The position numbers and the translations under genes were made by a program. Below are positions 1-53,769 of a stretch of DNA of 53,769 nucleotides, one piece after another; the first letter of the stretch is position 1; each line of letters begins with the position of its first letter. The DNA lies in NCBI GenBank assembly GCA_946804195.1, contig CAMPEU010000014.1:1-53769 (forward strand), written 5' to 3'. Source of the stretch: an uncultured Candidatus Saccharibacteria bacterium (GTDB taxonomy: Bacteria; Patescibacteriota; Saccharimonadia; Saccharimonadales; Saccharimonadaceae). The notes beneath the pieces were generated by a model. That model saw nothing but the letters and a program-made list of their open reading frames with translations, was not told the origin of the DNA and made no database searches.

Positions 1-561
1 GGCGGTAAACACATCAAGCCAAAACAGGTCCATCAGCTCGTAGAGGAATATGGTGATGATGTTGTGTTTTTTGATGGACGCAATGAGCATGAGGCAAAAA
101 TTGGCAAGTTCAAAAACGCCATCGTGCCGAACACAAATACCTCACGTGATTTTATCGCCGAACTAGAAAGTGACAAGTACGATAACTTGAAAGACAAAAA
201 AATCGTGACTTATTGTACTGGCGGCATACGATGTGAAGTGATTAGTGCAATGATGAAAAAGCGTGGCTTTAATGATGTCTACCAGATGGATGGTGGCATT
301 GTAAAATACGGTGAAGCTTATGGTGACGACGGATTATGGGAAGGGAGCTTGCGTGTTTTTGATGATCGCATGACGGTTAACTTTAGCGATCATACAAAAA
401 CTATCGGAGAATGTACTCATTGCGATGGTCCAACGAGCAATTTCGAAAATTGCGCACGAGCTGAGTGTAATGATCTGGTCCTCATTTGTGAAGCATGTAA
501 GGAAGATGCAGATCTGCTTTATCATACGATAGCGTGTCGGCCCAAGGTTGACGCTAGGTAG
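1..561 (+). CDS. trhO: tRNA uridine(34) hydroxylase / rhodanese-related sulfurtransferase, C-terminal part (5' truncated by window)
   Basis: Frame 1 open from base 1 ([15 protein letters not shown]...); rhodanese active-site loop [11 protein letters not shown]; Cys-rich C-terminal tail. Confidence 0.88.
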
Positions 562-583
562 CATAAGTGCTATCATCACTCGG

Positions 584-1276
584 ATGAGTGAAATTATGCC
601 ATCGAGTTATGAGACTTCAAATGAACGGCCAATTGGTCGTTTTTTTAAATCCCTCGAAGATGAACTAGATATGCATAATCCCCATGCGTTGACATATGCC
701 AGAGATTTCATACATCAGAATGGACACCTGATGCATAAAAGAAAAGCGTCCTTTTTGGCACGTGCAGAACTGGGGGCTGACAATACCATTTCACTGCCGG
801 TAGAGGCTCCCTCTATAGACAAAGGATTGTGGCTCGAACTAGAAACGAGTAATAAACTTTCTGAAATAGAACGATATATATGGCGAATTAGTGGTGGAAG
901 GGATCAATATAATCTAGAGGTCAGTGAAGACGGTTGGCTATGTACATATATCGAGAAGGACGCATTAAATAATATTCTGCGAAGGTATCCTGTCGGTGAT
1001 GAAATGGCGAGCAAGGTTCAGTTGCTGGTCGAGGCAATTACAGACTGCCATGATTTTAAGGTTTCCGTTGGGCATCTCGAGGAAAAAGGCGATCGTGAGC
1101 GAGCGGAGTTGAAATTACTAGAGGAATCTATTGTTGGTTCTAATATTCGAACGAGGAAGCGTATAGAGTCGTTGCGCAGTAGTTTATTCTCTGCTGGGTT
1201 CTCGGCAGGGTCAGTAGATAGGAATCACATAAAACCGCTCCTCAATCCGACAACAGATATCGATAGTGTAAGATAG
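584..1276 (+). CDS. hypothetical protein
   Basis: 230-codon ORF; ATG at 584 lies 7 nt after a TATCAT -10-like box; no family recognised. Confidence 0.6.
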   Translation: MSEIMPSSYETSNERPIGRFFKSLEDELDMHNPHALTYARDFIHQNGHLMHKRKASFLARAELGADNTISLPVEAPSIDKGLWLELETSNKLSEIERYIWRISGGRDQYNLEVSEDGWLCTYIEKDALNNILRRYPVGDEMASKVQLLVEAITDCHDFKVSVGHLEEKGDRERAELKLLEESIVGSNIRTRKRIESLRSSLFSAGFSAGSVDRNHIKPLLNPTTDIDSVR

Positions 1277-1280
1277 TAAT

Positions 1281-1670
1281 ATGGCAGAACTAAAGACACG
1301 ACCCAACAAGAACGATGTTACGGCATACCTGGCAACACTGGGCGATGATCAGCGTAGCGATAGCGAACAATTAGTGAATATCATGCAAGAAATTATAGGT
1401 GAGCCTCCTGTCATGTGGGGAACTAGTATTATTGGTTTTGGAAGCAAACATTTGAAATATGAGAGTGGTCGCGAGCTCGATTGGCCAATCATTGGCTTTG
1501 CGGCACGCAAAAGTGGAATGGTAATCTACTCTCTGGAATATCTCGAGAATTATCGCAAGGAACTCGATAAGGTCGGTAAATACAAGATCGGTAAAGGTTG
1601 TCTATATATCAAAAGACTTGCTGATGTCGATACCGACAAACTTCAGAAGTTTATAAAAAAACTCGTGTAG
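1281..1670 (+). CDS. DUF1801 (YdhG-like) domain protein
   Basis: 129 aa; PVMWGTSIIGFG...GKGCLYIKRLADVD pattern typical of DUF1801. Confidence 0.8.
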   Translation: MAELKTRPNKNDVTAYLATLGDDQRSDSEQLVNIMQEIIGEPPVMWGTSIIGFGSKHLKYESGRELDWPIIGFAARKSGMVIYSLEYLENYRKELDKVGKYKIGKGCLYIKRLADVDTDKLQKFIKKLV

Positions 1671-1729
1671 TTACTAAAACGAATAGACAAAAAGACTATG
1701 CTTGCGAAAGTGCTATAATATGTAAAGTT

Positions 1730-2461
1730 ATGGTAAAAATTACTCATGAAACAGCTAGCGCTATGCTGGCGAAAAGAGCGGCCCAAGTGCAGCGCGGTAG
1801 TGCTCGTGCGGCTGTGTTGGGCGTAAACGATGGACTCGTTAGTGTCTTGTGCCTTGTCGTTGGAGTTGCTGCTGCTGGTGCGGATGCCAAGTCGGTACTA
1901 CTGGCTGGATTTGCTGGTGCTCTCGCCGGTGCGATTTCGATGGCCGCGGGCGAATGGATATCAGTCAAGGCGCAAGTAGAATTATTCGAGAATGTCCTCG
2001 CTGATTTAAAAAATATCGTAAAAAACGACAAGCCACTTCTTGAGCAAAATCTTGCAAAAAACCTCGAAGAACACGGCATTGATACAATGACGGCAAAGAA
2101 TGCTGTTGCCGATGTCGCAAAGAGCGATAAAGAATTTGTTTCAATGTATTCGTCGCAAGTTATTGGTCTCAACGAAGACGAACTTGGTTCTCCATGGGTT
2201 GCCGCCGGGTCATCGTTTGTATTGTTTTGGCTGGGTTCGATTCCTCCGCTCCTACCTTGGATTATCGGTTGGCATAATATCGAAGGGATCTTGCTTGCAG
2301 TCGTTTTGACTGGTCTGGGTAGTCTCTTTGTTGGTGGGTACACTGCAAGGTCTAGCGGTAAAAGCGTTGTTTTAGGCGCAATGCGTCAATTGCTTATTGT
2401 GATATTTGCTTCTGCCGTGACATACGGTATCGGCGTCGTCTTTGGTGTCGTTGTTAGCTAA
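1730..2461 (+). CDS. VIT1/CCC1 family transporter-like membrane protein
   Basis: VLGVNDGLVSVLCLVVGVAAAGAD...GAISMAAGEWISVKAQ, VIT family signature. Confidence 0.85.
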   Translation: MVKITHETASAMLAKRAAQVQRGSARAAVLGVNDGLVSVLCLVVGVAAAGADAKSVLLAGFAGALAGAISMAAGEWISVKAQVELFENVLADLKNIVKNDKPLLEQNLAKNLEEHGIDTMTAKNAVADVAKSDKEFVSMYSSQVIGLNEDELGSPWVAAGSSFVLFWLGSIPPLLPWIIGWHNIEGILLAVVLTGLGSLFVGGYTARSSGKSVVLGAMRQLLIVIFASAVTYGIGVVFGVVVS

Positions 2462-2487
2462 ACAGCTGACAAGGTATAATTATAGAG

Positions 2488-4038
2488 ATGAATAAAAAAC
2501 TGGAAGCAAAGCTCGCAACGCTTCCGTCTCGTCCCGGTGTGTATTTTCACAAAGGCAGTGACGGTGAGATTTTGTATGTCGGTAAGGCGGCGGTGTTGAA
2601 AAACCGCGTACGTCAGTATTTTCAGACCCAACGGGATATGGATGTCAAAACACGTGCACTCGTTGCGGAAATAGATGATACCGACTGGACCGAGACCGAA
2701 TCAGAAATTGATGCGTTGTTTCTGGAATCCGAGATGGTAAAGCGCTATATGCCTCGTTATAACATTTTGCTTCGTGACGATAAATCACAGATGTACGTGC
2801 GTATTGATATAAAGAGCGAGTGGCCAACAGTCACATTTACGCGTAATCCTGCAGATGATAGTGCTCGATATTTTGGCCCATACTACAATGGCTTTGCAAT
2901 CAAAAAGGCGCTTCGTTATTTGCGCCGAGTGTTTCCGTATTATACAAAATCCCCAAAGTCAGGTGAGCGTCCGGATCTGGATGCGCATATTGGACTGAGT
3001 CCGCTACCCGGAGTAACGAGTGAAGAATACAGGGTATCACTACGAAAACTGATTCGATATTTTGAAGGTGGACGCAAAACAATTGCAAAAGAAATTGAAA
3101 AGGAAATGCATAGAAGTGCAAAAATGCATGATTTTGAAAATGCGGCACGTTTACGCAATCGTCTGAAAGACCTAGCTGAATTGCAGCGAAAAATAATGTT
3201 TGGTGATCGAGAGTTTTTGGACATCAGCAAAGACCGTGCTCTTGGTAGCTTAACCGGCTTATTGCTCCTTGAAAAAACGCCAGCTCGCATAGAGGGTTAC
3301 GATATTAGCCATATGGGTGGCGCCAATGTTGTTGCGAGTATGGTTGTTTTTACGAACGGCGTTAGTAATCGGAGTGAATATCGCAAGTTCAAGACAAAGC
3401 TGGAACAAAATAACGATACCGCTAATATGCACGAGACAATTCTGCGACGATTTAGCGCAAAAAATGTTAAAGATTGGGGTATGCCCGATTTGATATTAAT
3501 CGATGGAGGTAAGGGTCAGCTAGATTCTGCTATTAGGGCTCTTTGTGAGCGCGAAGTCACGGTGCCTGTTGTGAGTATCGCAAAGCGCGAAGAGGAACTG
3601 ATAGTACACGGTAAAAATTCAAATATTGATGTATCGATGCTTGAAAATATCGTCAAAAATCCTAGTGAGTCAATCGATGTGATGCGTTCGGGTGAGTATT
3701 ATGTAGTAAATTTGCATCCTGGCCAACGAAACGCATCGGCACATTCAAAGAATTTACGAGGCGGATCATTCCCGGGCGAATACAATGATGTCGTCAAATT
3801 GTTTCAACGTATTCGTGATGAATCTCACAGATTTGCAGTCAGTTATCATACTGTTTTGAAACGCCAAAAACAAACTGCGAGCGATTTGGACGACATTCCG
3901 GGCGTTGGCCCCGCAACGCGACGCAAACTGATTCGCACATTCGGCAGTTTACGTGGAGTAAAATCCGCGACCGAGCAACAGCTCCTTGATGCAATTGGTG
4001 AATCAAAAGCCAACAAGCTAAGGCCATACCTACAATAA
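2488..4038 (+). CDS. uvrC: excinuclease ABC subunit C
   Basis: N-terminal GIY-YIG (PGVYFHKGSDGEILYVGKA), UvrC RNase H-like domain (EGYDISHMGG; DLILIDGGKGQL), C-terminal HhH (DDIPGVGPATRRKL). Confidence 0.96.
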   Translation: MNKKLEAKLATLPSRPGVYFHKGSDGEILYVGKAAVLKNRVRQYFQTQRDMDVKTRALVAEIDDTDWTETESEIDALFLESEMVKRYMPRYNILLRDDKSQMYVRIDIKSEWPTVTFTRNPADDSARYFGPYYNGFAIKKALRYLRRVFPYYTKSPKSGERPDLDAHIGLSPLPGVTSEEYRVSLRKLIRYFEGGRKTIAKEIEKEMHRSAKMHDFENAARLRNRLKDLAELQRKIMFGDREFLDISKDRALGSLTGLLLLEKTPARIEGYDISHMGGANVVASMVVFTNGVSNRSEYRKFKTKLEQNNDTANMHETILRRFSAKNVKDWGMPDLILIDGGKGQLDSAIRALCEREVTVPVVSIAKREEELIVHGKNSNIDVSMLENIVKNPSESIDVMRSGEYYVVNLHPGQRNASAHSKNLRGGSFPGEYNDVVKLFQRIRDESHRFAVSYHTVLKRQKQTASDLDDIPGVGPATRRKLIRTFGSLRGVKSATEQQLLDAIGESKANKLRPYLQ

Positions 4039-4080
4039 CCCAAGCTTCGTTCACACCTTTCCTTGTGTATAATGAATCAT

Positions 4081-4602
4081 ATGCAGTGGGCACTGTCTAA
4101 AGATAATGATGATAGAAAATCGCTTGGCTTCACTATAGTGGAATTACTTATTGTTGTTGTAGTCATCGGCATTTTGGCGGCAATTGTGACTGTGGCCTAT
4201 ACGGGTATTACAAGTTCCGCCAATCAATCTGCCTTACAAAATGATCTGGCAAATGCCAAGAAAAAACTATTATTATACAAAGTTGATAATGGTGCGTATC
4301 CTGCCAATACTACTCAGCTTGGCTCTGCTGATATAAAGGCTAGTAGATCTGCTTACGATACAATCGGAAACAACTTTTACTATTGTCGCAATAATGTTAC
4401 GGATAATTTTGCTATTGGTGGTCGGACGACTTCCAGCTTGGTCGCCTACATTATTAGCTCTAATGGCGCAATTCAGCCAGTTGCATATGCAACTGGTGAT
4501 ACGGTATGTCAGGCTGTCGGATTAACAGGCTGGACTGATACGAACGGTTTTATCAGCAATGGATTCAGCGGTGGTGTCTGGCAAGCCTGGGTGAAGAGTT
4601 AG
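4081..4602 (+). CDS. type IV prepilin-like protein
   Basis: GFTIVELLIVVVVIGILAAIVTVAYTGI prepilin N-terminal motif; ATG at 4081 preceded by TATAAT at 4068. Confidence 0.9.
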   Translation: MQWALSKDNDDRKSLGFTIVELLIVVVVIGILAAIVTVAYTGITSSANQSALQNDLANAKKKLLLYKVDNGAYPANTTQLGSADIKASRSAYDTIGNNFYYCRNNVTDNFAIGGRTTSSLVAYIISSNGAIQPVAYATGDTVCQAVGLTGWTDTNGFISNGFSGGVWQAWVKS

Positions 4603-4644
4603 TTCTACGAATCAGATAGCATGTCATGGTACACTATTGTTTAC

Positions 4645-5859
4645 ATGGCAAAGTTAGATAAACATTTTTTTAGTGGTAATCGTGAACGTGTTTATGACGA
4701 ACTCAAGGGCGGCGTGTTGGCAGTTCCCGCATATCGAGACATGCAACGTAATCATGATATGGCGAATCATTTCGAACAAGAAGGTAATTTTTGGTATTTA
4801 ACGGGTGTTGATTTTCCTGATTGGTGGTTGTTGATGGATGCAAAACGCAGACGTTCATGGTTGGTTGCACCGACCGTTGATGACGCGCATGCAATATTCA
4901 ATGGTAGTTTGTCGCCCGATGATGCCAAACGTTTCAGCGGAGTTGATGATGTTATCGATATGCGTGAAGCAGATAGCTGGCTTCGTCAAGCGGCGCGTTC
5001 ACATCCCCTCATTCATACCGTCGATAGTCCGCCTCATGCAGATAGATTTGGTTTTGTGTTGAACCCCGCCGCTCATGATATGCGCGAAAAATTAGAAAGA
5101 ATTTACACGAGCGTTAGTGATTTTCGCCCCGAATTGGCAAAGATGCGTGCAATTAAACAAATGGTAGAAGTTGCCGTTATGGAATCGGCGATTAATCTGA
5201 CAGTAAAAAGCTTTCAGAGTGTTCGAAAAAATATTGATACATATCGCTATGAATATGAAATCGAAGCGGATTTTACTCGTGATTTCCGAAGAGCTGGTGC
5301 CGAGGGTCATGCGTATGATCCTATTGTTGCTTTTGGCAAAAATGCTTGCACTCTACATTACATACGCAACCAAGACAAGCTCAAAAAGAGCAATATGGTA
5401 CTGATCGATATCGGAGCAAAAAAGGATGGTTACGCCGCAGATATTACGAGGACGTACGCAATTGGTGAGCCTACCAAGCGCCAGCGTGATATCCATGATG
5501 CCGTCCGTGAAGCTCAACAGCAAATCATCGACACACTAGTGCCAGGCCTACCCGTGGCGGAATACAACAATAAGGTCAACGGTATTATGCAGGACGCAAT
5601 GCTTGGGCTCGGGCTTATTGCTGACAAAAATGACCCTGCCTTTAGTAAGTATTTTCCGCATTCAATCGGTCATGGGCTAGGAATCGATGTTCATGATTCA
5701 CTTGGCGATTCAAAGACATTTTTGCCCAATATGGTTGTGACGGTAGAGCCAGGCATTTATATACCCGAGGAGGGGATAGGAGTCCGTATCGAAGACGACA
5801 TCCTCATCACTGATAATGGGCACAAAAACCTCAGTGCAAAACTCAGCACCGGGCTTTAG
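4645..5859 (+). CDS. Xaa-Pro aminopeptidase / M24 metallopeptidase
   Basis: AMP_N domain plus M24 motifs: VLIDIGAKKDGYAADITRTY, HSIGHGLGIDVHD, VTVEPGIYIPEEGIGVRIEDD. Confidence 0.92.
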   Translation: MAKLDKHFFSGNRERVYDELKGGVLAVPAYRDMQRNHDMANHFEQEGNFWYLTGVDFPDWWLLMDAKRRRSWLVAPTVDDAHAIFNGSLSPDDAKRFSGVDDVIDMREADSWLRQAARSHPLIHTVDSPPHADRFGFVLNPAAHDMREKLERIYTSVSDFRPELAKMRAIKQMVEVAVMESAINLTVKSFQSVRKNIDTYRYEYEIEADFTRDFRRAGAEGHAYDPIVAFGKNACTLHYIRNQDKLKKSNMVLIDIGAKKDGYAADITRTYAIGEPTKRQRDIHDAVREAQQQIIDTLVPGLPVAEYNNKVNGIMQDAMLGLGLIADKNDPAFSKYFPHSIGHGLGIDVHDSLGDSKTFLPNMVVTVEPGIYIPEEGIGVRIEDDILITDNGHKNLSAKLSTGL

Positions 5860-5883
5860 ATTTATGGTAGAATAATAGGAGTG

Positions 5884-6273
5884 ATGCAACGTCAGTTTTT
5901 GATATTTCTAATCAGGTGGCCCCTTAATTCATTAGGCCTCTGGATTGCAGTACGCTTGCTGGGTACGGGCTACAGTGAAGCGCAGGTAGATGCGAGTATC
6001 GGCGTGTTTTTGTTAGCCGGATTAATCTTTTCAATCGTCAATAGTATACTCAAGCCTATTGTTATTATCTTGTCACTCCCAGCGATACTGCTGACGCTTG
6101 GACTGTTTATCCTCGTAGTCAACGGCGTAATGGTTTGGTTGTCTCTACAGCTCACTCCTGGGCTTGAAATGTCATTTGGTAATTCTATTTTAGCCGGAAT
6201 GATACTGGCTCTGATAAACTATATAGTAAGTAGCGTGGTTGAAATGAATATGCGACGAAAGGGGACAATATGA
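5884..6273 (+). CDS. phage holin superfamily IV-type 4-TM membrane protein (YvlD-like)
   Basis: FLIRWPLNSLGLWIAVRLLG...SIVNSILKPIVIILSLPAILLTLGLFILVVNGVMVWL. Confidence 0.8.
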   Translation: MQRQFLIFLIRWPLNSLGLWIAVRLLGTGYSEAQVDASIGVFLLAGLIFSIVNSILKPIVIILSLPAILLTLGLFILVVNGVMVWLSLQLTPGLEMSFGNSILAGMILALINYIVSSVVEMNMRRKGTI

Positions 6274-6497
6274 CAATTGATTCAATACTACAGATACTAA
6301 CGCTAGGATCGTCCGTGCTAATGGTTCTATGTATACTACTACAACAGCGTGGCGCAAGCCTTGGTGCTGGATTTGGTGCATCGGGTGAGCTATATACTAC
6401 TCGCCGCGGACTGGACAAGAACTTGTTCGAAGCAACTGTTGTCTTGGCTGTGATATTTATTCTATCAATTTTGACAGGATTGTTACTGCCGTCATAG
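6270..6497 (+). CDS. secG: preprotein translocase subunit SecG
   Basis: 75 aa; VLCILLQQRGASLGAGFGASGELYTTRRGLDK typical of SecG. Confidence 0.9.
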   Translation: MTIDSILQILTLGSSVLMVLCILLQQRGASLGAGFGASGELYTTRRGLDKNLFEATVVLAVIFILSILTGLLLPS

Positions 6498-6518
6498 TCC
6501 GAGTGGGTCGCGACTAAT

Positions 6519-8300
6519 ATGAATGATACAAAACCAACATGGAAAAAACGACTAAGGCTCAAGCGCCAATCGCGGTTTTTAAAGAAACACGCTAGGCGGG
6601 CCGAGGGCGCGACTACTCGTCATGCTCGAAGGTTCCTTGTTAATCGTTGGGACAAAATTCGAGAAATTCGTCTGCATGTTATTGGCTGGTTTACTGGTGT
6701 CGGACTGTTGATTGGTATAACTGGATTGCAAATGATTTGGTTGCAGCAGAGCTATGTGCATCTTGCGCCCGTGAGCGGGGGTACATACGCCGAAGCGGTT
6801 AAGGGTCCTATACAGACATTGAATCCTCTTTATGCTACAACCCCCGCCGAAATTTCCGCAACAAAGCTTATCTTTTCTTCGCTTTATAAATACGACACAA
6901 CGGGACATCTGCATGGTGATGTTGCAACAGTAATCAGTAGCAAGAACGATCAAGAATTCACGGTCAGCCTGAGGCGTGATGTGAAGTGGCATGATGGAAA
7001 GTCGCTGACAGCCAAAGATGTTGTCTTTACTGTAAATTTGATGAGAAATCCGTCGTCACGCTCTGTTGTCGCCTCCAGCTGGCAGGGAATTGCAGCGGAA
7101 CTTGTCGATAATTACACAGTACGGTTTTTGTTACCAGCATCGTATGCGGCATTTCCGCACGCACTGACATTTCCAATCCTGCCGTATCATTTACTCGAAT
7201 CGGTTGAGCCTACGTCACTACGTGAGAATGCCTATAGCACCAAGCCCATAGGCAGTGGACCGTTTAGTTTTCAGTTGCTACAAACGGTTAATGGTCTCGG
7301 TGATCGCAGAATTGTTTACCTGAATGCAAACAAGTCCTATTACGAAGGTCGTCCTCGACTCGACCGTTTACAATTATATGCATACAAAGATGACGATACC
7401 GCTAATCGAGCTCTTAGGACCGGTGAGGTGACGGGCGCGAGTGATGTTTCTAGTGACATTGCAAGTGCAGTTGACACGGATAAGTTCAAAGTTCTCACGC
7501 AGCCTGTGGATAGTGGTGTTTATGCTATATTCAATTTGTCTAATTCGTTATTGAAGGATAAAAAAATTCGCACAGCATTGCGATTAGCGACAGATACACA
7601 TGCGATTCGAAATAATTTGTACGGTCAGCCAAATCCGCTATACCTACCATTCATACCTAACCAGGTTACGGGTTCGGATAAGATAGCAGAGCCAAAGAGT
7701 AATCTGTCGGCGGCTGTAAAACTTTTAGAAAAAGAAGGCTGGAAGCTAAAGGATGGTATTCGGACAAAGAAGAATCAAGATCTGAGGTTTCGATTAGTAA
7801 CGCGTCGCAATGTTGAATACGAGGTGGCACTCAAGACTCTCATTAGTCAATGGAGTAGCTTGGGTATCAAAATCGATGCAGAAGTGTTTGATACATCTGA
7901 CATATCAAAGAGTTTTCCTGGTGATATCTTACAACCACGTAACTACGACATACTATTGGACGAATTAGTTATTGGCGCCGATCCCGATGTCTATGCATTT
8001 TGGCATTCAGGTGGACAGTCGAACTTTTCAAACTATGGCAGCGATGTGAGCGATGACGCGCTCGCGAGTGCGCGAGAAAAGTCCAATCCAGCGCTGAGAT
8101 CTGCGAAGTATCTGGCGTTTGCTCGTCAGTGGCTGTCGGACATTCCTGCGATCGGTCTGTATCAATCAAATCTAATTTATGTACATACCAAATCTACAAG
8201 GGTGATTGGCGATGATCAAGTCATTGTTAATCCCAACGCTCACTATGCTAATGTAAAGTATTGGACGGCTGAGGTGGGTCGGGTTTTCAAAACTCCATAG
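6519..8300 (+). CDS. ABC transporter substrate-binding protein, family 5 (peptide/nickel type)
   Basis: SBP_bac_5 pattern: LRRDVKWHDGKSLTAKDVVFTVN; N-terminal TM anchor. Confidence 0.88.
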   Translation: MNDTKPTWKKRLRLKRQSRFLKKHARRAEGATTRHARRFLVNRWDKIREIRLHVIGWFTGVGLLIGITGLQMIWLQQSYVHLAPVSGGTYAEAVKGPIQTLNPLYATTPAEISATKLIFSSLYKYDTTGHLHGDVATVISSKNDQEFTVSLRRDVKWHDGKSLTAKDVVFTVNLMRNPSSRSVVASSWQGIAAELVDNYTVRFLLPASYAAFPHALTFPILPYHLLESVEPTSLRENAYSTKPIGSGPFSFQLLQTVNGLGDRRIVYLNANKSYYEGRPRLDRLQLYAYKDDDTANRALRTGEVTGASDVSSDIASAVDTDKFKVLTQPVDSGVYAIFNLSNSLLKDKKIRTALRLATDTHAIRNNLYGQPNPLYLPFIPNQVTGSDKIAEPKSNLSAAVKLLEKEGWKLKDGIRTKKNQDLRFRLVTRRNVEYEVALKTLISQWSSLGIKIDAEVFDTSDISKSFPGDILQPRNYDILLDELVIGADPDVYAFWHSGGQSNFSNYGSDVSDDALASAREKSNPALRSAKYLAFARQWLSDIPAIGLYQSNLIYVHTKSTRVIGDDQVIVNPNAHYANVKYWTAEVGRVFKTP

Positions 8301-8309
8301 ATAATACAC

Positions 8310-9710
8310 ATGACAGACTTACCACGGGATTTTTCACACCTTACATCCCGCCCAGAATCGGACGAGCGTCTATTTCATAGTTCGACGATCGAAGAAGTAA
8401 TTCGGCAAACATCAGAAAAAATCAGTGATCCGATTTTGCGACGTATGTTTTGGCAGTGCATGCCAAACACGCTCGATACAACGACTTACTATCACGAAGA
8501 TGCTGACGGTAAGCCCGACACGGTTGTCGTTACGGGTGATATACCTGCTATGTGGCAACGTGATTCGTGGGCGCAGTTCAAACAATATTTGCCTTATGTA
8601 AATCATGAGCCAAAGCTACAAAAGGTTATGGCTGGCCTGGTCATTCGTCAAACCGAAAATGTCTTGACTGATCCTTATGCCAACGCCTTTATTGATCCGT
8701 ATGTTGATGATCCACCGCAAACACCGCATTGGCCAGCGGGTGATCAATGGCATCCTGGCGTTTGGGAGCGCAAGTATGAATTGGATAGTTTAGCAGCATT
8801 CTTTAGCCTGTCGCATAGCTATTATGATAAAACAAAGGACATCCGTCCTTATGACGAGCGTTGGATACAAGCATCGGTAACGGCTTTGGACGTTATCCGA
8901 TCCCAACAGCAACCTATGAATCGACATACAGTGCACCGTCTTCACAAGGCGACCCTATCGAACGGTGAACATTTTCCGGCAGTGGGTAGGGGTGAATTGT
9001 ATGGTCACGGTGAACCGAGTAGAGAAACCGGCATGAGTAGAAGTATGTTCCGTCCATCTGATGACGAGATGGAATTACCATACCATATTCCATCAAATGC
9101 TATGACTGTTGTCGCGATGAGTGGTATGGCTCGAATTCTGAAGAATATGTCTGAAAAAAAACTAGCTCGGGAATTCATGTCTACTGCTCATGAAATAGAC
9201 CAAGGCATACAGCGTCACGGATTTTATAACCATCCAAAGTATGGGTGGATGTATCGCTATGAAACGGATGGATTTCAGTCGCAACGTTTGATGGATGATC
9301 CAAACGTTCCGAGTTTACTCAGCCTGCCGTATCTTGGCTATGTATATCGCGAGACCCCCAAGTATCAGGCGACGCGGGAATTTATATTGAGTGATGACAA
9401 TCCGTATCATGTTAGCGGTGGGCGCGCCGAGGGGCTGGCGAGTCCGCACACCGGTCTGGACAAAATGTGGCCGATCGCTACGATTATGCAGATTATGACC
9501 AGTGATAGCGATCAGGAGATTCGGGAATGCTTGCAAACACTGCGCGATACAACCCATGGTACATTTTTTATGCACGAATCAATTAATGTTGATAATCCTG
9601 GTGATTATACGCGTCCCTGGTTTGGCTGGGCGAATTCTTTGTTCGCAGAGATGATTTTGGATTTGACGGAGCGTAAGCCGTATATACTAAATCAAAAGGA
9701 TGTTGATTGA
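8310..9710 (+). CDS. glycoside hydrolase family 125 (exo-alpha-1,6-mannosidase-like)
   Basis: GH125 pattern: TGDIPAMWQRDSWAQFKQYLPY; DPYANAF; KYELDSLAAFFSLSHSYY; MRSMFRPSDDE-like; ESINVDNPGDYTRPWFGWANSLFAEMI. Confidence 0.88.
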   Translation: MTDLPRDFSHLTSRPESDERLFHSSTIEEVIRQTSEKISDPILRRMFWQCMPNTLDTTTYYHEDADGKPDTVVVTGDIPAMWQRDSWAQFKQYLPYVNHEPKLQKVMAGLVIRQTENVLTDPYANAFIDPYVDDPPQTPHWPAGDQWHPGVWERKYELDSLAAFFSLSHSYYDKTKDIRPYDERWIQASVTALDVIRSQQQPMNRHTVHRLHKATLSNGEHFPAVGRGELYGHGEPSRETGMSRSMFRPSDDEMELPYHIPSNAMTVVAMSGMARILKNMSEKKLAREFMSTAHEIDQGIQRHGFYNHPKYGWMYRYETDGFQSQRLMDDPNVPSLLSLPYLGYVYRETPKYQATREFILSDDNPYHVSGGRAEGLASPHTGLDKMWPIATIMQIMTSDSDQEIRECLQTLRDTTHGTFFMHESINVDNPGDYTRPWFGWANSLFAEMILDLTERKPYILNQKDVD

Positions 9711-9773
9711 ATGAGTTTGTCTCCACTTTCTTACCTAATTTTTGCATAAGCATAATTACTGTACAATATTAGT

Positions 9774-10349
9774 ATGCAGTGGGTACTGTTTAGACATCGT
9801 CAGCAATCATCCGGGTTTACCATAGTTGAACTTTTGATAGTCGTTGTAGTCATTGGCATTCTCGCGGCGATCGTCATGGTAGCCTATAACGGGATTCAAG
9901 CAAATGCTCGCGATGCTGGGCGAATAGCAAAGATACAGAGCATAGCCAAGGCGATAGAGCTGTACAAGGTTGATAATGGTCGATATCCACCTATTCTCGA
10001 TGGTCAGGGTTTTGAATCAACGTGCGGATCGCAGACGGAGAATTGGGGGCATTGCGATCGTAACAAGGCGTTAGCGGATTATCTAGCACCATACATCACT
10101 CTTGATCCTACGTCTCTGTCAAATGCTACGCAGGGTAACTATTATTACCATTATACGAGCCAAGACAGTGATAACTATCAGACATTTGGAATGATGGTGT
10201 ATTTGGAGGGCAATGGTGGTCAGTCTGATGGAGGATATTTCGCCAATACGTATGAGGTGGGGTCAAAACCTGCTTATTGTATGTCAAAATATACCGGAGC
10301 GGCTGCGAGATGGACTTCCTACCATAGCCAGTGCGTAGGTGGTGATTGA
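9774..10349 (+). CDS. type IV prepilin-like protein
   Basis: GFTIVELLIVVVVIGILAAIVMVAYNGIQ; ATG 6 nt after TACAAT. Confidence 0.9.
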   Translation: MQWVLFRHRQQSSGFTIVELLIVVVVIGILAAIVMVAYNGIQANARDAGRIAKIQSIAKAIELYKVDNGRYPPILDGQGFESTCGSQTENWGHCDRNKALADYLAPYITLDPTSLSNATQGNYYYHYTSQDSDNYQTFGMMVYLEGNGGQSDGGYFANTYEVGSKPAYCMSKYTGAAARWTSYHSQCVGGD

Positions 10350-10457
10350 TCGGGGATAGTTCTTTATCGTAAATCAACGATGTTGTACCGACTAAATATA
10401 TCTATGCTTCTCCTTTCTGATTTTGGCGTAAGCGTGATTACCTGTACAATAAATAGT

Positions 10458-10952
10458 ATGCAGTGGGCGCTGTCTAAAAATAATCAAAAATCAGCAGGTT
10501 TCACTATTGTCGAGCTGTTGATTGTTGTAGTGGTGATTGGTATCCTGGCAGCTATTGTAACTGTTGCATATACGGGCGTTCAGGCACAAGCGCGAACATC
10601 GGCTGGTCAATCATTGGCCAGTAACATAGCAAAAAAGGCAGAGGCTTTTAAAGTTTTTTATGACCGCTATCCTCGTACATGCGAGTTACAGACAGATAGA
10701 TATGGTTCATCTGGCTCCCCATGTTCCGCTGGTACTAGCGATGTACCGAATGAGGTTAAGTTGAATAATGCGAATTTGGTTGTTTTTTCTGCTAGCGCTA
10801 CAGGTGCGGACTATACTACGGGTATCTCGAATAATAATGCAGCCATAGGATACTATTACTGTAACGCCGGTATAACAGCGGTGAATGTATATTATATGGA
10901 TTTTTCAAATAGTAATGCGGTTGTCAAAGTAAGGCTAAACGGGGGTTGCTAG
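10458..10952 (+). CDS. type IV prepilin-like protein
   Basis: MQWALSKNNQKSAGFTIVELLIVVVVIGILAAIVTVAYTGVQ; ATG 7 nt after TACAAT at 10445. Confidence 0.9.
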   Translation: MQWALSKNNQKSAGFTIVELLIVVVVIGILAAIVTVAYTGVQAQARTSAGQSLASNIAKKAEAFKVFYDRYPRTCELQTDRYGSSGSPCSAGTSDVPNEVKLNNANLVVFSASATGADYTTGISNNNAAIGYYYCNAGITAVNVYYMDFSNSNAVVKVRLNGGC

Positions 10953-10970
10953 GCTATTTGCTAGTACGCT

Positions 10971-11007
10971 AATTAAAAATGGCCCAAAAGATGGGTCATT
11001 TTTAATT
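10971..11007. terminator. long inverted repeat, probable bidirectional terminator
   Basis: aattaaaaatggccc aaaagat gggtcatttttaatt. Confidence 0.8.
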
Positions 11008-11107
11008 GGTGCGCGTGAGAGAGCTATCGCTCCACTGCGTTGCGCTTCTCCGTTTGTTCATTCTGGCAAAAGTAAACTTTTCCAGAATTTAACTGTGCTA
11101 CACGACC
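11007..11107 (-). pseudogene. degenerate tRNA-Leu-like element with intact 3' acceptor strand and CCA
   Basis: 16-nt identity (ttggtgcgcgtgagag) to the 3' end of adjacent tRNA-Leu(GAG); on the minus strand CACGCGCACCA followed immediately by a terminator hairpin; a 5' arm resembling GGTCGTGTAGCACAG lies about 100 nt upstream. Confidence 0.55.
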
Positions 11108-11169
11108 CACCACTTTAAAATTTTGCTGGCAAAATTTTCGTGGAGAACCAAAATCTCGTCACCAAAGAC

Positions 11170-11207
11170 CAACGAAAATACCGACCATACAGGTCGGCTT
11201 TTTCGTT
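11170..11207. terminator. terminator of tRNA-Leu(GAG)
   Basis: aacgaaaataccgacc atac aggtcggctttttcgtt inverted repeat directly 3' of the CCA end. Confidence 0.8.
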
Positions 11208-11293
11208 GGTGCGCGTGAGAGGACTTGAACCTCCACGTCCCGAAGGACACTAGCCCCTCAAGCTAGCCTGTCTACCAATTTCAGCACACGCGC
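11207..11293 (-). tRNA. tRNA-Leu(GAG), CCA encoded
   Basis: Minus strand GCGCGTGTGCTGAAATTGGTAGACAGGCTAGCTTGAGGGGCTAGTGTCCTTCGGGACGTGGAGGTTCAAGTCCTCTCACGCGCACCA; long variable arm; anticodon loop TTGAGGG. Confidence 0.93.
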
Positions 11294-11391
11294 AGATTGT
11301 TAACAGGCATAATTATACAATAGATTGCATTTTTTCGCCATATCTGTTATAATTAAAAGTGAAAGAAGTAGCCCTGCATGGGCGTATTTTT

Positions 11392-13215
11392 ATGAAAGAG
11401 CCAAAGTATATACGCAACGTTGCAATTATTGCTCACGTCGATCATGGAAAGACGACGATTCTTGATGGGCTCTTGAAACAGTCGAATACTTTTCGTGATA
11501 ATCAGGCCGAGATGAGTCAGACGCTTATTATGGATAGCGGCGACCAAGAACACGAACGTGGAATTACTATTACGGCCAAACAAACATCTATTTATCACGG
11601 TGATTACAAGATTAATATCATTGATACTCCTGGTCACGCTGACTTTTCGGGCGAGGTAGAGCGCACGCTGAATATGGCCGACGGTGTACTCCTTATCGTT
11701 GACGCACAGGAAGGCCCGATGCCACAGACCAAATTTGTTCTGTCAAAGGCACTCGAGCTGGGCCTCAAGCCCGTCGTTGTTATTAACAAGATCGACAAAC
11801 CATCGCGTCGTATCGAAGAAGTCGAGGATGAAATTGCAGATTTATTCCTAGAGCTAGCTGTTGATGATTCACAGCTACACTATCCAGTTTATTTTTCGAT
11901 CGGTCGTGAAGGCAAGGCGTGGGAATCATTGCCTGATAATACGAGTGAACATGTAGACTTGTCGCCAATTTTTGCATCAATCATCAATGATATTCCTGCT
12001 CCACAAGTAGATACGACTGGCACATTACAATTACTTGTTACATCACTTCAGTACGATTCATTCCTGGGTAAATATGCAATCGGTCGAATTACACGTGGAT
12101 CATTGAAACCACGCCAGCCAGTTATGTTGATCAAGAGTGACGGCAAACAGATTTCGTCACAAATTGATAAATTATTCGGATATCGTGGCTTATCCCGCGA
12201 AGAGATAACTGGTGCTGGTGCGGGTGATATTGTTGCTCTTACCGGTATTAGTGAAGCGCATATTGGTGAAACAATTGCTGATCGTGAAAATCCGGAGGCA
12301 TTGCCAGTACTAGAAGTTGAGGCGCCAACACTTAGCATGTATTTAGGACCAAACACCAGTCCGATGAAGGGCAAAGAGGGTGAATTCAATACGAGCCGTC
12401 AAATTGGTGATCGCTTGAAGCAAGAGTTAGAGACGAACGTCGCCCTTCGTGTCGAAGAAGATGGGATTGGTTTTGTCGTCAGTGGACGTGGTGAATTGCA
12501 CCTATCTGTGCTCATCGAAACACTTCGTCGTGAAGGTTTTGAATTTGAAGTTGGTCGTCCACAGGTCGTCACTATCAAAGAGGATGGTATTGTTAAAGAA
12601 CCAGTCGAAGATTTACTCGTAGAAGTTGCACCAGAATTCTTTGGTGCCGTTAGCCAAGAGCTCGGTGCTCGCCGTGCAGAAATGGTTAAACAAGAACAGA
12701 CAAGTGGTGGTAATACGCGTACGGAATACATCTTGCCAACACGCGCATTGATTGGTCTACGCAATCTCCTTCTCACTGCCACCAAGGGTACTGTTGTCAT
12801 GAATTCACTACCACGCGGGTATCAACCTATGGGTAGCAAGTTACAAAAGACACGTAACGGTGCGCTGGTTGCAACTGATCCTGGCGTCACGACACCGTAT
12901 GCATTAGAAATGGCTGAATCTCGCGGAGAGTTGTTTGTCGGTCCTGGTACGAATGTTTATCGAGGAATGATCGTTGGCATGTATCAGCGACATGACGATT
13001 TAGAAATTAATGTCTGCAAGGCTAAACACCTTACGAATATGCGTAGTTCATCTAGTGATGGCACGGTACAATTAACTCCATTTACGGATCTGAGTCTTGA
13101 ACAGTGCATCGATTTCATCGAGGATGATGAATTGCTAGAAGTAACACCAAAGAGTTTGCGACTTCGTAAGCGACAGCTCGATCCAAATCTCCGAAAACGT
13201 GCTGCCAAGCAGTAA
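11392..13215 (+). CDS. typA: translational GTPase TypA/BipA
   Basis: YIRNVAIIAHVDHGKTTILDGLL; DTPGHADFSGEVER; VINKIDKPSRR; C-terminal ALIGLRNLLLTATKGT. Confidence 0.96.
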   Translation: MKEPKYIRNVAIIAHVDHGKTTILDGLLKQSNTFRDNQAEMSQTLIMDSGDQEHERGITITAKQTSIYHGDYKINIIDTPGHADFSGEVERTLNMADGVLLIVDAQEGPMPQTKFVLSKALELGLKPVVVINKIDKPSRRIEEVEDEIADLFLELAVDDSQLHYPVYFSIGREGKAWESLPDNTSEHVDLSPIFASIINDIPAPQVDTTGTLQLLVTSLQYDSFLGKYAIGRITRGSLKPRQPVMLIKSDGKQISSQIDKLFGYRGLSREEITGAGAGDIVALTGISEAHIGETIADRENPEALPVLEVEAPTLSMYLGPNTSPMKGKEGEFNTSRQIGDRLKQELETNVALRVEEDGIGFVVSGRGELHLSVLIETLRREGFEFEVGRPQVVTIKEDGIVKEPVEDLLVEVAPEFFGAVSQELGARRAEMVKQEQTSGGNTRTEYILPTRALIGLRNLLLTATKGTVVMNSLPRGYQPMGSKLQKTRNGALVATDPGVTTPYALEMAESRGELFVGPGTNVYRGMIVGMYQRHDDLEINVCKAKHLTNMRSSSSDGTVQLTPFTDLSLEQCIDFIEDDELLEVTPKSLRLRKRQLDPNLRKRAAKQ

Positions 13216-13283
13216 TTTAAACAATCTATCGTCTAGGCGTTGAATAGGTAAAGCATAACCCCTATAATAAATATAGGAATGCA

Positions 13284-14903
13284 ATGACCAAAATAACGAA
13301 ATTCAGCGATATTAGACCAGCGTCAGAAGAGGCGCTCAAGTCAGCGCTCGTCAGTACGGCGGGCGCATTGATGCTAACAAAGGCAAGTCCCGAAGAGGAA
13401 CTGGGCGAATTATTTGATGTTGTTCAGCAACATCAAGTCTATTCTGATGGCAAAACTTTTACAGATTTGATTCCAAAAAAGCGTCTCAAACAAATCAGAA
13501 AAGAATATTTGGCAGAACGTGATGATCCACATTTCGACTTGCAAGAGTTCGTTGGTCGACATTTTTATGAGTTCGAGAATGAAACTCCTACGTACTTTAG
13601 TAATAAAGATCATTCGCTTCGACAACATATCAAAGAACTTTGGTCTGTACTGGAACGTAAAAACCGTCGTGATCGCGGGTCGCTGATAGCTATTCCGTAC
13701 CCCTATGTAGTCCCTGGCGGGCGATTCGTCGAACAGTATTACTGGGATAGTTATTTCATTATGGTAGGCTTGGCCAATGATGGTGAGTGGGACCGTGTCG
13801 AAGATATGATAAAGAACTGTACCTACATGATTCGAAAGTTTGGTTTTATACCTAACGGCAATAGGACCTATTTGTTATCGCGTAGCCAACCGCCGTTTTT
13901 TAGTCACATGGTGAGGCTACTGACGAGGCATCGAAACCGTCCGCTTACACTACTGGAGTATCTGCCGTATATGCAGGGTGAATATCGATTTTGGATGAAG
14001 GGTAAAAGAACGGTTGAAAAATTGGATGAAGCGTCGGCATTTCGACGAGTTGTGCGAATGCCTAGTGGAACGCTACTGAATAGATATTTAGATACCAAAA
14101 AAACACCCCGTCCAGAATCATTGCGTGAAGATAAGGATACGGCGATACACACAGATGCCGAGATAGCAGAAAAGCTCTTTTTGGATCTGCGCGCAGGCGC
14201 AGAGAGTGGATGGGATTTTAGTAGTCGTTGGTTCAAGGACCCGGCAGTTATTAACTCGATTCACACAACTGACATTGTTCCAGTGGACCTCAACTGTTTG
14301 TTGTATCACCTGGAACAGACAATCGCCGAGACATATCAACTGATGTTTCAGCCGTTGCTAGCTCGTAGGTTTCGACAGCGCGCAGAAAAGCGAGCGGCAG
14401 CAATTAGTCGCTATATGTGGGATGAAAAGGAACAGTTTTTTGTTGATTATGATTTTCGTGCAGGCGAAAGGACGGGCAGGATAACATTGGCTGGCGTCTA
14501 TCCGCTTTATACAAAAATTGCGACACCTGATCAAGCAAAAGCGGTAGCTAATCGTATTGAAAAAGACTTCTTAAAGCCTGGAGGTTTAGTGACGACGTTA
14601 CTCGAAACCGGACAACAGTGGGATGCACCAAACGGCTGGGCGCCTTTGCAGTGGATCACTATTTTGGGACTTCGGGAATATGGCTACAACGCACTAGCTG
14701 AAAAAATCAAAAGACGCTGGATGAAAACATGCGAAGATGTATATGCGCAAGAAGGAAAGATGGTAGAAAAATATAATGTCATTGAACCGAACAAGCGTGG
14801 AGCTGGCGGTGAATATACCCTGCAAGATGGCTTTGGCTGGACGAATGCAATCTACGTTGCATTGATCGAAGAGGATGAAAAAACGAGAACCGCTAGGAGC
14901 TAA
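13284..14903 (+). CDS. alpha,alpha-trehalase, glycoside hydrolase family 37
   Basis: Trehalase signatures PGGRFVEQYYWDSYFIMVGL and QWDAPNGWAPLQWITILGL; TRPPFFS-like SQPPFFSHMV. Confidence 0.93.
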   Translation: MTKITKFSDIRPASEEALKSALVSTAGALMLTKASPEEELGELFDVVQQHQVYSDGKTFTDLIPKKRLKQIRKEYLAERDDPHFDLQEFVGRHFYEFENETPTYFSNKDHSLRQHIKELWSVLERKNRRDRGSLIAIPYPYVVPGGRFVEQYYWDSYFIMVGLANDGEWDRVEDMIKNCTYMIRKFGFIPNGNRTYLLSRSQPPFFSHMVRLLTRHRNRPLTLLEYLPYMQGEYRFWMKGKRTVEKLDEASAFRRVVRMPSGTLLNRYLDTKKTPRPESLREDKDTAIHTDAEIAEKLFLDLRAGAESGWDFSSRWFKDPAVINSIHTTDIVPVDLNCLLYHLEQTIAETYQLMFQPLLARRFRQRAEKRAAAISRYMWDEKEQFFVDYDFRAGERTGRITLAGVYPLYTKIATPDQAKAVANRIEKDFLKPGGLVTTLLETGQQWDAPNGWAPLQWITILGLREYGYNALAEKIKRRWMKTCEDVYAQEGKMVEKYNVIEPNKRGAGGEYTLQDGFGWTNAIYVALIEEDEKTRTARS

Positions 14904-16065
14904 GGAGTCGTTTCGAGATACGGCGCATCTTTTGAGCGATACGCTTTTTGCTTGTAGATAGAGGAGGAGTTTGGTTGGTTGTTTTCTTGCTGATGATATT
15001 CTGGATAGTGGATTCATACCCGGTAATCATTGCATCGAGTGAGTAGTTTTTTACAATATGTTCACGACAATCATCTCGCTTTATCTTGTCTAGTTTTTCG
15101 ATTGCGAGAATCATTTCAGCACTATTGTTGACGATATATCCCGTTTTACCATCTACGACAGTTTCGGGGATTGCCCCGCGATTAAATGCAATAACGGGCG
15201 TACCACAGGCACCCGCCTCGACAATTGTTAGGCCGAATGGTTCTTGCCATTGTATTGGGGCCAAAAAGCCCGCTGCGTTTTGATAGTATTTCACCAATTG
15301 TTCACGCTCGAGCATGCCGAGAAACAAAATTCTGTTGCTCAGGAACGGCTTGATGTGTTCGTCGAAATACCATTGGTCGGCCTTTGTGACTGAACCAGAT
15401 ATAAGTAAGCGTCGGTCGGATTGCATGGCAATTTGCACGGCTTCTTTGACGCCCTTATCTGGTGTTATGCGTCCTGATACCATCAAATAATCTTCGGGCT
15501 CATCATCAGTTGTAAATAGGTCAGTATCAATACCGTTATATACTGTCGCGGCATAATTAATATCCGGAGCGTCACGTCGTTGACTATCCGAAATTGAGAT
15601 AAAGTGCTGGTTGGGTGAACTGTGGAGTTCGATAAGTTGCCGACGGTGTTCATCGATAAAGTCGTGCATGATGTAGACCACGGGAACATTAGGGAATAGT
15701 GTCGCAATCGGCATAGCTGATTCGAAATGATGAAAGACAACTGCATCAAATTCGCCCTGATCTGCACGTTGCAACATGTTTTTTGCCATGTGCGCATCGT
15801 ATAGGGCGGGCCGATAGTCCGAGAAAAGTTCAGGAGTACAGACGAAATCGTCTAGTTCGGATTGATCCTTTGCTACAGGATGAATGTTGCAAGTCTCGAT
15901 TGCGTCAACATCGAGTTGAGTTCCTTCTGGTCCAAAAAAGGTTACCGAATGGCCCTTTTTTTGCAAGCCTTCGGCAATACTCTTTGCGATAATCGCAGGA
16001 GAATACGCGATATTTCCTGGTACGGGCGTTTCCAAGAAAGCCCTCACCATCATGGCAAGTCTCAT
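14893..16065 (-). CDS. glycosyltransferase family 4 protein
   Basis: GT4 features: DYLMVSGRITPDKGVKEAVQIA; WQEPFGLTIVEAGACGTPVIAFNRGAIPETVVDGKTGYIV. Confidence 0.9.
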   Translation of the reverse strand: MRLAMMVRAFLETPVPGNIAYSPAIIAKSIAEGLQKKGHSVTFFGPEGTQLDVDAIETCNIHPVAKDQSELDDFVCTPELFSDYRPALYDAHMAKNMLQRADQGEFDAVVFHHFESAMPIATLFPNVPVVYIMHDFIDEHRRQLIELHSSPNQHFISISDSQRRDAPDINYAATVYNGIDTDLFTTDDEPEDYLMVSGRITPDKGVKEAVQIAMQSDRRLLISGSVTKADQWYFDEHIKPFLSNRILFLGMLEREQLVKYYQNAAGFLAPIQWQEPFGLTIVEAGACGTPVIAFNRGAIPETVVDGKTGYIVNNSAEMILAIEKLDKIKRDDCREHIVKNYSLDAMITGYESTIQNIISKKTTNQTPPLSTSKKRIAQKMRRISKRLLSS

Positions 16066-16116
16066 TACATACCTATTGTATCATAATGTGCTCATATTGT
16101 AAATTTTACATTAATG

Positions 16117-17253
16117 CTACTCGAGGATATTGAGTGCTTTTGTGGCTAGGACAAATTTTGCGTGTGACCAAGCAAGGGGAAGTACTCCCTTGCCTTGACG
16201 ATCTGTGTCGGGGTACAGTTGCTCGGGAATTATATCTTGCGGTAAATTGTGGTGTGAATATTCCCAATCGAGACGTTCGATTGTGTCGTTATACATATCT
16301 CTTGCCGCGCTTGATTGTCCGATTGTATCAAGAGCAATTGCCTCCCAGAATGTGAGAAGGGGCCAGGCACCAGCAGTTGCTTCAGCGGATTTCTTTCGCA
16401 CGATACCGTCGTATGTATCACCGGAATAACGATATACGCCAAGTCCAGGCGTGTAGAGCTCGTCTTTAATTTTTTGAATTGTGGTTATTGTTTGCCCGCT
16501 ATTAGCACCATGCTGCTGGAATGGATAAACAAGCCCCGCCAAGCTTGAGTCTAGAGTATTATCCGGATCATTGTTAAGCGTGGGATATATTTTTCTCAGG
16601 TAATGTGAACCTTGTTCATTATCGAGAACTTCGCTCATTTCATTACTGGCGTATTTCCAATCATTTGTATCATGGCTTGAATTGAGTCGTGTAATTGCAT
16701 GGTGCAAGCCATGAATGACTGATGCAGTTGTATATGTAAAAACATCCCTTTTCTTGCTAGATGTTTCTCGGTTTTCCCACAGGTCCTGTGTTGAGCCAAA
16801 GCTATGGCCATTCCACGTTCCGCTGAGTCCATCTGCCATTTTTGTTATAACAAAATCAATATCAGTGTTCGACTCGGGAACAATAGTGTCGAGTGTACCG
16901 ATGAGCGCGCCGGCTTGATCTGGCTGGTGATGTTCGCCATAGCGAATATCTAGAGTACCGTTTGTTCCGTAGCGCTTGAGGTATAGCCCGGATTCAGAAA
17001 ATTCCCAAACTTGGCCAAGCCACTTTGCGTATTTGATTGCTCGATCATGTGCTTTTTCGGGGTCCAGTATGTGCGTTGCGCGTAGTTGGTATGCGGCGTC
17101 ACGGGCCCATGAAAAGCGGTAGTTTTCAGCACTCGGTGGATATATAGATAGGTCCGAATTCGCAGCAACTAACGCTCCATTCGGTAGCGCACAATCGTCG
17201 AGCACACCATCACTCTTGCGATACATTTGTTCGATTCTCGTGCGTATCTTCAT
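16117..17253 (-). CDS. glycoside hydrolase family 15 (glucoamylase-like)
   Basis: NYRFSWARDAAYQLRAT; DIRYGEHHQPDQAGALIGTLD; C-terminal PEQLYPDTDRQGKGVLPLAWSHAKFVLA. Confidence 0.87.
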   Translation of the reverse strand: MKIRTRIEQMYRKSDGVLDDCALPNGALVAANSDLSIYPPSAENYRFSWARDAAYQLRATHILDPEKAHDRAIKYAKWLGQVWEFSESGLYLKRYGTNGTLDIRYGEHHQPDQAGALIGTLDTIVPESNTDIDFVITKMADGLSGTWNGHSFGSTQDLWENRETSSKKRDVFTYTTASVIHGLHHAITRLNSSHDTNDWKYASNEMSEVLDNEQGSHYLRKIYPTLNNDPDNTLDSSLAGLVYPFQQHGANSGQTITTIQKIKDELYTPGLGVYRYSGDTYDGIVRKKSAEATAGAWPLLTFWEAIALDTIGQSSAARDMYNDTIERLDWEYSHHNLPQDIIPEQLYPDTDRQGKGVLPLAWSHAKFVLATKALNILE

Positions 17254-17321
17254 GTGGACATTATGTACCAACGGAGTCCGTGTGACAAATTGGAACGTGA
17301 AATGTGGTATGATTCTTGACA

Positions 17322-19028
17322 ATGAGTTCTAAAGATAAACCATGGTCGCAAAGAGTTATGTATTATCCATACGTTCCAACGTATTACGAAGATTCTACTC
17401 GTGAGCAAAAAGGGGTTGGTTCTATTCGAGGAATTACTGAAAAGTTGTCGTATTTGAATGAGGATGTGGGTGTTGATGCCGTGTGGCCATCTCCTTTTTA
17501 TAAAAGCCCAATGTTAGATGGTGGATATGACGTTGATGATCATATGGATGTGAATCCAGACTTTGGTACAATCGCCGATGTCGAGGAATTGGTGCAAAGT
17601 TGTCACAATCGAGATATGCGCATTATCTTTGACTATGTTTCTAATCATACGACCATTACTCATCCATGGTTTCAGGCATCGCGAAAACGTGAGCCGGGTT
17701 ATGAAGATTTTTATCATTGGAATGCAGGTAAACGCGACAAGGATGGCAATCCAACACTGCCAAATAATTGGCCTAGTCGATTTTCTGAACCAAATAAAAA
17801 AGCACGAGAGCGCGGAGAGTTTCAGGACTTAGGACTAGATGAACCAACACCAGCCGTCCCTATGTGGCAGTGGGATGATGCACGAGGTGAATATTATATG
17901 AGAACATTCATTAAAGAGCAGGCGGATTTGAATTGGAATAATCCTCGTGTCGAAAAAGCGATGCTAGATATCATGCGTTTTTGGCGAAAAAAGGGCGTAG
18001 ATGGATATCGCATTGATGCCGTAAACCATATGGCAAAGGACCCTAGTCTTGCTGACGAGCAGAGGAACCCGAGTTATAACGAACAAGAGTCTGATAATCC
18101 CATGGAGCAATGGACGGAGGATCATTATTGCAACTACTGGCCTTTACTCGAAAAATACATAACAAAAATGTGTGAAGTACTAGAACATGACGGTGGGCGT
18201 GATCCATTTATTTTATTGGAATCGTATGCAACGGCAGAGCGTTTGCACAAAATGACGAACATTAAACCTCATTTGGCAGCGACGTTTAACTTTGTTGTTA
18301 TGGCGAGCAAGTGGGATGCGGGAACACGTAAGAAGTTGATAGAAGAATATCTAGACAACTTGCCCAAGGGTGCTATACCAAATCATGTGAACGGTAATAT
18401 GGACAATTCACGAACGGCAACAGTATTGGGTGATGCCGCTGCGCGTTCTGCCGGTATGATCAACATCATGTTGCCCGGTATGACGATTATTCATAATGGC
18501 GAAGAGCTGGGTCTACATAATGGACACGTCCCCGCCGACCGCATCAAGGATCCGAATGGCTTTCGTGATGATTATCGAACGCCAATGATTTGGGATGATA
18601 GTTTACCGAATGCTGGTTTTTCGCGGGCGGCAGAGGGTGATTTGTATTTACCAATCAATAAAAATGATCTGCACTTATCCGCAGAACGTCAAAAACGTAA
18701 TTCTAAATCAACGCTCAGAATGTACCGCGCGGCCATTGAACTATCACGTGTTGAATCGGCGTTGGCTGATGGTAAGTATGTACCACTGGAAACTACCAAC
18801 CCAAATGTGTATGCGTTTGCTAGGGCTAATGGTGATAATCACGCAGTAGTAATGACGAATTTTAGCAACTCAACTCAATCGGTAGCAATTCGCAATGGCC
18901 AGACGCATTCGTACAATTCTCGAATTTCTAGCGTTGATGTAAAAGATAATAATATGAACAATATTTCACTGCATCGAGGTTTCGAACTCAAGCCCAATGA
19001 ATCAATCGTCCTCACTCCAAAGCGTTAA
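17322..19028 (+). CDS. GH13 alpha-amylase family / alpha-glucosidase (copy 1)
   Basis: DYVSNHTTITHPWF; DGYRIDAVNHM; LLESYA; region IV reads NMD in place of NHD; ATG 8 nt after TATGAT. Confidence 0.92.
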   Translation: MSSKDKPWSQRVMYYPYVPTYYEDSTREQKGVGSIRGITEKLSYLNEDVGVDAVWPSPFYKSPMLDGGYDVDDHMDVNPDFGTIADVEELVQSCHNRDMRIIFDYVSNHTTITHPWFQASRKREPGYEDFYHWNAGKRDKDGNPTLPNNWPSRFSEPNKKARERGEFQDLGLDEPTPAVPMWQWDDARGEYYMRTFIKEQADLNWNNPRVEKAMLDIMRFWRKKGVDGYRIDAVNHMAKDPSLADEQRNPSYNEQESDNPMEQWTEDHYCNYWPLLEKYITKMCEVLEHDGGRDPFILLESYATAERLHKMTNIKPHLAATFNFVVMASKWDAGTRKKLIEEYLDNLPKGAIPNHVNGNMDNSRTATVLGDAAARSAGMINIMLPGMTIIHNGEELGLHNGHVPADRIKDPNGFRDDYRTPMIWDDSLPNAGFSRAAEGDLYLPINKNDLHLSAERQKRNSKSTLRMYRAAIELSRVESALADGKYVPLETTNPNVYAFARANGDNHAVVMTNFSNSTQSVAIRNGQTHSYNSRISSVDVKDNNMNNISLHRGFELKPNESIVLTPKR

Positions 19029-19084
19029 TGGTATAATAGAGGTAATCTTAGCCGACATCAGTTATTAGGGGGCGAAATAAACAG

Positions 19085-20794
19085 ATGGCCAATCAGGACT
19101 CAACGTGGCGACAAGCGGTAATCTATCAGATTTATCCGTGGACCTTTCATGAGGACATGAAACGAATGCCCCAAAAAGGCGTAGGGTCTTTGCGGGGTAT
19201 TATTGAAAAAATTCCATATATTCGTGAAGAATTAGGCGCGGATGCGATTTGGTTATCGCCTATATATACATCACCCATGATGGATGGCGGCTATGACATT
19301 AGTAATTATAATGACGTACATCAAGATTTGGGGAGCCTGCAAGATTTTAAAGATTTGATCCAAGAAGCGCACCAGTCTGGCGTGAAGGTTATGGTTGATT
19401 TTGTACCGAACCATACGTCTGATCAGCATGAGTGGTTTGTAAAATCACGAAAGCGTGAAAAGGATTTCGAGGATTGGTATATATGGCACCCTGGCAAAAA
19501 AGATGAGCAGGGGAACAGAATTCCTCCTAACAACTGGGCAAGTGTATTTTCTATGCCAAATAAACGTTCACGCAATGAGGGAAATTTCCCTGATCTAAAT
19601 GAGGGTGATTGGACGCCACCCGTGTCGGCGTGGCAATGGGATGATGATCGGAAGGAGTATTATTTACGCACTTTTGCCAAGGAGCAGCCGGATTTGAATT
19701 GGAGCAATCCCCTTGTTCGTGAAGCGATGAAGGAAGTTATGCGTTTCTGGTTGGATTCGGGTGCCGACGGTTTTCGTATTGATGCTATAAATCATTTGGG
19801 CAAGAATATGCATTTTGATGACGAGGAAGTAAATCATGCATATAACGAAGAATTTTATGATAATCCTTACGATCAACTACTCAAGGAAAATAGTTGTGGC
19901 TACTGGGGTTCATTGCATGGACATGTCTGGGAAATCACGGAAGTGTTAAGAGATGAGCGATATGAGGATCGTGATTTGCGTATAGTTATGGAAGCACATA
20001 TGGGTGAATCTGATTTGCGTCAGTTGAACGATATCGCGCCTGATTTGGCAGCTACTTTTAATTTTGGTGCAATGAGATTGAATTGGGGTGTAGCGGAGCG
20101 CAAGATTCATCTGGATTATTATTATCAAAATTTGAGCGAGGTGGGTATTGCAAATCAGGTCAACGGAAATCATGATGAAGTTCGACTAGCGACGAGATGT
20201 GGAGATAGTATCGCACGAACAGTGGCTGTTATGAACTTCTTTTTGCCCGGTATGCGGTTTGTTTATAACGGCGAAGAGCTAGGCCTACACAACGCAAAAG
20301 TACCTCATGAAAAAACGCGTGATCACGAAAACGGATATCGCGATGGCGAGCGTACTCCATTTATTTGGAATGAATCTGAAAAGAATGCTGGTTTTTCGAA
20401 TGCAGAAAGTGATCAATTATGGCTTCCAGTGAATGAAGACGATTTCGGTATCTCACTCAATCATCAAAAGACCGATGCCAAGTCATCGTTTAGTTTATAC
20501 AAAACTGCGATCAAACTTTGCAGGGAACTAACGTCAATTCAATCCGGGAAATACGAATCTCTTCAGGCGGATAATGCTGAGGTGTTTGCATTTGAGCGAA
20601 GGAGTGACAATGAAAAAGTAGTCGTTGTCGTGAACTTTAGCTCCAATACGCAGCGCTCGCGTATAGCCACTGATTTTACAGGTGGCAAGATTATTTTGTC
20701 GAGTATCGATGTTGATCAAAACCCTCGCGATGTTAACTTGGAAGATGGCGTTGACCTAAAGCCAGACGAAGCGCTGGTCATCGTAGCGAGCTAA
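19085..20794 (+). CDS. GH13 alpha-amylase family / alpha-glucosidase (copy 2)
   Basis: DFVPNHTSDQHEWF; DGFRIDAINHL; VMEAHM; NGNHDEVR. Confidence 0.93.
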   Translation: MANQDSTWRQAVIYQIYPWTFHEDMKRMPQKGVGSLRGIIEKIPYIREELGADAIWLSPIYTSPMMDGGYDISNYNDVHQDLGSLQDFKDLIQEAHQSGVKVMVDFVPNHTSDQHEWFVKSRKREKDFEDWYIWHPGKKDEQGNRIPPNNWASVFSMPNKRSRNEGNFPDLNEGDWTPPVSAWQWDDDRKEYYLRTFAKEQPDLNWSNPLVREAMKEVMRFWLDSGADGFRIDAINHLGKNMHFDDEEVNHAYNEEFYDNPYDQLLKENSCGYWGSLHGHVWEITEVLRDERYEDRDLRIVMEAHMGESDLRQLNDIAPDLAATFNFGAMRLNWGVAERKIHLDYYYQNLSEVGIANQVNGNHDEVRLATRCGDSIARTVAVMNFFLPGMRFVYNGEELGLHNAKVPHEKTRDHENGYRDGERTPFIWNESEKNAGFSNAESDQLWLPVNEDDFGISLNHQKTDAKSSFSLYKTAIKLCRELTSIQSGKYESLQADNAEVFAFERRSDNEKVVVVVNFSSNTQRSRIATDFTGGKIILSSIDVDQNPRDVNLEDGVDLKPDEALVIVAS

Positions 20795-20829
20795 GCTCTA
20801 CGCGAAGTACTCCTGTATAATATATGCAC

Positions 20830-21870
20830 ATGGGTAAATTAAATGTTTTATTGCTTTTTGGTGGAGAGTCGTCCGAGCATAAGGTTTCGATTTCGTCTGC
20901 ACGTAACGTCTACGATGCAATTGATAAGCAGAAATACAATGTTAATCTATGCTACATCGATGTTAATGGCAAGTGGTGGTCCGTAGCGGAATTTGCAGAC
21001 CAGATTAGTACTGACAACTGTAATCAGCTATTACCGATTTTTGGCACCGGCAGGTTTGTTACAGAGTCAGACGGTCAAGTAGTGGAACCCGATGTGATGT
21101 TTCCTATTTTACACGGGCGAAATGGCGAGGACGGCACGGTTCAGGGTGTTGCGCAGCTACTGCATATTCCGATGGTTGGGTGTGACGTAACTGCCAGCGG
21201 TATCGCAATGAACAAATTAGCATGCAAGGCTGTACTTCGGGCAAATGGCGTGGATGTTATCCCGTATACCTCTCATTATGAATATCAGGAAGTTCCAAAT
21301 TTTGACCAACTAACTCAAGAACTAGATGATACTTTATTCGTAAAGCCCGCAAGAGCGGGAAGTTCGGTAGGAGTGAGCAAGGTTCGTAGTCAAGAAGAGT
21401 TGAAACAAGCACTCAATGAGGCGCATCAACATGATCCGATTGCACTTATCGAAATGGCAATTGTTGGGCAAGAGTTAGAGGTTGCTGTGCTCGGAACGCC
21501 ACCGAGTCATAGGGTTAGTAGTGTCGGAGAAGTTATTCCAGGCGAAGATTTTTATACATACGAAGACAAGTATTCGGCAGATAGTATGGCGAAAATTAAT
21601 ATCAATGCAGACATATCTGCAAAGGCCAAAGAGCAGATTCGTGATACAGCAAAGCACATATATCAAATACTTGATTGCAAAGGTTTGTCACGAATTGATT
21701 ATATTCTGCGTGATGACGGAATGCTTTATGTGCTGGAAGTTAATACATTACCGGGTTTTACGAACATTAGTATGTATCCAAAATTATGGCAAGAGCAGGG
21801 AATTAGCTATTCGCAGTTAATAGACGAGTTGATTACTGATGCCGTGCAAAATGGTACAATGAATAAATAA
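20830..21870 (+). CDS. ddl: D-alanine--D-alanine ligase
   Basis: LLLFGGESSEHKVSISSARNV; FVKPARAGSSVGVSKV; LSRIDYILRDDG; LEVNTLPGFTNISMYPKLW. Confidence 0.95.
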   Translation: MGKLNVLLLFGGESSEHKVSISSARNVYDAIDKQKYNVNLCYIDVNGKWWSVAEFADQISTDNCNQLLPIFGTGRFVTESDGQVVEPDVMFPILHGRNGEDGTVQGVAQLLHIPMVGCDVTASGIAMNKLACKAVLRANGVDVIPYTSHYEYQEVPNFDQLTQELDDTLFVKPARAGSSVGVSKVRSQEELKQALNEAHQHDPIALIEMAIVGQELEVAVLGTPPSHRVSSVGEVIPGEDFYTYEDKYSADSMAKININADISAKAKEQIRDTAKHIYQILDCKGLSRIDYILRDDGMLYVLEVNTLPGFTNISMYPKLWQEQGISYSQLIDELITDAVQNGTMNK

Positions 21871-21883
21871 ACAAGGAGGATAT

Positions 21884-22633
21884 ATGGAGCTGGTAGGGTA
21901 TATATTTATAGGCATCGCGGTTCTTGTAATAAGTAGCATAAAGATCGTCAATCAATACGAGCGGGGTGTTGTTTTGACACTCGGACGATATACGGGTATT
22001 CGAAACCCTGGCTTGCGATTGGTCGTTCCATTTATCCAGCGCATGATTCGTGTCGATGTGCGCAGTACGCCGATTGATGTTAGCAAGCAAGAGGTCATCA
22101 CCAAGGATAACGTGACAGTGAATGTCGATGCTGTCGTTTACCTACGTGCCGTAAAACCCGACAGAGCAGTGTTGGAAATTACCAATTACGTCTATGGTAC
22201 GAGTCAATTTGCGCAGGCTGCATTGCGTGATGTTATTGGCAATGCGGATCTAGATGACGTGCTGACAAAGCGTGACGAGATGAGTCGTCTCATCAAGGAA
22301 ATCGTTGATACCCAGACAGATCAATGGGGTATTGATGTTGAAGCTGTAAAGATTCAGAATATTGAGCTAGCACAAGAGATGAAGCGTGCAATGGCAAAAC
22401 AGGCTGAAGCAGAACGTGAACGACGAGCTGTTATCATTACGGCGGAGGGCGAAAAAGCCGCCGCTAGTGTTGTTGCCGAGGCAGCAGCCATGCTAATGAA
22501 GGTACCTGGTGGTATCAATGTTCGTACGCTGCAGACTCTAGAAAAGATTTCAGAACAACCAAGTCAAAAGACACTCTTTGTATTACCAGCTGATCTGACT
22601 AATACCATAGCTAAATTAGTTAGTCACCAGTAG
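21884..22633 (+). CDS. slipin / stomatin-like SPFH domain protein
   Basis: IKIVNQYERGVVLTLGRYTGIRNPGLRLVVPFIQRM; IDVSKQEVITKDNVTVNVDAVVY; SD aaggagg. Confidence 0.93.
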   Translation: MELVGYIFIGIAVLVISSIKIVNQYERGVVLTLGRYTGIRNPGLRLVVPFIQRMIRVDVRSTPIDVSKQEVITKDNVTVNVDAVVYLRAVKPDRAVLEITNYVYGTSQFAQAALRDVIGNADLDDVLTKRDEMSRLIKEIVDTQTDQWGIDVEAVKIQNIELAQEMKRAMAKQAEAERERRAVIITAEGEKAAASVVAEAAAMLMKVPGGINVRTLQTLEKISEQPSQKTLFVLPADLTNTIAKLVSHQ

Positions 22634-22640
22634 CATCGAA

Positions 22641-22678
22641 AAATAAAAAGAGCGACCATTCGGTCGCTCTTTTTATTT
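22641..22678. terminator. bidirectional terminator
   Basis: aaataaaaagagcgacc attc ggtcgctctttttattt. Confidence 0.9.
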
Positions 22679-22765
22679 GGTGCGCGGGGCGGGACTTGAA
22701 CCCGCACGGCTTATTCAGCCAAGAGATTTTAAGTCTCTCGTGTCTACCAATTCCACCACCTGCGC
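22678..22765 (-). tRNA. tRNA-Leu(TAA), CCA encoded
   Basis: Minus strand GCGCAGGTGGTGGAATTGGTAGACACGAGAGACTTAAAATCTCTTGG...GGTTCAAGTCCCGCCCCGCGCACCA; anticodon loop CTTAAAA. Confidence 0.92.
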
Positions 22766-22872
22766 ATATTTTTTAAGGCTTTTCGCTAGTCTGCAGGTTA
22801 CTACCGCTAGCATGTTTGACACGAGTCGTGTCTACTGTTATTTGTTCACGCAGACCACTACTGCGAAAAAAA

Positions 22873-22946
22873 TGGAGGCACGTATGGGAGTCGAACCCAT
22901 CTACGAGGTTTTGCAGACCTCTGCGTAACCGCTCCGCCAACGCGCC
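22873..22946 (-). tRNA. tRNA-Cys(GCA), CCA encoded
   Basis: Minus strand GGCGCGTTGGCGGAGCGGTTACGCAGAGGTCTGCAAAACCTCGTAGATGGGTTCGACTCCCATACGTGCCTCCA. Confidence 0.93.
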
Positions 22947-22997
22947 ATCTTTACATATTATAACAAAACTAGATGTTTATAGCGCTAGAATTAGAAT

Positions 22998-23999
22998 CTA
23001 TGCTTGGTAACGCTGGGAATGACGGTTTTTTGCAAGTGCATGCGTCATCGCAATCAAATGCGGGGCAAATTCTTCGGGATGGCTGTTTGGATATACATGG
23101 TTCGCATCCTTTATTACCTCGTAGTTATTGTCGAATAAGTCACCACTTTTTTGCAAGACTTTTTGCCAGTAAAAGAATTGATCATTCTCGGGGAGAATAG
23201 CGCCATATGGGATATCTACGTTTTCTATCTTTTCTCTAACACCTGGTGACCATACAATTTTTGCCGTTTCACGAAGAATCCGAGGCAAACTACGAAAGAT
23301 ATGTTGAATTGCATCGATTTTGATATCTTTTGGTGCCGATTTGATTATGAGCGGAAGGCCTTTCCAGATTTCATCGACAGCAATGCCTGGCCAAAGTTTT
23401 TTTGCGTGCTGAGCTACTTGCTTCATGCCACCGTCACCGTCTAGGCCAGCACCGGCAATCGATGTTATTGTTCGTATCGAAATATCTTCGGAGGGCTTTT
23501 CAATAATATCGTGGTAAGCTGTACTAACCATAATGTAGTTACCCATAGAATGACCACCTAAATCTATTTGATGCACCGGATTACCACCTCGAAGTTCGGT
23601 CACCTCCTCACTATTTCGAAGTGCTTTTGCCACAGCGTGAACGGCTTGCATTTGATAAATCAATGGATCACGTTGATGCTCGGGATGAACAAGATCTAGT
23701 AAGGGCTGCGTGCGTGGTGATTTATACAAAAAGACCGGACGTCCTCTTTTTGCCAATGCTTCTGCGAGGCCCAAGTATACTCCACGAGGTGCGCCGAGAC
23801 CCTTGACGATACCAATAGCTGTATTATCGATAGCTTCTTCTGGCTGGTAGTACAAGCAACCCAGTCCAACGTTTCCTAGTTTTGCCTCGACGCTAATACG
23901 TTTGAAATCTCGATGCTCGATAGTTCGTGCATGCTCGAGTTCCTCGTTAACATGGTCGGGTAGATATAGCGTGCTAGAGTTCGAATACTCAAATGACAT
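22998..23999 (-). CDS. alpha/beta hydrolase
   Basis: Nucleophile elbow GGHSMGN; C-terminal DANHVYPNSHPEEF. Confidence 0.78.
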   Translation of the reverse strand: MSFEYSNSSTLYLPDHVNEELEHARTIEHRDFKRISVEAKLGNVGLGCLYYQPEEAIDNTAIGIVKGLGAPRGVYLGLAEALAKRGRPVFLYKSPRTQPLLDLVHPEHQRDPLIYQMQAVHAVAKALRNSEEVTELRGGNPVHQIDLGGHSMGNYIMVSTAYHDIIEKPSEDISIRTITSIAGAGLDGDGGMKQVAQHAKKLWPGIAVDEIWKGLPLIIKSAPKDIKIDAIQHIFRSLPRILRETAKIVWSPGVREKIENVDIPYGAILPENDQFFYWQKVLQKSGDLFDNNYEVIKDANHVYPNSHPEEFAPHLIAMTHALAKNRHSQRYQA

Positions 24000-24095
24000 G
24001 ATTATTTATTATATCACATTGTGTCAAGTATTACAAACAGCTGACGATATTATGAATATTGGCTGAAGGTTGATGACGGGTACGAGACAATACAG

Positions 24096-25034
24096 TTACT
24101 GCGTATTACGGCTACGCTTGATGTCGCGAAGCCCATAGATAGATTGAACACGTAGACGTGCATCATCAACTGGCGAAAGTGTTGGGTGCATATGTCCCGC
24201 ATCGGGAACGACAGTTACTTTGCCGTATAGGGGATTATCGTCAATGATATCTAATTGTTTTTGCGACGCAAAAAACTCGTCATTTTCGTAAATCATCAGC
24301 GCACGTGGAATACCAATTGCTTCGAGTGCTGTGAAATACGGTGCGATTTCTGGTCCATTACATAGCATAATCGCTTGTCGAGCAAGCAGGGTTGGATTAT
24401 ATGCAGAGCGCATCGCGTATTCATATCCAACACGGATGCGATCTTTTCGCATTACGAGATTATTAATGAGAGGCATGACGATACCTTGTATGACTTTTTT
24501 GCGCCGACGAAAATAAACCTCAGCCATTTTTTCGTTTTCTATACCTACAATTCCTTGGCCTAGATAGTAATCAACTCGACCGTCGGCAATTGCAATATGT
24601 GCTGCGGTGATACCGCCAGTCGAGTGTCCTATGAGGGCCGTTTCACTCTCGCCAGTTGTGTCTTGCATGATGTCGAGCATCTTGCGTCCGCCGGTGATTG
24701 CGGAGTCAAGAGGAAATTTTAAATCCTTCCAGTTGATGTGTTTACGGATATCATAAACCCCGCTTGCAATTCCCATTTTCGCCATTTCGCGCGCATTTTC
24801 GTCCGTCGCATCAAGCGGTGTAGAAAATCCATTCAGCGTTAATGCTTTGATTGGATCATCTGGAGTATCGACGGGATAGAAATACTTAGCTCGGATTTTA
24901 TGCATGAATCCTAGTCGCATATTGACATCGATTTTATCAATACGATAATCGCTACCGTCAAAAGGTGAAACAATTTCACTGTCCGAATCGATCCTGTAAT
25001 GGCGCGATCCGTCGTCTTCGATATTGAATCCCAT
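24096..25034 (-). CDS. alpha/beta hydrolase
   Basis: Nucleophile elbow IGHSTGG; PDAGHMHPTLSPVDD catalytic His region. Confidence 0.78.
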   Translation of the reverse strand: MGFNIEDDGSRHYRIDSDSEIVSPFDGSDYRIDKIDVNMRLGFMHKIRAKYFYPVDTPDDPIKALTLNGFSTPLDATDENAREMAKMGIASGVYDIRKHINWKDLKFPLDSAITGGRKMLDIMQDTTGESETALIGHSTGGITAAHIAIADGRVDYYLGQGIVGIENEKMAEVYFRRRKKVIQGIVMPLINNLVMRKDRIRVGYEYAMRSAYNPTLLARQAIMLCNGPEIAPYFTALEAIGIPRALMIYENDEFFASQKQLDIIDDNPLYGKVTVVPDAGHMHPTLSPVDDARLRVQSIYGLRDIKRSRNTQ

Positions 25035-25105
25035 AGTGCGCTTATTAAATCACATTCAAAACAGCCGTTCAATCATAAGCGTTACCGTGTATAATGAAAT
25101 AAACG

Positions 25106-25489
25106 ATGGAGCGGAATAACGACGACATTCGAGCGAGCTTCCCCGTTTCTCCAGAGACGATTAGAGATTTTGTGCCCACGGGGCAGAGTGAAGCGACATA
25201 CGAGCCATCCTCGGGTCCAGCCTACGGATGTAATGCGGATACTCATCCGCACAAAACCATTCGCAAAGGTAGGTGTGCGTTAAAGTGTGTTGTTCGTGAA
25301 AACGGTGACGGCACTGGGTACATTGAATTGACGTGTCCACGTAATCTATTAGATACCGATTCACCTGCCGCGCACGGAGGACAGGAACAAACATGTCAGA
25401 TGGTACAGCGTCGGATGCGGTATACACTCGAGCCGGCACATAACGCATATAAAGAGAAGGCAATGGAAGTACCTGACGATGGATGGTAG
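25106..25489 (+). CDS. hypothetical protein
   Basis: ATG 10 nt after TATAAT; conserved-looking core CALKCVVRENGDGTGYIELTCP. Confidence 0.6.
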   Translation: MERNNDDIRASFPVSPETIRDFVPTGQSEATYEPSSGPAYGCNADTHPHKTIRKGRCALKCVVRENGDGTGYIELTCPRNLLDTDSPAAHGGQEQTCQMVQRRMRYTLEPAHNAYKEKAMEVPDDGW

Positions 25490-25497
25490 GACAGCGG

Positions 25498-27501
25498 CTA
25501 TTGTAACTTGGCTCGCCTCAAAAGTTGTGCATTGAATGCGACTATGACCGTTGAAGCAGACATGAGTATGGCGCCGACAGCAGGCGCTAAGACTATACCA
25601 GAACTATAGAGTACGCCAGCAGCTAACGGTATAGCAACCACGTTGTATCCCGTAGCCCAAACTAAGTTTTGAATCATTTTGTTGTATGTGTGTTTTGAAA
25701 GGTTAATTACCTTTATGACATCCCGGGGATCACTTTTTACCAAGATAATATCTGCGGATTTTATGGCCACATCCGTTCCGGCACCGATAGCTATGCCTAT
25801 ATCGGCTTGTGTTAGTGCGGGTGCATCATTGATACCATCACCAACCATTGCAACTTGTTGTCTATTTTGTTGTAGTTCCTTAACTTTTACCGCTTTATCC
25901 TTTGGCTTAACCTCGGCAAAGTATTGGTCCAGACCAAGTTGTTTTGCAACGTATGCGGCGACTTCGTTTGAGTCACCAGTTATCATTGCTGTTTTTATAC
26001 CCATCTCTTTGAGTGTTTTGATGGTTTGTCGTGATTGTTCACGTACAATATCAGCCAAACCTAATGCACCAACCACTTTTTTATTTTTTGTTAGGTATAC
26101 TTCGGTTTTGCCCTCTTTTGCGGCCTGTTTGATTAACTTGGCAATGTTGGCGGGAACTGCTAATTGATTTTCTTTTATGTAACGATGGCTGGCTGCTACG
26201 TACACCTCGTTATCACGCACGGTACCTTGTACGCCCGCACCGGGTAAGGCTTTGAAGTTAGTGACCTTATCAAGATGAATGTTTTGTTCTTCTGCTTTTC
26301 GTACGATACCCTTACCGATAATATGTTCACTGTGCTGTTCGAGACTAGCCGTGAGACGCAGTATGTCATCCTTCGCGTAACCTTGCGTTACCCAAATATC
26401 TGTCACCCCATGTTCGCCTTTGGTCAGTGTTCCTGTTTTATCAAAGAGCACCCAGTCTAACTTACGCGCCGCTTCAAGGGCGAGACGTTTGCGAACTAGT
26501 AAGCCATTGCGCGCAGACAGGGTAGTCGAAATTGAAACAACTAGTGGTATCGCCAAGCCGAGTGCGTGCGGACACGCTATGATCAGAACCGTAACCGTTC
26601 GTTCTAGGGCAAACCCCGTATCCTTGGCAATCAGCCATACTATAAAAGTAAGAATTGCGGTCAGGATAGCCACGATTGTGAGTACGAATGCTGCTTTATC
26701 TGCGAGTACTTGTACGTTCGATTTCGAGCTTTGAGCCTCGGCTACGAGTTGCATAATCCCTGCGAGTACTGTGTCTTGACCGAGTTTTGTGACTTTTACC
26801 GTCAATGCTCCGTCTTGATTACTCGTACCCGCCACGACTTCATCATTGACTGATTTGCTAACAGGTTTACTTTCACCGCTGACGGCTGCCTCATCTACAG
26901 ATGATGCGCCTTCTATGATAACGCCATCAACGGGTATGCTTGTACCTGGTCGTATTAATACGAGGTCTCCAACTTTTAGCTCGCTAACAAGTACGGTTTG
27001 TGGCTTACCGTTTGTTAATTTTTCGGCTTCGTCTGGTAATAGTTGAGAGATTGCATCCAGCGCATTTTCGGCTTTTGCAACTGACGCCATTTCTAGCCAG
27101 TGGCCAAGCAACATAATCGTCACCAGGCTTGCGAGTTCCCAAAAGAAGCCTTCGCCATCGATGAAGAACTGAGTTGCAATACTGTAGGTGTACGCTGTAA
27201 TGATGGCCAAGCTGATGAGTGTCATCATGCCAGGTAATTTAGCATTTAGTTCATTCCAAGCACCTCGAATAAAGACCATACCTCCGTAAAAGAAGATGAT
27301 TGTACTTAGTGCCAATGGTATATATTCCGAGCCGGGAAATGCTGGCGGCGTGAAGTTTAGCCACCTTTGTATCATGCCTGAATACGCCATAACGGGTATT
27401 GTCAGTAGTAGTGAAAGCCAGAATTTATCACGGAACATTGCGACAGAATGACCGGCGTGTTTATCGTGTTCCTGGTGTTCGTCGGGTGAATGATGATGCA
27501 T
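25498..27501 (-). CDS. heavy-metal (copper) translocating P1B-type ATPase, CPH class (CopB-like)
   Basis: CPH TM motif ([13 protein letters not shown]), [19 protein letters not shown]; His-rich N-terminus [18 protein letters not shown]. Confidence 0.94.
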
Positions 27502-27504
27502 ATA

Positions 27505-28293
27505 CTAGCCCCCGCATGAACTTTCGTGCAATGGCACGAGATTATCAAAGCGAGTTGTTATTTGTTCATCGCTTGGTTTGTTCTTTTGAACGAATATGAC
27601 AACGTTTCCGATCAAGTTATTGATACGTGTTAGTTCTTCGCTACTTTTGTTAGTTTCATCCTCGTGCTCATCGACCATACCTCCGTGAGCGTACGCCTTC
27701 GGAAAGAAGATGTTTTCCAAGAAAGAAGCTTGCTCATCTTGGCTTAGATTACTTTTATTTCCAAAAAAGTCTTCCAAGTCTTGCTTTAGGAAATTATTCC
27801 AGTTTTTTTGTTCGTATTTGTTTTTGTCACCTATATATATGTAATATTTTGAGCCATCTGGGATGGTGGGCAGTAAATTACCGAAACGCTCGACCGAGTT
27901 AAGGGGCATAAATCCATCGTCGTATCGACTACCAAAACTATCATCGCTACCACCAATAAAATTCCATCCAAAATACTTCAAAAATTCTCCACCAGTTATA
28001 CCGTCCCAGTGAATATGGGTCATTTGGTCCATGTTGTCATGAAAGTCAACGGGTGTTCCGCCGGGTTCAGCGCTACACGTACCGGGTTTTTCATTTTGAA
28101 ATTTATCATCTGAAAAATCTACTAGCTTACTATTTACAACTATCTGCGTCCGAAAGTGGTAGTGTTCAAACTGAGGATTGCGAATATGTGATGGGGTCGA
28201 AACATACGGTATGCCGTAGACCGCGCCTACTAGTAATATAATTGATGCTAAAAATCCGCCAAAAATATATTGTGTCTTTAACTTCATTGTCAT
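27505..28293 (-). CDS. uncharacterised membrane-anchored, His/acidic-rich protein in copper cluster
   Basis: N-terminal TM anchor; FEHYHFRTQIVVN, MTHIHWDGITGGEFLKYFGW; tightly packed between csoR-like and copB-like genes. Confidence 0.75.
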   Translation of the reverse strand: MTMKLKTQYIFGGFLASIILLVGAVYGIPYVSTPSHIRNPQFEHYHFRTQIVVNSKLVDFSDDKFQNEKPGTCSAEPGGTPVDFHDNMDQMTHIHWDGITGGEFLKYFGWNFIGGSDDSFGSRYDDGFMPLNSVERFGNLLPTIPDGSKYYIYIGDKNKYEQKNWNNFLKQDLEDFFGNKSNLSQDEQASFLENIFFPKAYAHGGMVDEHEDETNKSSEELTRINNLIGNVVIFVQKNKPSDEQITTRFDNLVPLHESSCGG

Positions 28294-28295
28294 AA

Positions 28296-28589
28296 TTATT
28301 TCCCTCCGCCACTTCTTATGTTGGTTAATTCGTACAATTCCAGTAGTTCCGTCACGGCTTTTTCTTGGTTATTTTTCGATTTTGACGCCAGGCTATCCTT
28401 TACGTGTGTGCGAACATGATTTTCTAGGATTAATTTGTTGAGCGAACTAATTGATTTTTGAACCGCCAAATTTTGAGTCAGTATATCCATGCAATAGTCT
28501 TCGTTTTCTATCATCTTTTGGACGCCGCGCATTTGCCCCTCGAGTATCTTTGCACGATGCAACGCGCGCTTTTTTATATCACTAATCAT
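28296..28589 (-). CDS. CsoR/RcnR-family metal-sensing repressor
   Basis: KKRALHRAKILEGQMRGVQKMIENEDYCMDILTQNLAVQKSISSLNKLILENHVRTHV: Cys...His...(C/H) CsoR ligands and fold. Confidence 0.92.
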   Translation of the reverse strand: MISDIKKRALHRAKILEGQMRGVQKMIENEDYCMDILTQNLAVQKSISSLNKLILENHVRTHVKDSLASKSKNNQEKAVTELLELYELTNIRSGGGK

Positions 28590-28600
28590 ATGTTTATAGT

Positions 28601-28619
28601 AGTACCCCCGGGGGGTACT
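28601..28619. promoter_or_regulatory. probable CsoR operator
   Basis: Perfect palindrome AGTACCCCC-G-GGGGGTACT just upstream of the csoR-like ATG; GC-tract flanked by TA, as in CsoR sites. Confidence 0.75.
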
Positions 28620-28678
28620 GTCAACTAATAGCATCCCCGCCTCAGGTAAATATAATGAGGGTACTTATTTTGTAATAA

Positions 28679-28703
28679 ACAAAAAAGGCGCTAGTGCGCC
28701 TGA
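28679..28703 (-). terminator. probable rho-independent terminator
   Basis: aacaaaaaaggcgc tagt gcgcct; U-tract on minus strand. Confidence 0.6.
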
Positions 28704-28807
28704 ATTTGTAATCCGTCTTGGTTTTAGCGGAGTCTTAGCTCAATTATCAGTGAGTTCTAATCGGGTCTTACTGTACGTGCCCGAAGAGGTATGAGAGTTG
28801 AATATGA

Positions 28808-28996
28808 TTATACGAATATGTCGCCAAGTAGTCGATCAATCCTTTTGAACTGACGTCTTTGGTCCTTTGAGCTAGCTAGGCGCTCGTATTTCATATATCC
28901 CGGTTCTTCATTTTCGTGGTCCAGGGGGGTGTATCGGTGTTTTGATCTGTGTCTTTTTGGGTATTCATTCATTGTCGAGCTAATTCCGTGTGTCAT
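28808..28996 (-). CDS. small basic hypothetical protein
   Basis: 62 aa ORF upstream of a minus-strand terminator; no family recognised. Confidence 0.4.
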   Translation of the reverse strand: MTHGISSTMNEYPKRHRSKHRYTPLDHENEEPGYMKYERLASSKDQRRQFKRIDRLLGDIFV

Positions 28997-29013
28997 TCAA
29001 ATCCTCCGCATCC

Positions 29014-29451
29014 CTACAGGATAACAATCATATTATTAACTGATCGAACGCCCTGCGTGAAGTGCGCGGATGCCTCTGCAGTATCTTTTGATAACCAATC
29101 CGGGACGCTACCCGCTAGAGTAACTTCTCCACGATTTACATTGACGATTATGTCGTTAGGATTTATATCTGAATCATGCCGGAGCGTTTCTTCGATATTT
29201 TTGGCGATTTCTTCATCAGATAAATCTTCGTCATCCGTTGATTCGACTTCTAAATCATTTCTGACATCCATTACACCAAACGAATTATTTGCGTAATTTT
29301 CTGCTAGCATCTTTTTCCAATAACAATCTACACGACCGGCTAGTTTTACCAAGCCATTCATTACCGATATATGGATGTCTGTGTTACCCATACTATTGTC
29401 CATGAATAATTGATTACTGATAGTCTCTTTTATGTACTGGTCTCTATTCAT
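29014..29451 (-). CDS. BON domain protein (two BON domains)
   Basis: DIHISVMNGLVKLAGRVDCYWKK... and DIIVNVNRGEVTLAGSVPDWLSKDTAEASAHFTQGVRSVNNMIVI. Confidence 0.85.
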   Translation of the reverse strand: MNRDQYIKETISNQLFMDNSMGNTDIHISVMNGLVKLAGRVDCYWKKMLAENYANNSFGVMDVRNDLEVESTDDEDLSDEEIAKNIEETLRHDSDINPNDIIVNVNRGEVTLAGSVPDWLSKDTAEASAHFTQGVRSVNNMIVIL

Positions 29452-29524
29452 ATAAGCCTCCTTTGCTCATAGCTTCTTGATTGAAGTCTACCCAGCATAT
29501 TACAGTATAATTTCATATCAGTCT

Positions 29525-29538
29525 GTGCGTTTGCGCAC
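29525..29538. promoter_or_regulatory. palindromic operator candidate 1
   Basis: GTGCG-TTTG-CGCAC. Confidence 0.6.
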
Positions 29539-29561
29539 ATTACAAGTTAATGTTATAATAT

Positions 29562-29575
29562 GTGCGTAAGCGCAC
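29562..29575. promoter_or_regulatory. palindromic operator candidate 2
   Basis: GTGCG-TAAG-CGCAC, same arms as site at 29525; TATAAT at 29554-29559 lies between. Confidence 0.6.
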
Positions 29576-29609
29576 TTACAATAATAAAATATTGCGATAT
29601 AATACCGCC

Positions 29610-30284
29610 ATGATTGAAGAAACCACCCCTGGTATCGTCACAAAATCCGATCGTAGAAATATAGATTCATACTTCAGCACGGGCATTATGCAGCATTTTT
29701 CTGACGGCGAAACCATTATTAATGGTATCGATGAACCTCGGGGCGCGTATCTAATCAAAAGCGGTTTTGTGAAATCACATTCAACTTCAATCGAAGGTCA
29801 TACAAACTTATTAATGATTCATGCTTCCGGCGAAATTATTCCATTACCTTGGTCACTGGACGGAGCATATGTCACAGGATTGTTCTATGAGGCGATGGGC
29901 GAGGTGTGTATCATAAAGGTATCAAAGGACAAGCTTCGTATTGCAATGGGTAATAATACATGGTTAACGCAGGCGATTTTGAATCAAACCGTAGCTGTCG
30001 TCGCTCTGTATACCCGCAGAATTCAGGTGTTAGAGTTTAGGTCAGCACGCGGTAGGATTATTGCTGAACTACTATTACTAGCCGAGAGGTTTGGTAGGAT
30101 GCGCGGGGGCAAGATTGTTATCAATGTTCCGATAACACATCAAGACATTTCTGATTCTATCAATATCAATCGCGAAACAGCCAGTAGGGCACTGGGCGTT
30201 CTCTTTGAAGAAAAGTTAATATCCCAAGACGATCGTTTGTTTGTTATACCTGATATCGATAAGCTAAAAGACCAACTAGAATAA
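29610..30284 (+). CDS. Crp/Fnr-family transcriptional regulator
   Basis: cNMP-binding-like N-terminus (IDEPRGAYLIKSGFVKSHS) and HTH VPITHQDISDSININRETASRALGVLFEEKLI. Confidence 0.88.
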   Translation: MIEETTPGIVTKSDRRNIDSYFSTGIMQHFSDGETIINGIDEPRGAYLIKSGFVKSHSTSIEGHTNLLMIHASGEIIPLPWSLDGAYVTGLFYEAMGEVCIIKVSKDKLRIAMGNNTWLTQAILNQTVAVVALYTRRIQVLEFRSARGRIIAELLLLAERFGRMRGGKIVINVPITHQDISDSININRETASRALGVLFEEKLISQDDRLFVIPDIDKLKDQLE

Positions 30285-30311
30285 ATTCAGGTAGTATTCT
30301 ATACTCACAAT

Positions 30312-31067
30312 ATGACAAATCTCGGTCCAGAGTTCTCTGATTCGTATATTGAATCCATTCAGGAGGAATACAATCGCAATGGTTGTATCAAGTTTAATCA
30401 GGTTATCCCTACCGATGAAGCACTGGGGCTGGGGATAGAGCTACATTCGTTGATAACGGGTAAGGACAATAACGCTCAATGGGACGGCGAATTTATCAGT
30501 GACGAAGAACGTGCAAAGACGAAGATTTTCGACCTACACGAAGTCCAAGAGTCATCCGAAAATTTTGAGCATCTACGTCACGATCCCCGAATTTTGGGCA
30601 GACTCGCTGTTCTGCTGGGCGGACCCGTGGTCTATCATCACAACAAAGGATTCGTAAAGCCGGGTGCACACGGTGATACATATGGTGGCAAGTTTCCGCC
30701 GCACCAGGATTATCCATTTTTTCCGCATTATAATTACAATATGCTGGCGGCAATTGTCTATATGACAGATATTACCGAAGACATGGGTCCCGTAAAAGTT
30801 TTTCCAGGTAGTCACCATGATGGTCCGCGTCAGACTGCGGAGGGTAGGCCATACATAAACCCAGATGAATTCCCGCCACAAGATGCAGTGACTATGACGG
30901 GCAAGGCCGGGGATATGGTCGCATTCAACCTCAACACAGTGCATATGTCTGGCCCGAACAAGAGCCTGATGGATCGCGTATCTTGGCTAATTCAGGTTAC
31001 TCACCCGGATTCAAGACCACTCAATGACCATAGAGAGCCATATCAGGGCGAAATTCTTTGGACCTAG
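30312..31067 (+). CDS. phytanoyl-CoA dioxygenase (PhyH) family protein
   Basis: Fe(II)/2OG oxygenase motif PPHQDYPFFPH ... MGPVKVFPGSHHDG ... NTVHMSGPN. Confidence 0.88.
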   Translation: MTNLGPEFSDSYIESIQEEYNRNGCIKFNQVIPTDEALGLGIELHSLITGKDNNAQWDGEFISDEERAKTKIFDLHEVQESSENFEHLRHDPRILGRLAVLLGGPVVYHHNKGFVKPGAHGDTYGGKFPPHQDYPFFPHYNYNMLAAIVYMTDITEDMGPVKVFPGSHHDGPRQTAEGRPYINPDEFPPQDAVTMTGKAGDMVAFNLNTVHMSGPNKSLMDRVSWLIQVTHPDSRPLNDHREPYQGEILWT

Positions 31068-31086
31068 TTTAGCTATTATTTGAGAT

Positions 31087-32271
31087 TTAACTTTGAAGAC
31101 TAATAATTTTATCATTTTCGAACTGTAGTTCTTGCATGTAGGTGCTTCTGTCGGCTAGTTTACCTTTATTGTTAAACGTTCCTTTGTGATAAAACACGTA
31201 ATATTGATCATTTCGGTTTACGACCGAACTGTGACCAATGTTTGCATGCAGCTGGCCGTCACTTTTGCGCTCAACCGTTGATATTTCATGTGATGGTTGG
31301 TGTTCGCGGGTGAGGCTTGCAATGGTATCGGCTGATATATAACTCAAGCCATAATTTGCATTGAACCAATCACGGCTATAAAGCATGTAGTATTTATCAT
31401 TTCGCATAAATACATCTGGCGCTTCGTTGATAGAATTATCTCTAAAGCTTGGTATTGCTACGTTATGACGTTGTGATGGATTATCTAGGTTTACGGCAGC
31501 GATGACATTTTGGCCCAGGCCGAACCAATTATAGAATAGCCACTTGTCACCGTTTTTGGCTTTGGCGATTTCTGGGTCAATCCTCAGTGCATTCGAACAG
31601 CCTTCGGGCGGACAGAACTGAGTTGTGTGTGTGCGTGGCGCATTCTTGCCGGTATTGATGGGTTGAGGAGCGCCAAAATTCATGTTACTGGTGCCTGATT
31701 CAGCATAGAACATCGCTTGTTCATTGTTTGATTCGTCGCAATCTTGTCCCTTGCGTGTTTGTTTGGTTGTAAAGAACATTTGATACCGACCGTCGTCGGT
31801 TTTAGTAATTGTCGGCGCCCATAGGTTACAGTAATCATGATTAGGGTCGAGTAGGTCGGGATTGTATTCGCTAATCTTTTCAAAGTTCATTAGGTCGCTT
31901 GAGTGATAGATGGGTATTATATCGGTATCTCGTTTGTTGGTCCCACTCAGAAAAAAAGAATCATTATTTTCTTTGTAGACATCTGGGTCGGCTATTTTTG
32001 GCATTATCAAGGTTTCGCCGACTATTGGTGATTCCGGGTTAAGGCGTGAATGCATCGTGACGGCAGCGTCATCAATCTCGAAGTGTGAAAAATCACTAGA
32101 CTGTTGTTCGGCTGCTGATATCGGTGTGCTCATCACGGCATATAATGCCGCTACGCCAACGACACGAATAATTGTACGCCGCATTGTTTCGGTTATCTTT
32201 GACTGCTCTAGACTCTCCAATTTAGCCTGCATCTTGCGGGTATTATATGTACGTTTTGTACGACTTTGCAA
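31087..32271 (-). CDS. secreted glycoside hydrolase family 43-like (5-bladed beta-propeller)
   Basis: Signal-like N-terminus (VVGVAALYAVMSTPISAAEQQ); IADPDVYKENNDSFFLSGT; APTITKTDDGRYQMFFTTK; DPEIAKAKNGDKWLFYNW; NEAPDVFMRNDKYYMLYSRD. Confidence 0.75.
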   Translation of the reverse strand: MQSRTKRTYNTRKMQAKLESLEQSKITETMRRTIIRVVGVAALYAVMSTPISAAEQQSSDFSHFEIDDAAVTMHSRLNPESPIVGETLIMPKIADPDVYKENNDSFFLSGTNKRDTDIIPIYHSSDLMNFEKISEYNPDLLDPNHDYCNLWAPTITKTDDGRYQMFFTTKQTRKGQDCDESNNEQAMFYAESGTSNMNFGAPQPINTGKNAPRTHTTQFCPPEGCSNALRIDPEIAKAKNGDKWLFYNWFGLGQNVIAAVNLDNPSQRHNVAIPSFRDNSINEAPDVFMRNDKYYMLYSRDWFNANYGLSYISADTIASLTREHQPSHEISTVERKSDGQLHANIGHSSVVNRNDQYYVFYHKGTFNNKGKLADRSTYMQELQFENDKIISLQS

Positions 32272-32452
32272 GGATAAACGATTTGATGTACGGTGGAGTA
32301 ATAGATTGAGAGTTTAATATTATATAATAAATTAACAAAACCATGATTTTATTGTATAATTAAGTTATATTCAGGTTGCGAGAGACTAAACATCGTAGCA
32401 TGAGTCGCCTATGCCATCCGGCATAGTACCACAATTCGAAAGAAGGAATGAC

Positions 32453-34111
32453 GTGAGTCGCATCATTCACTTTGTGCGCGCTTTTGCGCTGTTTCTGGTT
32501 GGATTGTTGGTGACTTCGTTACTGACAGTTGTTCCAGCGACGGCAAGTTCAACGTCGACGCAGACGAACGTACGGTTGGCATCATCGGACTTCACATTTT
32601 ATGTGCGAGGTACGGAAGTTCCGTTTCCATTTATGGATTTGGTTGTAAAACCAATGGATCAAATATTCTTGGGTGCATTTGGCCCTGGAGTGTCCGTACC
32701 TTACCCGGCATCTGTCGGATGGATGGGCGTTATCGCCGGCGGTTTCTTGCGTGGAGAGTTTCACTATCCCACGGCGCAAGAATCAATCAGGCAAGGTCAC
32801 GAGGCTCTGAACGGTTATATCAAAGATGTTCGTGCCGCTGATCCAACAGCGACAATATCGGTAGTGAGCCTGTCGCAAGGCTCAATCGTTACCAGCGCAT
32901 CGGCCTTGGCCTTGCAGGCTGAAGGATTCGATACTACTGGTGTTCGGTTTGTCGCAGCTGGCAATCCTACCCGTGCAAACGGTGGAATGGCTGCTAGATT
33001 ACCGTTCCACTTCGAGATACCAGGTTTGTTTTCTGCCGGAGGCGATGACATTACGAGTAATCCGCCGCCGACAGACGGAGCAGAGTATGTATTGGTTACA
33101 AATCAATACGACCCGTTTGCGGACGTTCCACTGTATCTAGCTAATCCGATAGCGCTCGCCAATTGGGCGCTCTCGTTTGTTGTTGGAGGTGTGAACGCAC
33201 CGTTCTTTGTTGGATTTGGGCCTCACGCGTATGACTACACTGGGTTGGATCCCGAAAACCCAGCGGCAACGCCGGGTGCGATTGTGAAATCGTACGGGAA
33301 TCAAACAGATGTCTTGTTGCCAGCGCCAGTCGGATATCTACCGATCACTGCATTGTTTCGAGGCATCGTGCCACAGTCGTTGATTGATGCAGTTGATCCG
33401 TTTTTGAGGTCAATCATCGAGACTGCATATGATCGCGATAGGAATGCAGACCAACGATCTACGTTCCAATTAGTGCCACCGAAATCTCGATGGCAGTCAG
33501 ATGCTCAGTCTGTTGCAGCTGGATTCGATCAGATGGTCGGTAACTTCAAGGAAATACTTGATCCGGCCCCGTCGTTACCGAGCAAGTCTGTACCCGAGAG
33601 TATTCCGTCGCCAATCCAGGTGATGGACGATACTACCAGTGTAGATACCGTGTTGCCACCAACCCAGGCGACAGCACAAGGTGATACGGATACAATCGAG
33701 GAAGTCCGAACAGATGACGAAGTGACGCCAGAAGTTGAGTCTACGGATGTCACGGATAGTTCTGGTGATATTCAGAGCGATGATCCGATTGCGTCGTCAC
33801 GGAGTGTATCTGAACCTGAAAGTCCGCCGTCGCCAATCCAGGCTACAACAGACGACGATGAGGCCACAGAGGAAACCCCGACACAGGAGGATGAAGTAGA
33901 ATCCGTGGAAGTATCCACTGATTCTCTGGAAGCCGATGGCGTCCAGGACGAAAACGATTCAGATTCGTTGCCACAAAGTATATCTGAATCCGAGGATCCG
34001 GCACCGAGTCGGGAATCAACGGATGACAACGATACTGGCGACGCAGCCTCGTCGCAAAGCGAGTCTAACCGTAGCGATTCCGCAAAGGATGGTACGGCAA
34101 CGGCGAGCTAA
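32453..34111 (+). CDS. secreted PE-PPE domain (serine hydrolase-like) protein with acidic Ser/Thr-rich C-terminal repeats
   Basis: PE-PPE signatures: YPASVGWMGVIAGG...TAQESIRQGHEALNGYIKDV, VVSLSQGSIV nucleophile elbow, GNPTRANGG, YDPFADVPLYLANPIALANW; GTG start with SD agaagga; signal peptide FALFLVGLLVTSLLTVVPATA. Confidence 0.87.
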   Translation: MSRIIHFVRAFALFLVGLLVTSLLTVVPATASSTSTQTNVRLASSDFTFYVRGTEVPFPFMDLVVKPMDQIFLGAFGPGVSVPYPASVGWMGVIAGGFLRGEFHYPTAQESIRQGHEALNGYIKDVRAADPTATISVVSLSQGSIVTSASALALQAEGFDTTGVRFVAAGNPTRANGGMAARLPFHFEIPGLFSAGGDDITSNPPPTDGAEYVLVTNQYDPFADVPLYLANPIALANWALSFVVGGVNAPFFVGFGPHAYDYTGLDPENPAATPGAIVKSYGNQTDVLLPAPVGYLPITALFRGIVPQSLIDAVDPFLRSIIETAYDRDRNADQRSTFQLVPPKSRWQSDAQSVAAGFDQMVGNFKEILDPAPSLPSKSVPESIPSPIQVMDDTTSVDTVLPPTQATAQGDTDTIEEVRTDDEVTPEVESTDVTDSSGDIQSDDPIASSRSVSEPESPPSPIQATTDDDEATEETPTQEDEVESVEVSTDSLEADGVQDENDSDSLPQSISESEDPAPSRESTDDNDTGDAASSQSESNRSDSAKDGTATAS

Positions 34112-34127
34112 GCCTTCTTTCGAAATA

Positions 34128-34175
34128 AGTCCCGTACTATATCATGTAATCCAACATGGTGTAGTGCGGGCTTTT
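34128..34175 (+). terminator. rho-independent terminator
   Basis: agtcccgtactatatcatg ... catggtgtagtgcgggcttttt. Confidence 0.75.
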
Positions 34176-34204
34176 TCAATTTGTTTTTATCGATGTTATA
34201 TTTA

Positions 34205-34627
34205 TTATGCAGCGATAAGGCCGATAACCACCGACATGAGTAGAATGGTTGTTATTTCATAGAGTACGTTGATGTTCGTAGCTATATTGGAGCGTTTTTC
34301 GAACGTGTCATGCATGAGAAGTGTCATACCCACGACAGGTATACTGACGAATAGGCCGGTGCGGAATGCATTAAACAAAAAACTCTGATCGGTGTAAAAA
34401 GAATTTGCAAAGTAGGCTAGGCTAAATAGCGTAAATGACAGAAACAGGGCACGCAAAATTGTAATAAACATTGCTTTGCCTTGATCAGTTTCTGTATCTT
34501 TTTGTTTCAGACCGGCGGATTTCATCCACTTAGCGCCAAATACTTTTGGGTGATACCACAACATACCGCTAATCATCGCTGTCGCTGCACCTGCTAGAAT
34601 TGCTACCCAGTTAAAGTCAATTTCCAT
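34205..34627 (-). CDS. DUF1761 family membrane protein
   Basis: NWVAILAGAATAMISGMLWYHPKVFGAKWMKSAGL. Confidence 0.88.
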   Translation of the reverse strand: MEIDFNWVAILAGAATAMISGMLWYHPKVFGAKWMKSAGLKQKDTETDQGKAMFITILRALFLSFTLFSLAYFANSFYTDQSFLFNAFRTGLFVSIPVVGMTLLMHDTFEKRSNIATNINVLYEITTILLMSVVIGLIAA

Positions 34628-34845
34628 ACGAATACTCCCTACTTATTATGCTTTAACTATACGCAATATCTTACCAATTGCAAAACTGTATACTGCTGGC
34701 TAGAATCGGGTCGGTCAATACAGCGGAAGCATAACAATGCGAGTAGGTAGAATCGAATAAGCTGGGAGTTAGAGAGTTTAGCCTAATAGTGAAACTAGCA
34801 TCTTTTAAGTGTTATGTTTATAGCAAGTCATAGTACTATAGCTCT

Positions 34846-35406
34846 ATGTATATAAAAGCAAAACCAAGCTGGCAAATTATTGATGGTAAAATGATCTACG
34901 TTGATTCAGTAATGGAAGCAACAATTATTCGTCGATTAGTCAAGGACGGCTTTTCTAAAAAATGGCGACGGACGTTTAGCGGCGTAGCGGTTGGTAGTTC
35001 ACATTATCGACCAGACGCCGAGTTGAGTATTCTACACGATAATATGAATAGACGTGCGATTGTTGAGTTTAAGCCAAGAAGTGAAAAAGAGTTTAGACTC
35101 GACAGGAGGAAAGCAATGCTCGACTCATCGAAATACTACAAAGACGCTCTTTGTATGTTATATATCGAAACAGGAAGGAAGTGGTATTTCATAGAACCAG
35201 GTGGCACTCTCCAGCCCACAACGCAACCACTGCCAGGCGGCGTGCCAATTATCAAGCTCGGTCAACCGAAAGTCGCTATACCGGTCGTACTCTTATATGG
35301 ACAGATTTATCGCAGCCGACCACTAGCAGCCATTGGAACGATAACCGCCCATACGCTCGAGTTTGGTGTTAATACTATTTTCGGCAAGGCAAAGCGCAGA
35401 AGATAA
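34846..35406 (+). CDS. hypothetical protein, possible PD-(D/E)XK-fold nuclease
   Basis: SVMEATIIRRLV (alpha-1 Glu), HYRPDAELSIL ... RAIVEFKPRS (D-x(n)-E-x-K spacing). Confidence 0.55.
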   Translation: MYIKAKPSWQIIDGKMIYVDSVMEATIIRRLVKDGFSKKWRRTFSGVAVGSSHYRPDAELSILHDNMNRRAIVEFKPRSEKEFRLDRRKAMLDSSKYYKDALCMLYIETGRKWYFIEPGGTLQPTTQPLPGGVPIIKLGQPKVAIPVVLLYGQIYRSRPLAAIGTITAHTLEFGVNTIFGKAKRRR

Positions 35407-35470
35407 GGCTGAAAGTACATCACTACAGGATTGAACCCTGTAAAATTGAAAGATTGTATAATAACGAAAT

Positions 35471-35495
35471 TGCGGGTGAAGAGACTCTAAACTCC
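35471..35495 (-). pseudogene. displaced/duplicated 3' end of tRNA-Gly
   Basis: tgcgggtgaagagactctaaactc versus tgggggtgaagagaccctaactctc in the tRNA-Gly at 35606. Confidence 0.6.
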
Positions 35496-35542
35496 CGATG
35501 CTTTGCATCGGGGTGATCTCGACTATTATTTTCGGATCGGTC

Positions 35543-35557
35543 GAGAGTTAGAGTCTC
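35543..35557 (+). repeat. inverted copy of tRNA-Gly T-arm
   Basis: gagagttagagtctc (plus) versus GAGAGTTAGGGTCTC in the minus-strand tRNA, 14/15. Confidence 0.55.
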
Positions 35558-35568
35558 GAACAGCCAAG

Positions 35569-35608
35569 CCAATATAAAAACCGGCACTATGGCCGGATTT
35601 TATATTGG
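35569..35608. terminator. terminator of tRNA-Gly
   Basis: ccaatataaaaaccggc actatg gccggattttatattgg. Confidence 0.85.
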
Positions 35609-35681
35609 TGGGGGTGAAGAGACCCTAACTCTCAACCTCTTCCTTGGCAAGGAAGCGCTCTAACAACTGAGCTACACCCGC
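35606..35681 (-). tRNA. tRNA-Gly(GCC) with non-canonical D/T loops
   Basis: Minus strand GCGGGTGTAGCTCAGTTGTTAGAGCGCTTCCTTGCCAAGGAAGAGGTTGAGAGTTAGGGTCTCTTCACCCCCACCA. Confidence 0.88.
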
Positions 35682-35915
35682 GTAATTGGTACTGAGATAT
35701 TGTACCTCAACAGTGGTCAAATTTCAACCGTAAAGAAAAACACCCCCGTACGGAGTGTTTTGTATTTGTTTGAGAGCGGTCAGAATTCTCAACCATTATT
35801 ATACATAAAAATGCCAAAAACACAAGCATGAGCAACTTTGGATAAAGGTGGCAAGAACCTTGCAGATCGCCCTCTCGAGGTGGTATGCTTATAAGCATGA
35901 ACGATATGGGGCATT

Positions 35916-36485
35916 ATGATAGACCCTAAAACAAATAAAACGTCAAAGCCATCTGGCTTCACTATCGTCGAGCTCCTCATCGTCGTTGTTGTCATTGGTA
36001 TACTCGCTGCCATTGTTACCGTTGCATATACTGGGATACAGCAGAGGGCAAACAATGTCGCAATCATTGATACGGCGTCTAAAACGCTAAAGGCAATTCA
36101 GGCATATCTTGCGGTAAATAGCTCATACCCCATTACCACATATGCGAATGCGTGCGTCACTACAGTGAGCGGTTGTGACAATCTAGGTTCTCCAGTTAGC
36201 GCATATGCGACGTTTGATACGAACATAGCTACGATTGCTACGCTATCACGGAGTATCCCGGGAATTGATGGCTTATATGTTTCCTGGCATACCAGCCATA
36301 ATTATAATGGCGAGCCTCAACCTTTACGATTGACATACTTTTTATTCGGTAACAATCAGCAATGTGGACTTAGTAGGGTAATGGCCTATACATGGCCGAC
36401 AGATGCTCCTTCTGCGACGGGATATACGGCGAACATTGGAGATAAGACTCGTTGCTGGATTAGTGTTCCCGGGCCAACCTCGTAG
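35916..36485 (+). CDS. type IV prepilin-like protein
   Basis: KPSGFTIVELLIVVVVIGILAAIVTVAYTGIQQRANN. Confidence 0.9.
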   Translation: MIDPKTNKTSKPSGFTIVELLIVVVVIGILAAIVTVAYTGIQQRANNVAIIDTASKTLKAIQAYLAVNSSYPITTYANACVTTVSGCDNLGSPVSAYATFDTNIATIATLSRSIPGIDGLYVSWHTSHNYNGEPQPLRLTYFLFGNNQQCGLSRVMAYTWPTDAPSATGYTANIGDKTRCWISVPGPTS

Positions 36486-36566
36486 GGCTTTTGGCAGTGG
36501 CAACTTTCTGAATAGCGAAAATAGCAAGATAAAGAAAAAATCTCACAAATTGCGAGATTCATTCTT

Positions 36567-36647
36567 TGGTGGCTCCTCCCGGACTCGAATCGGGGACAGA
36601 GCCTTCAGCTCAAAAAAATCGCTCTGAAAGCCTTGGCTTGAAGAGCC
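36567..36647 (-). pseudogene. tRNA-Phe-derived tRNA-like element (acceptor stem, T-arm and CCA retained)
   Basis: Minus strand GGCTCTTCAAGCCAAGGCTTTCAGAGCGATTTTTTTGAGCTGAAGGCTCTGTCCCCGATTCGAGTCCGGGAGGAGCCACCA followed by terminator-like hairpin. Confidence 0.65.
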
Positions 36648-36693
36648 TTGTGTCCAAAAGAAAAATACCCATCGCATGGATGAGTATCTTTCG

Positions 36694-36769
36694 TGGTGGC
36701 TCCTCCCGGACTCGAACCGGGGACACAAGGCTCTTCAAGCCTCTGCTCTACCAACTGAGCTAAAGAGCC
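36694..36769 (-). tRNA. tRNA-Phe(GAA), CCA encoded
   Basis: Minus strand GGCTCTTTAGCTCAGTTGGTAGAGCAGAGGCTTGAAGAGCCTTGTGTCCCCGGTTCGAGTCCGGGAGGAGCCACCA. Confidence 0.94.
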
Positions 36770-36815
36770 GTATTGTTAGTACGCCGTAAACCGCTGATCA
36801 TTCACAATGACGGAA

Positions 36816-36880
36816 AGAGGCTTGCCTCTGCTCTACTATCTATGTCGGACGCCCCTTCGGGGACGATGAACTAAAGAGCC
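36816..36880 (-). pseudogene. tRNA-Phe 5'-half-like copy with expanded D-loop
   Basis: Minus strand GGCTCTTTAGTTCATCGTCCCCGAAGGGGCGTCCGACATAGATAGTAGAGCAGAGGCAAGCCTCT. Confidence 0.6.
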
Positions 36881-36915
36881 GTCATGTTAGTGAATTTGAT
36901 ATTAATGTATGGTCC

Positions 36916-36964
36916 GGCCTCTGCTCTACGATTAACTTACGTTTCACGCATGAGCTAAAGAGCC
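36916..36964 (-). pseudogene. tRNA-Phe 5'-half-like copy with expanded D-loop
   Basis: Minus strand GGCTCTTTAGCTCATGCGTGAAACGTAAGTTAATCGTAGAGCAGAGGCC. Confidence 0.6.
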
Positions 36965-37035
36965 ATATTTTGTTGGTACATCGTAAACCGTTGATCCTAC
37001 CGAGCAATTGTACCTTAACAGTGGTAGTTTTTCAA

Positions 37036-38619
37036 CTATTCAACGATTTTTTTGGAAAGCTTTTTTCCGTCGTATGCGTAGACGAGCCGTTTATTCGATT
37101 CGCTATCGACTGTTTCTAGATGAAGTGGCCTCTGCCAGAGTGTATGAATGTAGGGGAGAGTTTTTCGAATGTACTCAGGATCGAGTGATCGTCCTTCGAA
37201 TTCGTGTCGCAAATATAATTCGCCACCATTGTTGTAGTCACCGTCGACTACAACAATATATGGAGTTCCGCTGTTGTTCATAGAATTTACCAGCTCTTCA
37301 CGAATATCTTGCCATCCGGTACTTTTGACGACTTGGAAAACATCTCCGTATGCATTCATGCGTTCTTCATAAACATACATATTCATGCGATCTGCAACGA
37401 TTTTGTTAAAGTAGTTTCTGATAAATGATTGGTCGTCGTTGTGAATCATGACATCGCGAAGTATTGGCGTCGCCGGGCTATCTTTTAACTCGCCCTCGAA
37501 GCGTGGAGGGACCGGAACGTTTTCTTTTTCTAGCCATTGTTTTTCGCTATCAGTCAGGTTGCCATTGTGGTAATCTTCCAAATATTCATAGATTGTCATA
37601 CCTAGATAATACGGATTCAGTGATTGCCTACCAGGAGCAACAACGCTCGAATGAACGAGCCACCATGATTCGTTTTCTTTATCCGATATCAAATCGCGGT
37701 CGCCCATTTCTCGCATGATTCGTTTATGCCAATACGAAGCCCAGCCTTCATTCATGATTTTTGTGCGTCGCTGAGGGTAGAAATACAAGGATTGGCCACG
37801 CACTATATTGATGACATCGCGTTGCCACTCTTCTAAATACGGAGCGTGATTCCTGATAAATCCTAAAACATCGCGATCTGGACTAGGCGGGATGGGGGGA
37901 GCGATTTTATCACTAGGTTTGGCTGTCACTTCGTTTTGCGGACCAAACATGTCATCAAATTCGTTGGGCTTTTTTTGCTGTGGTTTTTGACTGCGTATGG
38001 CTTGGTCTCGCCAGATCTTCAGCTCTTCCGCCTTTGAGAGACGAAGGGGCATATAGGGATCGACGTGTTCTTCTATGGCTAATGTTGCATCGAGGAACTG
38101 CTCAACTGCCAGCTTGCCTTCTTTTTCTTCGTAGCCACGGATACGTTCAGCATCTCGGGCAGCCGATTCTGGCATGTCTCGACGGGTACCAGCAAACAAC
38201 TGATTATTTTTAAAGAAGTCGGTATGGCCCAGTACGTGAGCCATCACGAATTTGTTTTCGATAGGGGGGTTATTTTCTAAAAGAAATGCCTGAGAAGGAT
38301 TACTGTTAATCACTAGTTCGTATATTTTTGACAAACCATGATCGTACATCGTTTTTAGCTGGCGATATTGCCTGCCAAATGTCCAGTGCGTAAACCTACC
38401 CGGTATGCCGTACGAGCCCAACTGGTTGATGATATTAGGTGGGGCGATTTCGAAATGAGTTGGAAATGGATCCAGGTGGAATTCATGGGCGATGTCCCAG
38501 ATATTTTCGAGCGCTTCATCGAGCTCCCTATCTTCGTCCTCGTATTCATAATGAGGAACGGGAGCTTCTTGTTCCGGGTCTTGGTATTCGTGATTGGATG
38601 GGAATGATTCTTTGCTCAT
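37036..38619 (-). CDS. SpoVR family protein
   Basis: PGRFTHWTFGRQYRQLKTMYDHGLSKIYELVINSNPSQAFLLENNP; NEGWASYWHKRIMREM. Confidence 0.94.
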   Translation of the reverse strand: MSKESFPSNHEYQDPEQEAPVPHYEYEDEDRELDEALENIWDIAHEFHLDPFPTHFEIAPPNIINQLGSYGIPGRFTHWTFGRQYRQLKTMYDHGLSKIYELVINSNPSQAFLLENNPPIENKFVMAHVLGHTDFFKNNQLFAGTRRDMPESAARDAERIRGYEEKEGKLAVEQFLDATLAIEEHVDPYMPLRLSKAEELKIWRDQAIRSQKPQQKKPNEFDDMFGPQNEVTAKPSDKIAPPIPPSPDRDVLGFIRNHAPYLEEWQRDVINIVRGQSLYFYPQRRTKIMNEGWASYWHKRIMREMGDRDLISDKENESWWLVHSSVVAPGRQSLNPYYLGMTIYEYLEDYHNGNLTDSEKQWLEKENVPVPPRFEGELKDSPATPILRDVMIHNDDQSFIRNYFNKIVADRMNMYVYEERMNAYGDVFQVVKSTGWQDIREELVNSMNNSGTPYIVVVDGDYNNGGELYLRHEFEGRSLDPEYIRKTLPYIHTLWQRPLHLETVDSESNKRLVYAYDGKKLSKKIVE

Positions 38620-38624
38620 ATTGA

Positions 38625-39812
38625 TTAATCTATTTGTTCCTTGGGATTAAATACTTTCTTGAGTGCTGACAATACTTCCTGCTTTTCATTTATGACTATA
38701 CCCTTGAAGCGTGGGTCATGAATTTTGCTTTCATAATCGTTGAGCAGTTGGCTACGTCCGTGCAGGCCAATTTGTACATAGGCATATTGGCTAACGTCTC
38801 TGTCCAATAATCCTTGGACTAAATCAACACATTTTTCATTGTCATTAGAAAAGTTGTCACCATCCGAAAAGTGCAGGGGATAGATGTTGTATCTGTCGGG
38901 AGGGTAGCGCTCATCAATGATATCCAGCGCTAATTGGTTCGCGGACGAACATTTCGTACCTCCGCCCATACCGCGTTTAAAAAACTGTTCCTCTGTTGAT
39001 TCGCTTGCTTCGGTATCGTGGGTGATAAATACTATATCGACATTGGGATATTTAGAACGCAGGAATCCCACGGTCCACCAACAGAAGGCACGGGTAATGT
39101 ATTTCTCGAATTCGCCCATCGAACCCGATATGTCCGCCATCGCAATAACGACTGCGCTGTTTTCGGGCTGCCTCTCGTTCTCCCATGTCCGTACCCGAAA
39201 ATCCTCTGGCGAAATATTACCAATCTCGGCTTTGCCGGTTTCTATAGCGTTTCTCATCATGTTCTGCATGACAGTGCGGGCGAGGTCGAGATTGTTTGCG
39301 CTTCTGTTTTTGCGTACGTCATTAAATACCGCACGATCTGACTCGATTTCCTGGGCACCTTTTGGTTTGATCCTTGGCAGACCGAGGTCGGCGAACACCA
39401 TAGCTTGAATCTCTTCAATAGAAAGTTCAGTTTCGTAGTATTCTTCACCGGGCTGATCTCCCGCTTCGCCGTCTTCACCGGGCTGCGGTTTTTTGCCAAC
39501 GACGTCGCCGGGTTTTTCTGAACCATCACCAGAGCCGACGCCTTCTTGTGGTTGCCCATAGCGAAAACGCGGTAGCTCAAGTGAGCGCATCGGTACTTTG
39601 ATCGTTTTTTTGCTATGCGGATCTGCGGTAATAATCGTACCGTCGCTGACGAGGTTTTCGAGGTTATCTTTGATCGATTCCTTTACCTTTTCATTATGAC
39701 GCGCTTCATCTTGTGCCCCTCTTCGGTCAAATGACCAATCTTGTCGAGAGACTGAAGTGTACCAATTTTTGGGTGTTTCCATCGTATTACCATTTAGCCT
39801 TGCTGTTTCCAC
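38625..39812 (-). CDS. DUF444 / YeaH-YhbH family protein
   Basis: VIAMADISGSMGEFEKYITRAFCWWTVGFLRSKYPNVDIVFITHDTEA; adjacent to prkA and spoVR. Confidence 0.92.
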   Translation of the reverse strand: METARLNGNTMETPKNWYTSVSRQDWSFDRRGAQDEARHNEKVKESIKDNLENLVSDGTIITADPHSKKTIKVPMRSLELPRFRYGQPQEGVGSGDGSEKPGDVVGKKPQPGEDGEAGDQPGEEYYETELSIEEIQAMVFADLGLPRIKPKGAQEIESDRAVFNDVRKNRSANNLDLARTVMQNMMRNAIETGKAEIGNISPEDFRVRTWENERQPENSAVVIAMADISGSMGEFEKYITRAFCWWTVGFLRSKYPNVDIVFITHDTEASESTEEQFFKRGMGGGTKCSSANQLALDIIDERYPPDRYNIYPLHFSDGDNFSNDNEKCVDLVQGLLDRDVSQYAYVQIGLHGRSQLLNDYESKIHDPRFKGIVINEKQEVLSALKKVFNPKEQID

Positions 39813-39842
39813 CCTTTGCTACGGTGGACTACATTATTATGC

Positions 39843-41756
39843 TTAAGAACGACTCAGTAGGGTGCCAACGTATCGGATGAGTTCATTGGCACAGTGAGGA
39901 CAATAGCCTCGTTCTTCGACAAGAGTTCGTTCGACGCCTTTTATGCGCTCTTTTTGATCTTCGTCTGGAACTTTTGAGCTGGTTGTCAATTTGACCATAT
40001 CTTTGAGGTCGGCAAATAATTTCTTTTCGATTGCTTCTTTTAGCCGTGGGTGTGATGTGTAGTCGAAGGTTCCGCCACGTCTGTATGTTGTTGCCATGCG
40101 CATCAGCAGTTCACTTCTAAACTCTTTTTTGCCGTTATCGTTAACGCCAATTTGTTCTTCGATACTGCGCATTAGTTGCTCGTCTGGTGCGAATTCTTCG
40201 TCTGTAATTGGATCGAGGATTTTTGATTTATTACAAAATGCTTCGACGTTGTTTAGGTAATTACTACAAAGGCTCTTTGCTGTTTCTTCGTATGAATAGA
40301 CAAATGCACTTTGGATTTCTTTCTTTGCGGCATCATCGAATGCTTCCTTTACGGTAGCCAAGTCGGCTATTAGTGCTTCCTTGTCATTATCTTTCATGTC
40401 GCGAGTATGTGGGTGATAGTCCAAGTTATCGCGGAGTGCGCGGATAGTATCAACCGGAGTTAAGCAGGCACGATCTTGTTTGATGAGTGCCGTCGACAAT
40501 GAGTCGATGATGTAGCGTGGTGAAATGCCTGACATACCTTCGTTGCTATTTTCATCTTGCAGTTCTTTGATGTCTCGTTGGGTGAGGCCATCGGTTTCTT
40601 GACCGTCATAAATCTTTAGTTTTTGCATCTTGCTGTATTTCTTTGATGGACCCAGTCGTGAGAGGACCGAGAATGTAGCGGCTGTTTCTAGTGTGTGTGG
40701 GTTGATATGTATCTTTGATTTTTTAACGAGTTCGCTTTGACCGATGAGCTTTTCGTGGATTTTTCGTTCATCTGAAATTCGTAGAGTGTAGGGCACTGGG
40801 ATTACGACCATACGGTCACGAAGTGCTTCGTTCTTTGGATTCTGCACGTAGCTCATATATTCAGTGAGGTTGGTATGTGCGAGGATTACCTCGTCGGCAG
40901 ATATATTCGGGAACCTTGGAGCCTTGATCACTCTGTCTTGGCTGAGGTCGAGGAGTGTATACAGGAATCGTTCATCGGATTTGAGCATCTCGACGAACTC
41001 CATAACTCCGCGGTTTGCTACGTTGAGCTCCCCGTCAAATCTGTAGGCCCTAGGGTCTGATGCCGAGCCGAATTCTCCTAATTTTGATAGATCAACACTT
41101 CCGACAAGTTCTGTGATGTCTTGGGATTTTGGATCTGATGGCTTGAATGTACCGATACCAATTCTGTCTTGTTCGGAAAGTGAGATGCGCTTGATTTGCA
41201 CATTTTTCAATGCTTCTGAGGTTATGTTATCGCCGCCATAATTTGCTTCACAATGAGGGCATAGGTTGCCTTCGATATTTATGCCATACTCTTCGAGTCC
41301 CGGACGTAATCCTTTGGGAATAAGGTGGAGTGGCTCTTCTTGCATTGGACAATCCTCGATTGCATACATAGCCCCTTCGTCAGTTCTTGTGTATTCTTCG
41401 ATGCCACGCTTCGTGCCATTGACGAGCGTTGACTTACCGCTACCCGGAGGACCTACTAATAGAATTATACGTTTACCGAGCTCTAGTCCTTCGGCGCCTG
41501 CATGTAGGATATCAAGAAATCGATTTGTTGCTTTCTCGGCACCGAATAGTGCGTTTGAGCCTGTTGTAAAAAAATCAGGACGTGACGTAACCGCGTTGTA
41601 GGCAGTTTGCTGTGATGTCCTCGATATTGAAGGGTTTTCTATAACCATATCTACATATTGGTTAAAGTTTCCTTTCCATTTTAATCGTTCCTGGTCCTTG
41701 CTGTAGCGCTCAAATTGCCCGAATACGTTGTTTTCTTTTCCCCGTTCACCCGACAT
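39843..41756 (-). CDS. prkA: PrkA family serine protein kinase (YeaG-like)
   Basis: LLVGPPGSGKSTLVNGTKRGIEEYT; YAIEDCPMQEEPLHLIP; CPHCEANYGGD; SGISPRYIIDSLS. Confidence 0.94.
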   Translation of the reverse strand: MSGERGKENNVFGQFERYSKDQERLKWKGNFNQYVDMVIENPSISRTSQQTAYNAVTSRPDFFTTGSNALFGAEKATNRFLDILHAGAEGLELGKRIILLVGPPGSGKSTLVNGTKRGIEEYTRTDEGAMYAIEDCPMQEEPLHLIPKGLRPGLEEYGINIEGNLCPHCEANYGGDNITSEALKNVQIKRISLSEQDRIGIGTFKPSDPKSQDITELVGSVDLSKLGEFGSASDPRAYRFDGELNVANRGVMEFVEMLKSDERFLYTLLDLSQDRVIKAPRFPNISADEVILAHTNLTEYMSYVQNPKNEALRDRMVVIPVPYTLRISDERKIHEKLIGQSELVKKSKIHINPHTLETAATFSVLSRLGPSKKYSKMQKLKIYDGQETDGLTQRDIKELQDENSNEGMSGISPRYIIDSLSTALIKQDRACLTPVDTIRALRDNLDYHPHTRDMKDNDKEALIADLATVKEAFDDAAKKEIQSAFVYSYEETAKSLCSNYLNNVEAFCNKSKILDPITDEEFAPDEQLMRSIEEQIGVNDNGKKEFRSELLMRMATTYRRGGTFDYTSHPRLKEAIEKKLFADLKDMVKLTTSSKVPDEDQKERIKGVERTLVEERGYCPHCANELIRYVGTLLSRS

Positions 41757-42043
41757 AGCATCCCTCCTAGTCCTTTGATATTTCCACAAATTTGACTGGT
41801 TTGTACAACATTATACAGCATAATGTAAATAATAGGTGAGACTTGGATAAAGTAAAGCTAACGGCTAACCGAAGCGCCAAAGAGTCGCGTACTGGGATGA
41901 TGGCACGGCTATTAAAAGAGCTATTATAATTGCGAACTCATCGTGCATTATTAGGGGTAGACTTGTGATAAAAGCAATAGTAATACGACATAAAAACTGC
42001 TATAATATATACAGAATAAATTTGAACAAAGGGGATTCGCGAA

Positions 42044-42616
42044 ATGGATGTAACATTAATGGTCATCGGCGGCATCGCAGTACTTTTGGCGCTGTTTTTG
42101 TGGGCTACATATAACGCACTTGTTAAATTAAAGGTCCGTGTCGACGAGGCATGGAGTGATATTACTGTACAGCTGAAACGACGAGCAGATTTGATTCCAA
42201 ATCTTGTCAAGACCGTCAAAGGCTACGCAAAGCACGAAAAAGGCGTATTCGAAGAAGTAACAAAAGCACGTACCGAGATGCTCGGCGCAAAGACTCCAAA
42301 AGATGCAGCTAAGGCTGACAATATGATGACTGATGCACTCAAAAGTATTTTTGCTGTTGCAGAGGCCTATCCTGATCTAAAAGCAAGTAAAAACTTCGGT
42401 GATCTACAAGCTGAGCTGGTTGATACGGAAGATAAGGTTCAGGCTGCACGTCGATTCTATAACGGCGGCGTTCGTGATTTGAATACAAAGATTCAATTGT
42501 TCCCAAATAATGTATTTGCGAGCATGCTTGGTTTTAAGCAACGTGATTTCTTTGATGTTGATGAGTCAGAACGAGCGACAGTCGACAAAGTAGTTGATGT
42601 AGACTTTGATAAGTAA
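42044..42616 (+). CDS. LemA family protein
   Basis: YNALVKLKVRVDEAWSDITVQLKRRADLIPNLVKTVKGYAKHEKGVFEEVTKAR. Confidence 0.95.
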   Translation: MDVTLMVIGGIAVLLALFLWATYNALVKLKVRVDEAWSDITVQLKRRADLIPNLVKTVKGYAKHEKGVFEEVTKARTEMLGAKTPKDAAKADNMMTDALKSIFAVAEAYPDLKASKNFGDLQAELVDTEDKVQAARRFYNGGVRDLNTKIQLFPNNVFASMLGFKQRDFFDVDESERATVDKVVDVDFDK

Positions 42617-42632
42617 TTTTTGAGGAAAAAGT

Positions 42633-43508
42633 ATGTACGGAGCGATTGGCAAAAACAAGCGCAATACTGTCCTAATCATGGCGGCATTTATTGGGCTACT
42701 GGGTGCACTAGGTTATGTAGCTAGTTTATATTTTGGCGAGACATCTATTGCGTATTGGGTGATAGGCGGCGCGTTAGTTTATACGGTTATCCAGTATTAT
42801 GCTGCTGGTAAATTAGCTGTTGCGATGACGGGCGCGCATGAAATTCAAAAAAGGGACAATCCGCGGCTGTATCGGATTGTTGAGAATTTGTCTATTACGA
42901 CAGGTATGCCGACGCCAAAAATCTATGTCATCGATGATCCTGCACCAAATGCTTTTGCAACTGGGCGAAATCCCAGTAATGCAATCGTTGCGGCGACAAC
43001 GGGGTTAATGGATATTCTGACTGATCGTGAGCTAGAGGGCGTTATGGCGCACGAGATGGGACATGTCAAAAACTACGATATTCGTGTCAGTATGATTGCG
43101 TTTGGTTTGGTGAGTGCGATCGGTATATTGTCGGATATCGCGATTCGTATGATGATATTTGGCGGAGGACGTGATCGTAATTCGAATCCCGTAGTGATGA
43201 TTGTTGGAGTTGTTTTAATTATTTTGGCTCCAATCATTGCGGCAATGATTCAGATGGCCGTTAGTCGCCAGCGTGAATACCTGGCCGATGCAACGGGCGC
43301 GCTAACGACGCGTGATTCCGAAGGCTTGGCGAGTGCTCTAGAAAAACTAAAGAGTCATAGCCAACCGTTAAAGCGACAGAGTTCATCAACTGCGCACCTC
43401 TTTTTTAGCAACCCGCTCAAACCGGGATCTTTTTCAAAACTTTTTAGCACACACCCACCACTCGAGGAACGAATTAAACGATTGCACAAAAACGCTAATA
43501 AGTTTTAA
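42633..43508 (+). CDS. htpX: M48 family zinc metalloprotease HtpX
   Basis: GVMAHEMGHVKNYDIR (HExxH), QREYLADATGA, FSTHPPLEERIKRL. Confidence 0.95.
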   Translation: MYGAIGKNKRNTVLIMAAFIGLLGALGYVASLYFGETSIAYWVIGGALVYTVIQYYAAGKLAVAMTGAHEIQKRDNPRLYRIVENLSITTGMPTPKIYVIDDPAPNAFATGRNPSNAIVAATTGLMDILTDRELEGVMAHEMGHVKNYDIRVSMIAFGLVSAIGILSDIAIRMMIFGGGRDRNSNPVVMIVGVVLIILAPIIAAMIQMAVSRQREYLADATGALTTRDSEGLASALEKLKSHSQPLKRQSSSTAHLFFSNPLKPGSFSKLFSTHPPLEERIKRLHKNANKF

Positions 43509-43516
43509 TAGATACT

Positions 43517-44620
43517 ATGCCGACTAAAAAGAAACCAATCAAAAAGCCCGTGAAAAAAACTGCAAAGAAGCAGACGGGTAAAACGGCATGGCAGATTGCT
43601 AAACCTTGGATTATTGCTCGCAAGACGGCAATTGTTACACGTGTTCGAAAGTATTTAGCTCGTCGTCCACATCGTTCGTTTCGTTTGACGAAGCGACGTG
43701 ATTACAAACGTTCCTTCAAGATGCCGGGTTACTGGGCGTTTACAAATTATGTTCGAAAGACTCTCTGGAACAATCGAAAATTATTTGGCGGTATGGTGTT
43801 GGTCTATATTGTTGCGATCATCGTCATCGGTGGCTTTGGTGCTCAGGATACATATATAACCCTCAATCAGGCGCTCAAAGATAGTAGCGGTGACTTGTTC
43901 CAGGGTAATTTTGGCACAGTTGGGCAGGCTGGATTGTTGTTGGTTGCTACTATCACTCAGGGTTTAACACCTAGCATTACTGAGGCGCAATCAATTTTTG
44001 GTGGATTGGCGTTATTCTTTGTATGGTTGGCGACGATATGGTTATTGCGTAACGTCTTGGCTGGACACAAACCAAAGCTGCGTGATGCCCTATACAACAG
44101 TGGTTCACCGGTTCTGGCAACTGTGCTTGTCTCGTTTATTATCTTGGTTCAGTTGATCCCCGCCGCCATTGCGCTGATTGCCTATGACGCGGCGCGCGTA
44201 TCAGGACTTGCCGATAGCGGTATACCTGCGATGCTCGCACTTATTGGCGTCGTTTTGGTCGCGACAGTATCTGCCTATTGGTTAGTGAGCAGTGTTATAG
44301 CGTTGATTATTGTGACATTGCCCGGCATGTATCCGGTTAGTGCGATGAGGGCGGCGGGCGATATGGTTGTTGGTCGTCGAATGCGAGTCTTGTTTAGATT
44401 ATTATGGCTGGGATTTGTTGTTGTTATGACGTGGGCCTTGGTTGTTATTCCTGTGATATTGTTTGATGACTGGCTCAAGGGCGCCGCATCATCGGTGAGT
44501 TGGTTGCCATTGGTGCCATTGGTAGTGTTTGGACTCGGTTCGGTAACGGTTGTATTTGCGACAAGCTATATCTACTTGCTGTATCGGAGGATTGTTGACG
44601 ATGACGCACCTCCCGCCTAA
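43517..44620 (+). CDS. multi-TM membrane protein with Lys-rich N-terminal tail
   Basis: 367 aa; MPTKKKPIKKPVKKTAKKQTGK followed by about 6 hydrophobic segments. Confidence 0.7.
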   Translation: MPTKKKPIKKPVKKTAKKQTGKTAWQIAKPWIIARKTAIVTRVRKYLARRPHRSFRLTKRRDYKRSFKMPGYWAFTNYVRKTLWNNRKLFGGMVLVYIVAIIVIGGFGAQDTYITLNQALKDSSGDLFQGNFGTVGQAGLLLVATITQGLTPSITEAQSIFGGLALFFVWLATIWLLRNVLAGHKPKLRDALYNSGSPVLATVLVSFIILVQLIPAAIALIAYDAARVSGLADSGIPAMLALIGVVLVATVSAYWLVSSVIALIIVTLPGMYPVSAMRAAGDMVVGRRMRVLFRLLWLGFVVVMTWALVVIPVILFDDWLKGAASSVSWLPLVPLVVFGLGSVTVVFATSYIYLLYRRIVDDDAPPA

Positions 44621-46628
44621 AGAAGTCGTACAACGTGTCGAAAAACTCCGTAATCTCATAAACGATTACCGATACAATTATCACGTACTCGATGAGTCTA
44701 CGATGAGTGAGGCCGCTGCCGACAGCTTGAAGCACGAGTTGTCGCAACTGGAAGATAAATATCCTCAATTGATTACATCTGACAGTCCGACGCAACGTGT
44801 GGCTGGTATGGCGTTGGACAAGTTCACCAAGGTGACACACAAAACGCGTATGATTAGCCTCAATGATGTATTTAATCGCGAGGAAGTCGAGGCATGGGTG
44901 GCGCGAATCAACAAGCTATTACCCGGCAAAAAACACGAATTTATTTGTGATATCAAGATGGATGGTTTGGCGTGTGCATTGGTGTATATCGATGGCGTAT
45001 TAGAGCAAGCGGTGACTCGTGGCGACAGTCGCGTGGGCGAAGATGTGACAATGAATGTTCGTACAATCCAGAATGTACCACTTCGTTTACGCGAAAATCA
45101 AAAGTACGCACACATGCTTCGTGGCAGAACGGAAATACGTGGTGAAATCGTCATGCACAAGGCGGATTTTGAAAAATTAAACAAAACTCGCATCGCCGAC
45201 GGATTACCGGCATTCAAGAATCCACGAAATCTTGCGGCGGGTACAATTCGTCAGTTAGATCCGCAGTTAGTCTCACGGAGACCTTTGAATTTTGTTGGAT
45301 ACGATGTATTGCGTGATAACCCCGACGACGTGCCGACAAATGCAATTGGCTATGACATGATGAATCGTATTGGAATTACGACGAGTCGTAAGACGCGAGT
45401 ATCAACGAGTATCGACGACGTCATGAGGTATGTGGATGAGCTAGGAGCAATACGAGAGAATTTTGTATTTAATACTGACGGTGTCGTGGTAAAAGTAAAC
45501 GATCGAGTACAATTCGCCGATTTGGGTATCGTTGGCAAGACGCCGCGTGGAGCTGTTGCATACAAATATGCCGCCGAAGAAGCGACAACAATCGTTAAGG
45601 ACATAGTTATTAGTATTGGACGTACAGGCGCTGCAACACCAGTTGCGGTCTTTGATCCAGTTGATGTCGCTGGTACCACAGTACAACATGCAAGTTTGCA
45701 CAATGCGGACGAGATTGCACGTCTGGATGTGCGTATTGGTGATACGGTTATTATCTTCAAAGCAGGTGATATTATTCCCCAAGTTCAGAGTGTGGTCCGT
45801 GAACTTCGCCCAAAGACAGCAAAGCAATTCCAGTACGAACGGGCTCTTGCCGAGCAGTATCCAGAACTACAGTTTGAGCGTCTAGGTAAAGATGTCGTCT
45901 ATCGCGTCAAAGGTTCATCGAGCGATTTAATTCTCAAACGTTCAGTTGAATATTATGCCTCAAAGGGCGCGTTGGATATTGATACTTTGGGCGAGAAAAA
46001 TGTCGTCGCACTTGTCGATGCGGGACTCGTAAAGGATGTTGCTGATATTTATACTTTAACCGTTGATGACTTGCTCAAACTGGAGCGGTTCGCTGATATT
46101 TCTGCCAATAAACTAGTTGATGCAATTCAAGCAAAGAAAAACCCGCCACTCGAAAAGTTTATTTTGGGGCTAGGTATTCGTCACGTAGGCGCACAGACTG
46201 CTATTGATTTGACTGATGCATTTCATTCGATCGATAATCTCGGCAAGGCAACTATCGAGACACTTTCGCGTATCGAGGGTGTTGGGGTTGTCGTCGCCGA
46301 ATCAATTGTGGCGTGGTTTGCCGATCCCGACAATATAGCGTTACTCGAGAAGTTTGAGAAGCAAGGTGTGAAACCGCAATATCTAAAGAAATCAGGCGTC
46401 CTGGCTGGACAGAGTTTTGTTGTCACTGGTAGCTTGGAGTCAATGGGGCGTGATGTCGCTGCTGACAAGATTCGTGCGCTTGGTGGGACGTTTCAAACAT
46501 CGGTCGCCAAAGACACTACCTATCTCGTTGCTGGCGGCAAAGTAGGTGCATCAAAATTGGAAAAAGCACGAAGCTACGGGACGAAGATTATTGACGAACA
46601 GGAGTTACTCGGAATAATAGGCGCATGA
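44601..46628 (+). CDS. ligA: NAD-dependent DNA ligase
   Basis: FICDIKMDGLACALVY (KxDG), NPRNLAAGTIRQLDP, HhH and BRCT (FVVTGSLESMGRDVAADKIRALGGTF). Confidence 0.96.
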   Translation: MTHLPPKEVVQRVEKLRNLINDYRYNYHVLDESTMSEAAADSLKHELSQLEDKYPQLITSDSPTQRVAGMALDKFTKVTHKTRMISLNDVFNREEVEAWVARINKLLPGKKHEFICDIKMDGLACALVYIDGVLEQAVTRGDSRVGEDVTMNVRTIQNVPLRLRENQKYAHMLRGRTEIRGEIVMHKADFEKLNKTRIADGLPAFKNPRNLAAGTIRQLDPQLVSRRPLNFVGYDVLRDNPDDVPTNAIGYDMMNRIGITTSRKTRVSTSIDDVMRYVDELGAIRENFVFNTDGVVVKVNDRVQFADLGIVGKTPRGAVAYKYAAEEATTIVKDIVISIGRTGAATPVAVFDPVDVAGTTVQHASLHNADEIARLDVRIGDTVIIFKAGDIIPQVQSVVRELRPKTAKQFQYERALAEQYPELQFERLGKDVVYRVKGSSSDLILKRSVEYYASKGALDIDTLGEKNVVALVDAGLVKDVADIYTLTVDDLLKLERFADISANKLVDAIQAKKNPPLEKFILGLGIRHVGAQTAIDLTDAFHSIDNLGKATIETLSRIEGVGVVVAESIVAWFADPDNIALLEKFEKQGVKPQYLKKSGVLAGQSFVVTGSLESMGRDVAADKIRALGGTFQTSVAKDTTYLVAGGKVGASKLEKARSYGTKIIDEQELLGIIGA

Positions 46629-46668
46629 ACACGTAGGCTATAGCATTTTGGTCTGATATACTGGGGAC

Positions 46669-47409
46669 ATGTCAAATGCTGCGATTTCTGCGAAGGGTCT
46701 TATTGTCAACAAGGGCAAGCAGTGTATTCTCAACCAATTAGATTTTATAGTAAAACCAGGAACGGTGACCGGTTTGATTGGTCCGAGCGGTAGTGGCAAG
46801 ACGACGTTGATGCGCTCGATTATTGGCGTACAAAAATACAAAGGTGAACTACAAGTTTTGGGCAAAGCGGCGGGCCACAAGGGACTCCGTAGGTCTATTG
46901 GGTATGTGACACAAAGCCCTGCCGTGTATCTTGATTTGACGGTTGAACAAAATCTGCGTTATTTTGCCACGCTTGTTCGTTCGGACAAGATGGACGTCAA
47001 GCATGTTATTGATACCGTTCATCTGACAAATCAGCGCAAACAAATCGTTGGTAGCTTGTCTGGTGGTCAAATGGCCCGCGTCAGTCTGGCGGTCGCGTTA
47101 CTCGGTCGGCCAGAGTTGTTAGTACTCGATGAACCGACGGTCGGGTTAGACCCGGTATTGCGCAATGAATTATGGGATTTATTTACAGAACTGGCTGCTC
47201 AGGGTCGAACGCTGTTGATTTCTAGTCATGTTATGGATGAAGCTGCTCGATGTGAGAATTTGTTGTTGCTACGGGATGGCAAATTGTTATGGCGCGATTC
47301 ACAAAAGAAATTATTAGCAGCAACAAAGAAGCGTGAAGTCGGTGATGCTTTCATTACGATGATTCATGCTGCCGAGCGTGCCGAAAAGATGAAAGTGGGC
47401 AAACAATAA
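46669..47409 (+). CDS. ABC transporter ATP-binding protein
   Basis: GPSGSGKTTLMRSI, LSGGQMARVSLAVALLGRPELLVLDEPTVGLDP. Confidence 0.94.
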   Translation: MSNAAISAKGLIVNKGKQCILNQLDFIVKPGTVTGLIGPSGSGKTTLMRSIIGVQKYKGELQVLGKAAGHKGLRRSIGYVTQSPAVYLDLTVEQNLRYFATLVRSDKMDVKHVIDTVHLTNQRKQIVGSLSGGQMARVSLAVALLGRPELLVLDEPTVGLDPVLRNELWDLFTELAAQGRTLLISSHVMDEAARCENLLLLRDGKLLWRDSQKKLLAATKKREVGDAFITMIHAAERAEKMKVGKQ

Positions 47410-48149
47410 TGTATCACGTTCATGCCACTGTAGGGACGATGCTACGTATATTGCGTCAGCTATCGCATGATCACCGCACGGTAGCAATGATATTTTTGGT
47501 GCCAATTATTTTGCTGTCGCTATTGCGATGGATGTTCGACGAAAACTTGATGGTATTTAATCTATTAGCACCAGCTCTACTCGGTGTATTTCCATTTGTA
47601 ATCATGTTCATTATTACCAGTGTTACAACGCTACGCGAAAGAACAGGTGGCACAATGGAGCGTTTGATGGCAATGCCTATTGGCAGGCTAGATTTGGTGC
47701 TAGGGTATATGCTAGCGTTCGGTCTGTTGGCGGTTGTTCAGGCGGTTTTGGCGAGCGCAGTATTGCTATGGGGCCTCGGTCTCGAGATAGAAGGTCCAGC
47801 GTGGTTTTTGGTAACTATGGCGGTATCTGATGCTTTATTGGGAACTGCCTTGGGTATTTTTGTTAGCGCATTTGCACGGACAGAATTCCAAGCGATACAG
47901 TTTATGCCAGCCTTGATACTGCCACAATTCTTGCTGGGTGGTCTGATACTGCCTCTGGATCGTATGCCGGCAGCGTTAGAAATTACTGCGTATTTCTTGC
48001 CACTAACGTACGCCATACATGCTTTGCAGACGGTTGTCAGTAACGTTGATATTACGGGCGAAGCATGGCGTGATTTATTTGTAGTCCTTGGTTTTGCCGT
48101 TGCTGCAATTGTGTTTGGTGCATTGACACTGCGTCGCAGAACACGATAG
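47409..48149 (+). CDS. ABC-2 type transporter permease
   Basis: TTLRERTGGTMERLMAMPIGRLDLVLGY; LPQFLLGGLILPLDRMP; overlaps ATPase stop/start. Confidence 0.9.
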   Translation: MYHVHATVGTMLRILRQLSHDHRTVAMIFLVPIILLSLLRWMFDENLMVFNLLAPALLGVFPFVIMFIITSVTTLRERTGGTMERLMAMPIGRLDLVLGYMLAFGLLAVVQAVLASAVLLWGLGLEIEGPAWFLVTMAVSDALLGTALGIFVSAFARTEFQAIQFMPALILPQFLLGGLILPLDRMPAALEITAYFLPLTYAIHALQTVVSNVDITGEAWRDLFVVLGFAVAAIVFGALTLRRRTR

Positions 48150-48194
48150 ATACCTGCAGTTTTCGGTGTTTATCGGATAGACATGAAAATTAAA

Positions 48195-48232
48195 ATGGCC
48201 GTGCCCTCTCTTGGTGGAGGGGACACGGCCAT
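48195..48232. terminator. bidirectional terminator
   Basis: atggccgtgccctc ... gaggggacacggccat. Confidence 0.75.
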
Positions 48233-48251
48233 GTTTGGCTGGAAGGGTGGA

Positions 48252-48878
48252 CTAACGAATGCTGCGTGCGACCCGTCGAAGTGGCAGATGCGCCATAATC
48301 CAAGACGCAACTGCAGCAGCTAGTGTCAGGAGTACGATCATTCGCAGGACTGATAGTTCTTCCCCGTCGGCTGGATCTAGGAAACTATAGATATAGTCAC
48401 CAGTTACGTTGCCGTATATAGCTAGTACATAGACCGCGTATACTAACGGGTAGATCAACCAGGTGGTTGTGGTTGCATATGGAATGCGCCATGCGGGCCT
48501 GTGCCACCAGAACCAGCTAACGACCATAAAGATCGGGATGACCTGGTGCATGACGTGATGGTCGAACATTACCGCGGGGTCTGCGTTGTTTAGCAACACG
48601 GCATATACTACACCCGTCACTATCATGTACAGCGTCGCGGCACCGCGTAATAAATCGATGCTTCGAGACTCAACTCCCTTCCAAATTGTGATGGTACTTG
48701 CCAGAAGCGCGACGACTGCGGTGAGAGTGCTCTGGTACGTGAAATGTGACCAGAGATTCACGAGATCGAGCTCGTCGCGTTGCCAGCGCACGATGACTTC
48801 TTGCGCTAGTGCATACAGACCGAGTAGCCCGAAGAATCCTTCGAAAATCGCTACCCAGCCCATCCTCGTTTTTGGCAT
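48252..48878 (-). CDS. Pr6Pr-like 6-TM membrane protein
   Basis: FTYQSTLTAVVALLA; FDHHVMHQVIPIFMVVSWFWW; SD aggag upstream of ATG. Confidence 0.7.
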   Translation of the reverse strand: MPKTRMGWVAIFEGFFGLLGLYALAQEVIVRWQRDELDLVNLWSHFTYQSTLTAVVALLASTITIWKGVESRSIDLLRGAATLYMIVTGVVYAVLLNNADPAVMFDHHVMHQVIPIFMVVSWFWWHRPAWRIPYATTTTWLIYPLVYAVYVLAIYGNVTGDYIYSFLDPADGEELSVLRMIVLLTLAAAVASWIMAHLPLRRVARSIR

Positions 48879-49002
48879 CGTAAACTCCTGAGGTCGGGAA
48901 AATCTTACATACATATAATACCATTTTTACATAAATATATCAATATTTAACAGATTGAGTAATGCATTTGCCAGCGGAATTGTGAAAAATTGGTATACTG
49001 AT

Positions 49003-49362
49003 ATGATGAAGAAAAGAGCAAAAAAGACCGGCGTTACTATTGTTGGTGTTTTTGTCCTGCTCGCCGGTATTATTATGATTCCGTATCCGGGTCCAGGTTG
49101 GGTAACGGTATTTCTCGGTTTAGGAATTTTGTCTACGGAATATGCTTGGGCGAAGCGATGGCTGGATTATGCAAAGAGTAGATATGATGCGTGGGAGGCT
49201 TGGGTGAAGCGACAAAACGGTGTTGTAAAAGCAATTTTTTGGCTACTGACGGCGGCAATTGTTGTTGTGACTATATGGCTGCTCAACGGTTATGGGATTA
49301 TGAACGATGTTTTGGGACTTGGCTGGGACTGGGTGCGCTCTCCGCTACCATTCTTTAATTAG
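49003..49362 (+). CDS. PGPGW-motif transmembrane protein
   Basis: MIPYPGPGWVTVFLGLGILSTEYAWAKRWLDYAK; ATG 3 nt after TATACT. Confidence 0.85.
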   Translation: MMKKRAKKTGVTIVGVFVLLAGIIMIPYPGPGWVTVFLGLGILSTEYAWAKRWLDYAKSRYDAWEAWVKRQNGVVKAIFWLLTAAIVVVTIWLLNGYGIMNDVLGLGWDWVRSPLPFFN

Positions 49363-49373
49363 ATAAAGGAAAA

Positions 49374-49393
49374 GCCCAGGTCGAAACCTGGGC
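49374..49393. terminator. hairpin terminator between convergent genes
   Basis: gcccaggt cgaa acctgggc. Confidence 0.75.
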
Positions 49394-49422
49394 AATCCTG
49401 TTGAGCGGTAGCTCCTCTCTGA

Positions 49423-50895
49423 CTATAGTTCTTTGAAGTTGAACTCTCGCGTGTTGATTCGACGCATTTGCAACCAGTATTCTGACGCGAGGCGAGGGTA
49501 TAATACCCTGTTAACTCCGTGCTCGTCTGTATACCAGCTGTTGCATCCACCGACATCCCACACGGTGCCTTGCAACTTTTTTTGCACCCATTCGTTCCAG
49601 CTGTCTTGTGCTGTGCGTTTGGGTACGACCGTTTTGCAGTTACGCTTGATGGTTTCGTCGATCAGTTGCGTGACGTATCCGATTTGCGACTCGATCATGA
49701 ATACGACCGAATTGTGTCCCAGGCCGGTGTTCGGACCGAGTAGAAAGAACAGGTTTGGCATGTCTGCGACAGTTACGCCACGATGTGCTTGCACTCCCTC
49801 ATTCTTCCAGCGCTTGGTCAGTTCGACGTCATTGATACCCTGGATCCTCGGAAAGACGTTCGGGTCCGCAACGTGGAATCCGGTTGCCCAGATCACGATG
49901 TCGACGTCACGCTCCGTTCCGTCAGCTGACACGATACCTTTTGGTGTGAACCGTTCGATATCGTCGTCAATCAACTGAGTCTTGGGATTAGCAATTGCCG
50001 GATACCAACCATTGCTCTTGAGTAGGCGCTTACACGCCAGTGTCCAGTTCGGCGTCAATTGCCTTTGCAGGTTTTCGTCGTCGATAGAGCGGTTGATGTT
50101 CCAGCGTGCCAATTTTTCCAAGGTCTTCAGGGCATAGGGCTGACGCGTCATACCCAAGCCGAGAAGTTCCTGTATCCAAAAGACATCGTAACGCAGTGAC
50201 CGTCGGGCTCCTGGAACCTTTTCCAGGACAAATCTGGTGAGTCGTCCGTAATTCCAGTTGAAATTGGGAATAACCCATGGCGCCGTTCGCTGGTACAGGT
50301 GTAGCTCGGCGACATCATCAATGATCTCGGGTACGAGTTGAATCGCACTTGCACCGGTTCCGACGACAGCTACACGCTTGTTTGTCAGATCGACGTTGTC
50401 CCAGCGAGCAGTGTGAAACGCCGCTCCTTCGAATTTATCGAAGTCCTCGAACTGTGGAATCTGAGGGATGTTGAGTGCGCCGATACCCGATACAATGAAT
50501 TGCGTATCGTAGTAGTTTCCGCTAGTCGTGAAGACGCGCCAGTTCTTTTTGACGTTATCCCACTCTGCGGATTCGACGCTCTCACCAAACCGTATGTGCG
50601 GTTGGAGGTTGTGTCGATCGACGACCTCGATCAGATATGCACCGATTTCATCCCAGCTCGAGTAGAGCCGTTTCCATGGATGCGGCTCGTCCGAGAACGA
50701 GTAGAACTCGGTCGGAATGTCGCATGCACATCCGGGATACCGATTTAGAAACCACGTACCGCCTGGAGTAGTCGACTCTTCGAGCACCAGAAAATCCGTC
50801 ATTCCTCGTTTTTTCAAGGTTTTGGCCATACCGATGCCCGAGAATCCGGCACCGATGATGAGCGTTTGCGTACTCACGGGCCTGACTGTAGTCAT
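49423..50895 (-). CDS. flavin-containing (Baeyer-Villiger-type) monooxygenase
   Basis: GAGFSGIGMAKTLKKRG (FAD), GTGASAIQ (NADPH), BVMO-like FEGAAFHTARWD; SD aggag. Confidence 0.9.
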   Translation of the reverse strand: MTTVRPVSTQTLIIGAGFSGIGMAKTLKKRGMTDFLVLEESTTPGGTWFLNRYPGCACDIPTEFYSFSDEPHPWKRLYSSWDEIGAYLIEVVDRHNLQPHIRFGESVESAEWDNVKKNWRVFTTSGNYYDTQFIVSGIGALNIPQIPQFEDFDKFEGAAFHTARWDNVDLTNKRVAVVGTGASAIQLVPEIIDDVAELHLYQRTAPWVIPNFNWNYGRLTRFVLEKVPGARRSLRYDVFWIQELLGLGMTRQPYALKTLEKLARWNINRSIDDENLQRQLTPNWTLACKRLLKSNGWYPAIANPKTQLIDDDIERFTPKGIVSADGTERDVDIVIWATGFHVADPNVFPRIQGINDVELTKRWKNEGVQAHRGVTVADMPNLFFLLGPNTGLGHNSVVFMIESQIGYVTQLIDETIKRNCKTVVPKRTAQDSWNEWVQKKLQGTVWDVGGCNSWYTDEHGVNRVLYPRLASEYWLQMRRINTREFNFKEL

Positions 50896-51016
50896 AATAG
50901 GAACTCCTCTTTTGGGGTGTATATCCCATCTCACAGGATGGTGATATTATGCATCCGATTACTACACAAGTCAATAATATTAGATAGTCAACTCATAAAT
51001 TGTTGCTACAAAAACA

Positions 51017-51041
51017 AACACCTCCGAAATGGAGGTGTTTG
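51017..51041. terminator. hairpin terminator
   Basis: aaacacctcc gaaat ggaggtgttt. Confidence 0.8.
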
Positions 51042-51058
51042 CTGGTGAAGGTCGCGTA

Positions 51059-51322
51059 TTATCGACGATCTTCTTTTGGTCGAGCAAGGCTGACGTTGAT
51101 TTCTCGTCCGTCAAGATCCCTACCGTTCAGCTGATCAATAGCTTTTTGGTTGTCGTCATCGTTTTCGAATTCAACAAATCCAAAGCCCTTTGATCGGCCT
51201 GTTTCTCGGTCAGTGATGACACGCGCACTAGAGACGGGACCAACTTGCTCGAAGTGAGCTTTTAGGCCGTCGTCAGTTGTAGCGAATGCTAGGCTGCCGA
51301 TGAATAGATTCTGTGTTGCCAT
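51059..51322 (-). CDS. RRM-domain RNA-binding protein
   Basis: NLFIGSLAFATTDDGLKAHFEQVG (RNP2) and SKGFGFVEFEND (RNP1). Confidence 0.94.
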   Translation of the reverse strand: MATQNLFIGSLAFATTDDGLKAHFEQVGPVSSARVITDRETGRSKGFGFVEFENDDDNQKAIDQLNGRDLDGREINVSLARPKEDRR

Positions 51323-51450
51323 TTTGAATATATACTTCTCTTTGGTTACTTATTAGTGTCAGATCGACCATTGCAGACTTACTAATGTACTCAAAGAGGA
51401 ACATGTATTCTGTATGCTTCTGAACGAATCTATTTAACCACACTGAAAAA

Positions 51451-51708
51451 TTATTGCAAGGATAAGCGTAATAAAGCGATGACAGCTAAAGCGACAAATA
51501 TGAAGTTTAACAGGGCTGGTTGGAAGCTTCGCTTGCGATATGAAACAATTGCAACAAATGCGGCCCCGACGAGTATCATGACGTGATATTCCCATGATTC
51601 ACTATGTATGAAACCAGAGGCAAGCAAGAAATAGCTACCCAGAACCAGGACAACGCCAATCCAGCCCGCAATTTCAATAATTGTATTTATATGTCTTTTA
51701 TCTATCAT
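51451..51708 (-). CDS. small membrane protein (CBU_0592-like)
   Basis: 3 TM helices; IAGWIGVVLVLGSYFLLASG. Confidence 0.65.
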   Translation of the reverse strand: MIDKRHINTIIEIAGWIGVVLVLGSYFLLASGFIHSESWEYHVMILVGAAFVAIVSYRKRSFQPALLNFIFVALAVIALLRLSLQ

Positions 51709-52040
51709 TTAGATTCTCCAGTTGTTTTTGAGTGTTGAGTAGCTGCTTCGACCGCTGACTCGAAATCGACGCAATCTTTTACCAGGTCCCACTGAGAGTG
51801 TTCAAAGGAGCCATTGTTGCTATTATCGGATCGCCAATTGAGACGATAGTAGGGTAGCGTTGCCAGGGGGTCGTTGCTGCTCGTATAGTTAATTTCCCAG
51901 ATAACATATTGTTTATCGCTATACCAGCAGTTCCACGAGCGCATGCCCGTCATATCTGTCTCTATTCCGTGGTGCTCGGTGAATTCAAGCATCTCTGGTT
52001 CAGAGCTGTTGTCGTATCCGGACTGTCCGAGTATTTCCAT
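51705..52040 (-). CDS. hypothetical protein
   Basis: 111 aa ORF, 4-nt overlap with downstream small membrane protein gene. Confidence 0.5.
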   Translation of the reverse strand: MEILGQSGYDNSSEPEMLEFTEHHGIETDMTGMRSWNCWYSDKQYVIWEINYTSSNDPLATLPYYRLNWRSDNSNNGSFEHSQWDLVKDCVDFESAVEAATQHSKTTGESK

Positions 52041-52059
52041 ACGAACTCCTTATTATATT

Positions 52060-52135
52060 TGGTGGAGATACAGGGACTCAAACCCTGGACCTCTGCCATG
52101 CCATGGCAGCGCTCTATCAGCTGAGCTATATCCCC
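52060..52135 (-). tRNA. tRNA-Ala(GGC) with non-canonical D/T loops, CCA encoded
   Basis: Minus strand GGGGATATAGCTCAGCTGATAGAGCGCTGCCATGGCATGGCAGAGGTCCAGGGTTTGAGTCCCTGTATCTCCACCA; G3:U70 and A32-U38 present. Confidence 0.93.
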
Positions 52136-52203
52136 ATGCGGGCTAAGTATAACAAAGTCTCATTCTAGTCACTAGGGACCACTGATACAGATTTCAATCC
52201 AAA

Positions 52204-52740
52204 TTAGTTTTCAAATGAACCTGTCACCCAGTCGAACTCGGATTGCCAATTACGTGTACCGCAAGCAAATCCTGGACTTTTGGGATGAGGGTTGCCACTA
52301 GTTTCCATATCTTTAACCCCAAGAACAAAGTAGCCGCCTTTTGTAGAGTCACAGCCAGCGCTACCTGCACCATAGCGATAGTAGTTGTAAACCTTGCCAT
52401 CGTGAGTTACTCCAACGGGCACGTTAACGGGGTCAACGGGTATGGCGCCACCTACGATGCCCTGTGTTCTTAATACGCTCAAGAATTGATCCGGGTTAAT
52501 TCCACTCGTTTCGTAGCCACTTACGGTGTTGCTATTCGCACTTGGAAAGCGTCCGAATTGGACATTGTACAGCATTAGCGCTTTTACTATTGATTCCATG
52601 TCCTGCTGTCGACGAGTATCTCTTGCGTTGGTAGTGATGCCTGTGTACGCAACAGTGACGATTGCTGCAAGGATGCCGATTACAACGACGACTATCAAGA
52701 GTTCAACAATGGTAAAACCTTTATAGCGCACTCTGTTCAT
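52204..52740 (-). CDS. type IV prepilin-like protein
   Basis: MNRVRYKGFTIVELLIVVVVIGILAAIVTVAYTGI; ATG 6 nt after TATACT on minus strand. Confidence 0.9.
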   Translation of the reverse strand: MNRVRYKGFTIVELLIVVVVIGILAAIVTVAYTGITTNARDTRRQQDMESIVKALMLYNVQFGRFPSANSNTVSGYETSGINPDQFLSVLRTQGIVGGAIPVDPVNVPVGVTHDGKVYNYYRYGAGSAGCDSTKGGYFVLGVKDMETSGNPHPKSPGFACGTRNWQSEFDWVTGSFEN

Positions 52741-52836
52741 ATGCAAAGTATAACATTATAAACATAAGCGATTAAAGTTCAAGCGCATCCCGTTGCTATT
52801 CGAAAAATGAGACACGGCTTAGATCACTCCCAACAA

Positions 52837-52869
52837 AAACACCTGCCGCCAAGGCAACGACAGGTGTTT
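52837..52869. terminator. hairpin terminator
   Basis: aaacacctg ... caggtgttt. Confidence 0.65.
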
Positions 52870-52917
52870 AAAATTTTATTTCTGACTGTTTGTTGAATCT
52901 ATGAAATAACCCGTCGG

Positions 52918-53460
52918 TTATTCGCGTGCACGAACGGCTTGCGCCAATCCGACTGATCCAACGACAAGAGCGTAAAGGCCGAGTACCCAGACGAAATCTA
53001 ATCCGTCTGCCACTGGATAACGCCACAACATGACGCCGGCAACTACACCGACAACACCTGCGACGACCCATAGCCAACGATGATCGCTGTCACGGGTAAA
53101 GAACCCGGCAACGTACAAATCGGCTACGCCCTTTGCCAGAACAACCGCGCCTACGAGGACGAGGAATGCACTGAGCTCTATTGCTGGTTCGCGAACTAGG
53201 TAGACACCTGCGCCTACCATGACCATACCGACAACGAGCGAGAACCACCAGGAACCGCTTTTGCCGAGGTCACGGAAGCCGTGTACCAATTCGACGACGC
53301 CGACTACGGATACGTAGACGGCAAATAGTAATACGAGGCTGGCCAATTCCAACCCTGGGAAGAACAATGCAAAGACTCCAAACAATACTGCTGCGAGCCC
53401 CTGCAAAACGAATAGCCCCCAAAGGTGACTATCCACATACTCTGTTACGTTAGTATTCAT
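52918..53460 (-). CDS. HdeD family (DUF308) membrane protein
   Basis: QGLAAVLFGVFALFFPGLELASLVLLFAVYVSVVGVVELVHGFRD; six TM helices; SD ggaggga. Confidence 0.88.
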   Translation of the reverse strand: MNTNVTEYVDSHLWGLFVLQGLAAVLFGVFALFFPGLELASLVLLFAVYVSVVGVVELVHGFRDLGKSGSWWFSLVVGMVMVGAGVYLVREPAIELSAFLVLVGAVVLAKGVADLYVAGFFTRDSDHRWLWVVAGVVGVVAGVMLWRYPVADGLDFVWVLGLYALVVGSVGLAQAVRARE

Positions 53461-53732
53461 ACTCCCTCCAATTTGCCTTGTGGCGCTCATTGTACACCAA
53501 TAAGCATAAGAAGTAAAGAAACAACACGAAACTACCCTCTGAAAAGAAGGTAGTTATGGCTGTTGCGCGCCCACCCGGGGCGGGTGGATTTACGTGGTGG
53601 AATGTTTGTTTCCGCGCAAACGGGTCGCCCCAATTGCGCACCAGCACTAAGCATATTATGCATAAACACTTTGAAAAGCACAAGCCTTTTAGTGGTGTTG
53701 TGTTGATTATATGAGTAGATTAAACTTTAAAC

Positions 53733-53769
53733 ATGACATATGAAAATTTTCAGCCGGATGATATCTATG
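53733..53769 (+). CDS. possible start of a CDS truncated by window end
   Basis: ATG ACA TAT GAA AAT TTT CAG CCG GAT GAT ATC TAT, open to window end. Confidence 0.3.
   Translation, partial: MTYENFQPDDIY

Follow-up and report, generated by a model that had tools for sequence, protein, structure and literature searches.

Small RNA modules are encoded beside tRNA genes, on the same strand, in dicistronic tRNA-ncRNA genes and as tRNA leader and trailer RNAs. Integrative elements and islands that use tRNA genes duplicate the tRNA 3′ end and leave an intact tRNA, and integron attC sites are imperfect hairpins of ∼60–140 nt, conserved in structure and variable in sequence, with defined unpaired bases and cassette-like exchange. 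The REP elements of the REP/RAYT (Y1/HUH) system are small non-coding repeats that form hairpins and occur in many copies per genome, with a structure better conserved than their sequence (PMC3733652). Pseudo-tRNAs, such as tRNAOther of Bacillus cereus, are tRNA-like genes that do not serve translation (PMC3399842). In these respects each system resembles the units described here, which surround the tRNA-Phe(GAA) gene in a stretch of 53,769 nt (the window) from an uncultured Saccharibacteria bacterium.

The units differ from REP/RAYT, attC, tRNA islands and pseudo-tRNAs in a defining feature of each. Unlike REP elements (PMC3733652), they lie in the loops of cognate tRNA copies, and no ORF with a Y1-type motif was seen in genome G333, where a motif scan for the HVHL-type signature of Y1/HUH enzymes, covering the ORFs in 900 of its 909.5 kb, returned HIT-like or unrelated matches only; an IS200/RAYT element was rejected on this basis. 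In contrast to attC sites, they are without cassette genes, integron integrase or recognized attC boxes, and their flanks derive from the adjacent tRNA. The search for an integron integrase returned a single Xer-like recombinase in each of genomes G000, G103, and G333, where the one PF00589 protein per genome (310–345 aa) was taken to be the housekeeping Xer. Unlike tRNA islands, the units hold no integrase or cargo between the tRNA and its 3′ copy, include an antisense arm and a hairpin module, and are also found on the 5′ side. Pseudo-tRNAs (PMC3399842) differ from the units in that the latter are partial, match their neighbor, have replaced loops and recur throughout an order. In contrast to the tRNA-linked small RNAs, the units hold pieces of the neighboring tRNA itself and are known here from genomes alone. 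A description of such units was not found in Rfam or in the open-access literature searched, the coverage of which was incomplete, and hairpin-carrying tRNA copies are regarded, with moderate confidence, as an apparently undescribed, lineage-wide type of element in Saccharibacteria.

The array at tRNA-Phe(GAA) lies on the minus strand and comprises two 5′ units, the intact tRNA and a 3′ unit, all at the places given for them in a preliminary description of a four-unit, tRNA-Phe-derived array, the tRNA being supported by ARAGORN and Rfam and the other units by sequence. The intact gene (36694–36769) encodes its CCA and scores 67 bits with Rfam RF00005. Unit 1 (36916–36964, type alpha) and unit 2 (36824–36880, type beta) score 44.8 and 49.1 bits, respectively, with the covariance model R1 built on tRNA-Phe 5′ units, show covariation, and retain nucleotides 1–13 and ∼19–31 of the tRNA 5′ half with a hairpin of GAA apex between them. 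These hairpins, TGCGT-GAA-ACGTA in unit 1 (36938–36950) and CGTCCCC-GAA-GGGGCG in unit 2 (36850–36865), stand in the position of the D-loop, which had earlier been described as expanded and is in fact replaced. Unit 2 is further enclosed by a closing stem, ATGACGG/CCGTCAT (36807–36885). The repeat of the upstream flank, which had also been pointed out, is real, with one leader copy 5′ of unit 1 (36965–36996) and the other abutting the 5′ end of tRNA-Phe (36770–36799). A promoter-like site, TTGAAA-17-TACAAT (37007–37035), lies 5′ of unit 1 in a placement that matches relatives, and is the only such site in the region by a consensus scan that would return 1.1 by chance. Further upstream, three neighboring ORFs (37036–41789, minus strand) have by eye the look of a SpoVR/YeaH/PrkA-kinase operon.

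The 3′ unit (36567–36655, minus strand) ends in CCA and is separated from tRNA-Phe by a terminator-like hairpin, T1 (36656–36688); a second terminator, T2, lies 3′ of the unit (36531–36559). Only T2 passes a simple terminator scan, T1 falling under its threshold, and the count for the region is near chance. The unit opens with GGACACAAGGCTCTTCAAGCC (36635–36655), a 21/21 reverse complement of tRNA nucleotides 29–49, continues into a type A body with a remodeled anticodon arm (36598–36634), and closes with a sense copy of nucleotides 45–76 including CCA (36567–36598), with a single mismatch, G53A, in the T-stem. The same body is found in loci L002, L004, and L006, and the spacing from tRNA-Phe to the module is ∼100 nt in the window. 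The unit had been described as a tRNA-like copy, and its CCA end and remodeled anticodon region were correctly recognized; the 21 antisense nucleotides were overlooked, and the sense copy is only ∼32 nt long and lacks a D-arm. A covariance-model search, as the preliminary description had proposed, found tRNA-Phe intact and left the extra units unmatched: only tRNA-Phe and tRNA-Gly score in 35500–38000, the array units fall below the RF00005 gathering threshold, and tRNA is the sole family above gathering score when the Rfam 15 models are run on the scanned loci. A split or two-piece tRNA, or a tmRNA, was rejected because a single intact tRNA-Phe exists and the units have no usable anticodon arm.

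A family of such units does exist and is much larger than tRNA-Phe. Within the window, tRNA-Gly(gcc) (35606–35681, minus strand) is followed by a 3′ unit that starts with an antisense copy of its T-arm (35539–35557, minus strand) and ends with a sense copy of its 3′ end (35471–35491, minus strand). The acceptor stem of this tRNA has a C2/C71 mismatch, flagged by cmscan, and the downstream unit contains the matching CACCCGC strand and is without CCA. A 3′ unit with the tail CTCTCACGCGCACCA (11007–11163, minus strand) accompanies tRNA-Leu(gag) (11207–11293), and tRNA-Leu(taa) (22678–22765) is preceded by an alpha-like 5′ unit (22826–22858, minus strand), read by eye. Elsewhere in the genome of the window, 3′ anatomy comparable to that behind tRNA-Gly(gcc) and tRNA-Leu(gag) is found behind Arg(tcg). 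Gln(ttg) and Arg(cct) have partial pieces, and units also lie 5′ of Lys(ttt) and Leu(tag); the Leu(taa) and Thr(ggt) units were assigned by eye. Many more tRNAs bear units in G103 and in G333, the latter from a different family of the same order, and among the sampled genomes the share of tRNA genes with a cognate, loop-replaced copy reaches about one-third. A feature specific to tRNA-Phe was therefore rejected, as units lie beside many other tRNAs in three genomes.

Comparison with related Saccharibacteria, another suggestion of the preliminary description, revealed that similar units flank tRNA-Phe throughout the family, are found in different genera and stand beside many other tRNAs. Of the processed tRNA-like or tRNA-half RNAs proposed there, the existence of a family, far larger than tRNA-Phe, is supported, its members being candidates for processed RNAs. 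Among 133 tRNA-Phe loci found in relatives, sense pieces of the own tRNA (local score ≥13) occur upstream in the near flanks of 26/133 loci compared with 1/127 far flanks, and downstream in 46/129 compared with 8/125, some of these being neighboring tRNA-Gly genes. The upstream pieces correspond to nucleotides 1–14 and 19–32, and the downstream pieces to nucleotides ∼58–76 with CCA, which are preceded by the T-arm or the anticodon arm in antisense orientation. When 36 flanks of G000 and G103 with a tRNA-like piece (score ≥12) were compared with ∼35 candidate tRNAs, the adjacent tRNA was the best match for 23, with ∼1 expected. The antisense arm likewise tracks its own tRNA, reading CTTCAAGCC in the window, CTTCAGGC in L002 and L004, and including ACTGG in L127. 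The distribution is patchy, even inside one genus, and erosion is common in the 3′ tails and in the 5′ acceptor strands; a guide-RNA reading, with the tail as guide, is unsupported given the many eroded tails. 5′ units stand in tandem in L115, L120, L127, and L035.

A further module, type C, is composed of three hairpins (GGTGA-hp1-GCAAGG-hp2-GG-hp3) and is mostly located in the T-loop, where it substitutes T54–C56 of a partial tRNA copy; it otherwise occupies the anticodon loop or the D-arm. The alpha, beta, and A units of the window are one local case of the wider pattern of hairpin-carrying tRNA copies, and their link to type C rests on shared architecture and not on sequence. The type C model, R2, finds no type C in the window's own genome, and the pattern TGCGTGAAACGCAAATATTCGTAGA is absent from it. 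R1 found no match outside the window's own genome in 287 genomes of the phylum, in a search of limited sensitivity with 20 candidates scored per genome.

Both kinds of module covary. In model-fitted alignments, which are biased toward the structure of the model, standard pairs fill 98.7% of pair cells for the 26 copies (24 distinct) aligned with R1, compared with 29–53% in slid controls, and 94.4% for 23 type C sequences, compared with 32–44%, with compensatory changes at 30/34 type C pairs. A MAFFT alignment of nine type C loci, free of such fitting, has double-sided changes at 23 of the 34 pairs, and these also occur at all six pairs of the R1 hairpin. The apex of the 5′-unit hairpin is G-N-A in nearly all 26 copies; GNA apices are extra stable in DNA. 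Copies within one genome have diverged, with compensatory changes, which indicates that there was no recent burst.

Type C is closely tied to tRNA genes. Of 41 genomes sampled across the order, 22 contain R2 matches, with a maximum of 16 in a single genome. For 27 of 30 matches retrieved, the retrieved stretch includes a tRNA, always on the same strand and within 200 nt in 23; most contain pieces of the nearby tRNA. A separate public scan with a single sequence pattern returned at least 119 stretches. Among the matches listed, titled ones are nearly all from Saccharibacteria, the remainder being "bacterium" or Patescibacteria bins, and one Parcubacteria bin and one Thiothrix bin also hold the pattern; 67 of the 84 distinct elements listed lie within 200 bp of a tRNA, 44 downstream (65–115 nt) and 23 upstream, all 67 on the strand of the tRNA, beside 23 kinds of tRNA, and with cognate flanks in 63. 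Over 900 kb of G333, a tRNA is found no more than 250 bp from 15 of the 17 type C matches, compared with 0.4 expected, and type C alone touches 12 of the 35 tRNA genes. The two distant matches have a tail of Arg(tcg), 3.2 kb upstream, and a Leu-like tail. A pseudo-tRNA-Arg in this genome (L408:4845–5118), 3.2 kb downstream of tRNA-Arg(tcg), contains two type C modules, one of which apparently splits the third hairpin of the other. Type C reversed relative to the tRNA was found only three times, at L084:789–877 (minus), L088:570–659 (plus), and L132:826–916 (minus).

The favored reading, to which a probability of roughly 45% is given, is that these are structured insertion modules in the loops of duplicated tRNA ends, kept as single-stranded hairpins. 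Saccharibacterial tRNA genes are flanked by "satellite" cassettes, partial copies of the adjacent tRNA (its 5′ part on the upstream side, its 3′ part and CCA on the downstream side) whose D-, anticodon- or T-loop is replaced by a structured module of ∼20–110 nt (families alpha/beta, A, B, and C). Each module would be a small insertion element that inserts into such a loop or is placed there by recombination; insertions may persist only beside a retained intact tRNA, and each module would for this reason come to be flanked by the sequence of its own tRNA. Arrays would then expand via tandem duplication, and selection may act on single-stranded hairpins, the type C pairing profile being more DNA-like than RNA-like. 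The anatomy, cognate matching, covariation, loop position, strand bias, tandem copies and lineage restriction are observed, and mobility, the enzyme behind it and any advantage to the cell are inferred. The cognate pieces at many tRNAs argue for this reading, as do the tRNA proximity in G333, the tandem and apparently nested modules, and the presence of the same type C in three different loop contexts beside so many kinds of tRNA. Moreover, the terminators 3′ of the tRNA and 3′ of the 3′ unit are near-identical in L084 and L086, and T2 of L030 equals T1 of L093, as cassette exchange would predict, and L030 and L073 have a 3′ unit in common with different 5′ leaders. The three reversed copies and the G-N-A apices point the same way, as does the scarcity of G:U in type C, where helices other than at one conserved pair are nearly pure Watson-Crick (12 G:U and 7 A:C in 664 cells, compared with 104 and 4 in 1668 cells of real tRNA stems). 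Against it, the single Xer-like recombinases and the G333 motif scan yielded no candidate enzyme, the divergence of copies speaks against a recent burst, gain or loss between strains was not seen, and the strand bias among the public matches listed and the better sense-strand folding of 5′ units are RNA-like; however, site-specific insertion would give a fixed orientation too.

Somewhat less probable, although a close rival, is that the units function as structured RNAs within the transcription units of tRNAs. The 5′ units would be transcribed leaders and the 3′ units read-through trailers, released by tRNA processing and acting as small RNAs or controlling how the cognate tRNA matures or how abundant it is, by means of the retained tRNA strands (antisense arm, acceptor strand, and CCA). 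The strong covariation and the 67/67 strand agreement among the listed type C matches are consistent with this, as are the promoter-like sites upstream of 5′ units, the matching of the antisense arm to its own tRNA, and a G:U pair retained in 20/23 type C copies; the sense strand folds better in 23/26 of the 5′ units, which contain 7 G:U and 1 A:C. The comparison of G:U with A:C is thus mixed as a test for RNA, the 5′ units being RNA-like and type C low in G:U, and the evidence for RNA- or DNA-level selection is split. Weighing against RNA modules are the position of 3′ units behind a terminator with no obvious promoter of their own, the eroded tails and acceptor strands, the patchy distribution within a genus and the reversed type C copies. 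The insertion-module reading is preferred to the RNA reading, and both may hold together. A broader proposal, that Saccharibacteria share a tRNA-addressed system in which the flanking copy serves as the address for insertion or, as RNA, for control of the tRNA, and which would amount to a previously undescribed layer of mobile or regulatory hairpin elements acting tRNA by tRNA, is speculative and rather unlikely as it stands.

If mobile, the modules would be unusually small elements inside tRNA loops that spare the essential gene; if RNAs, they would provide controls specific to individual tRNAs in parasitic bacteria that are ultra-small and have minimal regulation. As cultured Saccharibacteria exist, both are directly testable. 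Pseudo-tRNAs annotated and att sites predicted in this lineage also need to be reassessed.

It is improbable that tRNA ends were simply duplicated in tandem and then decayed, the antisense arms arising from template switches at tRNA palindromes. The tRNA end and its terminator are directly duplicated in L084, L086, and L004, arrays are tandem and many tails are eroded, so the duplication in the earlier proposal of tandem duplication with decay holds, borne out by the L084/L086 terminators and tandem 5′ units, and pure decay does not, given the covariation and recurrence. Decay alone is insufficient because modules are conserved with compensatory changes across families, in ∼20 of them and at many tRNAs, and for types alpha/beta and C it is already contradicted. 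Palindrome-correcting mutation could imitate some of the covariation, yet would leave the conserved unpaired motifs GGTGA and GCAAGG unexplained.

A real 5.3-kb island lies at tRNA-Phe of G032 (L135:1080–6475); it contains an integrase-like ORF of 400 aa and a PF00589 match, and its far end bears 45 nt copied from the 3′ part of the tRNA. Scars or att sites of tRNA-using integrative elements are nonetheless a most improbable source of the units and were rejected at tRNA-Phe, as the G032 copy has neither an antisense arm nor a hairpin module, the modules covary, keep a tight spacing to the tRNA, are cargo-free and accompany a single Xer-like recombinase in G000, G103, and G333, and 3′-end integration would not predict 5′ units. 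Beyond the end of the island there is another T-arm-like hairpin, also found in L023 and L027.

Leaders as a replacement for RNase P were rejected because RNase P RNA is present. Other leaders also precede tRNAs in these genomes. One recurring leader, GGAAAAAGAGCAG..GATGAGAAAAACC..TTTGTCTCAT, lies directly 5′ of Phe, Val(gac), and Met tRNAs in L073, L180, and L182. A second, type L, reads AAACCAAG..CTGTTTG..GAGAGGAG..hairpin..GACGA and abuts the first base of Phe, Tyr, Lys, Gln, Met, Ser or Gly tRNAs (L006, L017, L020, L110, L136, L196, L197, L215, L216, and L220), with a Shine-Dalgarno-like stretch inside. Leader-peptide attenuation was noticed as a candidate reading of type L, and the tRNA-Tyr of L136 is preceded by a short ORF, MRQSLYLLIGKTRPL, that includes a Tyr codon.
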